This document shows, piece by piece, positions 1 to 64,000 of a stretch of 64,000 nt of DNA (position 1 is its first letter; every line of letters starts with the position of its first letter). The position numbers and the translations under genes were made by a program. The stretch lies in contig NZ_CP072347.1 of the NCBI RefSeq assembly GCF_018127925.1, positions 188,501 through 252,500 on the forward strand, read 5' to 3'. The notes beneath the pieces were generated by a model. It searched no databases and had not been told where the DNA came from. It was given only the letters and a program-made list of their open reading frames with translations. This DNA comes from Prevotella melaninogenica (GTDB lineage: Bacteria > Bacteroidota > Bacteroidia > Bacteroidales > Bacteroidaceae).

Positions 1-2
1 GG

Positions 3-269
3 GTCCTTTGTGCTCTGTTCTCACTTCTTTACCTAAATCCAACAATTGAACCTGATAATATCCACCCCACAGAGGACGAGAGAATTTTTAAGGTCTATGA
101 GTGTATAAAAAATGATAATCCAAAATACATAGTAATATTGGTTCAGTTTTTTAAGTATTGGGCAGAAATTTATCAGATAATCGATTTTCCTCCCAATCTA
201 CAAAACACAGAGGATTCCGTAGATAGGATTAAGGATTTTCTTACAGAGTATAAGAAGATAAAAGCGTGA
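3..269 (+). CDS. Hypothetical protein, 5' end outside window
   Basis: An open frame enters from the left edge and ends at a TGA at 267-269, giving 88 C-terminal residues of an unrecognised protein rich in Ile, Tyr and Lys. No start codon is visible, so the N-terminus lies outside the window. It converges on the minus-strand operon that ends at 379 and is separated from it by a terminator hairpin. I see no motif that allows a function call; soluble character is likely because no long hydrophobic stretch is present. The frame is real in that no stop occurs over its whole length, but a short open stretch can also arise by chance. Confidence 0.5.
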   Translation, partial: VLCALFSLLYLNPTIEPDNIHPTEDERIFKVYECIKNDNPKYIVILVQFFKYWAEIYQIIDFPPNLQNTEDSVDRIKDFLTEYKKIKA

Positions 270-343
270 TATTATTGATGTTTCTGCGACTTTCTTTTGC
301 TTCTTTTCTTTGGTCGCCTACTCGTTCAAAGAAAAAGAAAAGA

Positions 344-371
344 AGCCACGCAAGTTTGAGGTTGCGTGGCT
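344..371 (-). terminator. Rho-independent terminator of the PcfJ/PcfK operon
   Basis: A perfect 10-bp stem (AGCCACGCAA with TTGCGTGGCT) and 8-nt loop lie 8 nt beyond the stop of the gene at 379. On the minus strand a pyrimidine-rich TTCTTTTCTTTTTC tract follows. Confidence 0.75.
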
Positions 372-378
372 CATTGTG

Positions 379-597
379 TTAGGATTTTTCAATAGTTTCA
401 ATTATCCGTTCTTCGGGGTGGGTATCAAAAGCCCAGTTGATTTGTTCATCGGGCAGGATGCTGTGTACTCCTCTGCCCATCACCATACCACAATCTTCAA
501 GGATTTTACGCTCGGCTTCCTCTCGGTTTGTGGCTGCTACCTCAAATACTCCTTCAAAAATGTATTGGGTGCGTACTCTGTAAACATTCCTTTCCAT
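379..597 (-). CDS. Small conserved-element protein of unknown function (72 aa)
   Basis: The start at 597 begins MERNVYRV and lies 4 nt after the stop of the upstream gene at 602. A longer reading from 711 would overlap that gene by 110 bp, so the short form is preferred. The protein is acidic and soluble, with an alternating pattern (YRVRTQYIFEGVFEVAA) that suggests a small alpha/beta fold. It is the last gene of the minus-strand operon PcfK-PcfJ-84aa-72aa and is followed by a terminator at 344-371. No function is recognised; its context is the maintenance or transfer part of an integrative element. Confidence 0.6.
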   Translation of the reverse strand: MERNVYRVRTQYIFEGVFEVAATNREEAERKILEDCGMVMGRGVHSILPDEQINWAFDTHPEERIIETIEKS

Positions 598-601
598 ATC
601 T

Positions 602-856
602 TCAAAATTCAGCAATGAGTAATCTGTGTTCCATTGGCTCACCATTGGATAACCTACGATGGGTGAGCCAAAAATGGTGCGCTCCGTAACCATAGACAAA
701 GAACTTGTCAAGTTCCGTTTCTTGGGAGATTTGGAGGAGTGCGGTCTGCAATTCCTCCTTGTTCTCGGCTATGCTTATGGCGTTGATAACTCTCACGATA
801 ATATTGGGGATTTCGTCTGCCCAATTATGAATAATGTCTTCTATCTGTACTTTCAT
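602..856 (-). CDS. Hypothetical protein in conjugative-element operon (84 aa)
   Basis: An 84-aa soluble protein starting MKVQIEDIIHNW. It sits 25 bp downstream of the PcfJ-like gene and 4 bp upstream of the next small gene, so it is almost certainly cotranscribed with them. It is predicted mostly helical (residues 1-55), with an aromatic/His-rich end (VYGYGAHHFWLTHRR). No domain is recognised. Confidence 0.6.
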   Translation of the reverse strand: MKVQIEDIIHNWADEIPNIIVRVINAISIAENKEELQTALLQISQETELDKFFVYGYGAHHFWLTHRRLSNGEPMEHRLLIAEF

Positions 857-881
857 ACTCCTTTATTTAATGGCTCATACT

Positions 882-2156
882 TTATGCGGTTGCTTTCATT
901 CTTCGGCTTATAAGACCTCGATTAGCATTCACAAGGTTTACTATCTGCTCATGATATGCAGTATTCTTGTTGCACACCCCACGACTTTGCACCACTTCCA
1001 AAGTTCGTAAAGATACTTCAATGGTTTCTATTCGCTTGCCTTCAATGGTAGCCGAGAGGATAAGGGAGTCCTCCTTGAGGTAATAGGCGTTGGAAAATAC
1101 GCAATGATGCATTGATACACCTTCTTCCAAATGCTCCTGCACGCTCTCTAATACGTGGACTTGGATAGTGCCGTCCGTGAAACAGATACCGAAAAACTTG
1201 GATTTAAGTTCCTTGAAGCGTTTCTCATCTTCGATTGCCTTCTGCTGCTTCTTTTCTATCTCCTCCCTTTCACGCACTCTGAGAAGTTCCTCGTGTCTGC
1301 GGTCGTGTTCGCCTTTAAGGTCTGTTGGGCATAAATATTTTGGATTATGAATATCCTTACCTAATCTTCTAAGTGTATCTACATAATCATTCCAAAGAGA
1401 AATGTCTGCTATCTCATAGCCGTTACGGACTGCAATCTTGTAAGATTGCCATAGTTCTTCAAAAGTTCTCTTGTTGCCAAGAAAGTAACGTAAATGCTCT
1501 GTGCGACCTGCTTTTAGCAATGTTTCCACTCGGCTGTCTGTAAGTAATGCAGGAATAAACTTAGTAGGCACGATGCCATAGAAATTATCCTTAAAACCAT
1601 TTCTGCGAAGTATGTCTGTAACCTTGAACTTCGGATATATGGGTGAGTAGGCAATATGCTGATAGGCTTCATTATCGTTGCGTATCGCCATAGGACTATA
1701 ATAGGAAAAGGTATCAACATAGTGTCCCAATACCCTCTGTATGGCAACCACAGCTTTTCGTCCCTGCATATTCCACCAATATTGCCCAATCTCAATTATA
1801 GAAGTCTGTGCTTTGTAACCTTTCTCCATACCCACAATAAGTAGGAACATACGTAATACTTGAAACTCTCCACAAGTGGTAAGTAAGGTGAAATACTGCT
1901 TCTGCTGCAACTTGCGCTCGTATGTTTCCTTGACCTGCAACTTTGCCCTGCAATGAGGGCAAGTGCAAGTTTCTCTATGTTTGTCCATTACCCAACTATG
2001 CCCACAATCCATACAAGTAGTGCGACCTTTTGGCAAGCGGTAGGCGAAGTGGTCTATGCACTCACGAAATGCCCACTTACTTTGTGTCGTGGTTATCGGG
2101 CGAAGATGCTTGCTTTGTTCCAAAACTGCCTTTTCAAATTTGTTTCTCGGTTTCAT
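882..2156 (-). CDS. PcfJ-like protein of integrative/conjugative element
   Basis: A 424-aa protein with two CxxC pairs near the N-terminus (CMDCGHSW around residue 48 and CTCPHCRAK around 63) that look like a zinc ribbon. A long charged middle region follows, then a C-terminal PcfJ-type region (VQEHLEEGVSMHHCVF ... GKRIETIEVSLRTLEVVQ, about residues 330-400). PcfJ proteins are encoded in conjugative plasmids and in Bacteroidota integrative elements next to PcfK; their biochemical role is unsettled. Here the gene starts 4 bp after the PcfK-like stop codon, so the two form an operon. It marks the left part of the window as an integrative or conjugative element rather than core chromosome. Confidence 0.85.
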   Translation of the reverse strand: MKPRNKFEKAVLEQSKHLRPITTTQSKWAFRECIDHFAYRLPKGRTTCMDCGHSWVMDKHRETCTCPHCRAKLQVKETYERKLQQKQYFTLLTTCGEFQVLRMFLLIVGMEKGYKAQTSIIEIGQYWWNMQGRKAVVAIQRVLGHYVDTFSYYSPMAIRNDNEAYQHIAYSPIYPKFKVTDILRRNGFKDNFYGIVPTKFIPALLTDSRVETLLKAGRTEHLRYFLGNKRTFEELWQSYKIAVRNGYEIADISLWNDYVDTLRRLGKDIHNPKYLCPTDLKGEHDRRHEELLRVREREEIEKKQQKAIEDEKRFKELKSKFFGICFTDGTIQVHVLESVQEHLEEGVSMHHCVFSNAYYLKEDSLILSATIEGKRIETIEVSLRTLEVVQSRGVCNKNTAYHEQIVNLVNANRGLISRRMKATA

Positions 2157-2160
2157 AGGC

Positions 2161-2580
2161 TTAAAAATCGAATAGTGATGGTTGTACTTGGGTTGTCGCG
2201 TTCTCAGTCTTTTTCACTCGTGCGTTACGGCTCTGTAACTTAGCAAGTTCCTCACGCTGATATTGCTTAATGGCTTCCTGCCTTGCTTCGGCTTTTTCTT
2301 CCTCTGTGAGTTCTACAATGTGATTGACGGCAACTTGGCAAGAAATAGCCTTACCCACCTCTATATCGTCTTCATCGTAGTAGTGAACAGCCATAGAGAA
2401 GATTTCATCATCATCAAAGCCGTTGCAACCGCTTTTCTGCACTTCATTAAGAATGTAGGTGATGCACTCCTCGATATTCTTGTTCGGTTTCATCAAGTTA
2501 GGGGCAAACAAGGGGTCTGTCATAGCACGCTGATTGAGATACTCGGCTATTGTCCGTGTGAAATGTTCTGTTCCTTTCAT
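2161..2580 (-). CDS. PcfK-like protein
   Basis: A 139-aa acidic protein directly upstream of the PcfJ-like gene. Visible features are an N-terminal helical part (MKGTEHFTRTIAEYLNQRA), a conserved-looking segment (IEECITYILNEVQKSG) and an acidic stretch (DDDEIFSMAVHYYDEDDIEVG), ending in a Lys/Arg-rich helix and a C-terminal QPSLFDF, which resembles a beta-clamp-binding peptide. PcfK is the usual partner of PcfJ in Gram-positive conjugative plasmids and Bacteroidota elements. The clamp-binding idea is an inference from the terminal motif only. Confidence 0.8.
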   Translation of the reverse strand: MKGTEHFTRTIAEYLNQRAMTDPLFAPNLMKPNKNIEECITYILNEVQKSGCNGFDDDEIFSMAVHYYDEDDIEVGKAISCQVAVNHIVELTEEEKAEARQEAIKQYQREELAKLQSRNARVKKTENATTQVQPSLFDF

Positions 2581-2585
2581 ATTGC

Positions 2586-3017
2586 TTAGTATTTTGGGAT
2601 TTCTACTATTTGATTGATACGCCCATATAGGTAGGCTCTTAGGCTTGTTCTGTCAGGTGCGTAATACTCTGTCCATTGTCCGTACTGATTGACAAGATAT
2701 TTCTTCAGTACATCAAAGAAGTCAAAGCGATAGCCTTGCAGTGGAACGGCTGTTCGGAAATAGGTGTTTGAGTTCACCGCTTCACATAGCCAATTCTTTT
2801 CCTCACGGCTCATCATTTCGCCACGATAGAGTTTCATACGCAGGAGATATACTTTGCTATTACAAAGGCTCTCCAACGGGGGAACGTCCCATTGTACAAA
2901 CTTAATTGCCAACACTTGCTCACTTTTTTCAGCCGTAGGGTTAATGCGGTAATGAGAGGAGGAGCTATATCCTTTTTCTTTCATCGAAGATGTTGTATTT
3001 ACTTTTTGCTTATCCAT
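2586..3017 (-). CDS. Element-borne hypothetical protein (143 aa)
   Basis: Start chosen at 3017 (MDKQKVNTTSSM). A longer open frame from 3182 runs through DNA that looks non-coding and carries an opposing promoter. The C-terminal half (NWLCEAVNSNTYF ... YLVNQYGQWTEYYAPDRTSLRAYLYGRI) has the look of a conserved small domain, but I cannot name it. It lies 5 bp upstream of the PcfK-like gene and probably heads the five-gene minus-strand operon that ends at 379. Confidence 0.65.
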   Translation of the reverse strand: MDKQKVNTTSSMKEKGYSSSSHYRINPTAEKSEQVLAIKFVQWDVPPLESLCNSKVYLLRMKLYRGEMMSREEKNWLCEAVNSNTYFRTAVPLQGYRFDFFDVLKKYLVNQYGQWTEYYAPDRTSLRAYLYGRINQIVEIPKY

Positions 3018-3170
3018 AGCGACATTTTTTTTATGCGTCCAAAGATCGGAGTATGCTGATTCCTTTTTGTAGCAAAATAGAGGTAGCGGGGTGGGCTTGC
3101 ACAAGGTTTTGGCGGAAAATACAACCCGTAGGTGTGGAGATTTTCCAGACAAACCAAGCGGCACAGACCT

Positions 3171-3201
3171 TTTGCAAGCCACAAGCCCCGTACTACCTTT
3201 G
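3171..3201 (+). promoter_or_regulatory. Bacteroidota-type promoter facing a gene-free stretch
   Basis: TTTG at 3171-3174 and TACCTTTG at 3194-3201 are separated by 19 bp, an exact match to the -33/-7 consensus of the phylum. Transcription would run rightward from about 3208. No convincing plus-strand gene follows before the minus-strand gene at 3370-3717, so it may drive a small or antisense RNA. Confidence 0.6.
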
Positions 3202-3298
3202 CGGATAAAAAGGGAACAGCATCCGTCTCCTTGTCATCGCATATCGTGGAGCATTGGAAAAGAAGCAAAAGTGCAACGCTCGTAGTGGAAAATAGAAA

Positions 3299-3331
3299 AG
3301 GTGGCTATCTCAAAATACGAGATAACCACCT
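3299..3331 (-). terminator. Terminator hairpin after membrane-protein gene
   Basis: Stem AGGTGG-x-TATCTC pairs with GAGATA-x-CCACCT (one mismatch, 7-nt loop). On the minus strand it is followed by TTTTCTATTTT, so it would end transcripts of the gene whose stop is at 3370. Confidence 0.65.
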
Positions 3332-3369
3332 GATGAAATAAAATGAAAGTTTTTACAGAGCTATGCTTT

Positions 3370-3717
3370 TCAAAGCACGCAAAGCAGGATGGCACAGAGA
3401 ATTGCCAGCCAGAAGAGAATGCTCAGCAGCGTAAACGTCACTTTTAGAATTACCCTGACTATAAAACGTAGTATCAGAAAACCTGCAATGACAGAGACGA
3501 CAGTTACGACTTGCGGCGTTACCATCTTCGAGATAAGCCAAATGGCACCGATAACGATAGAAAGCAGGATAGTGAGTTCGATGAAGCGTGTCCAACCGAA
3601 GCGGTGGACTTGCTTGGGAGAAGTCGGCTGCTGCTTGTTCTTATCGGTTTTGTTCGATGCGTCTGCCTTGATGAAGGCAGGTGTGTGGACATCTTGATTC
3701 ATAATGATTGTATTCAT
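3370..3717 (-). CDS. Small two- to three-helix membrane protein
   Basis: A 115-aa protein with a hydrophilic N-terminal 40 residues followed by strongly hydrophobic stretches (IELTILLSIVIGAIWLI, VVTVVSVIAGFLILRFIV, FTLLSILFWLAILCAILL), so about three membrane helices. An alternative start at the second Met (MNQDVH) would shorten it by 5 residues. It is monocistronic on the minus strand between the DUF1896 gene and a terminator. Function unknown; such membrane proteins are common cargo of integrative elements. Confidence 0.6.
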   Translation of the reverse strand: MNTIIMNQDVHTPAFIKADASNKTDKNKQQPTSPKQVHRFGWTRFIELTILLSIVIGAIWLISKMVTPQVVTVVSVIAGFLILRFIVRVILKVTFTLLSILFWLAILCAILLCVL

Positions 3718-3856
3718 ATCGGAGCTTTTTATAGTTCAAGAGCATTTACAAGAGGCGCAGACTACACAAAGACAAGTGTTTGTACAAACTCTTGTCGTGT
3801 GGAGTGGAGCGTTTATCTTGGCTCTTGACACTACAAAAGCTCCCGATGGTGCTACA

Positions 3857-4321
3857 TCAAGTCATGTTCTCACCGCCTATCGTTGGCAGACCATTGACCT
3901 CAATGAGCAGAACGATTGTCCCTGTCAGTTCGGTGTAGAGTTTCTCATAATCTGGGCTTGCCCCAAAGTCGTCTGTCAGTTCGTACTTATTGAAAACGCT
4001 TTGCACAGCCTTATTCTTCAAAAGTATTGGTGTTAGTCTTTCTGGAAGAGGAGAAGGGAGTTCTTTCTCGAACTCATTCTCTAAAACTGAAACAAGGGTG
4101 TCGTACTTGGAGAAATGCAGTCCTTGATACAGAACTTCGCTTGCCTTCGTCTCCGCCTCGGGATGAGAAAAGCCTTGTGCCACTGCATCGCAGTAGGTAG
4201 TAAGGGCTTCGTCGGCTCTTGCCGTTATGAATGGTTTGTCACTCAGCATTTCGGGGAAATGCTCACTGAGATAATTCTCTAATTTCAAACGGAAGTAAGA
4301 TAGTTCTTTCTTTGTTTCCAT
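3857..4321 (-). CDS. DUF1896 family protein
   Basis: A 154-aa soluble protein beginning METKKELSYFRLKLENYLSEHFPEM. That opening and the following Arg/Ala-rich segment (FITARADEALTTYCDAVAQG) are typical of the DUF1896 family, found almost only in mobile elements of Bacteroidota. The role is unknown. It is encoded 35 bp downstream of the integrase stop, so it may be cotranscribed with it. Confidence 0.75.
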   Translation of the reverse strand: METKKELSYFRLKLENYLSEHFPEMLSDKPFITARADEALTTYCDAVAQGFSHPEAETKASEVLYQGLHFSKYDTLVSVLENEFEKELPSPLPERLTPILLKNKAVQSVFNKYELTDDFGASPDYEKLYTELTGTIVLLIEVNGLPTIGGENMT

Positions 4322-4356
4322 AATCGTCTATTATTTTAGGGTTATACATTAATATA

Positions 4357-5580
4357 TTATATGCCCATGGCTGTATTAAACTTACTGAGCTTTCCAGCCA
4401 GTTCTTCCATGTCACGTTCAACTTTCTTGTTTGTTATTCGTGCATAAATCTGAGTTATTCTGATATTTGTATGTCCAAGCATCTTTGATACAGACTCCAT
4501 TGGTACCCCTTTGGATATAGACATAGTGGCGAAAGTATGCCTTGCCATGTGGAAGGTCAGATTCTTTTTTATGCCACAAAGGTCGGCAATTTCTTTCAAA
4601 TATGAGTTGATACGCTGGTTGCTCAACATAGGAAAGACTTTCCCCCCTTTTCTATTGATGTCGTAGTACCTTCTTATAATGGCAAGTGGAATGTCCAGTA
4701 ACATGACGTTTTCATCTACGCTTGTCTTGTATCTCTTGGTGATAAGCCATTGTCTGTCTTCTACGGTAACAATTTTATCGTAGGTAAGATTATATACGTC
4801 AATGTAGGCTAATCCCGTGAAGCAGGAAAAAATAAAAATATTCTTTACTAACTCCAGCCGTTCTATGTCAAAGTGCTTCTTCATAATACGGAGTACCTCT
4901 TCTTCTGTGAGGTAGCCACGATCTACCAATTCATAGCGCAGCTTGTGATTCGCAAATGGATCATGCATGATAAGTCCTCTGTTCCTCGCATAGTTCACGA
5001 CCGTTTTCAGGTTTCTCAATTTCTTGGTGGTTGTGTTATGCACACCACCTACAACAGATGTAAGGTATAATTCGAAGTCCTGAACAACGGCACTTGTCAG
5101 TTCTGTCAGTCCAATATCCTTGCGATGATACTTTGCTTGTAGGAAATCCTGAAAGTTCTGCCTCACCACCTTATACTTATAAAAAGTACCCTTAGTTAAT
5201 GTCTTGCCAACTTGTTGTGTGATGGAGTCTATGTACTTGTCAAAGACTGGCAGAAAAGTTGTATATTCTTTGTCTGTACCAAGGAATACCGACCTGATAA
5301 GGTCTATGGAAAGTTCCTCTGATGTTTCATATTTCCTGTAAATCTGCATCAGCGTTGTTGTCAGTGCATCTATAGAAGCATTAATGGAGAGTGCTTCTGC
5401 TGTTCTGCCAATCATTCTGCTGGTTTTGTTACTCCACTTGGATTTATCCACAAAAATTTTAGTGGATCCAAGATTCGCCTTTTCGCCACCGAGATATATT
5501 CGGAGCATTACAGGTGATTTTCCTTCTTTGTTCTCATAGTTGGAACGTAGGTAGTAGGATACCTTGAAAGTTGTTTTCAT
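4357..5580 (-). CDS. Tyrosine recombinase/integrase of element 1
   Basis: A 407-aa phage-type integrase with an Arm-binding N-terminus (YYLRSNYENKEGKSPVMLRIYLG), a SAM-like core-binding domain around residues 110-210 and a C-terminal catalytic domain. The ARHTFATM box gives His and Arg, LGHTNIRITQIYARI gives the second His and the nucleophile Tyr379. In the first catalytic box (CFTGLAYIDVYNL) the usual Arg is not present at its normal place, as in IntDOT-like Bacteroidota recombinases. The gene lies just inside a tRNA remnant (5,890-5,935), the usual place for an integrase near its attachment site. It would integrate or excise the element that extends left. Confidence 0.92.
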   Translation of the reverse strand: MKTTFKVSYYLRSNYENKEGKSPVMLRIYLGGEKANLGSTKIFVDKSKWSNKTSRMIGRTAEALSINASIDALTTTLMQIYRKYETSEELSIDLIRSVFLGTDKEYTTFLPVFDKYIDSITQQVGKTLTKGTFYKYKVVRQNFQDFLQAKYHRKDIGLTELTSAVVQDFELYLTSVVGGVHNTTTKKLRNLKTVVNYARNRGLIMHDPFANHKLRYELVDRGYLTEEEVLRIMKKHFDIERLELVKNIFIFSCFTGLAYIDVYNLTYDKIVTVEDRQWLITKRYKTSVDENVMLLDIPLAIIRRYYDINRKGGKVFPMLSNQRINSYLKEIADLCGIKKNLTFHMARHTFATMSISKGVPMESVSKMLGHTNIRITQIYARITNKKVERDMEELAGKLSKFNTAMGI

Positions 5581-5595
5581 AACGCATCATTTTAG

Positions 5596-5757
5596 TGTAG
5601 CTTTTTGGCTACAAAGTTCGACATAAGTTCTTGAAAACGAAAGTTTTGCATGCCGTCAATTTGATAGTCATTTTCCATTCATTGCTACATTTTTTTGAGA
5701 GCCTGCTTTTGTGTAGCAATTTCTGTAGCAGAAAATGACCGAATGATGACTATCAAA
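5596..5757. repeat. Probable integrase-1 arm-binding repeats
   Basis: Between integrase 1 and the tRNA remnant there are several copies of TGTAGC or its complement (5596-5601, 5608-5613, 5684-5689, 5712-5717, 5724-5729). There is also a perfect 12-bp inverted repeat, TTTGATAGTCAT at 5660-5671 with ATGACTATCAAA at 5746-5757. Clustered short repeats beside an integrase near att are typical of arm sites; binding is inferred. Confidence 0.45.
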
Positions 5758-5800
5758 AGGTATAGTTTGGCAGTCAAACGGATATGGATAAAAAACAAAA

Positions 5801-5832
5801 AATCGCTGTAAAACCTTGATTTTACAGCGATT
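5801..5832 (-). terminator. Terminator inside the tRNA-proximal end of element 1
   Basis: A 13-bp perfect stem (AATCGCTGTAAAA with TTTTACAGCGATT) and 6-nt loop, followed on the minus strand by TTTTTGTTTTTT. It stands between the tRNA remnant and integrase 1 and would stop read-through from a tRNA at this junction. Confidence 0.8.
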
Positions 5833-5889
5833 ATCCTTGTTTTGAAGGCTAAAATGACGTATTGTTTGACGTCCTTTTGAAACCTATTT

Positions 5890-5935
5890 GTGGACCAGCC
5901 TGGGCTTGAACCAGGGACCTCCAGATTATGAGTCT
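5890..5935 (-). repeat. att direct repeat: 3' remnant of tRNA-CAU
   Basis: These 46 bp are identical to 14,586-14,631 and correspond to the 3' half of the tRNA gene, from the anticodon stem to the discriminator base. The 5' half is absent, so this copy is not a tRNA gene. It is the junction left when element 2 integrated into the tRNA. Confidence 0.9.
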
Positions 5936-6001
5936 CCAATTTAAAGTACAATAATTTATTGATTATCAGTTGTTTATTTCACTCTTTGTTGGTGTATAAA
6001 T

Positions 6002-6018
6002 CAACAATAAACCAACAA
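6002..6018. repeat. Distal copy of 17-bp putative integrase arm site
   Basis: CAACAATAAACCAACAA occurs here, 67 bp inside the left att copy, and identically at 14,464-14,480 inside the right end. A TTTGTTGGT just upstream (about 5,986) faces it as an inverted copy. This is the layout expected of P and P' arm sites. Confidence 0.55.
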
Positions 6019-6106
6019 AATCATTTTCAGCTATCTATTCATTTTACTTAGTATGGTTGACCCACAAGAAGTAATATAATAGAGCTGTTTATTTGTAGTT
6101 TGAAAT

Positions 6107-6568
6107 TTACTCAAGTATTTTTTCATTTATTACGATAGGATTATCTTCGGAGTCCAAGGAACTATCTAAATAGAAAATCTCTGAAAACTGATTTTTATTA
6201 TACTCGAAATATAGTTTAACTCTTCTACATAATCTTAATTTTTTGTCATAACATAAGACTAATGATTTGTCCAAAGTCTTGAAAATAGAGGGATTGTCAA
6301 TCTTTGAATTAATCAAGGTTTTGTGAGTTTCTGCAATCCACTGCTTCTTTTCATTTTCAGACATTTCATCTACCATCCATAAATCTTCCACACCAAGTAT
6401 GTCGGGATTATCAAAGTGACTTAGTTCATTGATAATAGATGGGTGGATTAGATTGCTTTTTCTTTTTTCAACTTTGCATATTATTGTGTAGCCCCAATCT
6501 GCCCCCTCTTCACTTACTCTTATCTTAACTTCCTTACCCTGGTTATTTTTCTTTCTGTTCTGTTTCAT
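6107..6568 (-). CDS. Hypothetical cargo protein (153 aa)
   Basis: A Lys/Asn-rich soluble protein. Its start at 6568 lies within the end of the retropepsin-like gene (stop 6543, 26-bp overlap), so translation of the two is probably coupled. It begins with a basic tail (MKQNRKKNNQGKEVKIRV) and contains a WMVDEMSENEKKQWI segment. No family is recognised. As the last gene of the cargo operon and the overlapping partner of a protease, it could be a substrate or regulator, which is inference from position only. Confidence 0.6.
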   Translation of the reverse strand: MKQNRKKNNQGKEVKIRVSEEGADWGYTIICKVEKRKSNLIHPSIINELSHFDNPDILGVEDLWMVDEMSENEKKQWIAETHKTLINSKIDNPSIFKTLDKSLVLCYDKKLRLCRRVKLYFEYNKNQFSEIFYLDSSLDSEDNPIVINEKILE

Positions 6569-6977
6569 CTGTTACAATATAGTTCTTGAAATCAAGAGTC
6601 CAATGGTGTTCAAGGAGAAAGGACATGCCCAATATACCATGAATTTGTATGCCACAATCCTTATGAATTTTCCCCATAGCTGCATTGGCATCAATTATCA
6701 CCATTGGTATCTTATAATCTTTCTCTTCAAAGGAAAGATTTACTTCAACCATTTTTCCTTGTTGACTTTTGCCCTCAAAACCCATTAAATTATTTTGGGT
6801 GTTTAATGGCTTTATATCATCCTTAACAAACTCATATACATAGCTGAAAAGTATGTTGTGAGTAGAGCCTGTGTCAATAAGAAAACAAAGGTTTTTTATC
6901 TCTTTATTTGGTCCTTTCGATGAAATGATTAAAGGCATTCCAGCCTTAACCAATCCTGTGTGTAGTGGGAATATCAT
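6543..6977 (-). CDS. Retropepsin-like aspartyl protease
   Basis: A 144-aa protein with the two hallmarks of a single-lobe (retroviral-type) aspartic protease. These are an active-site turn LIDTGSTHN (Asp35-Thr36-Gly37-Ser38) and, 78 residues later, HGILGMSFL (113-121), the hydrophobic-Ile-Leu-Gly motif that packs behind the active site. The length fits a single retropepsin domain that must dimerise. There is no clear signal peptide, though the first 20 residues are hydrophobic. It overlaps the next gene (6107-6568) and follows a membrane-anchored small protein. The substrate is unknown. This is cargo of a small integrative element. Confidence 0.75.
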   Translation of the reverse strand: MIFPLHTGLVKAGMPLIISSKGPNKEIKNLCFLIDTGSTHNILFSYVYEFVKDDIKPLNTQNNLMGFEGKSQQGKMVEVNLSFEEKDYKIPMVIIDANAAMGKIHKDCGIQIHGILGMSFLLEHHWTLDFKNYIVTDETEQKEK

Positions 6978-6993
6978 CTATTATGTTTTGATA

Positions 6994-7401
6994 TTAATAA
7001 CCATACAGCTTCCTATCTCTGATTTGGTCTTGTTGTTGTATTTGTCCTTTAATAAACTCTTCAATAGTAGCTATCATATTATTCTGTGGGAAACCATCAG
7101 GAAAAGTCCAATTCTGCTTTTGAAAGCCAAGCAAAGGAACTTCCCCCTTAAACTTTACTTCTAAAGTATTCCCAACATAATCAAGACTCCAAGTAGCACC
7201 TCTACCTGCAAGTATTACAGAGTCTTTGGTTACTTTCGCCACTTTAAAAGTCCCCCCATCTTGTAGGTAATCCACAAAATCCTCATATTTTTTGAGCATG
7301 CCACCATATTTCGTAACATTCTCTTTAACATTACTATTATACTCACTATTGATTTTATACACAATAAAACCAATTACCACTAAAACTGCTATTATCCACA
7401 T
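6994..7401 (-). CDS. Membrane-anchored hypothetical protein (135 aa)
   Basis: An N-terminal hydrophobic segment (MWIIAVLVVIGFIVYKI) is followed by a soluble domain of about 115 residues that looks beta-rich (FKVAKVTKDSVILAGRGATWSLDYVGNTLEVKF) and ends in a short Gln-rich helix. It probably sits in the inner membrane with the domain on one face. It is 16 bp upstream of the retropepsin-like gene in the same operon. No family is recognised. Confidence 0.6.
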   Translation of the reverse strand: MWIIAVLVVIGFIVYKINSEYNSNVKENVTKYGGMLKKYEDFVDYLQDGGTFKVAKVTKDSVILAGRGATWSLDYVGNTLEVKFKGEVPLLGFQKQNWTFPDGFPQNNMIATIEEFIKGQIQQQDQIRDRKLYGY

Positions 7402-7419
7402 AACTTGTTTACTTGTTGA

Positions 7420-7689
7420 TTAAAAAGGTAAATCATCGTCCTCTTTTACTACATGATTGGGATGAACTTTCATGGACATCATTGTGTTCATTTCAGAGAG
7501 CCATTTTATCATGTAAAATGTACATGTGTTCTTTTCAGCTACACCAAAATGTTTTGCTTCTTCTGCTAATTTTTCATCTTTTAATTGGGATATAACCACT
7601 CCCAGTTCATCAAAATCAAAGGTTTCAAGTGTTTTCTCCATGAACACATGTTTTATATTGGGTATGTCACAGCCAAGATTTTTGACCAT
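7420..7689 (-). CDS. Hypothetical cargo protein (89 aa), possibly part of a frame-shifted gene
   Basis: A soluble, mainly helical protein (FDFDELGVVISQLKDEKLAEEAKHFG) with an acidic tail DDDLPF. Its start at 7689 overlaps the previous frame (stop 7653) by 37 bp, and it lies in the same reading frame as the gene two places upstream (7855-8067). The three frames may therefore be pieces of a single gene joined by frameshifts. No family recognised. Confidence 0.5.
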   Translation of the reverse strand: MVKNLGCDIPNIKHVFMEKTLETFDFDELGVVISQLKDEKLAEEAKHFGVAEKNTCTFYMIKWLSEMNTMMSMKVHPNHVVKEDDDLPF

Positions 7690-7931
7690 CTTACCATTGA
7701 TTGCATAAGTTCTTTTGTATCTTTATCATTAGAAGTGCTTAGGTCAACTCCTGTTAGTTCTTCTACCTGCTTCATCAATATTAAAATCTGTTCTGTAACT
7801 GCTGAAAACATTTCTAATTTGTCTGTATTATTTGTTTTGGCATGTGCATTATGATTATTGTTTGAAATGGGTGCATTCGCAGTTTTCTTGGCTGCATTTT
7901 TTTTTATTCCCCAAATAATGAAGAAGACCAC
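7653..7931 (-). CDS. Hypothetical cargo protein (92 aa), possibly frame-shift product
   Basis: This frame starts inside the preceding membrane protein gene (stop 7855) and contains an Asn/His/Ala-rich linker (ISNNNHNAHAKTNN), then a helix (FSAVTEQILILMKQVEELTG). A run of nine A residues in the sense strand (7897-7905) marks the point where the upstream frame could slip into this one. Read as a fusion, a two-helix membrane anchor would be followed by this linker and helix. Whether it is translated alone or by slippage cannot be told from sequence. Confidence 0.45.
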   Translation of the reverse strand: MVFFIIWGIKKNAAKKTANAPISNNNHNAHAKTNNTDKLEMFSAVTEQILILMKQVEELTGVDLSTSNDKDTKELMQSMVRWSKILAVTYPI

Positions 7932-8067
7932 CTATGGCACCCAATAGAAAAGCACCTGCCATTTTTGACATAACTACATCTGCATTTACATGATTAGCAG
8001 ATGCAATAATTGCTACAAGTAAATTCATTGCAGCAAAGATTTCTAAAATAATTCCAAAAACTTTCAT
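7855..8067 (-). CDS. Two-helix membrane protein (70 aa)
   Basis: Two hydrophobic stretches (MKVFGIILEIFAAMNLLVAII and MAGAFLLGAIGGLLHYLG) are followed by a Cys-rich tail (KKKCSQENCECTHF). The tail is encoded after the A9 run, so it may be replaced by the alternative frame 7653-7931 if slippage occurs. It is the second gene of the cargo operon, 54 bp after the 145-aa zinc-ribbon-like gene. Function unknown. Confidence 0.5.
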   Translation of the reverse strand: MKVFGIILEIFAAMNLLVAIIASANHVNADVVMSKMAGAFLLGAIGGLLHYLGNKKKCSQENCECTHFKQ

Positions 8068-8121
8068 TTTGTTATGCTTATGATAGTTTATACTTAACTC
8101 CTATTAAGCCACTATTGCAAT

Positions 8122-8559
8122 CTATATTATTGCCTTTACAAGATACCAAGGAATAAAAAGTAAGGACAGCATACACCCTGTGTTATTTGAAGGGTTGATT
8201 GAAACTCCTTGCTCTTTATTAACACAAGACTGGCAAATTTGAAAATGACAATTAGGGTCATATCCAGAAGTAAAGCGTCCAGGTACTTCTATGTTTTTAC
8301 CACACATTGGACATCTCCCATTGTTAAGAAGGCCAATACTTTTAAGATAATTGATTTCTTTAGCCCCACTCACAACTCCAAGAATAAAGGTTTCAGGGTC
8401 TTCGGCATAAGCTTTATACGGCTCATAGTCTTTCTCCCATTTACCAGTTTCCTTATTAAATCCTTTAGCCTTAAATCCAGCTTCATTTAATTCTTTTGCC
8501 ATAGTTTCATTCCATTCATGCCATGACATTTTTCTAATCTCTGATTTTGTGTACTTCAT
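8122..8559 (-). CDS. Zinc-ribbon-like membrane-anchored protein (145 aa)
   Basis: Start taken at 8559 (MKYTKSEIRKMSWHEW); the frame stays open to 8697, but that part runs through a repeat-rich leader. The N-terminal 60 residues resemble a small helical domain. They are followed by a CPMCGKN pair (Cys83/Cys86) and CQSC (Cys109/Cys112) that could bind one zinc, and by a hydrophobic C-terminal helix (MLSLLFIPWYLVKAII). It is the first gene of the cargo operon, behind a long structured leader and a -7 box at 8825-8832. Confidence 0.6.
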   Translation of the reverse strand: MKYTKSEIRKMSWHEWNETMAKELNEAGFKAKGFNKETGKWEKDYEPYKAYAEDPETFILGVVSGAKEINYLKSIGLLNNGRCPMCGKNIEVPGRFTSGYDPNCHFQICQSCVNKEQGVSINPSNNTGCMLSLLFIPWYLVKAII

Positions 8560-8585
8560 TATATACAAGTTTGAATAAATAATTT

Positions 8586-8700
8586 GGTTATAGGCACAAA
8601 AAAGGTGCAAGCTAAACCCTGAATGCTTATCAGAAGGCATCGCCAAACACCTATAACCAATCAAACAAGGAAAGCCCACACCCATAGGTGCAAGCATTCA
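8586..8700 (-). repeat. Structured leader with nested direct and inverted repeats
   Basis: GGTTATAGG (8586-8594) is inverted as CCTATAACC (8650-8658). TGAATGCTT (8620-8628) is inverted as AAGCATTCA (8692-8700). AGGTGCAAGC is repeated directly at 8603-8612 and 8686-8695. The block lies between a -7 box and the first cargo gene, so it is probably transcribed. It could be a cis-regulatory RNA, a small RNA or an origin-like site. Confidence 0.5.
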
Positions 8701-8824
8701 CTTTCTTGTTGTTGATGGTTATTCCTTTTGAAATTGGCGATTTCTCTGATAACATCAATCAAGAAGCAAACACTTCTTTTAATATGTCTTGTTAAACTTT
8801 TATCTCATTTTTATGTTTATTTTG

Positions 8825-8832
8825 CAAAGATA
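8825..8832 (-). promoter_or_regulatory. -7 promoter box of the cargo operon
   Basis: The minus strand reads TATCTTTG here, a full match to TAnnTTTG. No clear TTTG is seen at -33. The predicted leader to the ATG at 8559 is about 260 nt. The rest of 8701-8917 shows no gene. Confidence 0.5.
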
Positions 8833-8924
8833 TAAAATATCTTTCAGTTGTACACATAATTTAAAGACAAAAATACACATATTACCTAAGGTGTGAGCTA
8901 TATTCCTTATTTAATTGAAAAAAA

Positions 8925-8954
8925 GCCCTGATGTGTATTTCTACACACCAAGGC
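8925..8954 (-). terminator. Strong terminator of the replication-like operon
   Basis: A 13-bp stem with a GAAA tetraloop (GCCTTGGTGTGTA and TACACATCAGGGC, two G-U pairs) followed by seven T on the minus strand. It ends the operon that contains the polymerase-like, ATPase, DUF3871 and microprotein genes. Confidence 0.88.
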
Positions 8955-8971
8955 TCACAATTAACAAAAGA

Positions 8972-9055
8972 TTAGTTGTTATTTGCACCACAAATGATAA
9001 ATAGCACTACGAAGAAACCTATTATTTTCAATAGTAACATGATAACTATTTCCAT
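8972..9055 (-). CDS. 27-aa hydrophobic microprotein
   Basis: The frame reads MEIVIMLLLKIIGFFVVLFI then ICGANNN and a TAA stop. Its ATG is 2 nt after the stop of the DUF3871 gene, and its own stop is 18 nt before the terminator stem. One membrane-spanning segment fills the protein. Position (tightly coupled, between the last operon gene and the terminator) argues that it is translated. Similar tiny membrane proteins act as type I toxins, holins or regulators, but I cannot assign a role. Confidence 0.5.
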   Translation of the reverse strand: MEIVIMLLLKIIGFFVVLFIICGANNN

Positions 9056-9057
9056 AA

Positions 9058-10095
9058 TTACTCAATAAACCAAGCAAAATCTTTATTCACATTACTAATG
9101 GTATCACATAGACCAAATGCTACATCAGAAGCATTATTTGCTCTATCCAAGAAATTATCAATGTAGGAAGTCTTGTTGGCACCTGTAAATAGGTTATATA
9201 CATTCCACATACTAATTTCCTTGTTATTATCATTATGATGGGAAAAATTCTCATCTTGATAATATGACCTTGCAACAAGCCCTATCTGTGTATCAGTTAA
9301 TAACACAGGTGGAAGTAACTTCTTGCTTGATGCAGGAATATATTGGTAAAGCCTACTTTTACCAATAAATTGAGCAAACTGATGCTCTGTCATTGAGTAA
9401 TTTTGCAGTGCTGACATCATCTGTAAATGACTCTCAAACTTATAACTTTGAAACAATCTAATTGCTTCTTGCATCAAATCATTTACTGACATAACCTTTA
9501 ACTCTGACTTATACCCATCTGTACTAACACACATATTGCAACACACAAGGTTTTTAAAGCCAATAAATACCTTGAACTTCTCCATACTCTTCTTGCTGTA
9601 GAGATTTTCATGGTTATAGGCTCTTACTCCTCCTATGGTGAGATTTAACCTATTACCATCAATTGTTTCAAAGATGGTAGGTATTTCAAAGCAAAACATC
9701 ATTCTCTCGTAATAGATGGTCTTTTCTTCTTCCAAAAGCATATTGACTGGTTTAAAGATTGCTTCGGGTGTTCTACCTTTGATAATATGGCTGACTCTAA
9801 TCAAAGGCTTGTTTATCTCTTCTTGTGGGAAAACTGTATTTGCAGCATTCCAAATAGCTTCGATAAACTCTGGGTGAGAAATTGTCACCTCATTATCCTT
9901 GCTAAATACTGGTACTATGCAGTCTTTCTGTAAGTGCATGAAGTCCACTTCTTTTGTGTTGGCTTCAATAAATGGTAGCCTTGAAATAGGCTTATCCAAT
10001 GTTGACCTCAAAGAGGTAATTGGTAAAGGGTCATTACTATATAAGATAGGAAAGCTCTGCTTAGCTCTGACTGGTTGTAATTGCATTATTTCCAT
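9058..10095 (-). CDS. DUF3871 family protein
   Basis: A 345-aa soluble protein. The segments LIRVSHIIKGRTPEAIFKPV, RMMFCFEIPTIFE, LTIGGVRAYNHENLYSKK and the closing part with VYNLFTGANKTSYIDNFLDR are typical of DUF3871, a Bacteroidota family of mobile elements related in layout to DUF932-type proteins. The start overlaps the ATPase gene by 35 bp, indicating coupling. DUF3871 genes commonly sit next to a RecA-like ATPase in such elements, and a DNA-processing or recombination role is often supposed but not shown. Confidence 0.8.
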   Translation of the reverse strand: MEIMQLQPVRAKQSFPILYSNDPLPITSLRSTLDKPISRLPFIEANTKEVDFMHLQKDCIVPVFSKDNEVTISHPEFIEAIWNAANTVFPQEEINKPLIRVSHIIKGRTPEAIFKPVNMLLEEEKTIYYERMMFCFEIPTIFETIDGNRLNLTIGGVRAYNHENLYSKKSMEKFKVFIGFKNLVCCNMCVSTDGYKSELKVMSVNDLMQEAIRLFQSYKFESHLQMMSALQNYSMTEHQFAQFIGKSRLYQYIPASSKKLLPPVLLTDTQIGLVARSYYQDENFSHHNDNNKEISMWNVYNLFTGANKTSYIDNFLDRANNASDVAFGLCDTISNVNKDFAWFIE

Positions 10096-10942
10096 TTTGA
10101 ATGTAGTTAAATGGTTGACTTATAATTCTTTTCTCACTATTTTGAAGATGCTTCTTCTTCTCAACAAACTCAAAATTAAGCTGCTGATAATATTCGGGAT
10201 ATTGATGGTATATCCTTGTAAGCTCTTCCAAAGTTTGGCAGTCTTTAATCTGCTGTTTAATAGTCTGCATACTCACACCATCATTACACCAATCAGATAT
10301 TTTCTCTCCTGTTTGGCTTGTAATGGTGAAGTCAGGCTGACCCACAAAGAGATTAGTTCTATCCTTGGAGGTTACACATTGATGCTTCATATTAATATCA
10401 AACACAATGGTAAATTCATAATCTATTCCATCTCTCATAACAGCTTTCAATCCTACCTTTTCAGGCACCATCTTGCCATTCTTCTCATTAAGAACATAAT
10501 CCTGTTTACACCTCATGGTGCAAATGATATGTCTATTACTCTGTAGAATTTTCTGCATAAAAGCATTTATTCTTGGAGTGATTTTCTGCCAATTAGTAAA
10601 GCTATTCCCTTGCAAATTAGCATGATATTCAAGAAGATTATCCCAACATAATGAAATGGAGTCTATAATGATTACTTCCATTCCTGCACTTTCACATACA
10701 TTGATAGCTTCAATGTAATTTTCGGGTGTAAAATTCTCTTTTAGCTGTAATACATTGTACTCTCCAAGACTGGCATATAAATCAGCACTTCCATTCTCTG
10801 TGTCAATGATTGCAATCTTATTCCAATCATGACATAAACCATAAGCTAATAATAGTGCAGAATAGGTCTTTCCACTACCTGCACAACCTTGTAAAGCAAG
10901 TTTTATTTTTACCTGCTTCTTTGTTGTTTGCCTTAACTCCAT
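10061..10942 (-). CDS. RecA-like P-loop ATPase (AAA_24/Sak4-like)
   Basis: Start taken at 10942 (MELRQTTKKQ); an upstream Met at 10990 would add 16 atypical residues. The 293-aa product has a Walker A GCAGSGKT (about residues 19-26), a following IIDTENGSADLY strand and a Walker B VIIIDSIS (about 90-97), arranged as in short RecA-like NTPases of phages (Sak4 type). These assist single-strand annealing or recombination. The C-terminus (about 230-293) is helical and basic. It overlaps the DUF3871 gene and follows the 90-aa gene, so it belongs to the replication or recombination operon of element 2. Confidence 0.8.
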   Translation of the reverse strand: MELRQTTKKQVKIKLALQGCAGSGKTYSALLLAYGLCHDWNKIAIIDTENGSADLYASLGEYNVLQLKENFTPENYIEAINVCESAGMEVIIIDSISLCWDNLLEYHANLQGNSFTNWQKITPRINAFMQKILQSNRHIICTMRCKQDYVLNEKNGKMVPEKVGLKAVMRDGIDYEFTIVFDINMKHQCVTSKDRTNLFVGQPDFTITSQTGEKISDWCNDGVSMQTIKQQIKDCQTLEELTRIYHQYPEYYQQLNFEFVEKKKHLQNSEKRIISQPFNYIQNGNNAITTSQS

Positions 10943-11012
10943 ATCATAAAAATTTAATGGTTCAGAAATAAAATAGCAAGAAGTTTTCACCTCTTGCTAT
11001 TAACTTTCAATC

Positions 11013-11285
11013 TTACAAAGTAGCTAATGTAGCTGCTGCATTCTCTGCTCTTTCATGTAACAAGTAGAACATATCTCCTGTTTCAGCTGAGCATACTTGT
11101 GAGATAACAGGTGTCTTGAGTTCTCCTTTCAAAAACCTCTCACTCACAGCACCTGTTTCAAATCCATAAGTGAAGAAGCATTTACCTGTTGCAGGGTTTT
11201 GCTTCACTTCAATCACATTCACTCCCTTTTGAGCTTTAAACTCCTCCACAGACAATGTCTGAATAAATTTCAATGTACTTTCCAT
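11013..11285 (-). CDS. Hypothetical protein (90 aa) beside ATPase
   Basis: A small soluble protein with a helical start (LKFIQTLSVEEFKAQKG) and a beta-like middle (VIEVKQNPATGKCFFTYGFE), ending AENAAATLATL. It lies 70 bp upstream of the ATPase start and 245 bp downstream of the polymerase-like gene. The size and fold pattern would suit a nucleic-acid-binding accessory factor, but no family is recognised. Confidence 0.55.
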   Translation of the reverse strand: MESTLKFIQTLSVEEFKAQKGVNVIEVKQNPATGKCFFTYGFETGAVSERFLKGELKTPVISQVCSAETGDMFYLLHERAENAAATLATL

Positions 11286-11320
11286 AATTCTTTTTTGTTA
11301 ATTGTTATGGGAGGGAATAT

Positions 11321-11342
11321 CCCCTTGCCCAAAGGCAAGGGG
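11321..11342. repeat. GC-rich hairpin in the 11,286-11,529 spacer
   Basis: A perfect 9-bp stem (CCCCTTGCC with GGCAAGGGG, CAAA loop) in an otherwise AT-rich 244-bp gene-free spacer between the polymerase-like gene and the 90-aa gene. No T-tract follows on the minus strand, so it may attenuate, stabilise mRNA or bind a protein rather than terminate. No other gene is seen in the spacer. Confidence 0.45.
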
Positions 11343-11529
11343 GGGGTTGGGTGGTGTATGTTGCTCACAGAAAGATAGGGGCTTAATATATTTCAAATAG
11401 CCCATAGGGGGGCATATTGCACCTTTCGGGATTATAGATTATGCCAAAAATGTTGTAAAAAAAAGATATGAAAGACAGACTGCTTATTATTTTGCCCAAA
11501 ATATCCTCAAAAGTGCTTAGTTTCCTATC

Positions 11530-13104
11530 TTACAAGGATAAATTCCGTGGAGTCCAATACTCCTTTTTTAGGTTGGGGGTAACTTGGACTATATCATTTA
11601 AAGTTGTAGTCATTACATTGAAGACTAAGTCTTCATACTCCAAAGTTGTGCAGATTGAGTCATGTATTGTAAATATAGGTACTTGATGAGCATTTTCTTC
11701 CCATATTTTTTTGCAGCATATTTGTAGTACTATAGTGCTCTCTATTGATTGAAGTAGTACTGCCAATTTTTTCTTGCCATCTCTTCCTTTCTTTATGGCA
11801 TGTATTAATCCGTAAATCTTTGGGAATGAGAGCTTAAAAAGTTTTTTAAGTTTTGCACCTGGCTGATTTAAAAATTTGTTGTCTGAGAAGAAAGTCATCA
11901 GTATCATAATTTTCATATCTTTTCTTTGATATTCTTCACCATTTTCTCTTGTCCTTTCTAACATATACTCATAAATATGTCCTTCAGAAGCATAGTGTAT
12001 GTATTCATTGACCTTTTCATCATGCCTTATTCTATATACATAGGCTTGCAATGATGATAAATCTTCTTCTGAAAATAAGTTTTGAACATTTGCAGGTAAC
12101 TTACCTATGTTTACAGCTAATGCTGAACTTTTATCCCAAAACAAAGGATTTAAGAGTAAGCATAATAGGTAAGGTTGACTATTAGAAATATCAATACTAA
12201 CTAAGTCCCTTCCATCATATTTAATGAAATTTCTATAGTCTTTTTGCATATTGGTAAGTACAGAGTGAAGCCTATGCACAGTATCATCTATTTTAACTTT
12301 ATAATCTTCCTGTATTATAGACTCAATATTATAACGTATTGCATAATATTGTAACTTTGGATTCTTCCTTTGATGGGTGTCTCTGTTGTAATCCCAAGTA
12401 TCAACCCCTCCTGCAATCTTTTCTCTATATTTTCTTTCTGCATATTCTAATGCAATGCTTGCATTAATTTGCAGGTTATTGTTATACCAAGAAAGCAGGT
12501 AATTATTACCAGCTTCTATAACTGCACTATGAGATTGATTTTCTCGTGAATGTCTGTATATGTAAGTTCTTAGTGGAGAATTACAATAAGTATCACTTAA
12601 TTTGTACCCAATAGATTTTTTCCCTACTATGTATTGGCTATCTGTTATGAAAATACCTGTACGAAGTAAGTAGTCTAAATATGATAGGTAATCTTTAAAA
12701 AAGTCCCTTAAAATTGCAGAATTGATACTAACAAAACCATCTTCTGATATTAAGTCCTTATTTCTGCCTGGGATGGAATAAATCAAGCCAATTAGATAAA
12801 TTAATCTTTCTTCATCAAATACAGCACCAAAAGTTCCATTAGTATTTACAGTCTTTATGTGTCCACCACAATCCTCTACAAAATAATAATTTGTCACAGG
12901 AAAATTTCTTAAATGAGCTTCTAAATCCAAGTTAGCAGGTATAAAGGCAAATTTTCCCGAGTGTTCAGGTCTTATACCAAGTCCACTTGCAATAGAATGA
13001 ACTTTTGGTTGAGAAGCAACCCAATTTAAAAGGTCTTGCTTAGCTTTCAACCATTCCTTGCTTGTCTCATAAACTACTGATTTGTTCTGTTTTCTATTAT
13101 TCAT
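11530..13104 (-). CDS. Putative family-A/T7-like single-subunit polymerase
   Basis: A 524-aa protein not annotated by any family I recognise at full length, but with the ordered motifs of the PolA/T7 RNA polymerase superfamily. Motif A is LVSIDISNSQPYLL (Asp305). An EGHIYEYMLERT helix (about 374-385) resembles the DIH region of Pol I. Motif B is QRKDMKIMILMTFFS, with Arg394, Lys398 and Phe406 at the canonical +4 and +12 spacing. A Gln-containing helix (LLQSIEST, 450-457) precedes motif C FTIHDSICT (His481-Asp482-Ser483). The motif A to C distance (177) equals that of E. coli Pol I. No exonuclease domain is visible. Residues about 128-172 look like a winged helix. It heads the minus-strand replication-like operon. 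The alternative, a coincidental match, is less likely because five motifs occur in order. Confidence 0.65.
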   Translation of the reverse strand: MNNRKQNKSVVYETSKEWLKAKQDLLNWVASQPKVHSIASGLGIRPEHSGKFAFIPANLDLEAHLRNFPVTNYYFVEDCGGHIKTVNTNGTFGAVFDEERLIYLIGLIYSIPGRNKDLISEDGFVSINSAILRDFFKDYLSYLDYLLRTGIFITDSQYIVGKKSIGYKLSDTYCNSPLRTYIYRHSRENQSHSAVIEAGNNYLLSWYNNNLQINASIALEYAERKYREKIAGGVDTWDYNRDTHQRKNPKLQYYAIRYNIESIIQEDYKVKIDDTVHRLHSVLTNMQKDYRNFIKYDGRDLVSIDISNSQPYLLCLLLNPLFWDKSSALAVNIGKLPANVQNLFSEEDLSSLQAYVYRIRHDEKVNEYIHYASEGHIYEYMLERTRENGEEYQRKDMKIMILMTFFSDNKFLNQPGAKLKKLFKLSFPKIYGLIHAIKKGRDGKKKLAVLLQSIESTIVLQICCKKIWEENAHQVPIFTIHDSICTTLEYEDLVFNVMTTTLNDIVQVTPNLKKEYWTPRNLSL

Positions 13105-13126
13105 TATGATGGGAAATTTTTAGATG

Positions 13127-13134
13127 CAAAAATA
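13127..13134 (-). promoter_or_regulatory. -7 box of the polymerase-like operon
   Basis: The minus strand reads TATTTTTG, 22 bp before the ATG at 13104. A weak -33 (CTTG, 13153-13156) overlaps the terminator stem of the integrase gene, so operon transcription would start just after it. Confidence 0.4.
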
Positions 13135-13142
13135 AATAAAAG

Positions 13143-13170
13143 GTTCCAATAACAAGATTATTACTGGAAC
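13143..13170 (-). terminator. Terminator of integrase 2
   Basis: An 11-bp stem beginning GTTCCAGTAA on the minus strand, with two G-U pairs and a 6-nt loop, followed by CTTTTATTTATTT. It lies 9 nt after the integrase stop. Confidence 0.65.
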
Positions 13171-13179
13171 TTTTTCATC

Positions 13180-14442
13180 TTAGAATACTGAATTTATTAC
13201 TTTTTCATTCGCATCATTTTCCATCTTAAAATCCCTTTCAATATAAATATCGGTGATTTTCATTTTCTCATCAATATGGTTCAATGCAGAGTGAACAGCA
13301 TACTTATCAACTCCAGCCTTATTCACAGCTATAGTTGCCCAAGAATGCCTTGCAGCATAAAATTCAAGGTCTTCTAAGTGGAGAACTTTTCCCACCTGTT
13401 TAAGCCCTATATTCAAGGCTGCATTGAATGTATCAGCAGTAGAATACCATTGATAGAATTTGAAAATTCTCTTCCCTGTAATGTCCTTATACTTCTCAAT
13501 GAGTGGCAAGGCTAAAGATGGTATCTTTACCACCATCTTTGCATTGTCAGCTCTTCTTTCCTTAGTCTTGCACCTGTAATAGATAATACAATTATCTTTA
13601 AGTTCTGAACAAGTAAAGAGGTCTGCTGAGTTCATTCCCATCAAGAAAAATGACAGCATAAAGCAATCCTTTGCCAAATCAAATCTACAAAGTTTATTTA
13701 CACCTTTCCCCTCTTTAAGGTCAGCAAGTTGCCAAATAGCCTTAATTTGTTGGGTAGTAATAGCCCTTTTCCTTGTGGCTTCCTGTCTTGGTACTTTGAA
13801 ATTCTCAAAGGGTGAATGAGGTATGATAATAATTCCCCTGTCATAGTCATTATACTTCTTCTTTGCTTCATTAAAAAGATGCCTTATACTGCCCAAGTAA
13901 AGTGATACTGCTCTATTAGATGTTTTACTATTACTCTTGGAGGTCAGCTTCTTATCTTTCTTTTCCTTGTTCTTACAGAGATATTCTGCATATTGAGTAA
14001 GAAGTTTGATGGTTAAATCATTGATATTTAGGTTATCTTTTCCGAGAAACCTCACAAATGAATTGATGCAATATTTATAATTATCAGCACCTTTAATGGT
14101 TGCAGTCTCAATCCAATCCCTACTGAATTTTATAAAATCAATAGGCTTGTTCTTCTGCTCTTCTCCTTTAAGGTTGGCAATTATATCATCAATGGTGTAA
14201 TCCTCTCTTTCTACTTGGAGGTTATTTCCTATATCTTGATAGTATGTAATTAAATCATCTATCCTTTTCTTTAGTTTACAACCATTCTTGATTTTCAAGG
14301 ATTTTGTAAGTTCTGATTTATGGATATAGATGTTTGTCGATATTCTCTTAACCTGTCTTTTATAGGTGATTCTTACTTTTACATTGTATGTATCATCTGC
14401 TCTTAATCCACTTTTTAATATTTCTGCTTTGATAGTCAGCAT
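13180..14442 (-). CDS. Tyrosine recombinase/integrase of element 2
   Basis: A 420-aa integrase with an N-terminal Arm-type domain (MLTIKAEILKSGLRADDTYN ... VRITYKRQV), a core-binding domain around residues 100-210 and a catalytic domain. In the latter AARHSWATIAV supplies the His-Arg box and LNHIDEKMKITDIYI the last His and Tyr400. The first-box Arg is replaced (GMNSADLF), as is common in Bacteroidota integrases. It points away from the tRNA, has its own -7 box at 14530-14537 and is flanked by 17-bp arm-like repeats. It should recombine the 46-bp tRNA-derived repeats. Confidence 0.93.
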   Translation of the reverse strand: MLTIKAEILKSGLRADDTYNVKVRITYKRQVKRISTNIYIHKSELTKSLKIKNGCKLKKRIDDLITYYQDIGNNLQVEREDYTIDDIIANLKGEEQKNKPIDFIKFSRDWIETATIKGADNYKYCINSFVRFLGKDNLNINDLTIKLLTQYAEYLCKNKEKKDKKLTSKSNSKTSNRAVSLYLGSIRHLFNEAKKKYNDYDRGIIIIPHSPFENFKVPRQEATRKRAITTQQIKAIWQLADLKEGKGVNKLCRFDLAKDCFMLSFFLMGMNSADLFTCSELKDNCIIYYRCKTKERRADNAKMVVKIPSLALPLIEKYKDITGKRIFKFYQWYSTADTFNAALNIGLKQVGKVLHLEDLEFYAARHSWATIAVNKAGVDKYAVHSALNHIDEKMKITDIYIERDFKMENDANEKVINSVF

Positions 14443-14463
14443 GTTAGATGTAATTTAAAAAAC

Positions 14464-14480
14464 CAACAATAAACCAACAA
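14464..14480. repeat. Proximal copy of 17-bp putative integrase arm site
   Basis: CAACAATAAACCAACAA, identical to 6002-6018 at the other end of the element, in the integrase leader. Binding here could also regulate integrase expression. Confidence 0.55.
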
Positions 14481-14529
14481 TCAATAAAATAGTGTACTTT
14501 TTGGGGTATTATTTGATACAATAAAACAT

Positions 14530-14537
14530 CAAATCTA
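14530..14537 (-). promoter_or_regulatory. -7 box of integrase 2
   Basis: The minus strand reads TAGATTTG, matching TAnnTTTG. Predicted transcripts start near 14,523 and carry the arm-like repeats in an 80-nt leader. It lies just past the tRNA terminator, so integrase expression is insulated from the tRNA. Confidence 0.5.
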
Positions 14538-14545
14538 TTAAATAA

Positions 14546-14579
14546 AAACTCCCTGCAACCTATTGATTACAAGGAGTTT
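14546..14579 (-). terminator. Terminator between tRNA and integrase 2
   Basis: A 13-bp stem (AAACTCCTTGTAA on the minus strand, with two G-U pairs) and 8-nt loop followed by TTTTTATTT. Because the element replaced the original downstream DNA, this hairpin now ends the tRNA transcript. Confidence 0.8.
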
Positions 14580-14585
14580 AATATA

Positions 14586-14631
14586 GTGGACCAGCCTGGG
14601 CTTGAACCAGGGACCTCCAGATTATGAGTCT
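14586..14631 (-). repeat. att direct repeat at the intact tRNA
   Basis: 46 bp identical to 5,890-5,935. This copy completes the functional tRNA, so integration preserved the gene. Confidence 0.9.
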
Positions 14632-14660
14632 GTTGCTCTAACCAACTGAGCTACAAGTCC
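14588..14660 (-). tRNA. tRNA with CAU anticodon (elongator Met; Ile2 possible)
   Basis: A 73-nt cloverleaf reading GGACTTGTAGCTCAG at its 5' end, with a CTCATAA anticodon loop, GGTTCAAGC T-loop region and CTGGTCC acceptor strand. No CCA is encoded. Acceptor pairs are mostly Watson-Crick, so it is not the initiator (which is at 29,342). A CAU elongator can be Met or lysidine-modified Ile, and sequence alone does not settle it. It is the integration target of element 2 and probably also of element 1. Confidence 0.9.
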
Positions 14661-14784
14661 TGAATTTCGTGAATTCGGCTGCAAAGATAATGAAATAAAT
14701 GGAAAAAAGAGAAAGGACGATAAGGAAATTTAATGTTTTAACACATTTTGTTTGCCCAAACATGGGTTTATGGGTGATTTGGAG

Positions 14785-14880
14785 TACCTTTGCAAGAAAG
14801 TAGACATGGCTTTGTAACAAGGTGGGACTATCTTTTCAGGAGGCTTAACATCGCCTGCAGAGAATGGAAATTACCTTTAC
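14785..14880 (+). promoter_or_regulatory. Two near-identical promoter-like motifs before ribF
   Basis: TACCTTTGCAAGAAAGTA at 14,785 and TACCTTTACAAGAAAGTA at 14,873 are almost perfect copies 88 bp apart; both begin with a -7-like box. The first is a full TAnnTTTG match. The second overlaps the short leader of ribF. Confidence 0.45.
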
Positions 14881-14911
14881 AAGAAAGTAAACGAACTATA
14901 AGACAAGAGGA

Positions 14912-15883
14912 TTGAATACAATATATATTAAGCGAGATGAGACGCATGAATTAGTAGAACAGGTTGCAACCATAGGATTCTTTGATGGGGTGCATCGTGG
15001 ACATCAGTTCCTGATTAGTCGTGTCATTGACGAGGCAGAGCGGTCAGGAATGGCATCGGCAGTCATCACCTTCGACCGACATCCGCGTCAGGTGCTGCAG
15101 GCTGACTACCAACCAGAACTGCTGTCAACACTCGATGAGAAGCTACTTCTGCTCTCAAAGACACATGTTGACAATAGTTTCGTACTGCATTTCGATGCTT
15201 CGTTGGCTGCGCTCTCAGCTCATGACTTCATGCAAGAGGTGTTATGCAAACAGCTGAACGTAAAGAAACTCATCATTGGCTACGACAACCGCTTCGGACA
15301 CAACCGCTCTGAAACTTTTGAAGACTATGTTCAGTATGGCAAGGAAATGGGTATTGAGGTCATTCGTGCCGATGCCTTCCTGCCAAATGATGAGAAAGTG
15401 AGTTCTTCAATCATCAGAAATGACCTCCGCACGGGCAATATTGAGGCTGCCAACCGCCTTTTAGGCTATCCTTATACGATAGAGAGTCGCATCGTGAGTG
15501 GCTATCAGAATGGGCGCAAGATGGGTTTCCCAACAGCCAATCTCGATGTGAATGGTTGCCAACAGCTGCTCCCTGCAAGTGGTGTCTATGCGGTCATGGT
15601 GCGCTTGAAAGATTCTGTTGGATGGAAGCGAGGGATGATGAACATTGGGCATCGACCTACTTTCAATGGCACAACCACCTCGATAGAGGTCAATCTCTTT
15701 AATTTCACAGGAAATCTCTATGGACAGGAACTCCTTGTAAGTTTTATTAGTAAGATAAGAGATGAGCATAAGTTTGACTCTTTAGAAGCCTTAGCACAAC
15801 AGCTGAAGCAAGACAAAGAGCAAATTAATCGATTGTTTGATGAGACTTATCACATACAAGAGAATATTATTAATACACCCTAA
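14912..15883 (+). CDS. ribF: Bifunctional riboflavin kinase/FAD synthetase
   Basis: A 323-aa enzyme that phosphorylates riboflavin to FMN and adenylates FMN to FAD in the cytoplasm. The N-terminal adenylyltransferase domain shows GFFDGVHRGHQFLI (about residues 22-35), and VSSSIIRNDLRTG occurs near 163-175. The C-terminal flavokinase domain begins near 180, with NGRKMGFPTANLD as the nucleotide/flavin motif and ASGVYAVMV after it. The start is a TTG at 14912; no ATG exists before residue 53, so TTG is the likely initiator. Length is normal. It is followed 11 bp later by the CPBP protease gene and they may be cotranscribed. Confidence 0.95.
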   Translation: MNTIYIKRDETHELVEQVATIGFFDGVHRGHQFLISRVIDEAERSGMASAVITFDRHPRQVLQADYQPELLSTLDEKLLLLSKTHVDNSFVLHFDASLAALSAHDFMQEVLCKQLNVKKLIIGYDNRFGHNRSETFEDYVQYGKEMGIEVIRADAFLPNDEKVSSSIIRNDLRTGNIEAANRLLGYPYTIESRIVSGYQNGRKMGFPTANLDVNGCQQLLPASGVYAVMVRLKDSVGWKRGMMNIGHRPTFNGTTTSIEVNLFNFTGNLYGQELLVSFISKIRDEHKFDSLEALAQQLKQDKEQINRLFDETYHIQENIINTP

Positions 15884-15894
15884 GATTCGCAGAA

Positions 15895-16722
15895 ATGAAC
15901 AATAAAAACGTTTTGAGCGCAACGCTCTATGTCATCTTATTTGTTTCACTTTTCATCTTGATACAAAGTCTTTCTTTCGAGGGAGGTAAGCATCTTGTAA
16001 GCCTACTTGGAGGGGCTAAGGCTGCTGATGGGGATTATCTAACGAAAAATGGTGAGACTCTTGCCATAACGGCAGTCATCAGTAGTCTTGCAACTTTTAT
16101 TCTTTTCATCGCTACAAAGTGGGCACCTGTATCTGGTAACTATTTGAAGACGCGTCCTTGGGCTGTCCTCATGTGGTCGGCTCTCATAGCTTTAGGTTCG
16201 ATACTCCCACTGCAATTCCTTGCAGAGAAGATTAATCTAACGATGCCAGCGGGCACAGAAAAGATGTTTGAAAGTATCATGAAGGTGTCTTGGGGCTATG
16301 TAGCCTTAGGAATGATGGTGCCCATCGCTGAGGAGATTGTCTTCCGTGGTGCTATTCTACGTGTACTGCAAAACGCCTTGGACGAACGCAAACGATGGAT
16401 TGCCATTGTCATTTCAGCCCTTATCTTCGGTATTATCCATTTCAATTTAGCACAAGGCTTACACGCTTTTTTGATTGGTCTGCTATTGGGTTGGCTCTAT
16501 TCGAAAACGGGTAGTATTCTGCCAGGTTTCGTATTTCATTGGGTGAACAATACGGTGGCTTATCTTATGTTCAACCTCATGCCACAGATGAACGATGGAA
16601 AACTCATCGACTTCTTCCACGGCAACGACCACATGATGTATGCTGGTTTGTTCTTCTCACTGTGTATCTTCATTCCTTCGTTGCTGCAGTTAATAGGAAG
16701 GATGCCAAAGGGGAAGAAATAA
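15895..16722 (+). CDS. CPBP family intramembrane glutamic endopeptidase
   Basis: A 275-aa polytopic membrane protein with about seven to eight hydrophobic helices. The family motifs are EEIVFRGAIL (motif 1, residues about 149-158), HFNLAQGLHAFLIG (motif 2, about 182-195) and FHWVNNTVAYL (motif 3, about 215-225), giving the Glu-Glu-Arg/His/His-Asn residues used by Rce1-type (CAAX/Abi) proteases. Substrates in bacteria are mostly unknown; roles in bacteriocin self-immunity and prenylated-protein processing are described for relatives. It starts at ATG 15,895, just after ribF. Confidence 0.9.
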   Translation: MNNKNVLSATLYVILFVSLFILIQSLSFEGGKHLVSLLGGAKAADGDYLTKNGETLAITAVISSLATFILFIATKWAPVSGNYLKTRPWAVLMWSALIALGSILPLQFLAEKINLTMPAGTEKMFESIMKVSWGYVALGMMVPIAEEIVFRGAILRVLQNALDERKRWIAIVISALIFGIIHFNLAQGLHAFLIGLLLGWLYSKTGSILPGFVFHWVNNTVAYLMFNLMPQMNDGKLIDFFHGNDHMMYAGLFFSLCIFIPSLLQLIGRMPKGKK

Positions 16723-16825
16723 GCAGCTTTCCTATAAAGACATCTAATAGAATAAGCGCATAGGAAAAGGGACGATAACGCCTATCCTCTCATATCCCTA
16801 CCCTCTTTTAGAAGCCTGTTAAGGC

Positions 16826-16869
16826 TTAACACCAGATGTGCGAACGCTTAGCACCTTATGTGCGGAGCC
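16826..16869 (-). repeat. 22-bp repeat array, locus 1
   Basis: Two full 22-bp units with a third partial one after them, in the reverse orientation to the arrays at 26,717 and 36,605. Each unit holds a dyad GCAC-N4-TGTGC or a close variant. It lies in the 277-bp spacer between the convergent CPBP and HMA genes, which holds no other gene. Confidence 0.7.
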
Positions 16870-16926
16870 TCCGCACCACTCTATGATACTATTCCTTTAT
16901 TATATAAACGATAGAGATTAAACAAG

Positions 16927-16971
16927 AATCGACCATCACATAGGCTGTTGAGAGCCATGTAATGGTCGATT
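16927..16971. terminator. Bidirectional hairpin between convergent genes
   Basis: AATCGACCAT pairs with ATGGTCGATT and, inside it, GGCT pairs with AGCC and ACAT with ATGT. It lies between the CPBP gene (plus) and the HMA gene (minus). The T content after it is modest on both sides. Confidence 0.55.
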
Positions 16972-16999
16972 ACTTACTTATAGACTTTACTGTTAGCGA

Positions 17000-17329
17000 T
17001 TACATATTCTCGCACTCCTCGTTCTCATGAACAGGGATTTTTGCCTCCTTTGTCGTCTTTTCTGCCTTATAACCAAACTTCTCAAAAGCCTTCTGAAGCT
17101 TTTCTTCATTGGTCTTCTGAGCATCGTAGGTTACATATACCTTCTGTTCTTCTACACTTGTCTTAATCTCCTTCACACCCTTTGCAAAGCGGAGGTTGTT
17201 CTTTACTTTCGCCTCACAGTTAGCGCAGTGCATCTGTGGAGTTGTAGTGAAGATAACTGTCTTAATGTCTTTGGCTGTTGCAATCATAGCTACCATGAGC
17301 ATCAGCATTGTGAAAATAGTTTTTTTCAT
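17000..17329 (-). CDS. Periplasmic heavy-metal-associated (HMA) domain protein
   Basis: A 109-aa protein with a signal peptide (MKKTIFTMLMLMVAMIATA) and one HMA domain. The metal loop MHCANCE (Cys36 and Cys39 approximately) is followed by the beta-alpha-beta-beta-alpha-beta pattern ending FEKFGYKAE. It ends in a Glu-rich tail. HMA domains bind Cu(I) or similar soft metals between the two Cys. It lies 95 bp downstream of a TonB-dependent receptor gene and is probably cotranscribed with it, which suggests a copper-handling partner for an outer-membrane transporter. Confidence 0.88.
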   Translation of the reverse strand: MKKTIFTMLMLMVAMIATAKDIKTVIFTTTPQMHCANCEAKVKNNLRFAKGVKEIKTSVEEQKVYVTYDAQKTNEEKLQKAFEKFGYKAEKTTKEAKIPVHENEECENM

Positions 17330-17424
17330 AATTGTTCTTTGTTTGTAGGAGACGTCCGAAAGCGTGTTTCAAGACGTCTCTCTGTGTTGTCGTTTATGTT
17401 ATTCTATTGTGAATGAATCAATGT

Positions 17425-19473
17425 TTACTGTCGTTTACCGAGGTTCAGACGGATACCAACGTATGCCATTGCACCCTCTACAGGACCATAGACCATTGTT
17501 GGTTCGAAGCTGTTAGCCCACGGATTTTGATAGCCAATGATAGGATTCTTCTGCTTGTAATTGGTAAGGTTTTCCCCACCAATATAAAGAGAGAAGTTGC
17601 GGAAGTAGCGTGTCACCTGACCGCTAAGCTGTCCGTAGGCCTTATAGCTGCCCGCCCATGAGCGTTCGCCCGATGCTAAGGTGTAAGATTCTGGCATTCT
17701 ACCACCTCCGTTCAAGGCTGCAGTAGCATCAAACTGCCAGAGTCCTAAAGGTGTTTTATAGCTGAGCGTCAAGAGTCCTTTGTAACGACTCTGCAGTGGT
17801 TTCCACATCAGTTTTCCTCCATACGTCGCCTTAACGAGGTTATATCGGTAGGCTGCTCCCAGCTCAAGACCCTTGAACAAAGGATAAGAAGCTTCGATTT
17901 GGAAGGTATGCGAGAAGCTCTTTCCATTGAGATTGGTGATGTGCAGCTCCTGTGGATTACTATCATAGTCAATCAACATCTGTGAAAGGAAGTGCGTGTA
18001 ATAGTAATCAGTATTGATTTTCAGCATCTTATTTCCTATTGGAATGTTGAAATTAAGACTCGCACCATAGTTCCATGCAGCCTCTTGATCGAGCTTATCG
18101 ATGATAAGTCGGCGGCCCGAAGCCATGAGGTAATTGTTCTCAGCCAGTGCGTGCGGACTGCGATAGCCCTTACCTGCAGAGAGGCGAAGGGTCAGGAAGT
18201 CGGCTGGTACCCATTTCAAGTGGAAGCGAGGAGTGAAGAACGTACCGTAAACATTGCTATGGTCGACACGCAATCCTGCCATAGCGATGAATCGACTATG
18301 CAGGTTATAGGTGTACTGAACGTATGCGCCAGGTGTTGTCTCACTCTCAATGCCACGTGTGAGTGGGTAGAGATTACCGTAATCGGCAGGGATAGCCGTT
18401 GCAGGGAGCGTCAGACGCTGATGCAAGTAATCATGGTTGAGGCTCAAACCAGCAGAGAGATTGTGCTCATCGGTGAAGTTTGTCTCAAACATAAGTGATG
18501 CATAAGCATTCTTCTCGTTGACATCATACTGCTTAATACCATATTGCGCCTGCTGCTTGTGCATAGATACATTACCCATCAAAGCGATGTTTGTGGCGTG
18601 TTCCTTATTGAGAACAAAGGCATGTTTCATATAAGCCTCGTAGCGGTCGGTGCCGATATCAATGCGATAAGGATTCGTTGCAGCAGCATGAGGAGTCTGA
18701 CCACTCATGCGGTCTTCCTTCAACAGCGACAAACCTGCATGTAAAATATAATCGCCCTGCTTCCAAAACCAACGGTTCTGCAGGTTGTATTGTCTCACCT
18801 TTGGGGCATCTTGGAATCCGTCTCCATTGCCATCATGATGTCTCCAGTTGTTTTCATAGTGGGCAAGGATTTCCGTACTGAGGTTCTTGTTGCCATTGAT
18901 ATGAATGTTACCATCCGCATTTGCCTCGAATTTACCCATCGTACTGCCATAGAGGTTGACGCTCATACCTGTTGGATCTTCAGGTTTAACGTATTCCACA
19001 TTAATCTGACCTGTCATCGCTTCGTAGCCATTCTTGACGGATGTATTACCCTTACTCACCTGCATACTCTTCATCCAACTGCCTGGTACATAGCCCAAAC
19101 CATAAGGGAGAGCAGCACCACGAAAGTTAGGAAGGTTCTCTGTCAACATCTGAACATATGTACCACTAAGACCAAGGAGTTTGATTTGTTTGGCACCCGT
19201 TGTCGCATCTGAGTAGTTTACATCTACTGAAGCGTTGTTGACAAAGCTCTCACCAAGATTACAGCAAGCAGCCTTGAAGAGTTCGTCACGTAGGATGTCT
19301 TTACCGTTGATGGCTCCAGCTAATGAGCGCACAGAGGCCCTTCGCGTTGTAACGGTCACGTTATCCAGTGTCTGGTCTTTTAGGGTTGCGGTCGAGTCGA
19401 CTGCATTTTGCTGTGCGGTAGCAGGTAGAACAGACAGCAAGGTCAGTCCTGCTAAATATATAATTTTATTCAT
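17425..19473 (-). CDS. TonB-dependent outer-membrane receptor, probable metal (copper) type
   Basis: A 682-aa receptor with a signal peptide (MNKIIYLAGLTLLSVLPATAQ), an N-terminal plug (KQIKLLGLSGTYVQMLTENLP, SWMKSMQVSKGNTSVKNGYE, GQINVEY) and a 22-strand-type barrel ending in an aromatic-poor but typical last strand (AMAYVGIRLNLGKRQ). No carboxypeptidase-like domain or SusD partner is present, so it is not a SusC. Flanking genes encode an HMA protein and a Cys/His-rich secreted protein, a set often associated with copper or other transition metals in Bacteroidota. The plug holds a CC pair (KAACCNLGESF), which is common in this receptor type. Confidence 0.88.
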   Translation of the reverse strand: MNKIIYLAGLTLLSVLPATAQQNAVDSTATLKDQTLDNVTVTTRRASVRSLAGAINGKDILRDELFKAACCNLGESFVNNASVDVNYSDATTGAKQIKLLGLSGTYVQMLTENLPNFRGAALPYGLGYVPGSWMKSMQVSKGNTSVKNGYEAMTGQINVEYVKPEDPTGMSVNLYGSTMGKFEANADGNIHINGNKNLSTEILAHYENNWRHHDGNGDGFQDAPKVRQYNLQNRWFWKQGDYILHAGLSLLKEDRMSGQTPHAAATNPYRIDIGTDRYEAYMKHAFVLNKEHATNIALMGNVSMHKQQAQYGIKQYDVNEKNAYASLMFETNFTDEHNLSAGLSLNHDYLHQRLTLPATAIPADYGNLYPLTRGIESETTPGAYVQYTYNLHSRFIAMAGLRVDHSNVYGTFFTPRFHLKWVPADFLTLRLSAGKGYRSPHALAENNYLMASGRRLIIDKLDQEAAWNYGASLNFNIPIGNKMLKINTDYYYTHFLSQMLIDYDSNPQELHITNLNGKSFSHTFQIEASYPLFKGLELGAAYRYNLVKATYGGKLMWKPLQSRYKGLLTLSYKTPLGLWQFDATAALNGGGRMPESYTLASGERSWAGSYKAYGQLSGQVTRYFRNFSLYIGGENLTNYKQKNPIIGYQNPWANSFEPTMVYGPVEGAMAYVGIRLNLGKRQ

Positions 19474-19630
19474 TTCGTTTGATTTTCAGTTGTTATTTAA
19501 AATTTATAAAGCCTGTGTGGTATCAGAATGGGAAACATACTGATACGACTTTTAGCCCGAACACACTTGTGTAACAGGTACGATAAACCTTCTGTTGCCC
19601 ATTTCATGAGGAACAGAAAACAACCAAAAA

Positions 19631-20011
19631 TCAAATGATAAGTGTCGTAAGTAATCGGAGATATTGGCGTGGCGGACTATGCCAGAGCAACGACAATAAC
19701 CTCTCTGGTGCCTTTGTTAAAACAGGCAAAGGCAATAATTGACAATCACTTACGAATTGTGGGAGAAGAGAAAGCTGTATTGGCTGAATGTGATAAAAAT
19801 CATTGTGCACCATATTTGTGGGCGACAAGCTTTTCACCTCAATCTTCATGCAATGTTTTACATCGTTATCATTGCAATGACCTTTATCCTCCATCTTAGC
19901 AACAGACACATTGCCAGTATGTGCGCACACCACTGTCATGATGCCCGAACCACTCCATACTATCATCGTTGACAATAGAAGGGATAGTAATATGTCTATC
20001 GTTTTTCTCAT
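19631..20011 (-). CDS. Small secreted Cys/His protein, HYC_CC_PP family
   Basis: A 126-aa protein with an N-terminal signal segment (TIDILLSLLLSTMIVWSGSG), an early Cys (VVCAHTGN), a conserved-looking CNDNDVKHCMKIEVKSLSPT region and a Pro-rich end (LLSLLWHSPPRQYLRLL). This pattern fits the small HYC_CC_PP proteins found upstream of metal-linked TonB receptors in Bacteroidota. It lies 157 bp upstream of the receptor gene. A hairpin-forming GTATCAG/CTGATAC pair (19,521-19,547) lies in the spacer. Function is unknown; metal binding is plausible from Cys/His content. Confidence 0.7.
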   Translation of the reverse strand: MRKTIDILLSLLLSTMIVWSGSGIMTVVCAHTGNVSVAKMEDKGHCNDNDVKHCMKIEVKSLSPTNMVHNDFYHIQPIQLSLLPQFVSDCQLLPLPVLTKAPERLLSLLWHSPPRQYLRLLTTLII

Positions 20012-20022
20012 AAACTTGGCAA

Positions 20023-20050
20023 CAAAGTTAGATAATTATTAGTAACTTTG
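20023..20050. promoter_or_regulatory. Back-to-back divergent -7 boxes
   Basis: CAAAGTTA (20,023-20,030) and TAACTTTG (20,043-20,050) form a perfect 8-bp inverted repeat with a 12-bp centre. Each arm is a -7 box for one direction: leftward to the metal cluster (ATG at 20,011, so a very short leader) and rightward to the lysozyme gene (ATG 20,073). Confidence 0.55.
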
Positions 20051-20072
20051 CAAAGATTTTAAATTTATTTTA

Positions 20073-21803
20073 ATGTTCAACTACCGCCCTTCAAGGCGAA
20101 GCCTGTATGTAGGAGGGGGCATTTTGCTTACTCTTCTACTCTTATATATTATCTTTCGTTGTCTGCCTCCTTCACAAGAGGAGGTGGATAAGAGTGCTGT
20201 GACCATTCGTCAGGAGGCTTATTACACGTTAGAGGCTGATGGTAAGCCCCTTGTATACTTTGCTGATTATGTCGACTCAGCCTTTGTGGGTGGCTCTATC
20301 AATAAAGATTCAATTCATACACGCAGCATCACGCAACGTGGTTATTGGGTGAACCAGCTGCCCGTAGTGCCTTCTTGCCACGGACGTATTCTCATTCGGT
20401 GGAATTACAAACCCTTAACAATCGTCAACTTAAAAGGAAAAGGGGTGCTAAGGCTTGTTCGTCAGACGATGGCTCAGATGGATTCGGAGTTAGACGGATT
20501 GCAAACGAAGAGCAACGAGATGGGTTATTATCTTCGTGTACATAGCGTTCAGGATTACGGATATAACAAGATTGCGGAATATCATACTGAGGTGGTGCAG
20601 CAGATGGATTCACTTCGTCGGATGATGAAGGTGTTGGATTCTCTCTCTACTTCTTCTGCCCAGCTGCGCATTCGACAGCAAAATCGCTATGCTATTCAGA
20701 CTTCCTCTAAGAAGGCGAAACCTACTGTTTGCAACCGTTTGGAAATAGATAAGAAGAACGATTGTGTACTCCTGCAAACCGAAAATAAAAGAACGCCAAT
20801 TCGCTTGATTACTCGCTTGCAGAAAAGTGGGGCGATAGATGCACTAAATGCATACTATAAGACCCACGCAGCTACTATCAGCAGCCTTGCAAAGGGCATT
20901 CGTATTGCTGGCGGACGATATGAGGGTGAGAGCCAGAAGAACGTTCCGAATGGTTATGGAAAGTACTATGGCGACGATGGCAGCTTCTATGACGGACATT
21001 GGAAGGACGGAAAACGCGACGGCTTTGGCATCTATGTTGCGCCACACGAGTATCTGCAAGTGGGTGAATGGAAGGCGGATGTGTTTAAAGGTGAACGTCT
21101 TACATACACCTCCGACCGTATCTATGGCATCGACCTCTCACGTCATCAGCACGAGAAGAATAATAAGGTGTATCACATCTATTGGAACAAACTACGCATC
21201 ACCGACCTCGGTACGCTGAGTACGAAGACAATCAAGGGGAAGGTGGATTATCCTGTTTCCTTCGCTTACGTGAAGTCTACGGAGGGTTGTACGGTGCTAA
21301 ACGCTTATTACGAGGCTGATTACAAGGCAGCACGTGCGCATGGTATTCGAACAGGTACCTATCATTTCTTTTCTACCATGTCACCAGGTGCAGCACAAGT
21401 AGCCTATTTCCTCAAGTGTAGTAAGTTTAATAAGGGCGACCTACCACCAGTCTTAGACGTTGAGCCGACCGATGCGCAGATTGTTGCGATGGGTGGAGCG
21501 GAGGTGATATTCCGCAATATTCGTGCGTGGATGAGTCTTGTGCAGAAGCGAACAGGTAAACGCCCTATCCTTTATATCAGTCAGACTTTTGCCAACACTT
21601 ACATGCCATTGGCACCCGATTTGGGCGATAACTACCACATATGGATAGCCCGCTATGGTGAGTATAAACCCAACTTCAAATTGGCTTACTGGCAGTTAAG
21701 TCCTGATGGTAAGGTGCGTGGCATCCATGGCGATGTCGACATCAACGTCTTCAATGGCTATCGCAACCAGTATGAGGAGTTCCTTAAACGCCATTGCTTC
21801 TAA
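20073..21803 (+). CDS. Membrane-anchored MORN-repeat GH25 lysozyme
   Basis: A 576-aa protein. An N-terminal anchor (YVGGGILLTLLLLYIIFRCL) is followed by a coiled, charged region to about residue 230. MORN-like repeats follow near 280-325 (GYGKYYGDDGSFYDGHW, GFGIYV), then a GH25 muramidase domain from about 347 to the end. Catalytic features are IYGIDLSRHQ (Asp), SFAYVKSTEG and VLDVEP (Asp-x-Glu, about 460-464), plus the closing DVDINVFNG. GH25 enzymes cleave the MurNAc-beta-1,4-GlcNAc bond of peptidoglycan. The anchor suggests action in the periplasm, perhaps in wall remodelling. MORN plus GH25 is a Bacteroidota-type architecture. Confidence 0.9.
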   Translation: MFNYRPSRRSLYVGGGILLTLLLLYIIFRCLPPSQEEVDKSAVTIRQEAYYTLEADGKPLVYFADYVDSAFVGGSINKDSIHTRSITQRGYWVNQLPVVPSCHGRILIRWNYKPLTIVNLKGKGVLRLVRQTMAQMDSELDGLQTKSNEMGYYLRVHSVQDYGYNKIAEYHTEVVQQMDSLRRMMKVLDSLSTSSAQLRIRQQNRYAIQTSSKKAKPTVCNRLEIDKKNDCVLLQTENKRTPIRLITRLQKSGAIDALNAYYKTHAATISSLAKGIRIAGGRYEGESQKNVPNGYGKYYGDDGSFYDGHWKDGKRDGFGIYVAPHEYLQVGEWKADVFKGERLTYTSDRIYGIDLSRHQHEKNNKVYHIYWNKLRITDLGTLSTKTIKGKVDYPVSFAYVKSTEGCTVLNAYYEADYKAARAHGIRTGTYHFFSTMSPGAAQVAYFLKCSKFNKGDLPPVLDVEPTDAQIVAMGGAEVIFRNIRAWMSLVQKRTGKRPILYISQTFANTYMPLAPDLGDNYHIWIARYGEYKPNFKLAYWQLSPDGKVRGIHGDVDINVFNGYRNQYEEFLKRHCF

Positions 21804-22056
21804 GATTGGAGAGTCGAAGAATGAACAGATAACATAAATTTGTTTACAGACAGGTTTAATATGATTGAGTATATTGTAATGTGAAGACCACCTGCTATAG
21901 ATGATAAGTCACGTGGAGACACGGAGTTGAAGTGAGAATGACTAATATGGGTGCGTAGACTCAAAGAGCCATGAAGCCTTATGCACACTTTCTCTCCGTG
22001 TGATTTATTTATTACCCAAAACCTGTTTTGTAAAGAAAGTTCAAAACTTGAAAATC

Positions 22057-22160
22057 AAAAGGGCGTTAATTGTATTCGAATTAACGCCCTTTTGGCTTGC
22101 AAAAGGTGCCCTTTAAGCCCCTTACTAACGCCCTTTTGAAGTCCAATTAAGCACCTTTTG
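22057..22160. repeat. ~100-bp intergenic repeat, copy 1
   Basis: Starts with a 15-bp inverted repeat (AAAAGGGCGTTAATT ... AATTAACGCCCTTTT), followed by the common core GCTTGCAAAAGGTGCCC ... CAATTAAGCACCTTTTG, whose ends pair (CAAAAGGTGC/GCACCTTTTG). The same family occurs at 29,734, 46,069, 51,306, 56,951 and 59,448. It sits in the gene-free stretch 21,804-22,534. Confidence 0.8.
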
Positions 22161-22322
22161 GAAACCACCTTTGCAACTTCCTGATAACAAAAGACTTACA
22201 AAGGTGTCAGATTTGCATGTTTTTAGCTCAATTCCCAGTCTCCTCCTTGCTCATTTTGTAAACATATTTCCAATCCTTACCACTTAATTTAAATCTCACA
22301 CAGAGCCACGGAGCATTAAATA

Positions 22323-22438
22323 CTTTGAACTTTGAACATTGAACTTTGAACTTTTTGATTTGTGATTCATCTCATTAAGGATTGAACTTTCCTAACAATG
22401 GTAATCATAATTATGAATTCTGAATTTTGAATTATGAA
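22323..22438. repeat. Two heptamer arrays, CTTTGAA and TTATGAA types
   Basis: 22,323-22,357 contains five 7-bp units of type CTTTGAA; 22,411-22,438 contains four of type TTATGAA. The units keep strict 7-bp register with internal substitutions. Nothing else is recognised in this spacer besides repeat copy 1 and the terminator at 22,449. Confidence 0.75.
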
Positions 22439-22448
22439 TTAAAAAAAG

Positions 22449-22489
22449 GGCTGATAAGCTGTGAGGATAACCCTCACAGCTTATCAGCC
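22449..22489 (-). terminator. Terminator of the GH20 gene
   Basis: A perfect 18-bp stem starting GGCTGATAAGCTGTGAGG, 5-nt loop, then CTTTTTTT on the minus strand, 46 nt after the GH20 stop codon. Confidence 0.93.
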
Positions 22490-22534
22490 GAATATAATTT
22501 AGCTTGTATTAGACGGTACTAATACGCTTTAAGA

Positions 22535-24145
22535 TTACTTCTTCTCCTTATAAAGGTCCTGGCAAGTCTTCCAACCGAAGTGCTTGTAAAGCTCGTTCAG
22601 ACGGGTTTCACGTGCCTTGAAAGAAGCGAAGTCCTTCTTATCGTTCTCTGTCCAACCAGTCTCTGCCATAGCTGCAACACGTGGGAGGAGCTGGAAGAAA
22701 GCGAGGTCGCGACCAATAACATACTCTGTCCAGAGGTTTGCCTGTACACCCTTAACGTGCTTTTTCATCTCAGGAGCAGCATCGTCTGGCACTGGATTGT
22801 AACTGTAAGTCTTCTCAACAGGGAGCATATTACCGATGAGAATCATGCGATTATCTGGCTTCTGATAGAAATCAAGGTAATAATAAGTGGTTGGAGTCAT
22901 GATAGCATCCAAGCCACGCTTAGCTGCCTCAATACCACCATTCACACCACGCCAGCTCATGACAGTTGTACCCTTGTCTACATCACCCTCAAGAATCTCG
23001 TCCCAACCGATGATGTTACGTCCCTTAGACTCCAAGTGTTTTGCCACTTGATTCATGAAGTGAGCTTGTAGCTGAGCCTCTGCAGAGAAGCCGTTAGAGC
23101 CCTTCAAGCCGAGATGTTTGATTTCAGCCTGACAACGTGGACAGTGTTGCCAACGAGTACGTGGGGCCTCGTCGCCACCAATATGGATGTATTTTGATGG
23201 GAAAATTTCTATAATTTCATCGAGAACATTGTTCACAAACTCGTAGGTCTCAGGATGACCAGCGCAGAGAATGTCTGGGAATACGCCCCATTGCTCAGCC
23301 ACTTTGTAAGGACCACCAGTACAACCAAGCTCTGGATAAGCAGCCAAGGCAGCAAGCATGTGGCCTGGCATGTCAATCTCAGGGATAACAGTGATATAAC
23401 GGTCAGCTGCATACTTCACAACTTCACGCATCTCATCCTTTGTATAGTAACCACCGTATGGAGTCTCATCAAAGAGTCCTGTCATACGACCAATAACTGT
23501 CTGCGCACGCTTTGAACCAACCTCTGTAAGCTTTGGATAGCGGTCAATCTGTGCACGCCAGCCCTGATCCTCAGTGAGATGCCAGTGGAAGGTGTTGACA
23601 TTGTGGAGCGCCAACATATCAATGAACTCCTTAATGAAACTCATCTTGAAATAGTGACGAGCGCAATCGAGCATCGTACCACGATAGCCGAAGCGTGGAT
23701 AGTCAATGATACGAGCTGCTGGGAAGGTTACGTTCTCAGCCTTCTCCAATGGCAATGACTTACGAAGTGTCTGTACACCATAGAATACACCACGTGGAGT
23801 CTTGCCCTCAACGGTAATATTCTTACCCTTTACAGTGATAACATAACCCTCCTCATTCTCAACCTTTGCATTGAGTTTCAAGGTGATAGTACTTCCTTTC
23901 TTGTTCATACCATTGAGCACAATACCGGTTGCCTCTTGGATATATTGCTTCAAGAATTCACCATTACGGCGCATAGCCTCATCGTTGCTTGCAACATTAA
24001 TAACGGTGTTAGCATCTAAAACGAATGGTGTACCCTTCTCAGCAGTAATGCTTTGTGGGAGAGGAACTACCTGGTAGTTCGCATCTGTGGCATGAAGTGA
24101 GAATGTAGCCATCATCAATGCCACTGAAAGTAAGATTTTCTTCAT
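22535..24145 (-). CDS. Beta-N-acetylhexosaminidase (GH20)
   Basis: A 536-aa secreted or periplasmic enzyme that removes terminal beta-GlcNAc or GalNAc. A signal peptide (MKKILLSVALMMATFSLHA) is followed by the GH20b N-terminal domain (to about residue 145) and a TIM barrel starting RGTMLDCARHYF. The catalytic pair is in HIGGDEAPRTRW (Asp-Glu, about residue 322); FHWHLTEDQGWR and WRGVNGG are also seen. It lacks the C-terminal discoidin-like domain of the second GH20 in the window. It has a -7 box at 24,207 and its own terminator, so it is probably monocistronic. Confidence 0.95.
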   Translation of the reverse strand: MKKILLSVALMMATFSLHATDANYQVVPLPQSITAEKGTPFVLDANTVINVASNDEAMRRNGEFLKQYIQEATGIVLNGMNKKGSTITLKLNAKVENEEGYVITVKGKNITVEGKTPRGVFYGVQTLRKSLPLEKAENVTFPAARIIDYPRFGYRGTMLDCARHYFKMSFIKEFIDMLALHNVNTFHWHLTEDQGWRAQIDRYPKLTEVGSKRAQTVIGRMTGLFDETPYGGYYTKDEMREVVKYAADRYITVIPEIDMPGHMLAALAAYPELGCTGGPYKVAEQWGVFPDILCAGHPETYEFVNNVLDEIIEIFPSKYIHIGGDEAPRTRWQHCPRCQAEIKHLGLKGSNGFSAEAQLQAHFMNQVAKHLESKGRNIIGWDEILEGDVDKGTTVMSWRGVNGGIEAAKRGLDAIMTPTTYYYLDFYQKPDNRMILIGNMLPVEKTYSYNPVPDDAAPEMKKHVKGVQANLWTEYVIGRDLAFFQLLPRVAAMAETGWTENDKKDFASFKARETRLNELYKHFGWKTCQDLYKEKK

Positions 24146-24206
24146 CTCGATTAAATGAATGTTTTGTATTTAGGTTTTTATATTCTGGACTTCAACTATC
24201 CATGGA

Positions 24207-24214
24207 CAAAGATA
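24207..24214 (-). promoter_or_regulatory. -7 box of the GH20 gene
   Basis: The minus strand reads TATCTTTG 62 bp before the ATG at 24,145. No convincing -33 was found. Confidence 0.5.
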
Positions 24215-24279
24215 CGAAAAATATCTGATTAAATGCTTAATGAGGGTGAAAAGTGTAGAAAATCTACTTATTCTATTAA

Positions 24280-24320
24280 AAAGATAATGCCTTGTCTGCA
24301 TGGGACAAGGCTTTATCTTT
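24280..24320. terminator. Bidirectional terminator before the 279-aa gene's 3' end
   Basis: A 17-bp stem (AAAGATAATGCCTTGTC with GACAAGGCTTTATCTTT, one mismatch) with T-rich tracts on both sides. On the minus strand it ends transcripts of the gene whose stop is at 24,332. Confidence 0.8.
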
Positions 24321-24331
24321 GTTTTTTAAGC

Positions 24332-25171
24332 TTACTCTTCAATCTCTGAAAGGCTTCTGACGAAGTTGCTAAAGAAGTTGCTGGTTGTTTCAATGGGTGC
24401 ATACCTGACATAACGGAGACTGCGACGGACGTTGCGACGAAGTACAGAACTGTTGTTTTGTACAAATCCTACGGCATTTTGTTTAAAGTGCCATTCGTGT
24501 GCAGTGTCCTTGGCTAAGTCTGAAATACTGCGTAATGTGAGGCGGTAAGCATTAGGATCACTCTTGCTAACGAAGGGGATTTCGTCTTCTTCAAAGCCAA
24601 AGACGGAGATGAGAACATTACCCTGTAGCTCTGCCATAGCACTCAACTGCAAGGTGTTCAGCCAGTTCTCGAGTTTCACAAAGTCTACCTTATTACCCCG
24701 AGTTCTTAGGTATTCGCCCATCGTAATGATACCACCTAAGTTCATACCACGTGTAAACATCGTCTCAGAGTTGTTGACAATCAACTTCAACATATCAATC
24801 GCCTCAATCGAAGTGTCGATACTATGCAGTTCATTGTAGATAAGATTCTTTAGTCTTCGGTTCAGTAACGCATTGCTAAGTCTAACCGTCTTGGGTATTC
24901 TTGCACTTAAAGTCTTGCGTTCTTCCTGCTTTGCTTTGATGTCAGTGATGATACTCTCTGGCAGGTTGAGTCCTTCATCCATAGCGTGTCTTGCGATACC
25001 ATTGATGAAGATAGGCATCACTTGTTGTGCTTCAACCATCTGTATGAGTCTTCGCCATTTGAAAGGCGACATCGGTTCGAGGTTCGACTGTGTGCCGAAT
25101 GCGCCCGAACAAAGGATTCGAAAGAAGTTGCGTTGAATGATGTCCATTCCAGATGATTCTATTGATTGCAT
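24332..25171 (-). CDS. Hypothetical protein (279 aa)
   Basis: The start is set at 25,171 (MQSIESSGMDIIQRNFFRIL). A longer open frame reaches 25,381 but would run through a heptamer array and 166 bp of the antiporter gene. The protein is soluble and mostly helical. The opening (FFRILCSGAFG ... FKWRRLIQMVEAQQVMPIFINGI) recalls the start of uncharacterised nucleotidyltransferases of the NTP_transf_5 type, but the catalytic GxS/DxD motif is not evident, so I do not assign that function. The remainder contains LRTRGNKVDFVKLENWL and an Arg-rich end. It lies 44 bp downstream of the NhaC gene and may share its transcript. Confidence 0.65.
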   Translation of the reverse strand: MQSIESSGMDIIQRNFFRILCSGAFGTQSNLEPMSPFKWRRLIQMVEAQQVMPIFINGIARHAMDEGLNLPESIITDIKAKQEERKTLSARIPKTVRLSNALLNRRLKNLIYNELHSIDTSIEAIDMLKLIVNNSETMFTRGMNLGGIITMGEYLRTRGNKVDFVKLENWLNTLQLSAMAELQGNVLISVFGFEEDEIPFVSKSDPNAYRLTLRSISDLAKDTAHEWHFKQNAVGFVQNNSSVLRRNVRRSLRYVRYAPIETTSNFFSNFVRSLSEIEE

Positions 25172-25176
25172 GGTGA

Positions 25177-25204
25177 TTGGGTGTTGGGTGTTGAATATTG
25201 GGTG
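25177..25204. repeat. Heptamer array in 5' leader of the 279-aa gene
   Basis: Four 7-bp units of TTGGGTG type (one is TTGAATA) in the 44-bp spacer between the antiporter stop and the ATG at 25,171. Confidence 0.65.
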
Positions 25205-25215
25205 ATGATGATATG

Positions 25216-26499
25216 TTATGAATAACGACGGGGATAATGGAAGAGGATAGAAAGGAAGGCTGTGATACCCAATAACATTGGATAATACAAGAATGGGACG
25301 ATGCTCACGGGGTTTATCTTTGCCAAACCTGCTGCCATTAATATCTGTGCACCATAGGGAATCAAGCCCTGCGCACAGCATGAGAAGGTGTCGAGGATGC
25401 TGGCTGCCTTACGTTTGTCTACACCATAGCGGTCGCCTATCTGCTTCGAAAGACCACCCACGGTGAGGATTGCCACCGTATTATTGGCTGTACAGATATC
25501 CACCAAACTTACGAGGAAAGCTATTGTTAGCTCTGCTCCGCGCTTACTGTTGACGTGTCGGGTGATCATCTTGATGAGATAGTCGACACCACCATTCTCA
25601 CGGATAATCTCTAACATACCACCTGCCATCATCGTGATGATAATCAGTTCGCCCATACCTTTGATTCCTGCGCCCATACTTCCAAACCAACCATAGACAT
25701 CGTAGCTGCCAGCAATGATGCCAATAGCACCTGTGAGGATAATTCCAATGGTCAAAACAGCCATCACGTTCATACCAAAGAGTGCACAAACCAGTACTGC
25801 CATGTAAGGAATTACTCTGTAGATGTCAACGTTAGCGACCTGTCCTGTCGTATGTATATCTCTTCCCAAGAAGATATAGACAAGCAGAATCAAGACTGCT
25901 GCAGGGGCTACGATGAAGAAGTTTACTCTAAACTTATCTGCCATCTTACACTCCTGTGTCCTTGTTGCCACAACGGTTGTATCGCTAATAAACGAAAGGT
26001 TGTCGCCAAAGAACGAACCACCGACTACGATTGCAACGACAAAAGGAAGCGAACTCCCCGTAGAAGTGGCAATACCTGCTGCGATAGGGGTGAGTGCAAC
26101 GATAGTTCCAACGCTCGTTCCGATACTCATAGAGATGAAGCAAGCAGCGAGGAAGAGTCCTGGCAGCAGCATGTTATCTGGTAGGACAGAGAGGGTTAGG
26201 TTGACCGTAGCGTCAATACTGCCCATATCCTTAGCCGAGTTGGCAAATGCTCCAGCAAGTACGAATATCCACAACATCATCATCATGTTGTCTGTGCTGG
26301 CTCCCTTGCTGTATATTTCAATTCGTTTTGCGAGCGGATAGCCTCCTGATATGGCAATAGCAAAGATACTCGAAGCCATGAAAGCCACGGTAATCGGTAC
26401 CTTATAGAAGTCACCCGATATGATTGAAGTGACCAGATATAGTACGATGAACACAAGTAGCGGACTCAACGCGAGGAGTCCTTTTTTGTTTTCTGTCAT
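25216..26499 (-). CDS. NhaC-family Na+/H+ antiporter
   Basis: A 427-aa inner-membrane protein with 10-12 hydrophobic helices. Family-like stretches are GGSFFGDNLSFISDTTVVATRTQ (about residues 160-182), SLVDICTANNTVAILTVGGL (about 337-356) and DTFSCCAQGLIPYGAQIL near 375-392. NhaC-type carriers exchange external protons for internal Na+ and may couple it to organic substrates in some relatives. The slightly short N-terminus is acceptable. It opens a two-gene minus-strand unit with the 279-aa protein. Confidence 0.9.
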   Translation of the reverse strand: MTENKKGLLALSPLLVFIVLYLVTSIISGDFYKVPITVAFMASSIFAIAISGGYPLAKRIEIYSKGASTDNMMMMLWIFVLAGAFANSAKDMGSIDATVNLTLSVLPDNMLLPGLFLAACFISMSIGTSVGTIVALTPIAAGIATSTGSSLPFVVAIVVGGSFFGDNLSFISDTTVVATRTQECKMADKFRVNFFIVAPAAVLILLVYIFLGRDIHTTGQVANVDIYRVIPYMAVLVCALFGMNVMAVLTIGIILTGAIGIIAGSYDVYGWFGSMGAGIKGMGELIIITMMAGGMLEIIRENGGVDYLIKMITRHVNSKRGAELTIAFLVSLVDICTANNTVAILTVGGLSKQIGDRYGVDKRKAASILDTFSCCAQGLIPYGAQILMAAGLAKINPVSIVPFLYYPMLLGITAFLSILFHYPRRYS

Positions 26500-26505
26500 G
26501 TGTTG

Positions 26506-26663
26506 TGTTGGGTGTTGAGTGTTAAATGTTGGGTGTTGATGAATTGTGAGGGAGGATGGGTGGTGGGTGTTAAATGTTAGGTGTTGATGAATTGTGCAGA
26601 TGTTGAATGATAAATGGTGAATGTTGGGTGTTAAATGTTAGCTGTTGAATGTTAGGTGTTGAT
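26506..26663. repeat. Heptamer array TGTTRRR, three blocks
   Basis: About eighteen 7-bp units in three blocks (26,506-26,540; 26,561-26,588; 26,601-26,663). Every unit begins TG, nearly all TGTT, with three variable purine-rich bases. Each block ends in TGTTGAT followed by GAATT. It is in the 549-bp spacer 26,500-27,048, where no gene is seen. Confidence 0.8.
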
Positions 26664-26716
26664 GAATTCTATTAACCTATTATTCATCCCCTTTTCACAT
26701 TTACCATATCTTATCT

Positions 26717-26782
26717 TAAGCATCCGCACATCATGTGCTAAGCCTCCGCACATTATGTGTTAGCCCTCCGCACGTCATGTGT
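26717..26782 (+). repeat. 22-bp repeat array, locus 2
   Basis: Three contiguous 22-bp units. Consensus is TAAGCCTCCGCAC, four variable bases, then TGTGY; each contains a GCAC/TGTGC dyad. A degenerate partial fourth unit follows. Confidence 0.8.
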
Positions 26783-26864
26783 TGAGCATCATCACCCTTT
26801 TTATCGATGCCATCTTTTATTTAATTTTATCCCCCTTTTACTACCTTTCTTTCATCTTGCTTAT

Positions 26865-27040
26865 AGCAATCTTGCCTCCCTCCCCCTTCGGAAGAGGACT
26901 GAGCAGGGGTTCCTTCACCATTTAATCCTTAGCAGTCTTGCCTCCCTACCCCTTCGAGAGAGGGCTGGGCTGGGCTCCTTCACCACCTAACCCTTAGCAA
27001 ATTTGTCTCCCTCCCCCTTCGGGGAGGGTCGGGGTGGGGC
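26865..27040. repeat. 65-66-bp tandem repeat with GC-rich hairpins
   Basis: 2.7 units starting AGCAATCTTGCCTCCCTC, AGCAGTCTTGCCTCCCTA and AGCAAATTTGTCTCCCTC (26,865, 26,931, 26,996). Each has a hairpin around CCCCCTTCGGGG or its variants. The last unit abuts the 3' end of the LacI gene. Confidence 0.7.
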
Positions 27041-27048
27041 TTTTTGTT

Positions 27049-28113
27049 TTACCCCCACGACCTATGATAGAAGTCTATATTCTCTCGCATAAGCAAGTCG
27101 ATAGGCATATAGTTGACTGGTTCAACCTTCTTCTTCAGCACGATAGCACGGAAGAGGGAGTCAACACTAAAGTAGCCTTGTTGGTAGGCATGCTGTGCGA
27201 TGAGGAACGATATACTCCCTTCTCGTAGGCAGTCAGCATTCTTATGTACCACGTCATAGCCCATAATCTGAACGTTATGGCGATGCGTCTTCAGTAGGAA
27301 TTTACCCACGATATGCGCTTTAGAGTTCAGTGTGATGCAATGATGTACCTCTGGATGTTCGCTGAAGAACTTTTCTAAGATATGGTCATAACGCTTCCGC
27401 TCTTCGTCTAATGGGAGGTTTACCTCTAAAATCTTAATATTAGGGAAGTTCTCTTCCATATAATGACGGAAGCCCACCTCACGATTCTCTTGCTGACGGC
27501 TCGCCATCTTTCCGTCCTTCGTCTGCTTCATGAGCATGATGCTTTCCTCCTTTTGAGCAATGAGCATCAGCATTCGAGCAGCAAAACGACCACTCTGGAT
27601 AGAGTCTTGTCCGTAGAATGACAGCGGTTGCAGCGATGGCATATAAGAGTCGAGCAGAATGAAAGGGATGTTGCGATCGTGCAGTTCGTCGGTGAGCTGG
27701 CGTGTCACCTCTAATGTCGTAGGGACAAGGATAACGCCATCTGGATTCTGCCTAAGACATTTCTGGTAGGTCTCGATAAAAGAGTGAGGGTCCAATCGAC
27801 TGTAATACATGATTTCCAAGTCGATATAAAAGTCTCTACGTGCCTCTACCGCCTTCATGGCACCAATCTCAATCTCTTCCCAGTAAGCCTCACTGCTGTG
27901 CTTTGGAATCAAACAATAGAACGTGTAACTCTTGTTATAAGCCAGTGCACTTGCGTAGACATTCGGCTGATAATTCATCTCCTTCAGCACCTTTTCCACT
28001 CGTTTCAGTGCGGATTCCGATACATTCGGGCGTTTATGCAATACTCTATCAACTGTTCCAACACTTACACCTGCACGTTCTGCAATGTCTTTGATTCTTA
28101 TCTTTTCTGCCAT
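27049..28113 (-). CDS. LacI-family transcriptional regulator
   Basis: A 354-aa regulator. The N-terminal helix-turn-helix (IRIKDIAERAGVSVGTVDRV, residues 4-23) and hinge helix (ALKRVEKVLKEMNYQPN) are clear. A periplasmic-binding-protein-like ligand domain follows, with YTFYCLIPKHSSEAYWEEIE at its start and HSFIETYQKCLRQNPDGVIL. The ligand-domain type (EIMYYSRLDPHSF, DSIQSGRFAARMLM) is the one seen in sugar-responsive regulators. The surrounding minus-strand glycosidase genes suggest it controls glycan use, but operators are not identifiable. It is divergent from the HAD gene. Confidence 0.92.
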   Translation of the reverse strand: MAEKIRIKDIAERAGVSVGTVDRVLHKRPNVSESALKRVEKVLKEMNYQPNVYASALAYNKSYTFYCLIPKHSSEAYWEEIEIGAMKAVEARRDFYIDLEIMYYSRLDPHSFIETYQKCLRQNPDGVILVPTTLEVTRQLTDELHDRNIPFILLDSYMPSLQPLSFYGQDSIQSGRFAARMLMLIAQKEESIMLMKQTKDGKMASRQQENREVGFRHYMEENFPNIKILEVNLPLDEERKRYDHILEKFFSEHPEVHHCITLNSKAHIVGKFLLKTHRHNVQIMGYDVVHKNADCLREGSISFLIAQHAYQQGYFSVDSLFRAIVLKKKVEPVNYMPIDLLMRENIDFYHRSWG

Positions 28114-28147
28114 AAATATGGGAAGTGAATATAATATTTTTGCGCTG

Positions 28148-28155
28148 CAAATTTA
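28148..28155 (-). promoter_or_regulatory. -7 box of the LacI-family gene
   Basis: The minus strand reads TAAATTTG, 35 bp before the ATG at 28,113. Confidence 0.5.
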
Positions 28156-28262
28156 CTAATAATTGTTGGAATGTGCGAAAGCACAACGTTAGAATTTATA
28201 AGTAAAAGTTCTTTTTATTATTTAATTGTGTACAGAATGACGGATAATAGGAAGTTTTTAAC

Positions 28263-28270
28263 TAAATTTG
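28263..28270 (+). promoter_or_regulatory. -7 box of the HAD gene
   Basis: TAAATTTG, 28 bp before the ATG at 28,298. The box overlaps an upstream in-frame TTG at 28,268, which argues against that TTG being the start. Confidence 0.5.
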
Positions 28271-28297
28271 CGTTCTGAAATAAGGCTACGTGCAGTT

Positions 28298-29239
28298 ATG
28301 TCTATTAAAAGTTATCTTCAAAAATTGTCTTTTCGCACAGGTGTCATCGTACTCCTGATGTGTATTCCCTTTTATATTCTCTCATTCGTTCAAGTGTTTT
28401 TCCCAGTGTCAACGGCAACGAAAGGCATACTGTTTACTGTCTTTTTCGGACTGGCAAAGAGCTTTCAATATGGCGGCATCGCTATCCTTGGAAAGGAAGG
28501 TTACAAACGCGTGAAGGGCTATCTTAAACGGAAAAAGCAGGCGAAGGATAAGGCTGAGAAGGCTAATAGCGACGCAATTCCTCGCTACTGTCCTGACCTT
28601 TTCTCCAATCCAGAGATTCTTTCTGGTATTCGTCTCATCATCTTCGACTTCGATGGAACGCTTGGCGATTCTCAAAAGCTCATTACCGACACGATGCTTG
28701 CAACGATAGAACGTCTGAATTTACCGATGAGAAGTCGTGAGGAGTGCGCCCGAACGATTGGTTTACCATTGAAGGAATGTTTCTCATCTATCATCCCAAT
28801 GACGGATGAACAGGCTGAGGAGTGTGCTAAAGTGTATAGCGAAATATTCAATGAGAAGAATGTTCCGGGTGTTGTAAAAGCCTTTCCGGGTGTTGTTGAA
28901 ACGTTGGAAAGACTTTCTTCGCAAGGCATTCTGATGTCTATTGCAAGTAGTCGTAGCCATAGAACGCTTGCAAAACTGATGGACGAATTAGACCTCTCGA
29001 AGTATATCACTTATCTGATTGCTGCCGACGATGTTGTCGAGAAGAAACCAGCAGCTGAATCAGTGCTTAAGACTTTGCGTCATTTCAACATCGAAGCACA
29101 CGAAACCCTCGTCGTTGGTGATACCGAATTCGACATTCTCATGGGCAGAAATGCAGGTACACACACCTGCGGAGTTACCTACGGTAATGGTAGCAAAGAG
29201 AGTTTAGAAGCCGCAAAAGCAGAGTGGATAGTTTGTTAA
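28298..29239 (+). CDS. HAD-family phosphatase fused to an N-terminal membrane hairpin
   Basis: A 313-aa protein from ATG 28,298. Residues about 12-66 form two hydrophobic segments (VIVLLMCIPFYILSFVQVFF and ILFTVFFGLAKSFQYGG) and a GKEGYKRVKGYL end that resembles stand-alone 'transporter suffix' membrane modules. After a basic linker, a HAD hydrolase of the phosphoglycolate-phosphatase type follows: FDFDGTLGDS (motif I, nucleophile Asp near 117), IASSRSH (motif II), KKPAAE (Lys) and VVGDTEFDI (motif III). The substrate is probably a small phosphate ester. The fusion places a phosphatase at the inner membrane, which is unusual. Confidence 0.85.
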   Translation: MSIKSYLQKLSFRTGVIVLLMCIPFYILSFVQVFFPVSTATKGILFTVFFGLAKSFQYGGIAILGKEGYKRVKGYLKRKKQAKDKAEKANSDAIPRYCPDLFSNPEILSGIRLIIFDFDGTLGDSQKLITDTMLATIERLNLPMRSREECARTIGLPLKECFSSIIPMTDEQAEECAKVYSEIFNEKNVPGVVKAFPGVVETLERLSSQGILMSIASSRSHRTLAKLMDELDLSKYITYLIAADDVVEKKPAAESVLKTLRHFNIEAHETLVVGDTEFDILMGRNAGTHTCGVTYGNGSKESLEAAKAEWIVC

Positions 29240-29253
29240 ATAATGTATAATTC

Positions 29254-29285
29254 TTTGGTAGTTTCGTAATAAACCACTACCTTTG
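29254..29285 (+). promoter_or_regulatory. Promoter of tRNA-fMet
   Basis: TTTG at 29,254-29,257, 20 bp, TACCTTTG at 29,278-29,285: a full consensus match 56 bp before the tRNA. Confidence 0.75.
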
Positions 29286-29341
29286 CACTCGCAATTCAGG
29301 AATGCACCTCGGTTCATAGATGAATTCTTCTTAATTAATAT

Positions 29342-29414
29342 CGCGGGTTGGAGCAGTTGGTAGCTCGCCAGGCTCATAACCTGGAGGTCGCATGTTCGAG
29401 TCCTGCACCCGCAA
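29342..29414 (+). tRNA. Initiator tRNA-fMet (CAU)
   Basis: A 73-nt cloverleaf starting CGCGGGTTGGAGCAG, with a CTCATAA anticodon loop and CACCCGCA acceptor strand. The unpaired C1-A72 and the three G-C pairs at the anticodon-stem base mark the initiator. CCA is not encoded. Confidence 0.95.
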
Positions 29415-29419
29415 CTTCA

Positions 29420-29456
29420 AAGCTTAGAAATACTTAGTAATAAGTTTTCTAAGCTT
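29420..29456 (+). terminator. Terminator of tRNA-fMet
   Basis: AAGCTTAGAAA pairs with TTTCTAAGCTT (15-nt loop) and is followed by T residues to 29,460. Confidence 0.8.
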
Positions 29457-29485
29457 TTTTCATGCCCACCAAAAAATAATATTAA

Positions 29486-29513
29486 TTCAGAATTCATAAT
29501 CCATAATTCATAA
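29486..29513. repeat. Heptamer array TTCATAA type
   Basis: Four 7-bp units, the reverse complement of the TTATGAA type at 22,411 and 51,692. It lies in the gene-free stretch 29,457-30,206. Confidence 0.7.
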
Positions 29514-29733
29514 TTATGATTACTACAGTAGTATTGTTGACAAAATGCAAAAGACATAATAATTAAAGACAGAGTAACAAAGTAAGTAATTATGCAGTAA
29601 CAAGGTACGTGAAGACAGGGTAACAAAGGAAGTGGAGATATGTAACAAAGGAATCGAAGGAATCGTAATACAACAATGTTTTGCTTCTGTGCGAACAGAT
29701 ATAATGTAAATAAAAATCATAGACTGAAAACGA

Positions 29734-29836
29734 GAAGGGCGTTAATTGGCTTCCAATTAACGCCCTTTTGGCTTGCAAAAGGGTGCCCTTTAAGCCCCTT
29801 ACTAACGCCCTTTTGAAGTGCAATTAGGCATCTTTT
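29734..29836. repeat. ~100-bp intergenic repeat, copy 2
   Basis: Same orientation as copy 1 and nearly identical over GCTTGCAAAAGG ... CTAACGCCCTTTTGAAGT, with an inverted repeat around GGGCGTTAATTGG. The rest of 29,515-30,139 shows only low-complexity DNA (several GTAACAAAG motifs) and no gene. Confidence 0.8.
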
Positions 29837-30139
29837 ACTTTATCACTTTATAACTAATTGACTTCCTGTAGGTTATGAACCTACTTTTTATGCATGCTTT
29901 TTCCCTTATTTATAGATGGTTTACTTGAAATTATGTAATGATTTTTCAGAACCTTATCTGCGATTTTTGATGTATCAAAATAAAAAGGTTTTCTGTGTCG
30001 AAGGATAATAATAAAATAGGAAGATGAGCGTCTTGGTCATATCTTAATTTAATGAATAACCTCCCATCTTCCGTTAAAGCTATACGACATGTAGACACAA
30101 ATTTAACGGAAACACCATTCCTTCGAGTATATAAAAAAG

Positions 30140-30191
30140 AAATGTAGTAAGTGATAGAGACTTTTTCATACCCCTAAAACTTACTACATTT
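30140..30191 (-). terminator. Terminator of the CBM9-like gene
   Basis: AAATGTAGTAAGT and ACTTACTACATTT form a 13-bp stem with a 26-nt loop. On the minus strand it is followed by CTTTTTTATAT. Confidence 0.7.
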
Positions 30192-30206
30192 TATTTCTTT
30201 TATCGA

Positions 30207-30860
30207 TTACTCAAAGTTCAGTTCACCAAAGAAAGTGGGACAATGGAAGTCGGGAGAAGGCAAGGCAATGGGATTCCAAGAGAGGAAATGAGGCTGCGAT
30301 GTCTTGTCACCACACTTATAGAAATTGGCTCTTATCGTCTTTCCTGAGAGATTCTCTAACGTGTGACGGAAGTAAGAACTAACAGGAACAACGAGAGCGA
30401 GTTCCCATGCCTGTCGTCCCTCTCTCATCTCGAAAGGCTCACGCCCCAAAGATGCCCAACGATCAATCTGCTCTAAGGCAGCTGCAGGGGCATGAGTACG
30501 ATTCTCTCGTCCCTGTCCATTGCACAGCAATATCGTACCGATACAGTTGCTTTCAAGGTTGTAATAACCTCCTTCTTCATCAGGGCTGCAGAAAAACTCA
30601 CAGCAGGAGTCTTGCCAAACAGGACCTAAATCAGTGCCTGCCTCAGCACGCACACAGTCTTCCTCTACCCGATAATGCAACAGAATGGCATCACCTTTAT
30701 GGGCAATGGCAAACTCTACACTTGGACAATAAGGATATTCTGCTGCCCAATCGACGGTATCTATCTTATTGTAAGATACACCATTATCCTTGAAAAGAGC
30801 AGGAATGTCAACAGCTTTCACCTGCTGACACTCCAAACGTTTTACTTCGAGTTGTTTCAT
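30207..30860 (-). CDS. CBM9-like carbohydrate-binding protein
   Basis: A 217-aa protein without a clear signal peptide. The fold pattern and motifs (EFAIAHKGDAILLHYRVEED, GPVWQDSCCEFFCSP, YYNLESNCIGTILLCNG, WELALVVPVSSYF, GKTIRANFYKCGD, HFLSWNPI) match the carbohydrate-binding family 9-like proteins of Bacteroidota. In those, a DSCVEFF-type stretch and an N-F-x-K-CGD/L-x-W-x-P segment are conserved. A stand-alone protein of this type may bind sugar in the cytoplasm or act in an unknown enzymatic step. It overlaps the kinase gene by 4 bp, so it is translationally coupled to it. Confidence 0.85.
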   Translation of the reverse strand: MKQLEVKRLECQQVKAVDIPALFKDNGVSYNKIDTVDWAAEYPYCPSVEFAIAHKGDAILLHYRVEEDCVRAEAGTDLGPVWQDSCCEFFCSPDEEGGYYNLESNCIGTILLCNGQGRENRTHAPAAALEQIDRWASLGREPFEMREGRQAWELALVVPVSSYFRHTLENLSGKTIRANFYKCGDKTSQPHFLSWNPIALPSPDFHCPTFFGELNFE

Positions 30861-31948
30861 TGTTTCAAAGTCTTCTTCACAAAGTCAGCCATCATCTGGT
30901 CATGACAACGTACGTCACGATAGAGTAAGAGCTGATTGCGTGAGCGAACGAGGTTGTGCTCAGCATACTTTGTCTTGTAATATACATCTCCGTTGATGTA
31001 ATCAGTAAAGAAACGAACACACTGCATATATGGGAAGAGTGCCACAGCGTATGGCAGATGGCTGGTCTCTACTGGTGTAAGGAAATTGCTTGCAGTACTG
31101 AGATAACCCTCTGTGAACGAACAGAATATATCCTCTTTCAATCCAACAGCATCGTAGTTATCGCTATCCTCAGCCACATGATTAGCACCAGTGCGCAAGA
31201 AGTCGCCATAATCAGAGAAGATAAAGCTTGGCATTACGGTATCGAGGTCGATAACACAGAGCACCTTACCGTCTGCATCAAACATCATGTTGTTAACCTT
31301 TGTATCACAGTGACAGATGCGCTTAGGCAGTGTTCCCTCACGATAGAGGCGCTCAGCGAGACACATCTCGTCAGCATCACGCTCTAACTCAGCAAGAATA
31401 TCTTTCACAGAAGCCACTCGACCAGCCTTATCAGCACTAATAGCCTCACGCAACTGGCGCAGACGAAGTTCCATGTTATGGAAATCAGGGATGGTTTCTC
31501 CCAATGGTTCCTTCAAATCAACCAACATATTCTGGAAGTTACCGAAGGTTTCACCACAGCAAAAAGCGCTCTCTGGGTTTACTTCCTCTTTTGTAACAGC
31601 GTTAGGAATGAAGACACTCACACGCCAATAGAGGTTGTCGGCATCCTTGTAGTAGGTCTTACCGTCCTTAGCCTGTATGAAACGCAGACATTTCCGTTCG
31701 ATATCAGTCTCACCTTTCTCCATCAACTTATGGCGGATATGGTCAGTTACAAGTTCGATATTATGCTGCAACAGGTCTACATCGGTGAATATGGCGTTGT
31801 TAATACGCTGTAAGATATAATCAGGCGTATTAGCATCTACAGTTTTTACACGCAGTGTTTCATTGATCAGTCCATTACCAATTGGACTTACACTCTCAAC
31901 AGTTCCCTCAATACGGAACTGTGATACAACATCATTAAAATTAGTCAT
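30857..31948 (-). CDS. APH-fold sugar kinase, N-acetylhexosamine 1-kinase-like
   Basis: A 363-aa soluble protein with an aminoglycoside-phosphotransferase fold. The N-lobe has PIGNGLINETLRV (phosphate loop) and YILQRINNAIF. The catalytic loop is ICHCDTKVNNMMF (Asp-x-x-x-x-Asn, about residue 213-224) and the Mg motif VIDLDTVMPSF (about 230-240). Closest type by look is NahK, which phosphorylates GlcNAc or GalNAc at O-1 and feeds the hexosamine salvage path. The GH20 and GH92/GH130 neighbours, which release GlcNAc and mannose, support this reading. Antibiotic resistance is unlikely in this context. Confidence 0.82.
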   Translation of the reverse strand: MTNFNDVVSQFRIEGTVESVSPIGNGLINETLRVKTVDANTPDYILQRINNAIFTDVDLLQHNIELVTDHIRHKLMEKGETDIERKCLRFIQAKDGKTYYKDADNLYWRVSVFIPNAVTKEEVNPESAFCCGETFGNFQNMLVDLKEPLGETIPDFHNMELRLRQLREAISADKAGRVASVKDILAELERDADEMCLAERLYREGTLPKRICHCDTKVNNMMFDADGKVLCVIDLDTVMPSFIFSDYGDFLRTGANHVAEDSDNYDAVGLKEDIFCSFTEGYLSTASNFLTPVETSHLPYAVALFPYMQCVRFFTDYINGDVYYKTKYAEHNLVRSRNQLLLYRDVRCHDQMMADFVKKTLKQ

Positions 31949-31984
31949 AGCTGTTTATTAGTATTAAAGATTGATGCACTATTA

Positions 31985-32136
31985 GGAGTTAAGGAGTTAA
32001 GGAGTTGAAGGGAGTTAAGACAAATGTTATATGGGTCAAAATCTGATGACTTCAATATCAACGTAATGTTTTTTATTAATATAGTCCAACAATACATTTG
32101 TCTTAGCTCCCTTCAACTCCTTAACTCCTTAACTCC
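31985..32136. repeat. Long inverted repeat built of GGAGTTAA octamers
   Basis: Two 42-bp arms (31,985-32,026 and 32,095-32,136) match at 41 of 42 positions. Each begins with two GGAGTTAA units, then GGAGTTGAA and a variant. The loop is 68 nt. It fills the spacer between the kinase gene and the GH92 stop and could form a long RNA hairpin on either strand. Confidence 0.85.
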
Positions 32137-32144
32137 AAAAACTT

Positions 32145-34295
32145 TTAGGGTCTATCAGCAGGCTTAACACCAAACTGAGAAGGCTTGCTACCCATTACAA
32201 ACTCAAGTGTTCCACCACGTTTGATGTCCTTGAAGTCAATGTAAGAACGGGTATAAGGCTTGCCATTCAACTTAGCACTCTGAATATAAATATTCTTATC
32301 GCTGTTGTTATGAGCCACAATGCGGAAGGTCTTACCACCTCCAACGTTCACCGTAGCCTCATCGAAGAGCGGTGTACCGAAGAGATATTTTCCACCTGCA
32401 GGCTCTACCTGATACATGCCAAGAGAGGAAAGAATGTACCATGCAGACATCTGACCCACATCCTCGTTACCACTCAAACCATCGAAGTCGTCGTGGTATA
32501 AGTTCTTGAGTACATAGCGAATCTTATCCGCTGCCTTCCAAGGCTGACCCACATAGTTGTACATATAGAGGATATGATGGCTTGGCTCATTACCGTGAGC
32601 GTACTGACCAATCAGACCAGTGATGTCTGGTGAAGCCTCTGCTCCCATATCACCACTAACAATGAAAAGGGAGTCGAGTTTTGAAACAAATGGTTTCTCA
32701 CCACCGAAGGCAGAAACAAGACCATGCACATCGTGTGGAACAAGCCATACATACTGCCAAGCATTACCCTCTGCATAGTCGTCCTGACGATGAACAGTAC
32801 TGAATGGATCGAATGGTTCACGGAACTTACGATCAGATGTTACACCACGCATAAACTTCGTCTTCTTATCGAAGTAGAAGTCACGATATGACTGACTGCG
32901 CTTTGAGAAGTACTTGTAATCAGCGGTCTTACCCAATTCCTTGGCGAGTTTTGCAATACATGCATCAGCCAAAGCATACTCCAATCCCTTTGCTACTGTC
33001 TCATGCTCTGGGTCGAGATCACAAGGAATATAACCATACTTCTTCAACAATCCCATACCACGCTCATCACGCATAGCAGACGCCTTAGCAGCCTCAAAGA
33101 CCGCATTCTTATCTACATCATAGCCTTTCAATACAATATCAACAAGCACAGGAACACCCGGATTACCAATCATACAGTCAGTTTCATTACCCACAAGGTG
33201 CCATACAGGCAACTTGCCCTGCTCCTTAAAGATATGAAGCATGGTCTGTGCAATGTCGCACTGCTTCTCTGGATGAATGATAGTCATCAATGGATGTGCT
33301 GCACGATAGGTATCCCATAGTGAGAAGGTAGTGTAATCAGTGAAGTCACCCTTATGTGTCTTACCGTCTGCACCACGATATTCGCCGTTTACATCATTAA
33401 AGACAGAAGGTGCAATCATTGAGTGATACATTGCTGTATAGAATATCTTTCTTGTACTCTCGTCCTGTGTCTTGATTGCAATCTTACTCAACTCACGGTT
33501 CCACTCATCCTTTGCCTGAGCAACAGCATTGCGGAAATCCCAACCAGGAAGTTCCTTCTGCATATTCAATCGAGCGTTCTCAACACTCACAGCAGAGATA
33601 CCTACCTTCACGAGAAGTGGCTGCTCAGCATTGTCGAAAGCAAAGACACCAATCGTATCACGCTCGTTCGACTCCAACTTAACAGGCTGTGAGAACTCTG
33701 CCACGAAGTAAACGCGCTGGTCTTTAGCCCATCCTTGTGACATACGGTAGCCACTGACGGTCTTAGCCGACTCCTGCTTAAAGCTGCAAGAGGTCATCTT
33801 GTCCCATCCGATACCCTGTGAGAGGTTCAAAATAACGTAACCCTTTGCTACATCAGCAGGAAAAGCGTAACGATGGAAGGCGACACGCTGAGTCGCAGTC
33901 AACTCTACACGAACACCAGAAGCCAACATTACAGAGTAGTAACCTGGGGTTACATGCTCGGCACGATGGGCAAACTTCACCTCACGCTGTGCTGGATTGG
34001 TAGTAGGGAGGAGTGATACATCACCCAAGTCACCAATACCCGTACCGCTAAGGTGCATCTGTCCGAATCCGATAACTGTTGAATCGCTGTAATGATAACC
34101 AGAACACCAGTCCCAGCCCTGCTTCTTCTGTGTAGGACCAGCCTGAATGTTACCGAATGGAACATTAGCTCCAAGGAACACATGTCCGTGTCCGCCTGTT
34201 CCAATAAATGGGTCAACATACTGCGTATAGTCCTGCGCAAAAGCGAAAAGACTGGTTGCAGCAAACGCCATTAAAGTTAAGAACCTTTTTTTCAT
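32145..34295 (-). CDS. GH92 alpha-mannosidase (secreted)
   Basis: A 716-aa exo-acting, Ca2+-dependent alpha-mannosidase of family GH92. A signal peptide (MKKRFLTLMAFAATSLFAFAQ) is followed by YVDPFIGTGGHGHVFLGA at the start of the N-terminal beta-sandwich. An (alpha/alpha)6 domain contains SLWDTYRAAHPL, PVWHLVGNETDCMIG, NAWQYVWLVPHDVHGL and GNEDVGQMSAWYILSSLGMY. The HLVGNET loop differs from the WELFSRET loop of the second GH92 at 36,788, so the two probably cleave different mannosidic linkages. It would remove terminal mannose from N-glycans or mannan in the periplasm or at the surface. Confidence 0.94.
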   Translation of the reverse strand: MKKRFLTLMAFAATSLFAFAQDYTQYVDPFIGTGGHGHVFLGANVPFGNIQAGPTQKKQGWDWCSGYHYSDSTVIGFGQMHLSGTGIGDLGDVSLLPTTNPAQREVKFAHRAEHVTPGYYSVMLASGVRVELTATQRVAFHRYAFPADVAKGYVILNLSQGIGWDKMTSCSFKQESAKTVSGYRMSQGWAKDQRVYFVAEFSQPVKLESNERDTIGVFAFDNAEQPLLVKVGISAVSVENARLNMQKELPGWDFRNAVAQAKDEWNRELSKIAIKTQDESTRKIFYTAMYHSMIAPSVFNDVNGEYRGADGKTHKGDFTDYTTFSLWDTYRAAHPLMTIIHPEKQCDIAQTMLHIFKEQGKLPVWHLVGNETDCMIGNPGVPVLVDIVLKGYDVDKNAVFEAAKASAMRDERGMGLLKKYGYIPCDLDPEHETVAKGLEYALADACIAKLAKELGKTADYKYFSKRSQSYRDFYFDKKTKFMRGVTSDRKFREPFDPFSTVHRQDDYAEGNAWQYVWLVPHDVHGLVSAFGGEKPFVSKLDSLFIVSGDMGAEASPDITGLIGQYAHGNEPSHHILYMYNYVGQPWKAADKIRYVLKNLYHDDFDGLSGNEDVGQMSAWYILSSLGMYQVEPAGGKYLFGTPLFDEATVNVGGGKTFRIVAHNNSDKNIYIQSAKLNGKPYTRSYIDFKDIKRGGTLEFVMGSKPSQFGVKPADRP

Positions 34296-34370
34296 ATACT
34301 GAATTGTTTTAATCTTCTTGTCTTATTTGTCTTGACAGAGCCGTCATTCAACTGCTCATCAAGTATTCGT

Positions 34371-36446
34371 TTACTTCTGATTGACGATGATTTCGTCTGT
34401 AAAAATCCATGCGCCTTTCTCCCGAGGGAGTGCCTTCACACGCACATAACGACCTTTGACATCTCCCTTCCACTTGTAAGGATAAACGAGATAGTCCTCT
34501 GAAGCCTTAATACCTGGGCGTACTGTGTCAATCGTCTTGAAGTTCTTACCATCCTCTGACACCATCAACTCGATTGTCTCTGGCGTATAGATAACAGACT
34601 CATAGAGGTGCATAAAGTCAACACGTACGTCACGGATGTCCGTAACCTTACCCATATCAACCACAACATCCACACCAGTACTATCGATGAAACCCTGCCA
34701 ACGACCCTCAAGATAACCCCAATCGCCACGCAAACCATTGATCAGTGTGTTGTCACCTTCAGCACGATACTTCTCTGCATACCGTCCTAAGTAAGTGACA
34801 GGCTTACCCAATGCCTCATGCTGTGTCACACTACGGCTTTCCATACGTGAGCCCTTCTCCTTTGAGAGGTCAAAGGCATTATAGCCCGCACGCTTCAGAC
34901 GTTCAACATTTACGACTGCTCTCTTACGGAAGTTGTCGTATCCGGTGCGCTTCTTTGTCCAACCTGTCTCTGCTAAAGCAAACAAACGAGGATAGAGCAT
35001 ATACTCTAAATGGCTTGGCTCAGCGATGAACTCGGTCCATACACACGCCTGAACGCCATCCATATATTTCTCAAGATTGGTCCCTTTATACTCTGCAGGG
35101 ATTGGCTCATAGTTATACGTCTTATCCAAACGTGTATAACCTCCCTGAGCCTTTGGCTGTTCCATCGGATTATCCTGATACATATTCAGATAATAGAACT
35201 GCTGTGGAGCCATTACTACATGATGTTTGCTTGTTGCAGCTTCGATACCTGCTTCGATTCCACGCCATGACATCACAGCTGCGTTAGGAGCCAACTTACC
35301 TTCCATAATCTCATCCCAACCGAGGAGTTTTCGACCATTACGGTTCAAGAATTCTTCCATACGATGGGTGAAATGGCTCTGCAACTCGGCTACATCCTTC
35401 AAGTTATTCTCCTTCATCACCTTCTGACAATCGGGGCAAGTCTTCCATGTGCGACGTTCTGCCTCGTCTCCTCCGATGTGGATATACTTAGAAGGGAAGA
35501 GCGCCATTGTCTCTTTCAACACGTTCTCCATGAAGGTATAGGTTGCTTCCTTACCTACACAGAGGTCTGACTGTGTATAAGGTTTGCCTGTACATGACAA
35601 CTCTGGGTAGGCATAAACAACCTCATCGCTATGGCCAGGCATCTCTATCTCTGGGATTACCTCAATGTGGTGCGCTGCTGCATAGCGCACGATATCCTTG
35701 ATATCTTCCTGTGTGTAATAACCACCGTAGGCTCCCGGTGTATCCTTATGACAATACTTACGGTCGTTATCCATCCACCACTTTGTCCAATCAGACTGTG
35801 TGCGATAAGAGGCTTCATCGGTCAAACGAGGATATTTCTTCACCTCCATGCGCCATCCACCACCATCAGTGAGATGCCAATGGAAGCGGTCGAGCTTGAA
35901 GTAAGCCATTGCATCAATCTGTTTCTTCAAGAAGTCCTTTGTCCAGAAGTGGCGAGAACAGTCAATCATCAAACCACGATAAGCGAAACGAGGGGTATCC
36001 TTCACCTTTACACAAGCTATCTGACCATCCTTTTCGAGCTGGCGAAGGGTCTGCAAACCATAGAACAAGCCCGTTGGGGTCAGTGCCTGAATGGTGATAC
36101 CTTTTGGTGTCACCTCCAACTCATAGCCTTGCAGGCGTACACTGTCCATTGCCTGCGCTGCCTGCTGGGCTGTTCCCTTACAAATCAAGCGGAAAACGCC
36201 CTGCTTAGAAGGATTCTTTGCGTATGCTAATGGATGCTGCAGCACCTCAGAAGTGTACTGATTAAGCACCTTAAAGTCACTACCTGTAAGATTGGTCACA
36301 ATCTTCGTACCCTTATTCAGTTTGAATTGACCCTTCAAAAGACTGATATTCTCAGGTTGTGGGATGATGTTCTGAGCTGCAACAGGTATAGAAACGGCTG
36401 CTGCAAACAACAGGAAAACTGCACTCAAAAGAACTTTTTTTCTCAT
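34371..36446 (-). CDS. GH20 beta-N-acetylhexosaminidase with C-terminal discoidin domain
   Basis: A 691-aa enzyme. A signal peptide (MRKKVLLSAVFLLFAAAVSIPVAA) is followed by a GH20b domain (to about residue 150) and the TIM barrel (RGLMIDCSRHFW ... FHWHLTDGGGWR ... HIGGDEAERRTW, catalytic Asp-Glu near 330). A C-terminal F5/8-type-C-like domain follows from about 555 (WQGFIDSTGVDVVVDMGKV ... GRYVRVKALPREKGAWIFTDEIIV). The extra domain may bind carbohydrate. It removes terminal beta-linked HexNAc, as from complex N-glycan antennae. It lies 75 bp upstream of the first GH92 gene, and both could be cotranscribed. Confidence 0.94.
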   Translation of the reverse strand: MRKKVLLSAVFLLFAAAVSIPVAAQNIIPQPENISLLKGQFKLNKGTKIVTNLTGSDFKVLNQYTSEVLQHPLAYAKNPSKQGVFRLICKGTAQQAAQAMDSVRLQGYELEVTPKGITIQALTPTGLFYGLQTLRQLEKDGQIACVKVKDTPRFAYRGLMIDCSRHFWTKDFLKKQIDAMAYFKLDRFHWHLTDGGGWRMEVKKYPRLTDEASYRTQSDWTKWWMDNDRKYCHKDTPGAYGGYYTQEDIKDIVRYAAAHHIEVIPEIEMPGHSDEVVYAYPELSCTGKPYTQSDLCVGKEATYTFMENVLKETMALFPSKYIHIGGDEAERRTWKTCPDCQKVMKENNLKDVAELQSHFTHRMEEFLNRNGRKLLGWDEIMEGKLAPNAAVMSWRGIEAGIEAATSKHHVVMAPQQFYYLNMYQDNPMEQPKAQGGYTRLDKTYNYEPIPAEYKGTNLEKYMDGVQACVWTEFIAEPSHLEYMLYPRLFALAETGWTKKRTGYDNFRKRAVVNVERLKRAGYNAFDLSKEKGSRMESRSVTQHEALGKPVTYLGRYAEKYRAEGDNTLINGLRGDWGYLEGRWQGFIDSTGVDVVVDMGKVTDIRDVRVDFMHLYESVIYTPETIELMVSEDGKNFKTIDTVRPGIKASEDYLVYPYKWKGDVKGRYVRVKALPREKGAWIFTDEIIVNQK

Positions 36447-36604
36447 AACGTGAGTATAAATTTCGGTTTTATTTCTTTATTATTTGTTTTTACTTTATGT
36501 CTCTTTCTTCGATGACTGTCGGCTGTCTGTCTTCTTATCTGTGGTCGGTTAATACCTTCCTGATAGTAGACGACCTTCCACATTGCCACCTTTTTGTTTC
36601 GAAT

Positions 36605-36670
36605 TAAGCCTCCGCACCAAATGTGCTAAGGCTCCGCACAACTTGTGTTAAGCCTCCGCACACTTTGTCC
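36605..36670 (+). repeat. 22-bp repeat array, locus 3
   Basis: Three contiguous 22-bp units in the same orientation as locus 2, with TAAGCCTCCGCAC and TGTG kept and the four centre bases changed. It is in the 341-bp spacer 36,447-36,787, where no gene is seen. Confidence 0.8.
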
Positions 36671-36787
36671 GAAGCGTTCGGACAAGGATAGAAGACGGCA
36701 AACAATGTCTGTTTTTATCATTATATATAATGTAATAAGACATTAAAGACCGTCGGAAGCATGGGAGGTTTGATGGGTAGTAGTCGT

Positions 36788-39043
36788 TTACTTTAGATAG
36801 AACTTCAATACTCCACCCTTTAAGAGTTCGTCATTCGTAATGCGATAGCGGTTCAATGGCTTACCACCTAACTCTATTTTCTTGATAATTACAGCCTCAG
36901 CATTTGGACGAACTGTCTCTATCAAGAGCTTATCTCTGCCCCACTGCGCCTTATCTAAACGGATAGTCACCTTGTCAAAGACTGGTGAAGTGAGCGTGTA
37001 AGATGGATCACCCGGACAGTCAGGATAGAAACCTATCATATTGAACACTGCCCAAGCAGACATTGTTCCGGTATCATCATTACCAGGGATGCCCTCTGGT
37101 GCATTCTTGAAATACTCCTTCAAGAGTCTGCGGGTCTGCACCTGTGTACGCCACTCGTCGCCCTTGAAATAAGAGAAGAGGTGAGGATAAGCAATATCAG
37201 GTTCGTTGGCAGGGTCGTAATAACCCTTGTCGAACACGCTCTGGAGCTTGTTTACAAAGTTTTTCTGTCCTCCCATGAGCTTTGCAAGTCCCATTACGTC
37301 ATGCGGAACATAGAAAGTATAGTTCCAAGCATTACCTTCGTGGAAGCCTGGAGATGGTTCGAAGTTCTCTCCCTGCTTTGGATCGAAAGGCTTATAGAAG
37401 GTGCCGTCTGGCATCAATGGGCGCAACAAACCATACTCCTTACTGAAATAATGGCGATAACCCAAAGCACGATTGTGGAACAGACGGGCATCATCTTTCT
37501 TACCCAATGCCGCAGCCAAACGTGAGAGGGCATTGTCGGCAATGTAGTATTCGAGTGCGTGAGAAACGGAATTGTCGAACTTCTCGTGCAAAGCTACATA
37601 TCCCTTCTCCATATATTCGTCATTGTCTGGGCGCAGCGGGTTCTCGCTTCCCTTTGTCAAAGCCGACTTGCGGAATGCCTCGTAAGCCTTATTGATATCG
37701 TAACCACGCAGACCTTTCAACCAAGAATCAGTGATAACAGGGATAGCTGGGTCGCCTTCCATCGTGTAAGTCTCACGACTGAAGAGTTCCCACTTTGGCA
37801 TCCAGCCATGCTCCTCGTACATCCCAATCATCGAACGAATCATGTCGCGCTGACGATTTGGATAGACCAACGTAAGCAACTGATGCACATTGCGATAGGT
37901 GTCCCATAGAGAGAAGACCGTATAACGGTTGCCCTCCTTCACCGTACGAATCTCATCACCCTCCATGGCAGGGTACTGTCCGTTGACATCCTGCAGGATA
38001 TTTGGGTGGATAAGGACGTGATAAAGAGCTGTATAGAAGATCGTACGCTCTGTCTTTGTACCACCCTCAACGAGGATGCGAGAGAGATCATCATTCCACT
38101 TAGCACGCGCCTCAGCACGAATAGCGTCGAAGTTCTTTCCACGCTGTTCGGCATCAAGGTTCTCACGGGCGTTTGCCATACTTACGAATGACACACCCAT
38201 CTGCACCTCTATCTGCTCGTCAGCCTCAGTGTTGAAGTTCATCCATACACCGATATCATCGCCAGAGAGTTCCTTGTTATAGGTCTTATAGAGCTTATAC
38301 TTACCATTGTCGACATCCCACTCAGCCTCTACGCCTGTCATCGGACGCTGTTTCTTCCAATAGCCAGCTTCTGTAGGCTTCTTGCTGACACGCATCACGA
38401 AGTAAATTGGGAATACAGCCTGAGGGTTATAACAGAATGTACCCTGCAACTTCATACCCTCATACTCTGTGTCGCTCACCTTCTTCACCATGGCACCAGA
38501 CTCATTTGTGAGTCCTTCACCGAGGTTCAACAAGATATGACTTTCTCCTTTCGGGAATGTGAAACGTGCAACAGAACTGCGAGGAGTAGCTGTTACCTCT
38601 GTCTTCACATTATACTTTTTCAGATTATTAGAATAATAACCGGGGTGTGCAACCTCCTTGTCGTATGTACTTCCGTACTCCTTATAGTCGACATTCAGCT
38701 TTCCTGTCGTAGGCATAAGCAACAATGAGCCTACTTCTGGACAACCCACACCACTTAGATTGACGTGAGAATAGCCCGTGAAAAAGACGTTATGATATTC
38801 GTAAGGAGTTGACCACCAGCGTGCATCCTTGTCATATTTATTCAAATCAGAACCCATTACGTTGAATGGTACGACTGACATCAATCCGTTAGGGCATACT
38901 GCTCCTGGATTGGTAGTACCGAAATTAGATGTTCCGATAAAAGGATTGACAAGATCAACAGGCTCTTCCCCACCCTTGTCAGCCGCCTTCAGCGAAAGAA
39001 AAGACAAGGAAAGAAGTAGTACTAATAGGAATTTATGATTCAT
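36788..39043 (-). CDS. GH92 alpha-mannosidase family enzyme (second copy)
   Basis: A 751-aa GH92 protein with a signal peptide (MNHKFLLVLLLSLSFLSLKAA), DLVNPFIGTSNFGTTNPGA at the start, FSLWDTYRNVHQLL, PKWELFSRETYTMEG, NAWNYTFYVPHDVMGL and GNDDTGTMSAWAVFNMIGFY. It is only distantly similar to the other GH92, especially around the residues that face the +1 sugar, so the linkage specificity should differ. Both belong to the minus-strand glycan cluster. No SusC/SusD pair accompanies them. Confidence 0.93.
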   Translation of the reverse strand: MNHKFLLVLLLSLSFLSLKAADKGGEEPVDLVNPFIGTSNFGTTNPGAVCPNGLMSVVPFNVMGSDLNKYDKDARWWSTPYEYHNVFFTGYSHVNLSGVGCPEVGSLLLMPTTGKLNVDYKEYGSTYDKEVAHPGYYSNNLKKYNVKTEVTATPRSSVARFTFPKGESHILLNLGEGLTNESGAMVKKVSDTEYEGMKLQGTFCYNPQAVFPIYFVMRVSKKPTEAGYWKKQRPMTGVEAEWDVDNGKYKLYKTYNKELSGDDIGVWMNFNTEADEQIEVQMGVSFVSMANARENLDAEQRGKNFDAIRAEARAKWNDDLSRILVEGGTKTERTIFYTALYHVLIHPNILQDVNGQYPAMEGDEIRTVKEGNRYTVFSLWDTYRNVHQLLTLVYPNRQRDMIRSMIGMYEEHGWMPKWELFSRETYTMEGDPAIPVITDSWLKGLRGYDINKAYEAFRKSALTKGSENPLRPDNDEYMEKGYVALHEKFDNSVSHALEYYIADNALSRLAAALGKKDDARLFHNRALGYRHYFSKEYGLLRPLMPDGTFYKPFDPKQGENFEPSPGFHEGNAWNYTFYVPHDVMGLAKLMGGQKNFVNKLQSVFDKGYYDPANEPDIAYPHLFSYFKGDEWRTQVQTRRLLKEYFKNAPEGIPGNDDTGTMSAWAVFNMIGFYPDCPGDPSYTLTSPVFDKVTIRLDKAQWGRDKLLIETVRPNAEAVIIKKIELGGKPLNRYRITNDELLKGGVLKFYLK

Positions 39044-39045
39044 TT

Positions 39046-39256
39046 GGGTGATAGGTGATAGGTGTTAGATGGTGATGAATAGTAGGTGATAGGTAGTGGG
39101 TGTTAGGTAGTGATGGGTGTTAGGTGGTGGATGGTGGGTGGTGATGAATTGTGATGAAGCTATCATTATTTACTTCTAAGCAATTCATCAACACCCAACA
39201 CCTATCACCTATCACCTAACAAATCATCAACACCCAACACCCAACACTTAACACCT
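39046..39256. repeat. Heptamer arrays facing each other before the GH92 gene
   Basis: 39,046-39,157 is a degenerate array of RGGTGTT/RGGTGAT units; 39,183-39,256 is the opposite-strand type (AACACCC, ATCACCT). The two face each other and abut the GH92 start codon and the GH130 stop codon. Together they make a large imperfect inverted repeat that fills the 212-bp spacer. Confidence 0.75.
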
Positions 39257-40230
39257 TATAAAATGCTATTGTTCTTTGTAAACTCTACGATGTCCTTGAT
39301 ATAGCCGAATGCCATACCAACGACGGTATCAGCTGCACCATAGTAAACGGCTACGCGCTCGCCATCCTGCAAAGCAGCACATGGGAAGACAACGTTTGGT
39401 ACGTCACCCTGCAACTCGTAAGGTGCATTTGGTGCAAGAAGATAAGGACGAGTACGATAGAGAACCTTCTCTGGATTGTCCTTGTCAAGGATAGCTGCAC
39501 CCATTGAATAACGGAAACCGTTACAAGTAGTGATTACACCGTGATAGAAGAGCAACCAACCTTCGTCTGTCAAGAAAGGAACCGAACCTGCACCAATCTT
39601 CGTACACTGCCATGCACTCTCTGGGAAAGGAGTAACCTTCATCACACAACGATGCTCGCCCCAATACTTCATATCTGGGCTAAAACTGATATAGATGTCG
39701 CCGAAAGGAGTGTGACCATTGTCACTTGGACGACTCAACATAGCATACTTTCCATTGATCTTCTCTGGGAAGAGGACGCCATTACGATTGAATGGCAAGA
39801 AAGCATTCTCACACTGATAGAACTTCTTGAAGTCGAAGGTGTAAGCAATACCGATTGTTGGTCCGTGATAACCGTTACACCAAGTAATCCAATAACGGTC
39901 CTCAATCCATGTAACACGTGGGTCGTACTTGTATTCTGACTCAATCATTTCAGTGTTACCAGCCTCAAACTTAATAGGCTCGTGATTGATTTCCCAGTTC
40001 ACACCATCCTTACTGAAACCAGCAAAAATGTTCATCTGTACCGCCTTGTTATCGCAACGGAACACACCAGCGAAGCCGTCCTCAAAAGGAACAACAGCAC
40101 TATTGAAGATACTGTTTGATGTTGGAATATGATAACGATCGATGATTGGGTTCTTTGAATAACGCCACATCACATCCTTGCATCCTTCTGGACGTTCTTC
40201 CCAAGGCAGAATATCTTTTAAACTTTTCAT
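39256..40230 (-). CDS. GH130 mannoside phosphorylase
   Basis: A 324-aa cytoplasmic-type protein (no signal peptide) with the five-bladed propeller signature of GH130: [77 protein letters not shown] and [17 protein letters not shown]130 enzymes of this group use phosphate to cleave beta-1,4-linked mannosides, such as Man-beta-1,4-GlcNAc from the N-glycan core. That specificity fits the neighbouring GH20, GH92 and HexNAc-kinase genes: phosphorolysis would give mannose-1-phosphate plus GlcNAc. The Man-Glc specificity is the main alternative. Confidence 0.9.
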
Positions 40231-40288
40231 TGTAAATATAGTTTTATGCTTTTAGTTTTTATAAATGTCTATACATTATAAGTACAAG

Positions 40289-40296
40289 CAAAGTTA
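40289..40296 (-). promoter_or_regulatory. -7 box of the GH130 gene
   Basis: The minus strand reads TAACTTTG, 59 bp before the ATG at 40,230. No good -33 at the expected distance. Confidence 0.45.
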
Positions 40297-40420
40297 GCTT
40301 TTTACTTCAACAAAAGGTAAGTTTTTATCATTCATTAAATAGGAAAAACACTTCTTAACAAGCAGTGTTAAGAATCTGTTATTTAACCAAACTTACTAAG
40401 AAAATAGTTTATGTGTTTTG

Positions 40421-42015
40421 GTAACTATTCAGCGATAATAGATATATAAGTGCATATCAATTTCTCAAACCTTAAATAAGGCTTGAATCGCATTATATGG
40501 CGTTTTGTCGTGCTTCTTAGCTGTTTCTACAATCGAATGAAGTTCAAGGAAAGCGTCTGCTCCGAAGTCTGAACGAAAAGCACAGGAGTTCTTCAGTTTG
40601 ATTTTTAGCTTGCGTATTCCCCTTTCGCTTCCATTATTGTCAAATGGTATCATCGGATTTTCGAGGAAATTGAAAATGTAATCTCTGCATTTGACCAAGC
40701 CTTTTCTGAACGTAATAAACTTTTTACCAAGCTCCTCTATATTCTGTTTGAGCAGATTGTCTAAACGTTCATTCCATAACACCTTGTCTATAACGTCGTT
40801 CGGATTGGTATTCCGCTTGCGAATGGCTTCACGGAACAGATTGGCTACTTTCCCAGACCACTCTTGTTCAATGTTCAACTCTGAGAGATATTGCAGTTCG
40901 CGGAGTAAGTGAGCAAGACAAACCTGGTGATTGAGAAAATGGAGTGCAAAGTATGCGCTATGGCGGTCGGTAACGGCAGTCATTCGTTCCAGGCTATCGC
41001 CAAATTTGTCTGCTAATACCTTCGATCCTCTTCCATCAGCACGGAAAAGCAATGTGTAATAAACAGTCTGTGCTATCCATGCCCAGTCAAGTCTTTTGTT
41101 ACAGTACAAGCCGCTCTCATCGAAACCAACAACTGCTGATAACTTGATATATTCTTTAATCTTATCAATCACAGGTTGTGCATTTCTCTTTGCCTCATTT
41201 ACTCAGTTCACCAGCGAGCCTTCGCTTGGAGTGAGTCCAAATACCTCACGCAAAAAACTTGCTATGCGACCATAAGGAAGAAATTGCACGACACTCAGAT
41301 AAACCACTAAGGTCTTTACGCTTGAATCATATACCACGTTGTTTGACCGCCGTCTCGGTGCTGTCCGAATACGTTCACCACAGTTCTTGCATACCATCAC
41401 ATAGTGTCGGATTTCCTTGATTACGGGCTTCAACTCTGGAATGGAAATAACCTGCGTCACATAATCAAGCACACGTTCTGCATCTGATAAAGATTCTCCG
41501 CAACGAGTGCAATAGTTGGGTACCTCATCAATTATCTCGTCAGGTATGGAAGAACAAGACAACTTATGCCCATCATGCCCCTTTTGTCCTCCCGGCTTCT
41601 TACCACTTGGCTTACGGAGGCTTCTTGTTCTTCTGATAACCTCATCCTTTATACGCTCCTTGCTTGGAGGAGTGCTGCTGTTATTAGAGTTTTTGTCAGG
41701 TTTTTCATACTTAGCTAAGCGTTCCCGTAAGTTTATAAGCTCCGTATCTTTCTTGCGAATTTCAAGGTTCAGAGCATTTATGTTACGGTTCAATTTGATA
41801 ATCTCGGCATACTGCTGATTTACAGTTGCACGTAATAATCGCATCTCTTCCGTCATGCCTTGTAATACTTTTGATATGTCCGTAACCTGCTCTTTCATAG
41901 GTATAAAGGTACAAAGAAAATCTGAAATACGCAAGAAAAACAAGCATATTTATAGCCTTTATACGAAGATTTTAGAGGAGAAAATACAGACTGATCAATA
42001 CCGCTGAATAGTTAC
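40421..42015 (-). mobile_element. IS66-family insertion sequence, complete ends
   Basis: 1,595 bp bounded by inverted ends (GTAACTATTCAGCG at 40,421 and CGCTGAATAGTTAC ending 42,015) and by an exact 8-bp target duplication GTGTTTTG (40,413-40,420 and 42,016-42,023). Only a tnpC-type transposase is present, no tnpA/tnpB, as in the short IS66 subgroup. It sits inside the terminal repeat of the neighbouring IS1595-family element. Confidence 0.93.
40465..41898 (-). pseudogene. IS66-family transposase with one in-frame stop
   Basis: The reading frame is continuous except for a TGA at 41,203-41,205 in ...SLVN-stop-VNEAKRNA, where relatives usually have Trp. The N-terminal part (from MKEQVTDISKVL) holds a leucine-zipper-like helix, the SSTPPSKERIK region and a CxxC zinc finger (CTRCGES, CKNCGER). 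The C-terminal part has the DDE core (SAVVGFDESGLYCN, ADGRGSKVLADKFG, NNGSERGIRKLKIK). A single TGG to TGA change explains the split, so the copy is probably inactive unless suppressed. The start is taken at 41,898. Confidence 0.9.
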
Positions 42016-43183
42016 GTGTTTTGATAAAAGTACTAACAAACCTTAAACACTTTCAAAGTATGCCTCATAGTCATGTCATTTTATGCTGGATTTATATTGT
42101 ACTGCTATCTTCATCAGATGTCTGAACAAGTCATATTCTGGCTTTTTACTATCCCTAAACCAACGACGATTAAATTTCCAACAATACTCATTCAAGTATA
42201 ATTGGAGAAAATGCTCATCGATTTCTTTGTGAATCGCATCAATACCACTACGGCATTCTCCTGTAACGATGTGAACCCATGGCAAGACTTTGGTAACAAC
42301 CTCGTGAGGGGTGCTCTCAGTCTCAATATGCTGAACAAGACCTGTCAGAGTCTTCTTCAACCCCATGAGATTATGTCCTCCGTCAGAATGTATCTTTGAA
42401 TCCTGATTCACAGACTTCTGAGCATAAGGCGCCAGTGTCTTGTATTTACTATCAGGCAATGCATACATTTTGATATAACGGACAGCTTTCTTCACTTTGC
42501 TTCTGTTAGCTTGCTTCATAAGTTTAGAGGCTTTGTTAAATCGTTCTGTGTCAGTATTGTCTGATAGGTATTCGTTTAGGATTGAACCTGCATCTTTACT
42601 CTGTGCAATTACCAACACAGGAGTTTTCTTACTCTTAAGGACCTTTTCTCCGCACTCCTCTGAAATGAAGGAAGTTGAGAAATATGACAAGTCGAGCTCT
42701 ATCTGGTCAGAGAGTGTATAGATGCTGTCCCTCTGCCCCATAATCTCTCGCAATTTCATCATCATCAACCATGCGGGAGAGTAATATTCGAGTTCAAGCT
42801 GATGCTGGATCTCCTTAGCCGACAGTACCTGCTTGATGGACGTCATCATGTGCGCAGTAAAGAACCAATCATACAGCGGTAGTTTGCTATGTTCCATAAC
42901 GGTACCCTTTGTCAACGAGATTCTGTTGCCACAGTTCTCACATTGAAAGGATTTCCTTCCAGGCAGCCATTTATACTTTGTAGCTCCACACTTAGGACAC
43001 ACAACACCTATCTCCTCTCGAACAGCTCTAAGGTAGTTCTCGCAGCTATCCTCATCAGGGAACATCTGGAAGAAGTCTTTCAATAACATAGGTCTCATAT
43101 TTGTGACAAATATAATTGATTTTCAGATTTTTACAATGGAGCTATATTGAAATTAACATATCTTAGTACTTTTATCAAAACAC
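42016..43183 (-). mobile_element. IS1595-family insertion sequence, left tip split by IS66
   Basis: 21-bp perfect terminal inverted repeats: 42,016-42,036 (begins GTGTTTTGATAAAAG) and 43,163-43,183 (ends TATCAAAACAC). The first 8 bp of the left repeat are the IS66 target duplication, so the IS66 element entered 8 bp inside this element. An obvious target duplication of the IS1595 element itself was not found. Confidence 0.85.
42076..43098 (-). CDS. IS1595-family transposase
   Basis: A 340-aa transposase. An N-terminal zinc ribbon (CPKCGATKYKWLPGRKSFQC ... CENC, residues about 35-58) is followed by helical DNA-binding segments (KEIQHQLELEYYSPAWLMM) and the ISXO2/IS1595 catalytic region with KTPVLVIAQSKD, VNQDSKIHSDGGHNLMGL and the last acidic residue near HKEIDEHFLQLYLNEYCWKFNRR. 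The gene is intact and may be functional. It is the only gene of the element bounded at 43,163-43,183. Confidence 0.92.
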   Translation of the reverse strand: MRPMLLKDFFQMFPDEDSCENYLRAVREEIGVVCPKCGATKYKWLPGRKSFQCENCGNRISLTKGTVMEHSKLPLYDWFFTAHMMTSIKQVLSAKEIQHQLELEYYSPAWLMMMKLREIMGQRDSIYTLSDQIELDLSYFSTSFISEECGEKVLKSKKTPVLVIAQSKDAGSILNEYLSDNTDTERFNKASKLMKQANRSKVKKAVRYIKMYALPDSKYKTLAPYAQKSVNQDSKIHSDGGHNLMGLKKTLTGLVQHIETESTPHEVVTKVLPWVHIVTGECRSGIDAIHKEIDEHFLQLYLNEYCWKFNRRWFRDSKKPEYDLFRHLMKIAVQYKSSIK

Positions 43184-43198
43184 AGAAAAATTTTTTTA

Positions 43199-43206
43199 TA
43201 TATTTG
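43199..43206 (+). promoter_or_regulatory. -7 box of the pyrophosphatase gene, next to IS end
   Basis: TATATTTG, 47 bp before the ATG at 43,253. The IS1595 end stops 15 bp upstream, so the -33 region (about 43,175) is made of IS sequence. Confidence 0.6.
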
Positions 43207-43252
43207 CGCCATATTATAATCTATCTATTACACAACCTAAACATTTTAAATT

Positions 43253-45460
43253 ATGGAACACATCCCACAAGTTTTTTGGCTCATTCCCATTGCATCAGTA
43301 TGCGCACTGGGTATGGCATGGTATTTCTTTAAGTCTATGATGCAAGCGGAGGAAGGTACTCCCCGCATGGTTGAGATTGCTGAATACGTGCGCCGTGGTG
43401 CCATGGCGTATCTGAAACAGCAATACAAAGTCGTATTGATTGTTTTTGTTGTCCTTGCAGTCGTCTTCGCCATCATGGCTTATGGCTTCAATGCGCAGAA
43501 TGAATGGGTACCCTTTGCCTTCCTGACTGGTGGTTTCTTCTCTGGTCTTGCGGGCTTCTTCGGTATGAAAACGGCTACCTATGCCAGTGCGAGAACAGCC
43601 AATGCAGCACGCAACGGACTCAACGATGGACTCAAAATTGCCTTCCGTTCGGGCGCAGTCATGGGACTCGTTGTCGTAGGATTAGGCTTGTTAGACATAG
43701 CCATTTGGTTCATTGTCCTCACTTGGTTCTATTCTGATAAGATGACAACGAGCGAAATGCTTATCACCATCACAACAACGATGTTGACCTTTGGTATGGG
43801 TGCATCTACACAGGCTTTGTTTGCTCGTGTGGGTGGCGGCATCTATACAAAGGCGGCTGACGTGGGCGCCGACCTCGTGGGTAAGGTGGAAGCTAACATC
43901 CCTGAAGACGACCCACGCAACCCTGCAACGATTGCCGACAACGTGGGTGACAACGTGGGTGACGTGGCGGGTATGGGTGCCGACCTCTACGAGAGCTACT
44001 GTGGTTCGATTCTTTCTACCGCTGCCTTGGGTGCAACTGCCTTTGCAGCCTCATCAGGTGATATGCAACTAAAGGCTGTCATCGCACCAATGCTCATCGC
44101 TGCCGTCGGTGTTTTCCTTAGTTTGTTCGGTATTTTCCTCGTAAGAACGAAGGAGGGAGCCACGATGAAGGACCTTCTCCACGCCTTAGGACTCGGCACG
44201 AACACGGCTGCTGTACTCATTGCAGCTGTTAGTTTCCTCATTCTCTACCTCTTAGGCTTGGAGAACTGGTTGGGTGTTAGCTTCTCTGTCATTGCTGGTT
44301 TGGCAGCCGGTGTTATCATCGGACAGGCAACGGAGTACTATACTTCCCAGAGTTACATGCCTACAAAGGCGATTTCGGAGGCAAGTCATACAGGTGCTGC
44401 GACTGTTATTATAAAAGGTATTGGTACGGGTATGATTTCTACTTGCGTCCCCGTCCTTTCTATTTCAGTGGCTATCATGCTGAGTTATCTCTGTGCCAAC
44501 GGCTTTGACATGTCAATGTCAGCACTCTCTATTCAGCACGGACTCTATGGTATCGGTATCGCTGCGGTCGGTATGCTCTCAACCTTGGGTATCACCTTGG
44601 CAACAGATGCCTACGGACCGATTGCCGACAATGCTGGCGGAAACGCTGAGATGAGCGAGTTAGGAGCGGAGGTGCGCCAGCGTACTGATGCCCTTGACGC
44701 CTTGGGTAATACGACTGCTGCTACGGGTAAGGGCTTTGCTATTGGTTCGGCTGCACTGACCGCATTGGCGTTGTTGGCTTCTTATATCGAAGAAATCAAG
44801 ATTGCCATGGCTCGTGTCGGTACACAAATGACCAACGTTGCAGGCGAAACCATTGATGCCACAAAGGCTACTATCCCAGACTTCATGAACTTCTTTCAAG
44901 TGAACCTGATGAATCCAAAGGTGCTTGTCGGTGCGTTTATCGGTGCTATGGCAGCCTTCCTTTTCTGCGGATTGACGATGGGTGCCGTTGGTAGAGCAGC
45001 TGGAAAGATGGTGGAAGAGGTGCGGCGCCAGTTCCGTGAGATTAAGGGAATATTAGAAGGAACAGGCACACCAGACTATGGACGATGCGTAGAAATCAGT
45101 ACTCAGAGTGCGCAACACGAGATGATTATCCCATCGCTTTTAGCCATCATCATCCCCGTTGTCGTCGGTCTTTTACTCGGAGTGGCAGGTGTATTGGGCT
45201 TGTTAGTAGGCGGTTTGGCTGCCGGTTTCACCCTTGCCGCCTTCATGTCGAATGCTGGTGGTGCGTGGGACAATGCGAAGAAGTATGTCGAGGAGGGCAA
45301 CTTCGGTGGTAAAGGTTCTGACGCTCACAAGGCAACCATCGTCGGTGACACCGTTGGCGACCCATTCAAAGACACTTCTGGACCATCGCTCAACATCCTT
45401 ATCAAACTCATGAGCATGGTCAGCATCGTCATGGCGGGCCTCACTGTTGCCTGCCTATAA
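43253..45460 (+). CDS. hppA: Membrane-bound cation-translocating pyrophosphatase
   Basis: A 735-aa membrane protein with about 16 helices that couples pyrophosphate hydrolysis to ion export (H+ and/or Na+). The substrate site is visible in [39 protein letters not shown] and, near the C-terminus, [19 protein letters not shown]. In the [10 protein letters not shown] stretch, Ala stands where K+-independent enzymes carry Lys, so a K+-dependent enzyme, possibly Na+-pumping, is expected. The gene follows the IS pair and could have an altered promoter. The N-terminus is complete. Confidence 0.94.
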
Positions 45461-45617
45461 CAACACTCTCGGAGTAGTTTTCGTGAGAATAAGGCTTTAC
45501 TTTCATGGAAAGAAATGTTTATCTTCCCAACAGAAAACATTTCTTTTCGTGAGGGTAATCCGCTGTGTACAGGCTGTAAGATACCTGACTCTGTGGCTAA
45601 AGCTATTATATAAAAAG

Positions 45618-46510
45618 CACACGGAGTCACGGAGGGGACGGAGGTAAAGCCTATATTACAGAGGTGCCGACGGCACAAAGAGCAAAGGAGATGTAGCGTA
45701 CAGATTCCTGATACGTTTTAAGTTAAATGTTCTGTGCATTATAACTCTAACAAAGTTTGCTAACAAGCTCCGTCGCTCCACGCACCGACGGTGCCTCCGT
45801 GACTTCCATTGCTTGTTTTAATAATCCTCCGTCCTCTCCGTGCCTCTGTGTGACATTACTTCAAACTCTAAACACAAGTAGAAAACCTTATCACTCCAAA
45901 ATCCTGAAGACCCAACCTTTTCTTTTTAAGACTTCGAAAAGCTATAGACAATAAATTGAAAAATCATTACATAAGTTCAAAGAATATATCAATAAATAAC
46001 AGCAAAAACACATATAAAAAGCAAGTTTGTAACCATAAGGAAATCAATTAGTTATAAAATAGTAACGTAAAAGGTGCTTAATTGGACTTCAAAAGGGCGT
46101 TAATAAGACCTCAAAAGGGCACCTTTTGCAAGCCGAAAGAGCGTCTTTTAGTCCCCTAAAGAGCATGTATTGAATTTGAGATGAGTGAAAATAGTTTACA
46201 AGCGAACAAATTGTTTGTAAAGAAGACAAAAGAAATATAAAGGGGGAAAAACAAAGTTCAAAGTTTTAGCACACAGAGCCACGGAGTTCACGGAGATAAG
46301 AACGGGATAATGGAGGCACCGTCGGTGCAGGGGAGTAACGGAGAGTATTTGCGAGGCTTAATTGCAAGTCTTATTTGTAAGTCTTATTTGTGAATCTTAT
46401 TTGTAAGTCTTATTTGCGTTTATATTCGCAAGGCTTATTAATAGCGATTATCCCCAAAGATACCAGCTATCTGTACGTTATATCTCTGTCGCTCTGCGTG
46501 CCGTCGGCAC
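45618..46510. repeat. Region of 13-bp palindromes and CACGGAG repeats
   Basis: The 1.3-kb gene-free stretch 45,461-46,805 contains four 13-bp near-perfect palindromes: GTGCCGACGGCAC (45,664), GCACCGACGGTGC (45,782), GCACCGTCGGTGC (46,316) and GTGCCGTCGGCAC (46,498). They are embedded in repeated CACGGAG/CTCCGTG strings arranged as two facing pairs. No gene is seen here. Confidence 0.7.
46069..46170. repeat. ~100-bp intergenic repeat, copy 3 (reverse orientation)
   Basis: Begins AAAAGGTGCTTAATTGGACT and includes GGGCACCTTTTGCAAGCC, the reverse complement of the core of copies 1 and 2. The outer AAAAGGTGC/GCACCTTTT stem is preserved. Confidence 0.8.
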
Positions 46511-46723
46511 CTCATGTGATAATAGATTTATCTCCGTGAACTCCTTTTCTCTGTGTGCAGCTTTATATAAAAAGCATAAAGGTCAAATCACAAAGTTAAA
46601 AGTTCAAGAACACTCCCTTTTAGCACATTCGACAGAAGCCTACTGATACATAAAGTGATAATAAGGCAAGGCTACTATTTTTATAAAGAATGTCAATTTT
46701 TTCCTCATTCCAAATATTATCCT

Positions 46724-46731
46724 TACCTTTG
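46724..46731 (+). promoter_or_regulatory. -7 box of the OmpA-like barrel gene
   Basis: TACCTTTG, 75 bp before the ATG at 46,806. Confidence 0.5.
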
Positions 46732-46805
46732 TCTTAAGATTATTGACATGAAACCTATGGTATTACTTGTCAATCCTAAATTATTATTTATATCGTAATA
46801 TTGCT

Positions 46806-47300
46806 ATGATAAAAAGATTTATGCTGTTCGTTGCAGCAATGGTAGTGAGCATCAGTGCATCTGCACAGTTTCAAGAGGGTAAGGGCTATTTAGGTGCTTC
46901 CCTGACAGGACTTGACTTACACTATAATGGTCAGGACGAATTAAACTTAGGTGTGCAGGCAAAGGCGGGTTACTTCCCTTGGGATAACCTCATGGTACTT
47001 GCTACTTTCGATGCGGCACACAATGGTTCTGAGGCTGTTGCCGACCATATCAGTGTGGGTGTTGGTGGACGTTATTATATCACACAGAACGGACTCTACT
47101 TGGGTGCGGGTGTGAAACTCCTCCATGCCAACCATAATTATAACGACCTGATGCCAGGTGTTGAGGTGGGTTATGCCTTCTTCATCAACCGCTCAGTGAC
47201 AATTGAGCCTGCTATTTACTATGATCAATCATTCAAGACACATAACTATTCAAATATTGGCTTGAAGGTTGGTCTCGGTATCTACCTCTTTGATGATTAA
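46806..47300 (+). CDS. Small outer-membrane beta-barrel protein
   Basis: The start is set at 46,806 (MIKRFMLFVAAMVVSISASAQ, a signal peptide) rather than an upstream in-frame Met at 46,767, which precedes it with an atypical leader. The 164-aa precursor shows alternating strands (GYLGASLTGLDLHYNG, LNLGVQAKAGYFPWDNLMVL, ISVGVGGRYYITQNGLYLGA, IGLKVGLGIYLF) that would form an eight-stranded barrel. It resembles the OmpA/OprF-like small barrels (outer-membrane beta-barrel family) of Bacteroidota. The role is unknown, and no periplasmic peptidoglycan-binding domain is present. Confidence 0.8.
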   Translation: MIKRFMLFVAAMVVSISASAQFQEGKGYLGASLTGLDLHYNGQDELNLGVQAKAGYFPWDNLMVLATFDAAHNGSEAVADHISVGVGGRYYITQNGLYLGAGVKLLHANHNYNDLMPGVEVGYAFFINRSVTIEPAIYYDQSFKTHNYSNIGLKVGLGIYLFDD

Positions 47301-47481
47301 TCGAAGAGAAAAGATATATTTTTTTAAGGACTGGCTGTCTTTATATAGGGATGCACCAGTTGGTGTGTCCCTATATCTCTCAAATCAAGCGGCTGATTCT
47401 ATCGACTATTAAGAATGAAAAAAGAGGATTACAAGTGTAACCCTCCTTTCGATATCTCCAGCCTACGAGAATTAACTTTCA

Positions 47482-48090
47482 ATGCAACAATACCCTTCTC
47501 AACTCTTAGAACGTGCCGTAGAGGCTTTCTCACAGTTGCCAGGTGTGGGGCGCAAGACCGCTCTGCGCCTTGTTTTGCATCTGCTACGCCAGTCGACAGA
47601 GGACGTGGATAGCTTTGCGGATGCTGTCATTCGTGTGAAACACGATGTGAAGTATTGCAAGGTTTGCCATAACATTTCCGATAATGAGGTGTGTTCTATC
47701 TGTTCTGATCCTCGTCGAGACGGCTCGGTGGTCTGTGTGGTAGAGAACATTCAAGACGTGATGGCGATTGAGAACACACAGCAGTTTCATGGACTTTACC
47801 ACGTTTTGGGGGGTATCATCTCTCCGATGGACGGCATCGGACCGCACGACTTAGAGATTGAATCGCTCGTTGAGCGCGTGCAGGAAGGGACTGTGAAGGA
47901 GATTATCCTTGCCCTTGCCAGTACGATGGAAGGCGACACGACCAACTTTTATATCTCTCGAAAGCTGAAAGACACAGGCGTGAAACTGTCGGTTATCGCA
48001 CGAGGTATCTCTGTTGGCGACGAACTTGAATATACAGATGAGGTGACGTTGGGCAGAAGTATTCTGAACCGCACACCTTTTGAATCTTAA
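47482..48090 (+). CDS. recR: Recombination mediator protein RecR
   Basis: A 202-aa protein: an N-terminal helix-hairpin-helix ([20 protein letters not shown]), a C4 zinc finger ([18 protein letters not shown], residues about 57-74), a Toprim domain ([15 protein letters not shown] ... [19 protein letters not shown]) and a conserved C-terminus ([18 protein letters not shown]). It works with RecO/RecF to load RecA on gapped DNA. It opens an operon with a membrane protein, a glycosyltransferase and an acetyltransferase; spacing to the next ATG is 7 bp. Confidence 0.96.
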
Positions 48091-48097
48091 AACAACC

Positions 48098-48550
48098 ATG
48101 GATAAAACGAGAAAAATACTTCTTACTGAGTTCTTTGGCTCATGCCTTATCACACTGCTCATCATCGCGGTGTATGAACTTGAACTGATCTTGCCCGGTG
48201 CGTGGGCTGATGTTGAAAGCAGCAATATGGTTACGGTGCAGTTTCTTATGCAACTGTTGACCCTCGCTGCTATCCCACTTGCACTCTTCCTTTTCAAGAT
48301 TGGCTACGTACACTCTGACTTACATACCGACGAGAGCCACGTCAGTCGTAAGCTACTCTTCTGGGGTAGCGTGCGAATGATGATGCTTTGCGTTCCGATG
48401 ATACTCAACACCTTCTTCTACTATGCCTTCGGGGATAGTGTAAGTTTCTTCTATCTTGCCGTCATCTTAGCGTTGAGCTTATTCTTCGTATTCCCAAGCA
48501 AGAAGCGTTGCGAGCATGAATGTTCTATGGATAATTCAGAACAAGCATAA
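48098..48550 (+). CDS. Four-helix membrane protein of unknown function
   Basis: The start is set at ATG 48,098 (MDKTRKILL); a TTG at 48,080 would overlap recR. The 150-aa product has four hydrophobic stretches (FFGSCLITLLIIAVYELELI, LLTLAAIPLALFLFKIGYV, MMMLCVPMILNTFFYYAF, FFYLAVILALSLFFVFP) and short polar ends. It sits between recR and the GT2 gene, which begins directly after its stop codon. No family is certain. Confidence 0.8.
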   Translation: MDKTRKILLTEFFGSCLITLLIIAVYELELILPGAWADVESSNMVTVQFLMQLLTLAAIPLALFLFKIGYVHSDLHTDESHVSRKLLFWGSVRMMMLCVPMILNTFFYYAFGDSVSFFYLAVILALSLFFVFPSKKRCEHECSMDNSEQA

Positions 48551-49753
48551 ATGAAGCTGAGCGTTGTCATCGTTAATTATAACGTAAAATACTATCTCCA
48601 ACAGTGTCTTGAGAGTCTTCAGCGCGCTTTGAAAGGCGTTGAAGCAGAGGTATTTGTGGTTGACAACCATTCACATGACGGCTCCGTAGCCTATCTCCGC
48701 AGCCGTTTCCCTGATGTTCACTTCATTGCCAGTGCGCATAACTTAGGCTTTGCTTGTGGTAATAATATTGCAATTCGCCAGAGTAAGGGCGAATATGTCT
48801 TACTACTCAATCCCGACACGGTTGTGGGCGAGGAGGTTATCCGTGCTTCTATCGACTTCATGGATAGCCACCTAACGGCTGGAGGACATGGCGTACAGAT
48901 GCTTACTCACTGTGGTGAACGAGCCTTAGAAAGCCGTCGTGGCTTGCCCTCTCCCGTGGTTTCGTTCTATAAGATGATAGGACTTTGCAAGCATTTCCCA
49001 CAAAGCGACCGCTTTGCACATTATTATATGGGCAGTCTGCCGTGGGATGTTCCGGGCAAGATTGAGGTAATCAGCGGTGCTTACTGCTTCCTTCGCAGGG
49101 CTGCCTTAGACAAGGTAGGACTCTTAGACGAGGATTTCTTTATGTATGGCGAAGATGTCGACCTCAGCTATCGACTGCTGAAAGGTGGCTTTGAGAACTG
49201 GTATCTCCCCGTGCGCATCCTGCATTACAAGGGCGAGAGTACGCAGAAGTCGAGCTTCCGATATGTTCACGTCTTCTATGATGCCATGCTTATCTTCTTC
49301 CGCAAGCATTATGGCGGTATGAACGTATTGTGGCGACTACCGATTAAGACGGCTATCTACGTGAAAGCCTTTGGCTCACTGATAGGTACAACGATACGCG
49401 CAACGAAGAAGAAACTCGGATTTCGCACTTCGAAAGCTAAATCATTCCCACATTATATCTTTGTTACAGGCGAAGAAGTAATGGAAAAGTGTCAACATTT
49501 AGCAACGGATAACGCCTTAGTGGCAGAGTATCGGGTCGCAGACAAAGATAACTTAAAGCGCACACATTCCGACCTACTCAAGGAGTTTGGAGGAAAGAAC
49601 AGACCTTTTTGCATCGTCTATGACACCGACTTATTCAGCTATCAAGACATCCTGAATGTCTTTGCTGAACAGCCAAAACAGAATATTCACATTGGTTTCT
49701 ACCATAGAAAGGAGAACAGAGTCGTCACCATGATGGAAGTTATAGGAGATTAA
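48551..49753 (+). CDS. Family 2 glycosyltransferase
   Basis: A 400-aa GT-A-fold enzyme. VVIVNYNVKYYLQQCLESL at the start, VVDNHSHDGS (nucleotide-binding Asp) and LLLNPDTVV (DxD-type) are clear. GLLDEDFFMYGEDVDLSYRL carries the catalytic-base region typical of rhamnosyl- and other polysaccharide transferases (WbbL-like). After about residue 290 it adds a domain (VTGEEVMEKCQHLATDNALV ... YDTDLFSYQDIL) of unknown role. It is cytoplasmic or membrane-associated and probably acts in cell-envelope glycan synthesis. The ATG follows the previous stop codon with no gap. Confidence 0.9.
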   Translation: MKLSVVIVNYNVKYYLQQCLESLQRALKGVEAEVFVVDNHSHDGSVAYLRSRFPDVHFIASAHNLGFACGNNIAIRQSKGEYVLLLNPDTVVGEEVIRASIDFMDSHLTAGGHGVQMLTHCGERALESRRGLPSPVVSFYKMIGLCKHFPQSDRFAHYYMGSLPWDVPGKIEVISGAYCFLRRAALDKVGLLDEDFFMYGEDVDLSYRLLKGGFENWYLPVRILHYKGESTQKSSFRYVHVFYDAMLIFFRKHYGGMNVLWRLPIKTAIYVKAFGSLIGTTIRATKKKLGFRTSKAKSFPHYIFVTGEEVMEKCQHLATDNALVAEYRVADKDNLKRTHSDLLKEFGGKNRPFCIVYDTDLFSYQDILNVFAEQPKQNIHIGFYHRKENRVVTMMEVIGD

Positions 49754-49756
49754 AGC

Positions 49757-50275
49757 ATGGAAAAGAAACAGCACGTGGAAGTCAGACTGAGAGCTATGGA
49801 GCCGGAAGACCTCGATATGCTCTATCACATTGAGAACGATCGTAGCCTATGGAACATCAGTGCAACGAATGTTCCCTACAGCCGTTATGCCCTGCATAAC
49901 TACATTGCTGATGCGAAAAACGATATCTATATTGACGGACAACTGCGCTTAATGATTGAAAATCATGAGCAGGAGATTGTCGGAGTGATAGACCTTGTCA
50001 ACTTCGATCCAAAGCATCAGCGGGCGGAAATGGGTATTATCATCATGAAACCATTTCGCCAACAAGGCTATGCTCACGCTGCAATCTCAGCCCTTATCGA
50101 CTATACCCGCGATGGTCTACACCTAAAGCAAATCTACGCTGTGGTAGACGTTGACAACGAGGTGTCACTCCGCTGTCTTTCGTCCATTGGTTTTACAAAT
50201 GGCAGCATACTGAAAGAGTGGCTTTATTGTGACGGACAATACAAGGATGCAAGGGTAATGCAACTTTTTATATAA
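49757..50275 (+). CDS. GNAT-family N-acetyltransferase
   Basis: A 172-aa acetyltransferase of the RimJ/RimL or SpeG-like GNAT type: VRLRAMEPEDLDMLYHIEN at the start, GVIDLVNFDPKHQRAEMGI (beta4), MKPFRQQGYAHAAISALI (acetyl-CoA-binding R/Q-x-x-G-x-A-like loop) and VVDVDNEVSLRCLSSIGF near the end. The substrate is not predictable from sequence. It is the last gene of the recR operon, 3 bp after the glycosyltransferase stop. Confidence 0.9.
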   Translation: MEKKQHVEVRLRAMEPEDLDMLYHIENDRSLWNISATNVPYSRYALHNYIADAKNDIYIDGQLRLMIENHEQEIVGVIDLVNFDPKHQRAEMGIIIMKPFRQQGYAHAAISALIDYTRDGLHLKQIYAVVDVDNEVSLRCLSSIGFTNGSILKEWLYCDGQYKDARVMQLFI

Positions 50276-50290
50276 AAAGCATAAATTAAT

Positions 50291-50322
50291 TTTGGTGGAA
50301 TAGATTTTTATTATTACCTTTG
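50291..50322 (+). promoter_or_regulatory. Promoter of the tRNA-Asp pair
   Basis: TTTG at 50,291-50,294, 20 bp, TACCTTTG at 50,315-50,322, 40 bp before the first tRNA. Confidence 0.75.
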
Positions 50323-50362
50323 CACACGCAAAACAGAAAAAGGGTTTTACACATCCATTTTT

Positions 50363-50436
50363 GGTGCGTTAGTTCAGTTGGTTAGAATGCCTGCCTGTCA
50401 CGCAGGAGGTCACGAGTTCGAGTCTCGTACGCACCG
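50363..50436 (+). tRNA. tRNA-Asp (GUC), copy 1
   Basis: A 74-nt cloverleaf beginning GGTGCGTTAGTTCAG, with a CTGTCAC anticodon loop (GUC) and GCACC acceptor end, discriminator G. It is identical to copy 2, 99 bp away. Confidence 0.95.
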
Positions 50437-50461
50437 CTGAAGCCCCAATTCTGTAATGCAT

Positions 50462-50535
50462 GGTGCGTTAGTTCAGTTGGTTAGAATGCCTGCCTGTCAC
50501 GCAGGAGGTCACGAGTTCGAGTCTCGTACGCACCG
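50462..50535 (+). tRNA. tRNA-Asp (GUC), copy 2
   Basis: Identical to copy 1. The two are separated by 25 bp and share one promoter and one terminator, a recent tandem duplication. Confidence 0.95.
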
Positions 50536-50539
50536 CTGA

Positions 50540-50562
50540 AACCTTGGCTTCTCGCCAAGGTT
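50540..50562 (+). terminator. Terminator of the tRNA-Asp pair
   Basis: AACCTTGGC and GCCAAGGTT form a 9-bp stem with a TTCTC loop; seven T residues lie at its end. Confidence 0.9.
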
Positions 50563-50582
50563 TTTTTGTTTATGATAGGTAA

Positions 50583-50963
50583 AAGGTAACGAGTAAACAA
50601 GTCGACGAGTTGACAAGTCAACAAGTTGCTTGTAAGAAAGCCAGAATAAAAGAACGAGGATTTACGTATAGAATAACAAGCAACTCGTATACTTGTAGAC
50701 TTGTTAACTTGTCAACTTACACGAAAGAGACAAAGTAAGCATGAAAACATATATTTAAAGAATAACAAGTGGACGAGTGAACAAGAAGACAAGTGAACAA
50801 GTTGCTTGCCGAAAAGCCAAGTAAAAGAACGAAGATTGGCGTATAGAATAACAAGCAACTCGTATACTTGTAGACTTGCTAACTCGTCAACTTGCAAGAA
50901 AGACAAAGTAACATAGGAACTTTTTGGGTACAAGTTAACGAGTGGATAAGTTAACAAGTAAAT
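50583..50963. repeat. Octamer arrays (RAGTNNAC) in facing pairs, locus 1
   Basis: Five arrays of 8-bp units. 50,583-50,630 and 50,767-50,806 read RAGTNNAC units; 50,679-50,718 and 50,854-50,893 read the complement GTNNACTY; 50,932-50,963 is forward again. Every unit preserves GT and AC around two variable bases. Each forward array ends in AAGTTGCT and the facing one starts with AGCAACTC. No gene is seen in 50,563-51,757. Confidence 0.85.
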
Positions 50964-51305
50964 CTTCTGCATAGCTTCTTATTCTGTTATCAACTCAAAA
51001 TAACATTAGCCTCTCCCCCACTTTTACGTCCTTTGCATCAGTGAGCATTGACTAAAACATTTGAGAAATAGCTCTGTGCGTTCCATAGCCCTTAGCCTTC
51101 TGAGAATTCTCGTCCATCTAAAAAGGGTTTGTAGAGCTGCGCTTTCTTGCATATATCCGTCTTCTGTAAGAGGATATTATTACCCAAGAACTATGAAAAG
51201 TTATTACAAGTCATCAGAGAATATCGCAAAGAAAATGGCTAAAAGCGAGTATTTTTAGCACCACTGCAATCATCTTGTTGTCAACAACTTACAAAGTCAC
51301 ATTGC

Positions 51306-51410
51306 AAAAGGTGCTTAACTGGACTCCAAAAGGGCGTTAATAAGACCAGAAAAGGGCACCTTTTGCAAGCCTAAAGGGCGTCTTTTCAAAGCCAAAAGAC
51401 CATGTGTTGA
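51306..51410. repeat. ~100-bp intergenic repeat, copy 4
   Basis: Same orientation as copy 3 (AAAAGGTGCTTAACTGGACT ... GGGCACCTTTTGCAAGCC). Confidence 0.8.
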
Positions 51411-51691
51411 ATTTCAGAGTATGGAAAATTGTTTACAAATAAACGCCCCAGTTCCTCCAAAACCTCCTCCAACCCCTCCAAAGGAGGGGAGAAACAAATG
51501 GGGTAATGATTTAAATACAAAATCAGCCAAGGGACAATCTGGTTTACTCTGCAAATCTTTATCCGTTTGGCACTCCCCTTGGGGGAGGGGCTGTTTGTGT
51601 CTGTGTTGTCATAATTATGACGTACTGATGAGAACTTCATTCGAATAATTGTGGATTATGAATTGGAATTGTGGAATAGTAGTAATCATAA

Positions 51692-51719
51692 TTATGAATT
51701 TTGAATTATGAATTATGAA
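51692..51719. repeat. Heptamer array TTATGAA type
   Basis: Four 7-bp units (TTATGAA, TTTTGAA, TTATGAA, TTATGAA), preceded by the same GTAATCATAA string as the array at 22,411. GC-rich facing hairpin halves (CCCCTCCAAAGGAGGGG type) lie at 51,445-51,610. Confidence 0.7.
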
Positions 51720-51778
51720 TTACCATAATTGTTTGTGTGCGTGAACAATATTTCTAATTGAAAAAAAAGAACTTTTCT

Positions 51779-51810
51779 TTTGGTATTTATTGTATAAACG
51801 ACTATATTTG
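51779..51810 (+). promoter_or_regulatory. Promoter of susC-like gene
   Basis: TTTG at 51,779-51,782, 20 bp, TATATTTG at 51,803-51,810; start codon 28 bp downstream at 51,839. Confidence 0.75.
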
Positions 51811-51838
51811 TAGCACAAAACCTAAATCAATAGAATAT

Positions 51839-54800
51839 ATGTCTAATTTTATGAAAGTAAGTCAGAACCGCAGAAAGCACCCACCATTTGTTAGTGGTCG
51901 TTTAGCTTTCTCCTTTGCACTTGGGTTGATGGCATTTGCGCCGTCCCCAGTATTAGCCAATGTAGATGCGAACACGAGTATGAGTGTTCAGCAGCAAAAG
52001 CAGAGTATCAATGGTGTAGTGAAGGATGCTAATGGCGACCCAGTCATTGGTGCTTCTATACTGGCAAATGGTACTCCTGTAGGGGTGACCGACATGGACG
52101 GTCGCTTCTCAGTCTCTGTTGCTCCGGGTACGGAGTTGAAGATTAGTTATGTTGGTTTTGCCACTCAGAGCGTCATGGTGAGAAGTGGTGTGACGAACTA
52201 TAACATTACTCTGAAAGATGAGAACAGCGCTCTCAGCGAGGTTGTTGTTGTCGGTTATGGTACGCAGAAGAAGGCAAACCTCTCTGGTTCTGTTGCACAA
52301 CTTGATAGTAAGGCACTTGAAAACCGTCCTATCTCTAACGTGTCTTCAGGCTTGCAGGGCTTGCTTCCGGGTATCACGGTGACAGGAGCTGACGGTGCGC
52401 CGGGTCTTGATAATGGTACGATTCTTGTGCGTGGTGTGGGAACATTGAACTCAGCTACGCCATACATTTTGATTGATGGTGTTGAAGCAGGAACACTGAA
52501 CTCGCTCGACCCAGAGGATATTGCGAGTATCTCTGTCCTAAAGGATGCTTCTTCAGCAGCCATCTATGGTTCAAAAGCATCTAATGGTGTGATTCTGGTA
52601 ACTACAAAACGAGGGCAGAACGGTGCGCCAAAGGTTAGCTATTCAGGTTATTTTGGTATTCAGAATGCAACAGCCTTGATGGAAAGGATGAATTCTGCCG
52701 ATGCCGCTTACTACTATAATAAGGCATTGGAGCGTAGTGGTAAGGCTCCACGTTTCTCTGATGAAGCTATTAAGAAGTTCCGTGACGGCTCTGACCCTTA
52801 CAACTATCCTAATACCGACTGGTACGATCTTGCATTCAAGACAGCTTGGCAAAACCGCCATAACGTGAACATTACAGGTGGTAATGAGTATGTGAAGTAT
52901 CTTGCTTCTGCAGGTTATCTCAAGCAAAGCAGTATTCTTCCTAATGCAGGTCGTGAGCAGTTTAATGGTCGTGCAAATCTCGACATGGTGTTGTCAAAGC
53001 GCATCACTGCCCATCTTAACCTTGCTTATATTCAAAACAACTACCGCGATGCAAGCAGTGCATACGCTGGTGGCAGTAGCGATCAGATTATTCGTCAGCT
53101 GAATATCATCGCGCCTTGGATTGTTTATAAGTATGAAGATGGTACTTATGGAACCGTTTCTGATGGTAACCCAATGGCTTGGTTGGAGTCGGGTATGACC
53201 GTAAACCGCAACAACCGTAACTTTACGGGTATGATTGGTATTGACTATCAGATTATCAAGGATTTGAAACTGACACTCCAAGGGGCTTACGTTGATAACT
53301 CACAGCGTTACTCTTACTTCCAGAAGTTCATTCAGTATAACCCTAATAAAGCCTCTGACCCTAACAAGTTAGAGATTGCTCACTATGACTGGCATCGTAC
53401 TACCTTCGATGCGTTCCTAAACTATGATAAGTCATTTGCGCAGCACAACTTCAAGGCTATGCTCGGTTGGCATACTGAACGCTATAAGTATCTGCCTGAC
53501 TGGATGTATCGTAAGAACTTCCCTAACAACGAACTTACTGATATGAACGCTGGTGATGCTTCGACACAACAGAACGCAGGTAACACTCGCGAGCTGTCAA
53601 TGGTGTCTTACTTCGGTCGTCTGAATTACGACTATGCTGGTCGTTACCTCTTTGAGGCAAACTTCCGTTCAGATGCTTCTTCACGCTTTGCTGAGGGTCA
53701 TCGCTGGGGCTTCTTCCCATCATTCTCAGCTGCATGGCGTATCTCTGAGGAACCATTCATGGAGAGTTCAAAGTCATGGTTGAACAACTTGAAGTTGCGT
53801 GCATCATGGGGTCAGCTTGGTAATCAGGACGCGTTGAACGATTACTATCCTTGGATGAACACTTACAACCTCAATGCGAAGTATCCATTTGGTGGTCAGC
53901 TCACTCCGGGTTACTATCAAGGTAGCTATCACCTTGAGACAATCTCTTGGGAGCGTTCAACTACATGGGGCGTTGGTCTTGACTTTACCCTCTTCGGTGG
54001 TTTGACTGGTTCGTTGGATTACTACAACCGCAAGACGACTGGTATCATCATGGACGTGTCTGCTCCTGCAGAGTTTGCACTTGGTGCTTACAAGGATAAT
54101 ATCGGTGCATTGCGCAATCAGGGTGTTGAGCTCTCATTGGCTTACGCAAAGCAGTTGAACAAGGATTGGACCATCAATGTTGGTGCGAACTTCTCTTACA
54201 ACAAGAATAAGATTCTCTACTTGGGTGAGGGAACCGAATATATTGTAGATAAGAATGACCGCAACCGCCGTACAGCTATTGGTCAGCAGTACAAGAGCTA
54301 TTATATGTACAAGGCTACGGGTAAGTTCTTCAACTCACAGCAGGAGGCTGACGACTACACAGCGAAGTATGGCAACCCATTCGGACGTAAGTTCATGGCG
54401 GGTGACCTTATCTATGAGGACACAAACGGTGATGGTAAGCTCGATTCAAACGACCGCATCTACACCGACCACACGGATATCCCAGCAATTACTTACGGCT
54501 TCAACCTTGGTGCAACATGGAAGAACATTGACTTCTCTATGATTTGGCAGGGTGTTGGTGCTGTATCTCATATCTACAACCGTGAGGTGCTTGGTGAGTT
54601 CTCTGGTGATGCCAGCCACCCTTCAACACTGTGGAAAGACTCATGGACAGACGACAACCACAATGCTAAGTTGCCACGTGTATTCGAGACAGGAAACAGC
54701 CCAAGCGACATGACTCGTGCTATGTCAACCTTCTGGTTGTGGAACACAGCTTACTTGCGTTTGAAGACCTTGCAGTTGGGTTACACCCTTCCAAAGAGTG

Positions 54801-54967
54801 CACTCAAAGCTGTTGGTCTTGAGAAGGTACGTATCTACTATGCAGGTGAAAACCTCCTTACCTTCGATGCATTGCCATTCAATATTGACCCAGAAGTGAC
54901 CAGCGAGCGTGGATCATCTTATCCATTGCTACGTTCACATTCTATCGGTATCAATATCACATTCTAA
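51839..54967 (+). CDS. SusC-like TonB-dependent outer-membrane transporter
   Basis: The start is set at ATG 51,839 (MSNFMKVSQNRR), downstream of the promoter; the upstream TTG frame lies before it. The 1,042-aa precursor has a long signal region (FSFALGLMAFAPSPVLA), a CarboxypepD_reg-like domain (INGVVKDANGDPVIGASI ... GRFSVSVAPGTELKISYVGF), the SusC hallmark SEVVVVGYGTQKKANLSGSV (TonB box and plug start), a plug (GLQGLLPGITVTG, ILVRGVGTLNSATPYILID, KDASSAAIYGSKASNGVIL) and a 22-stranded barrel ending GINITF. It imports oligomers captured by the SusD-like protein encoded 22 bp downstream. No glycoside hydrolase is adjacent; an M6 protease follows. Confidence 0.95.
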   Translation: MSNFMKVSQNRRKHPPFVSGRLAFSFALGLMAFAPSPVLANVDANTSMSVQQQKQSINGVVKDANGDPVIGASILANGTPVGVTDMDGRFSVSVAPGTELKISYVGFATQSVMVRSGVTNYNITLKDENSALSEVVVVGYGTQKKANLSGSVAQLDSKALENRPISNVSSGLQGLLPGITVTGADGAPGLDNGTILVRGVGTLNSATPYILIDGVEAGTLNSLDPEDIASISVLKDASSAAIYGSKASNGVILVTTKRGQNGAPKVSYSGYFGIQNATALMERMNSADAAYYYNKALERSGKAPRFSDEAIKKFRDGSDPYNYPNTDWYDLAFKTAWQNRHNVNITGGNEYVKYLASAGYLKQSSILPNAGREQFNGRANLDMVLSKRITAHLNLAYIQNNYRDASSAYAGGSSDQIIRQLNIIAPWIVYKYEDGTYGTVSDGNPMAWLESGMTVNRNNRNFTGMIGIDYQIIKDLKLTLQGAYVDNSQRYSYFQKFIQYNPNKASDPNKLEIAHYDWHRTTFDAFLNYDKSFAQHNFKAMLGWHTERYKYLPDWMYRKNFPNNELTDMNAGDASTQQNAGNTRELSMVSYFGRLNYDYAGRYLFEANFRSDASSRFAEGHRWGFFPSFSAAWRISEEPFMESSKSWLNNLKLRASWGQLGNQDALNDYYPWMNTYNLNAKYPFGGQLTPGYYQGSYHLETISWERSTTWGVGLDFTLFGGLTGSLDYYNRKTTGIIMDVSAPAEFALGAYKDNIGALRNQGVELSLAYAKQLNKDWTINVGANFSYNKNKILYLGEGTEYIVDKNDRNRRTAIGQQYKSYYMYKATGKFFNSQQEADDYTAKYGNPFGRKFMAGDLIYEDTNGDGKLDSNDRIYTDHTDIPAITYGFNLGATWKNIDFSMIWQGVGAVSHIYNREVLGEFSGDASHPSTLWKDSWTDDNHNAKLPRVFETGNSPSDMTRAMSTFWLWNTAYLRLKTLQLGYTLPKSALKAVGLEKVRIYYAGENLLTFDALPFNIDPEVTSERGSSYPLLRSHSIGINITF

Positions 54968-54989
54968 CCGTAAATACCCGATATACATT

Positions 54990-56603
54990 ATGAAAACAGT
55001 AAGAACATATATATTAGCAGGTGTGGCTGCTCTTGTGCTCACATCTTGTAATGACTACCTTACCACTGTGCCGAAGGATGCAATGTCGCCAGCTACAACA
55101 TGGAAGACGGGCGACGATGCAGAGAAGTTCCTTGTGGGCTGTTATGATGGTTGGGAAAGTGGTGCAGCCCTGCTCTATTGGGACGCTGGCTCTGACTTTG
55201 CGTACAACAACTTCCCTTGGGAAGGCTTTACCAATATCGGTAATGGTTCGCTCTCACCATCGTCTCCGGGTTGGTCGTTCTACGATTATACTATCATTGG
55301 TAGATGTAACACCTTCCTTGAGAATGTTGATAAGTGTGTCTTCAGCAGCGATGCAGTAAAGAAAGACCTCGTCGCACAGGTGAAGGCTATCCGCGCTTAT
55401 AACTATTTCCGCATGGGCTTCCTCTATGGTGGTGTGCCAATCGTTAAGCCTTTCACCAGTGCTCAGGAGGCACGCGTGCCACGTAATACGGAGCAAGAAG
55501 TGAAGGATTTGGTATTCAAAGACCTTGATGAGGCGATTGCTGATATCAATACGTCTCCTGCTGCACGTGGACGTATCGCAAAGGGTGCTGCCTTAGCTAT
55601 GAAGATGCGTGCTGCCCTCTACTGGGGCGACTATCAGAAGGCGAAGGATGCTGCTCAGGCTATTATCGACTTGGGTAAGTATGAACTTGATCCTGACTAT
55701 ACCAACCTCTTTAAGTTGGCTGGTGTTGACTCAAAAGAAATCATCCTTGCCGTACAGTATAAGAGCGGTACTCGCCCATTAAGCACTATCGGACAGCTCT
55801 ATAACAATGCCGATGGTGGCTGGTCATCAGTGGTTCCAACACAGAAGTGTGTTGATAACTATGAGATGAGCAATGGTATGACTATCGATGAGGCGGGTTC
55901 TGGATACGATGCAACGCATCCTTTCCATGGTCGTGACCCACGTATGGCAATGACGATTCTCTATCCCGGTTGCGATTGGGAAGGTACTATCTTCAATACC
56001 CTCGACGAGAATGTCAATGGTAAGAAGAACCCTAACTATCCAACCAATGCTGCCAACTCTTCTAAGACTGCGCTCACATGGCGTAAGTACTTAGACCCAA
56101 TGAGCCAGTATTCTGACGTATGGGACACAGAGGCTTGCCCTATTGTCTTCCGCTACGCAGAGGTACTCTTGACATGGGCAGAGGCTGAGAACGAGTTGAA
56201 CGGTCCTTCAGCAAATGTCTATGCAATAATTGACAAGGTGCGTACACGCGTAGGTATGCCTGCTGTTGACCAGTCAAAGTATAACACTAAGGACAAACTC
56301 CGTGAGTTGATTCGTCGTGAGCGTGGCTCAGAGTTCGCTGGTGAAGGTCTCCGTCGTGCTGATATCTTACGTTGGACAAGCAATGGTAAGATGGTCGCAG
56401 AGACAGTATTGAATGGTCCATTGAACCGTATCACAGGTACTATTAACACATCTGCTACCGACCCAACCATGCGTGCCGTAGTCAGTGGTAGCAGTAAGGT
56501 TGAGGATCGTACGTTCCAAACCTTCAACAGATACCTGCCTATCCCACAGTGGAATATCTCTGATAATCCTAAGTTGGAGCAGAATCCAGGGTATGCGAAG
56601 TAA
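54990..56603 (+). CDS. SusD-like nutrient-binding lipoprotein (RagB/SusD family)
   Basis: The start is set at 54,990 (MKTVRTYILAGVAALVLTSC), where a lipobox LTSC gives the lipidated Cys. The 537-aa precursor has TPR-like helices (VAQVKAIRAYNYFRMGFLYGG, KGAALAMKMRAALYWGDYQKA) and the C-terminal SusD signature (VFRYAEVLLTWAEAENEL, IRRERGSEFAGEGLRRADILRW, YLPIPQWNISDNPKLEQNPGY). It forms a lid on the SusC partner on the cell surface. It ends at the start of a repeated GC-rich block. Confidence 0.95.
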   Translation: MKTVRTYILAGVAALVLTSCNDYLTTVPKDAMSPATTWKTGDDAEKFLVGCYDGWESGAALLYWDAGSDFAYNNFPWEGFTNIGNGSLSPSSPGWSFYDYTIIGRCNTFLENVDKCVFSSDAVKKDLVAQVKAIRAYNYFRMGFLYGGVPIVKPFTSAQEARVPRNTEQEVKDLVFKDLDEAIADINTSPAARGRIAKGAALAMKMRAALYWGDYQKAKDAAQAIIDLGKYELDPDYTNLFKLAGVDSKEIILAVQYKSGTRPLSTIGQLYNNADGGWSSVVPTQKCVDNYEMSNGMTIDEAGSGYDATHPFHGRDPRMAMTILYPGCDWEGTIFNTLDENVNGKKNPNYPTNAANSSKTALTWRKYLDPMSQYSDVWDTEACPIVFRYAEVLLTWAEAENELNGPSANVYAIIDKVRTRVGMPAVDQSKYNTKDKLRELIRRERGSEFAGEGLRRADILRWTSNGKMVAETVLNGPLNRITGTINTSATDPTMRAVVSGSSKVEDRTFQTFNRYLPIPQWNISDNPKLEQNPGYAK

Positions 56604-56645
56604 AAGCCCCACCCCTTCCCTCCCCGAAGGGGGAGGGGGAAAAAG

Positions 56646-56814
56646 CCTCACCCCCAACCCCTCTCCAGCCTCACCCCCCAACCCCCTCTCCGAAAGGAGA
56701 GGGGAGTGAAATGCGAGATACCCCTATTGTTTGGGGAAATCTTTTAGTCATTCCTAAGCGAATTGTTCCCAGCACTCCCCCTCTCCTTTCGGAGAGGGGG
56801 TTGGGGGGTGAGGC
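56646..56814. repeat. GC-rich MITE-like unit after susD
   Basis: Bounded by GCCTCACCCCCAACCCC and its inverted form ending GGGGTGAGGC, with several CCCTCTCC/GGAGAGGG hairpins inside. From 56,601 it matches 63,024 onward, including the TAA stop, the block GCCCCACCCCTTCCCTCCCC and the GTGAAATGCGAGATA string. Confidence 0.75.
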
Positions 56815-56950
56815 TTTTTTGTTTTTTCTTTATCCGTGTCAAAAACCTTGACATTCCCTCCAATAAAATCCATGAAACAAAGGTGAAAAACACGTATTGT
56901 GAGCAGACTTGCAACTCACAGGAAATCAATTGATTATAAAACACGATAGT

Positions 56951-57053
56951 AAAAGGTACTTATTAAGGTTCCAAAAGGGTGTTAGTAAGGGTCTTAAAGG
57001 GCACCTTTTGCAAGCCAATTAGGCGTCTTTAAGAAGCCAAAAGAGCACCTCTC
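56951..57053. repeat. ~100-bp intergenic repeat, copy 5
   Basis: Same orientation as copies 3 and 4; more diverged (AAAAGGTACTTATTAAGGTT) but with GGGCACCTTTTGCAAGCC intact. Confidence 0.75.
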
Positions 57054-57090
57054 ACTCTCTAAGTTCTTGAAAAAAATTGACAAGATGAGC

Positions 57091-57395
57091 AAGTTGACGA
57101 GTGAACAAGTAGACAAGTTAACCAGTTGCTTGTGAGAGAAGACAAAGTAACAGATTAACAGGTGTTTAGTGGATGAGTGAACGAGTGGACAAGTGAACAA
57201 GTTACTTGCAAGAGAAGACAAGGTAACAGGTGAACAGGTGTTTAGTTGATAAGCCACTTTGTAACAAATACCTCGTTTGCAGGTTTACTTGTTTACTCGT
57301 CAACTTTAAAAATCTTGTTCCTATGTTACTTTGTCTTTTATTTACCCTGTCTACAAGCAACTTGTTCACTCGTCTACCCGTTCACTTGTCCACTT
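57091..57395. repeat. Octamer arrays (RAGTNNAC) in facing pairs, locus 2
   Basis: Forward arrays at 57,091-57,130 and 57,167-57,206; complementary arrays at 57,283-57,306 and 57,356-57,395. Units keep 8-bp register with GT..AC at fixed positions. No gene is seen in 56,815-57,515 apart from the repeats. Confidence 0.8.
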
Positions 57396-57441
57396 TCTCA
57401 CTTTTTTGCCATTTTATTTTCTTACCTTTTAATTTTTTATT

Positions 57442-57449
57442 TATCTTTG
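57442..57449 (+). promoter_or_regulatory. -7 box of the M6 protease gene
   Basis: TATCTTTG, 67 bp before the ATG at 57,516. Confidence 0.5.
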
Positions 57450-57515
57450 CACTGTCTTTTGAAAAATAACATCTTACTAATTAAAAACCAGAGAATCATA
57501 TTTAAAAGCAGTCTT

Positions 57516-59294
57516 ATGAAGAAAATTATAACTCTCTTAGTCAGCGTATTGTTGGCAACATCATCATTTGCTATTCCTGCCATGAGGATGTGGCGAAGCT
57601 TTAAGCAGGCTGACGGAACAATCCTAAAGGTGATGACCGTAGGCGATGAGCATTTCAATTATGCGCTGACAGAGGACAACATCCCTGTGTTGCCCCATAA
57701 TGGCAGCTATTATTACGCGCGTATCGAGGATAATCAGTTGGTGCCTTCATCGGTGTTAGCCCATGACAAGGCATTGCGAAAGGGAAAGGAAGAACTCGTT
57801 GCGGCAGCCATTCAGCAAGTAAGACAACTGCAAAAACAACATGAGATGCATGTCAATTCTAAGCCTTTCGGAGAAGGATTGGGAATGACATGGGAGGGTA
57901 AAAAGAAAGGACTCGTCATCTTGGTTGAGTTCGAAGATGTGGCTTTCAGAATTCCAAATGATGTGAAGACGCTCAGACCACGTGAGAAAGATGTCAAGAC
58001 ACTCTATGAGAACATGCTCAATAAGGTGGGATATACCAATGATAACGGTGCTATCGGTAGTGTTCACGACTATTTCCTCGACCAAAGTAATGGTAAGTTC
58101 GACCTCACTTTTGATGTCGTAGGACCCGTAAAGCTCAAGCATCCTCATCAGTTTTATGGTGAGCGAACAGCTAATATGAATGATGCGAATGCACCACAGA
58201 TGATTATTGATGCCTGCAATGCTATTCAAGGGCAGGTAGACTTCAGTAAGTACGACTGGGATGATGATGGCGAAGTAGAGCAAGTTTATGTCATCTATGC
58301 CGGTGAGGGTGAGGCTACTGGTGGTGAGTCAAGTACCATCTGGCCACACAAGTATTCCCTTACCGATGCAGGACTTGACGCACTGATCTTCAATGGACAA
58401 ACGATAAATACCTATGCTTGTAGCAATGAAATCATTCGTGCGAAGGTGAATGAGAAGTCGCGTATCTACTATTCTGGTATCGGTACTATCTGTCATGAGT
58501 TCTCGCATTGTCTCGGATTGCCCGACTTTTATGATACACGTGGCGGCAGTAACATTGGTTCTGGACGATACGATTTGATGTGTGGTGGTAGTTATAACGG
58601 TGGACCAGAGAGTCTGATTAACGTCTATGGTGGTACTGGAATCGGTACTGTGCCTGCTGGTTACGATGCTTATGAGAAGGCATATATGGGTTGGCTAAAG
58701 CCTATCACACTTGGCGATGAGGCTGTTGAGGTGAAGAATATGAAGGGACTTGCTGAGGGTGGCGATGCCTATTTCCTCTATAATCCAGACACGAAAAATG
58801 AATATTATATCTTTGAAAATCGTACGCCTCACCGCTGGGATGCTGAATTGCCGGGGCACGGACTGATGGTCTTCCACGTTGATTTCGATGCTTATTCATG
58901 GCGAATGAACAACCTCAATGCTGCTTCTGCACAGCGTCATCCACGCTTCACGATAGTGTCTGCCGATGGTCGACTCGATCATGACACGCAGAATAGCGAC
59001 CCATTCCCAACGGATTTGAACAATAGCTTAACGAACTCTACCGACCCTCGTCTAAGTTTTTATACGAACTATAACGTCAGCAGTCAGGCTGGAGTCAAGC
59101 AGATAGTTCGCAACAATGACAACACAATCTCTTTCCACTTTACTCCGCTAAAGGCTGCAACAGGCATCAACAACCTCTCTGCCGACCACGAACAGCCAGC
59201 CGAGACCTATACAATCTCTGGTGTAAAGGTTGCGGACAATCAGAATCTCCACAATCAGATTGTGATTGTTAAGGGCAAGAAGGTGAGGAAGTAG
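57516..59294 (+). CDS. Secreted M6-family metalloprotease
   Basis: The start is set at 57,516 (MKKIITLLVSVLLATSSFA, signal peptide); the frame is open to 57,246 but that part is repeat DNA. The 592-aa precursor has a propeptide-like region, an M6 catalytic domain with the zinc site CHEFSHCLGLPDFYD (HExxH plus Asp, about residue 328-342) and the following GRYDLMCGGSYNG Met-turn-like region. A C-terminal beta-rich part ends in a sorting-type tail (TYTISGVKVADNQ ... IVIVKGKKVRK) like those of secreted Prevotella proteins. It would cleave proteins outside the cell, perhaps supplying peptides for the SusC/SusD pair upstream. Confidence 0.88.
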   Translation: MKKIITLLVSVLLATSSFAIPAMRMWRSFKQADGTILKVMTVGDEHFNYALTEDNIPVLPHNGSYYYARIEDNQLVPSSVLAHDKALRKGKEELVAAAIQQVRQLQKQHEMHVNSKPFGEGLGMTWEGKKKGLVILVEFEDVAFRIPNDVKTLRPREKDVKTLYENMLNKVGYTNDNGAIGSVHDYFLDQSNGKFDLTFDVVGPVKLKHPHQFYGERTANMNDANAPQMIIDACNAIQGQVDFSKYDWDDDGEVEQVYVIYAGEGEATGGESSTIWPHKYSLTDAGLDALIFNGQTINTYACSNEIIRAKVNEKSRIYYSGIGTICHEFSHCLGLPDFYDTRGGSNIGSGRYDLMCGGSYNGGPESLINVYGGTGIGTVPAGYDAYEKAYMGWLKPITLGDEAVEVKNMKGLAEGGDAYFLYNPDTKNEYYIFENRTPHRWDAELPGHGLMVFHVDFDAYSWRMNNLNAASAQRHPRFTIVSADGRLDHDTQNSDPFPTDLNNSLTNSTDPRLSFYTNYNVSSQAGVKQIVRNNDNTISFHFTPLKAATGINNLSADHEQPAETYTISGVKVADNQNLHNQIVIVKGKKVRK

Positions 59295-59304
59295 GAGAGA
59301 TAAA

Positions 59305-59420
59305 AAGTGAACGAGCTTACGAGTAGACGAGTGAACAAGTTGTATGCGTTGTTGGGTGTACGCATATACCTTGTTCACTTGTGAACCTGTCAACTTGTGC
59401 ACTTGTTCACTTGTCAACTT
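59305..59420. repeat. Octamer arrays in a facing pair, locus 3
   Basis: Forward units at 59,305-59,344 (AAGTGAAC, GAGTAGAC and others) face complementary units at 59,373-59,420 (GTTCACTT, GTCAACTT and others). The pair starts 11 bp after the protease stop and could form its transcript end. Three related units lie at 61,251-61,274 before EttA. Confidence 0.8.
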
Positions 59421-59447
59421 TTTTCATGTATCACGAAATCAAAACAT

Positions 59448-59543
59448 GCTCTTTTGGCTTCTAAAAGACGCCCTTTCGGCTTGCAAAAGGTGCCCTTTTA
59501 GAGTCTTACTAACGCCCTTTTGGAGTCCAATTAAGCACCTCTT
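59448..59543. repeat. ~100-bp intergenic repeat, copy 6
   Basis: Same orientation as copies 1 and 2 (GCTTGCAAAAGGTGCCC ... CTAACGCCCTTTTGGAGTCC). No gene is seen in 59,295-59,701. Confidence 0.8.
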
Positions 59544-59701
59544 GCTATGTGAGTTTACAATAGACTGATACGCTGTTAGTTACAAAGACGTTCAAAAAAG
59601 CTATTTTTGGCTGTTTTTAAGGACATTTTCGTCGCTGTTATGTAAGGAAAATTCAAAGCGTAAGTGTGATAAAAAAGTAGGAAACGACTCTGAAGTGTTA
59701 G

Positions 59702-59971
59702 TTACGCCATGAATATTTCTATTATTACGAAATAGGCAACAATTGGGAGGAAGTCAAGTACCATAGCCACGACGAATGCCAGTATGGCTAAGAATGTCCA
59801 TTTCTCCAAAGCAAACCTATATGCGCAATAACCATTGAGCACTATTGCTACTAATAAAAGGATAAAGATAAACAGCTCGGATACTTTTCCTTCTTGAAGA
59901 AGAAGTAGACACGCCAGCATCCAAACAAACATATAGCCGAACCATCTGTAGGGTGAAGGAGTTTCTTCCAT
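59702..59971 (-). CDS. Small membrane protein (89 aa)
   Basis: Three hydrophobic segments (YMFVWMLACLLLLQEG, LFIFILLLVAIVLNGYCAYR, FLAILAFVVAMVLDFLPIVAYFV) nearly fill the protein. The N-terminus METPSPYRWF-like start is short and polar. It is monocistronic on the minus strand between repeat-rich DNA and the KilA-N gene. No family is recognised. Confidence 0.65.
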   Translation of the reverse strand: MEETPSPYRWFGYMFVWMLACLLLLQEGKVSELFIFILLLVAIVLNGYCAYRFALEKWTFLAILAFVVAMVLDFLPIVAYFVIIEIFMA

Positions 59972-60205
59972 AATCGCTTGTTTTATAAGATAATACTTTC
60001 CTAATTTGAGGGATAAGTTTCCCTGTCAGTGGGTGTTTGTAAGTAGGTAAAGATAAGAAAACTTCGTATATTTATGTTTGGCTGCCAACACGTTACGTTA
60101 GTATTCTGTTAATGATTACCCCTGCAAAGGTAAACATTATTCTTATTTATCAACGATTTTATTAGTATTTTGTTGATAGGAGTGAGCAGGAAGTGAATTT
60201 TATAT

Positions 60206-60213
60206 TATCTTTG
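60206..60213 (+). promoter_or_regulatory. -7 box of the KilA-N gene
   Basis: TATCTTTG, 27 bp before the ATG at 60,241. Confidence 0.55.
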
Positions 60214-60240
60214 CACATATATTTATAAAATAATAATACT

Positions 60241-61059
60241 ATGACAAAGAAGGGAGAAATCTTCGTTAAAGATGTAGCAATTAAGACTATGACAAAAGAT
60301 GGTATTGATTACATCTGTATAACAGACATTGCTCGACAGAAGAATGCTGCTGAGCCTAAAGACGTTGTTAAGAATTGGATGCGCCAAAAGAATACGCTGG
60401 AGTATTTGGGTTTATGGGAGAAACTAAACAATCCTAACTTCAAAGGGGTCGAATTCGACCCCCTTTTGGCAGAAGCAGGTAGTAACTCTTTTACTATGAG
60501 CCCAACCAGATGGGTGGAGTTGACTGCAGCAATAGGTGTCTTCACTAAGAATGGAGCTGGTGGTGGTACTTTTGCTCAGCGTGATATAGCTTTCAAGTTT
60601 GCCAATTGGGTTTCTGTTGAGTTTGAACTTTATCTTGTCATGGAGTTCCAACGTCTGAAAGCTAAAGAACAAGAGTTGATAGGATGGACTGCAAAAAGAG
60701 AATTATCTAAGATAAACTATCGCATACATACGGATGCTATAAAGAGTCATCTCATCCCAGAGAAAGTTACCCCTACGCAGGCAAACATCATTTATGCAGA
60801 GGAGGCAGACGTGCTGAATGTTGCCATGTTTGGAATGACTGCCAGACAATGGCGAGAGTCTAATCCAGATTTGAAAGGTAATATTCGTGACTATGCTTCT
60901 GTAAATGAATTGATTTGTTTGTCGAACATGGAGAATATCAATGCAGTACTTATCAATGACGATATACCTCAAGGGGAAAGACTTGTCAGACTTAATCAGA
61001 TAGCTATTCATCAAATGCAAATCCTTGAGAGGAATAGTAATAGAAATCTTTTACGGTGA
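60241..61059 (+). CDS. KilA-N domain protein
   Basis: A 272-aa protein whose first 130 residues form a KilA-N DNA-binding domain (YICITDIARQKNAAEPKDVVKNWMRQKNT ... GGGTFAQRDIAFKFANWVSVEFELYLVMEF). The C-terminal half (LSKINYRIHTDAIKSHL ... YAEEADVLNVAMFGMTARQWRE) is a conserved partner module seen in chromosomal KilA-N proteins of Bacteroidota. KilA-N proteins come from phages and large DNA viruses; chromosomal copies may regulate transcription. It has its own promoter and stands alone, with no other phage gene nearby. Confidence 0.88.
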   Translation: MTKKGEIFVKDVAIKTMTKDGIDYICITDIARQKNAAEPKDVVKNWMRQKNTLEYLGLWEKLNNPNFKGVEFDPLLAEAGSNSFTMSPTRWVELTAAIGVFTKNGAGGGTFAQRDIAFKFANWVSVEFELYLVMEFQRLKAKEQELIGWTAKRELSKINYRIHTDAIKSHLIPEKVTPTQANIIYAEEADVLNVAMFGMTARQWRESNPDLKGNIRDYASVNELICLSNMENINAVLINDDIPQGERLVRLNQIAIHQMQILERNSNRNLLR

Positions 61060-61272
61060 TTTCTTTTCGTCAATAAAACAATTGAAAACAATACATATTC
61101 TCTCGTTCACAAAGAAGATAGATATAATAGTCTCTGGGGCGTGGTAATTATTAGAAAGTCGCTATATGTTGAGACAATAAAAGGCTGAATCCTAAGCGTT
61201 CTTCTGTTACCCTGTCTTTTATATTCTCTGTCTTCTTTCCGCAAGCACCTTGATTACTTGTCAACTTCTTAA

Positions 61273-61304
61273 CTTGCCAATATGAATTATTTTCGTTATC
61301 TTTG
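61273..61304 (+). promoter_or_regulatory. Promoter of the EttA gene
   Basis: CTTG at 61,273-61,276, 20 bp, TATCTTTG at 61,297-61,304; ATG at 61,329. The -33 lies at the end of a short octamer array. Confidence 0.6.
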
Positions 61305-61328
61305 CCTACAAAACAAACGAAAGAATAA

Positions 61329-63026
61329 ATGGCAACAGTAGACGACAAGAAGATTATCTTCTCAATGGTGGGTGTATCGAAGATTATCCCACAGAACCAG
61401 AAACAGATTCTGAAGAACATTTACCTCTCGTTCTTCTATGGTGCAAAGATAGGTATTATTGGTCTGAACGGCGCAGGTAAGTCTACGCTGATGAAGATTA
61501 TCGCTGGTCTTGTGGAACCAACAGAGGGCGAAGTGGTATGGAGTCCGGGCTATTCAGTGGGTTATCTGCCACAGGATCCACCACTCGATGAGGCGAAGAC
61601 CGTGAAGGAGAATGTTATGGAGGGTGTGCAACATATCTATGATGCACTGAAGGAATACGACGATATCAACGTAAAGTTCGGCTTGGAGGAGTATTACTCT
61701 GATGCTGACAAGATGGACAAACTGATGCAGCGTCAAGCAGAGTTGCAGGATATTATTGATGCAACAGATGCTTGGAACATTGATTCACGCTTGGAGCGTG
61801 CGATGGATGCGTTGCGTTGTCCAAAGGGTGATTTGCCTGTGACCAACCTCTCTGGAGGTGAGCGTCGTCGTGTTGCACTCTGCCGTCTGCTCCTTCAGAA
61901 GCCAGACGTGTTGTTGCTCGATGAGCCTACCAACCACCTTGATGCTGAGAGTATCGACTGGTTGGAGCAGCATTTGCAGCAGTATGAGGGTACTGTTATC
62001 GCTGTTACCCACGACCGTTACTTCTTGGACGATGTGAGTGAGTGGATTCTTGAGCTCGACCGTGGTGAGGGTATTCCATGGAAGGGCAACTACTCTTCAT
62101 GGCTCGATCAGAAGACAAAGCGCATGGAGCAGGAAGAGAAGTCGGCTTCTAAGCGTCGCAAGACCTTGGAGCGTGAGTTGGAGTGGGTGCGCATGGCACC
62201 AAAGGCTCGTCAGGCAAAGGGTAAGGCGCGTCTGAATTCTTACGAGCAGATGCTCAACGAGGAGCAGAAACAGCGTGAGGAGAAGCTCGAAATCTTTATT
62301 CCTAACGGTCCACGCTTGGGTAATAAGGTTATCGAAGCACAGCACGTAAAGAAGGCTTTCGGTGAGAAGGTACTCTTCAACGACCTCAACTTCATGTTGC
62401 CTCCTAACGGCATCGTAGGTGTTATCGGTCCTAACGGTGCGGGTAAGACTACGCTCTTCCGCCTTATCATGGGCTTGGAGCAGGCTGATGGCGGTACGTT
62501 CGAGGTAGGTGAGACCGTTAAACTTGCTTATGTTGACCAGCAGCACAAGGATATCGACCCTAACAAGACGGTATATGACGTAGTTTCACAAGGCAACGAG
62601 ACGATTCGTATGGGTGGACGTGACATCAATTCACGTGCTTATCTCTCACGTTTCAACTTCTCAGGAACCGACCAGAGCAAGCTTTGTTCAGTACTCTCAG
62701 GTGGTGAGCGCAACCGTCTTCAGTTGGCTATGGCATTGAAGCAGGAAGGTAATGTCCTTCTTCTCGATGAGCCTACCAACGATATCGACGTGAACACACT
62801 CCGTGCATTGGAGGAAGGTCTTGAGGCATTTGCCGGTTGTGCTGTTGTCATCAGCCACGACCGTTGGGTCCTCGACCGCATCTGTACCCACATCCTTGCC
62901 TTTGAGGGTAATGGTGAAGTTGTCTACTTCGAAGGTGGCTTCTCTGATTACGAAATCAATAAGGCACGCCGACTCGGCAATGAGGAGATTAAGAAGGGTA
63001 GGTATAGAAAGTTGATGGAGGAGTAA
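61329..63026 (+). CDS. ettA: Energy-dependent translational throttle protein EttA (ABC-F)
   Basis: A 565-aa soluble ABC-F protein. It has two nucleotide-binding domains: Walker A GLNGAGKSTL (about 44-53) with signature LSGGERRR and Walker B DVLLLDEPTNHLD; and GPNGAGKTTL (about 363-372) with LSGGERNR and NVLLLDEPTNDID. An arm after motif one and a basic inter-domain linker (RMEQEEKSASKRRKTLERELEWVRMAPKARQAKGKARL) are present. EttA binds the ribosomal E site and gates entry into the elongation cycle according to ADP/ATP ratio. The length and the P-x-I-M-type linker fit EttA rather than an antibiotic-resistance ABC-F. Confidence 0.93.
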   Translation: MATVDDKKIIFSMVGVSKIIPQNQKQILKNIYLSFFYGAKIGIIGLNGAGKSTLMKIIAGLVEPTEGEVVWSPGYSVGYLPQDPPLDEAKTVKENVMEGVQHIYDALKEYDDINVKFGLEEYYSDADKMDKLMQRQAELQDIIDATDAWNIDSRLERAMDALRCPKGDLPVTNLSGGERRRVALCRLLLQKPDVLLLDEPTNHLDAESIDWLEQHLQQYEGTVIAVTHDRYFLDDVSEWILELDRGEGIPWKGNYSSWLDQKTKRMEQEEKSASKRRKTLERELEWVRMAPKARQAKGKARLNSYEQMLNEEQKQREEKLEIFIPNGPRLGNKVIEAQHVKKAFGEKVLFNDLNFMLPPNGIVGVIGPNGAGKTTLFRLIMGLEQADGGTFEVGETVKLAYVDQQHKDIDPNKTVYDVVSQGNETIRMGGRDINSRAYLSRFNFSGTDQSKLCSVLSGGERNRLQLAMALKQEGNVLLLDEPTNDIDVNTLRALEEGLEAFAGCAVVISHDRWVLDRICTHILAFEGNGEVVYFEGGFSDYEINKARRLGNEEIKKGRYRKLMEE

Positions 63027-63067
63027 AAGCCCCACCCCTTCCCTCCCCGAAGGGGGAGGGGGAAAAA

Positions 63068-63360
63068 GCCTCACCCCCGACCCCTCTCCAAAAGGAGAGG
63101 GGGCGTGAAATGCGAGATATCCCTATGAGATTGAGGAATGACGGAAATGCCTTCCAAGCGGATTAGCTCAGGTAAATTAGTTCGGTTAAAGCTTTTTATC
63201 TCAAGTAAAATAGATTGAATAAGGTTTTTAACCTCAAACAAATTAAACCGAATAAGGATTCGTCCTCAAACAAGTTAAACCAAACAAGGCTTTCATCCTC
63301 AAGCGAATTGTTTCCAGCACTCCCCCTCTCCTTTCGGAGAGGGGGTTGGGGGGGTGAGGC
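63068..63360. repeat. GC-rich MITE-like unit after ettA, with 33-bp tandem insert
   Basis: Bounded by GCCTCACCCCC and the inverted GGGGGGTGAGGC, with CCCTCTCC/GGAGAGGG hairpins at both ends; related to 56,646-56,814. Inside it, 63,188-63,310 holds four degenerate tandem units of 32-33 bp (start AAGGTTTTTAACCTCAAAC and variants). The match to the susD-downstream block begins at the stop codon. Confidence 0.75.
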
Positions 63361-63379
63361 CTCCTAAACAAATATTATT

Positions 63380-64000
63380 ATGAAAACATTACTTTGCAAA
63401 TCCAAGACAAAACCTATTTTGTTCGTACTTTTCTTCTTATGTTTTTCCCTTCATAGTAAGGCACAGACCGCACCAAAGAAGTTGATTGCACCTTCTCCAG
63501 AGCGTTTCCAAGCTATCAACGACTCTATCCTTGCAGAAGGAATGTTGTTATATACTTTTGAGAAACTGGCGTGGCAAGCTTCTGATTCTCTTATGAAGTA
63601 TAATGTCAATAGAGCGGAGATTAATTCCGCTACCGCTATTGAAGACGGAAACCTAACTTGGCGTTATATCTTTGCTAACCTTGATAAGGAACAGACCGTC
63701 TTTGAACTGACGCTCCACCTAAGTAACGACACGAGTTTCTATGTCAGTTCTGTCACCCCACGTAAACTCAAACCAAATGAGATTGAACTGCTCAAAGCAA
63801 AGCAGCTTGCGCCTCGTAAGGTTATAAAGGAGAAGGGAGATAGTATTTTCTTGGCTAACACTTCTGGCTTGAACTGGGACTTGCTCCCTTTGGAGAAAGG
63901 TGGTTATAGACTCTATCTCCTGCATGGAACAACAAAGCATGGGGTGATTCCTATTGGTGATGACTACGCTTTCGACTTTGATAAGGATATGAACATACTC
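63380..64000 (+). CDS. Secreted protein of unknown function, 3' end outside window
   Basis: The frame starts at ATG 63,380 (MKTLLCKSKTKPILFVLFFL), has a signal peptide ending near SLHSKAQ, and runs without a stop to the end of the window (207 residues). The mature part has helical and beta segments (ERFQAINDSILAEGMLLYTF, LTWRYIFANLDKEQTVFEL, LKPNEIELLKAKQLAPR) and no clear transmembrane helix. No family is recognised, so its function and full length are open. Confidence 0.75.
   Translation, partial: MKTLLCKSKTKPILFVLFFLCFSLHSKAQTAPKKLIAPSPERFQAINDSILAEGMLLYTFEKLAWQASDSLMKYNVNRAEINSATAIEDGNLTWRYIFANLDKEQTVFELTLHLSNDTSFYVSSVTPRKLKPNEIELLKAKQLAPRKVIKEKGDSIFLANTSGLNWDLLPLEKGGYRLYLLHGTTKHGVIPIGDDYAFDFDKDMNIL

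Follow-up and report, generated by a model that had tools for sequence, protein, structure and literature searches.

Small polymerases of the TV-Pol kind are already known; new at the locus described here are its own helper genes and a changed sugar-gate residue. TV-Pols are proteins of 400–600 aa found in mobile elements, with bacteroidetes among the hosts; they were predicted to be primase-polymerases, and a subset has a D5-like helicase as a neighbour or fusion partner (PMC2579912). In the available text of two papers (PMC7581432, PMC10061031), CcPol-MP of SCCmec is the prototype PolA-SSB primase: CcPol alone only extends primers, priming with dNTPs was shown to require the small partner MP, the MP-type partner is predicted to have an OB fold, and all the described pairs come from Bacillota. 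As far as the available text of the 2020 eLife paper goes, CcPol was the only biochemically characterised TV-Pol by that time (PMC7581432). divPolA1 and divPolA2 are additional exonuclease-less phage PolAs, whose role is left unsettled in the accessible part of PMC11348598. Our literature search, with open-licence papers in its scope and subscription journals mostly outside it, found no title on a compact polymerase with the present helper set; the two titles that came up concern AEP primases and archaeal dark-matter islands.

The polymerase analyzed here resembles TV-Pols in size, in its minimal family-A core with a putative hairpin Arg, two palm Asp and RxxxK, in showing no nuclease family in the Pfam scan, and in its occurrence in mobile elements with a lambda-type integrase or resolvase and with bacteroidetes among the hosts. 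It differs in having a RecA-like ATPase and DUF3871 as neighbours, whereas no D5-like helicase neighbour or fusion was found in the 12 island ORFs scanned; its N-terminal piece is predicted to be winged-helix-like, while that of TV-Pol is all-helical. With CcPol-MP it shares an element-borne family-A core followed by genes for a small beta-rich protein and an ATPase, in an integrated island with a recombinase. A 90-aa protein with a predicted OB-like strand order is encoded here in the place of the OB-fold SSB, which lies between polymerase and helicase in PolA-SSB systems. In contrast to the Bacillota-only CcPol-MP, the present island encodes a tyrosine integrase, and neither a COG3378 nor a DUF927 helicase was found downstream of its polymerase, the AAA_24 RecA-like ATPase being there instead. 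divPolA2 of barbaviruses and Vibrio phages is, in the accessible text, similarly compact (about 430 aa), exonuclease-less, provided with a novel N-terminal domain and coexistent with PolB (PMC11348598); however, it retains Glu in both motif A (DFKAFE) and motif C (FDE), at the positions of Gln and Ser in the present family. Thumb, palm and fingers and motifs A, B and C are common to our polymerase and DNA polymerase I, but Gln310 stands for the sugar-gate Glu, and no nuclease domain was found here in the Pfam scan.

The element at the tRNA-Met gene

In the window (the whole stretch of 64,000 nucleotides that was analyzed), the 3' 46 bp of a tRNA-Met gene recur exactly at the distal end of an element of about 8.7 kb, measured from repeat to repeat (Table 1). 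The G+C content was about 0.32–0.36 between the repeats versus 0.40–0.48 in windows wholly outside, which bears out the small tRNA island proposed in the earlier note.

Table 1. Features of the tRNA-Met element (positions are those of the window).
Feature	Position	Strand	Basis or remark
tRNA-Met (CAT), integration target	14586..14660	minus	
46-bp attachment repeat, copy inside the tRNA gene (its 3' end)	14586..14631	minus	exact repeat
Tyrosine integrase (Arm-DNA-bind_5, Phage_int_SAM_5; PHROG integrase)	13180..14442	minus	Pfam, PHROG
Family-A-type (TV-Pol-like) polymerase, 524 aa	11530..13104	minus	ORF calling, ATG start
90-aa protein, small beta barrel, OB-like strand order (predicted)	11013..11285	minus	downstream of polymerase
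RecA-like ATPase	10061..10990	minus	Pfam AAA_24; PHROG Sak4-like ssDNA annealing protein
DUF3871 protein, function unknown	9058..10095	minus	overlaps ATPase gene
Other small cargo ORFs: 191, 70, 92, 89, 135, 153 aa, no clear family	6107..8697	minus	
Retropepsin-like cargo protein (below Pfam cut-off)	6543..6977	minus	PADLOC candidate defence family PDC-M08B, E 5.9e-8
46-bp attachment repeat, distal copy	5890..5935	minus	exact repeat

The gene order from the tRNA is integrase, polymerase, 90-aa protein, AAA_24/Sak4-like ATPase, DUF3871 and then small cargo. The five-gene order was repeated in loci L007, L008 and L011. Four of the five genes were present up to the contig end in L015, with broken integrase and polymerase frames; L018 was without the ATPase, L010 had the integrase and polymerase only, and the flank of L009 was too short to judge. 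The one paper listed for DUF3871 is on iron deficiency. The PDC-M08B match, which is adjoined by a 153-aa ORF without known family (6107–6568, minus strand), is possible defence cargo of the island.

Since a third copy of the 46-bp repeat lies about 95.7 kb onward on the same contig (G000:C1:98729-98774) and the neighbouring region has its own integrase, a second, larger element probably abuts the small island in tandem. It would be about 95.7 kb long and use the same tRNA-Met repeat (G000:C1:98729-194435; window positions 1–5889). A tyrosine integrase (4357–5580), DUF1896 and PcfJ-like genes are encoded in this adjoining region. Partial repeat copies in several genomes of the genus make the tRNA-Met gene look like a hotspot.

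The 90-aa protein is, by its predicted fold, a candidate single-strand-DNA-binding partner of the polymerase, and a small-partner gene was found downstream of the polymerase in 6 of 7 testable loci. Structure search with this protein gave weak matches only, none of them significant; the best match of its profile to PDB sequences was a dynein (E 0.43), and a single-protein scan of viral contigs found one locus. Two viral contigs (L080, L082) carry a member of the 90-aa family but no polymerase gene within the flanks that were retrieved, and the L080 copy precedes DUF3871. An inverted repeat of high G+C content (ccccttgcctttgggcaagggg) lies in the intergenic region between the polymerase and 90-aa genes (11286–11529), with no clear T run.

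The polymerase family: relatives, fold and affinities

Relatives of the polymerase were found in 6 of 301 genomes of the same bacterial family (one being a fragment with internal stops) and in 15 of 395 genomes of the same phylum, the own genome counted in both cases. Five loci belong to named contigs (uncultured Bacteroidales, Merdivivens, uncultured Bacteroidaceae, Dysgonomonas and Phocaeicola), 41 viral contigs contain relatives, and a Hymenobacter plasmid also carries one. A tblastn search from the window returned five records, uncultured phages of 595–735 kb, and divPolA2 was not among them; the single-protein scan of viral contigs with the polymerase gave no match. Alignment A4 (53 rows) consisted of the window protein and 52 of the 53 non-redundant relatives left from 65, L015 being excluded for its broken frame. 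Copies, fragments or fusions (L001, L056, L002, L003, L004, L025, L047), matches weaker than 1e-25 and two pieces shorter than 330 residues had been dropped before this count. In the polymerase-core tree, from which L015 is absent, the seven element rows included formed one group (98/97), separate from the remaining rows of viral contigs and genomes; the deep branching order is unsure because of many long branches.

The ORF of the polymerase was confirmed, the plus strand across 11530–13104 having stops throughout and no open frame. The motifs were also located as the earlier note had claimed: Asp305 in IDISNSQ, HIYEYMLERT at 376–385, Arg394, Lys398 and Phe406, a Gln452 helix, and IHDS with Asp482. 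The family-A set of a motif A Asp, motif B R/KxxxK and a motif C Asp was found in A4, where R278, D305, Q310, K398, E455 and D482 were invariant (53/53), which by alignment is the kind of set expected in a polymerase active site. R291 was kept in 52/53 rows; position 394 was R in 45 and K in 6 (R/K in 51/53), and position 406 was F in 45, Y in 7 and N in 1. As catalytic-type residues are kept throughout A4, the motifs are not due to chance. The TV-Pol trait of a conserved Arg before motif A was present, together with no nuclease family in the Pfam scan, either R278 or R291 possibly being the hairpin Arg; so was encoding by an integrating element or virus, as seen from the attachment repeats and viral relatives.

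Pfam search with the polymerase gave nothing above the cut-off (best DUF3723, E 0.037), and no nuclease family matched, in agreement with the claimed lack of an exonuclease domain. DNA_pol_A was matched neither by the window polymerase nor among the 25 Pfam families listed for the 53 A4 rows. NCBIfam, PADLOC and PDB phmmer searches yielded little or nothing, while PHROG 4756 (function unknown) matched the polymerase at 6e-5 and also 16 of the 53 rows. The word "unrecognised" used by the earlier note is thus right for Pfam, NCBIfam, PADLOC and PDB sequence search but not for the literature, in which TV-Pols are described (PMC2579912). The earlier note also assumed that family-A polymerases in mobile elements are normally longer and recognisable, a wrong premise, since TV-Pols have the size given above and were without a recognised domain in 2008 (PMC2579912).

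Thumb, palm and fingers occupy about 189–522 in the predicted structure, so the polymerase is, by modelled fold, a member of the family-A superfamily; the palm check proposed earlier was run, and a right-hand palm is present. All 50 structure matches listed were family-A DNA polymerases or complexes so titled, with 10–16% identity to Pol I among the matches listed. Some matches extended into the N-terminal part (47..521), where an exonuclease remnant is possible. The Sputnik protein was not among the 50 viral matches listed, an absence that carries no weight. A winged-helix-like piece was predicted, as had been proposed, but at about 98–169 (helix 98–114, strand 125–128, helices 129–135 and 139–148, strands 152–154 and 164–169) rather than at 128–172. 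The N-terminal domain alone gave P 0.08–0.18 against TV-Pol N-terminal domains, which is not significant beside the best control (0.086).

Profiles were compared by hhalign between A4 and Pol I proteins from up to 30 Bacteroidota loci (L083-L112) or 19 non-redundant T7-type RNA polymerases, with 21 unrelated families and two reversed alignments as controls. Pol I matched with P 1.8e-5 (whole) and 7.9e-6 (C-terminal part), R394/K398, the Gln helix and H481-D482 being in register, whereas T7 RNA polymerase gave 0.02 and 0.012, not far from the best control in each case (0.065 and 0.046, local mode). The TV-Pol-like profile was built from five or six proteins, which came from two Polaromonas plasmids and Microcystis phages and in some sets also from Calothrix. 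Its local P was unstable: six sequences gave 3.3e-5, and different five-member sets gave 0.0034 and 0.0028. The LMM01 protein by itself, whose gene is by inferred identity the sole named 2008 TV-Pol member compared, gave P 0.089, and divPolA2 member AUR84708 gave 4.5e-4 over 182 columns. Global-mode P values, believed uncalibrated and read against controls only, were 4.4e-8 for Pol I, 1.4e-7 to 8.3e-7 for TV-Pol, 0.41 for T7 RNA polymerase and 0.045 for the best of 23 controls. These values link the family to Pol I, divPolA2 and, less stably, TV-Pol, with T7 RNA polymerase hardly above chance. By profiles and structures, the polymerase is nearer to DNA polymerase I than to T7 RNA polymerase, and the closeness to the latter suggested by the earlier note was not upheld. 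HDS in motif C has little diagnostic value by itself, since Ser483 replaces the Pol I Glu in 52/53 rows. The A4 profile found nothing significant among PDB sequences; the best match (E 0.31, two collinear motifs) was RNAP2 of phage N4 (6dt7).

By alignment with Pol I, Gln310 stands at the position of Glu710 (motif A, sugar gate) in 53/53 A4 rows; position 402 (Pol I Phe762) varies across A4 among L, F, Y, M, I and V, Phe406 aligns with Pol I Tyr766, and Ser483 with Glu883. The Pol I residue numbers are those of E. coli, and the Phe406 site also corresponds to T7 RNA polymerase Tyr639. TV-Pol-like proteins and the present family share [LI]QxxE and, following the motif A Asp, the pattern D-[I/L/V]-x-[N/K]-x-[H/Q]; at Asp+5, however, five TV-Pol-like sequences have His and the present family has Gln. 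CcPol, in the available text, retains both Glu710 and Phe762 (PMC7581432). The replacements in the present family suggest a different choice of sugar.

Proposed role and competing readings

Of the earlier proposals, "primase-polymerase or replicase" is the best reading. Judging from sequence, the compact TV-Pol-like polymerase most probably serves as primase-polymerase for a small integrative element, and the named relatives indicate Bacteroidota as the host group. Computation established the polymerase fold, the conserved catalytic residues, the element boundaries and the recurring gene order. We regard it as somewhat probable that these genes form a replication module, with the compact, exonuclease-less polymerase of the TV-Pol kind as the catalytic subunit that primes and extends element DNA. 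Once the integrase has excised the 8.7-kb element from its site in the tRNA-Met gene, the 90-aa barrel protein would bind the polymerase and hold the single-stranded template, and the RecA-like ATPase (and DUF3871) would manage the strands. The polymerase would lay primers de novo on element DNA, its presumed substrate, and then extend them; either the circle would be replicated or a transferred single strand would be made duplex for insertion by the integrase.

The main competing reading, which we consider rather unlikely, is a DNA polymerase of low fidelity that depends on primers laid by the host, does gap filling or second-strand synthesis for the element, and does not prime de novo. Its nearest counterpart by profile and structure, Pol I, is a primer-extending enzyme, CcPol alone likewise merely extends primers in the available text (PMC7581432, PMC10061031), and among 25 chosen records of relatives, 10 have another DNA polymerase: nine have Pol B, and one has both Pol III and Pol A. 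The downstream small-partner gene, as in CcPol-MP, argues against it, and the minimal core with no exonuclease detected resembles the primase type.

An element- or phage-specific single-subunit RNA polymerase, also proposed earlier, in which the winged helix would read the promoter and the core transcribe, is improbable. Gln310 for the Pol I Glu and Phe406 at the Pol I Tyr766/T7 Tyr639 site may admit ribonucleotides, the non-significant best PDB sequence match was RNAP2, and the accessible text on divPolA2 leaves an RNA polymerase open for that protein (PMC11348598). Yet the T7 profile stayed near the controls, a long N-terminal domain of the T7 kind is lacking, and the neighbours in the window are recombination-type genes. 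It is less probable still that the polymerase serves a defence or conflict system and not replication. This role was raised for PolA-SSB primases generally (PMC10061031, available text), and the same island has the PDC-M08B candidate; however, neither the polymerase nor the 90-aa protein, the ATPase or DUF3871 was matched by PADLOC, and some relatives in viral contigs lie near helicase, exonuclease and SSB genes.

As a whole, the earlier interpretation of the polymerase-like protein is partly supported: what stands is that it is a divergent single-subunit polymerase of family-A type and that its gene lies on a small tRNA island. It is conceivable, though doubtful, that the family is a separate two-component primase-polymerase clade of Bacteroidota islands and phages up to 735 kb, with Gln for the sugar-gate Glu, ribonucleotide start and deoxynucleotide extension, a new OB-type partner and a RecA-like ATPase for the D5 helicase. 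To our knowledge, few primases are neither DnaG nor AEP. A branch with different helpers, a conserved sugar-gate replacement and very-large-phage relatives offers a clean comparison for the question of the passage from family-A polymerase to primase, and it also serves a second question, the self-copying of small tRNA islands without a known Rep protein.

In the 25 chosen records, the DnaG N-terminal domain gave matches below the cut-off only (4/25). This survey was aimed at the possibility that viral relatives stand in for an absent primase or polymerase; it decides nothing on that, and many records are fragments. In the 595-kb phage LR756511.1 (L014), which also has a Pol III alpha match, a DNA_pol_A-matching gene adjoins the compact polymerase gene in the same orientation (393932–394588 and 395212–396159, both minus strand). 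In Polaromonas plasmid pW9NP1, a TV-Pol-like gene annotated as hypothetical (L195, 37–2497) lies directly before the RepA gene.
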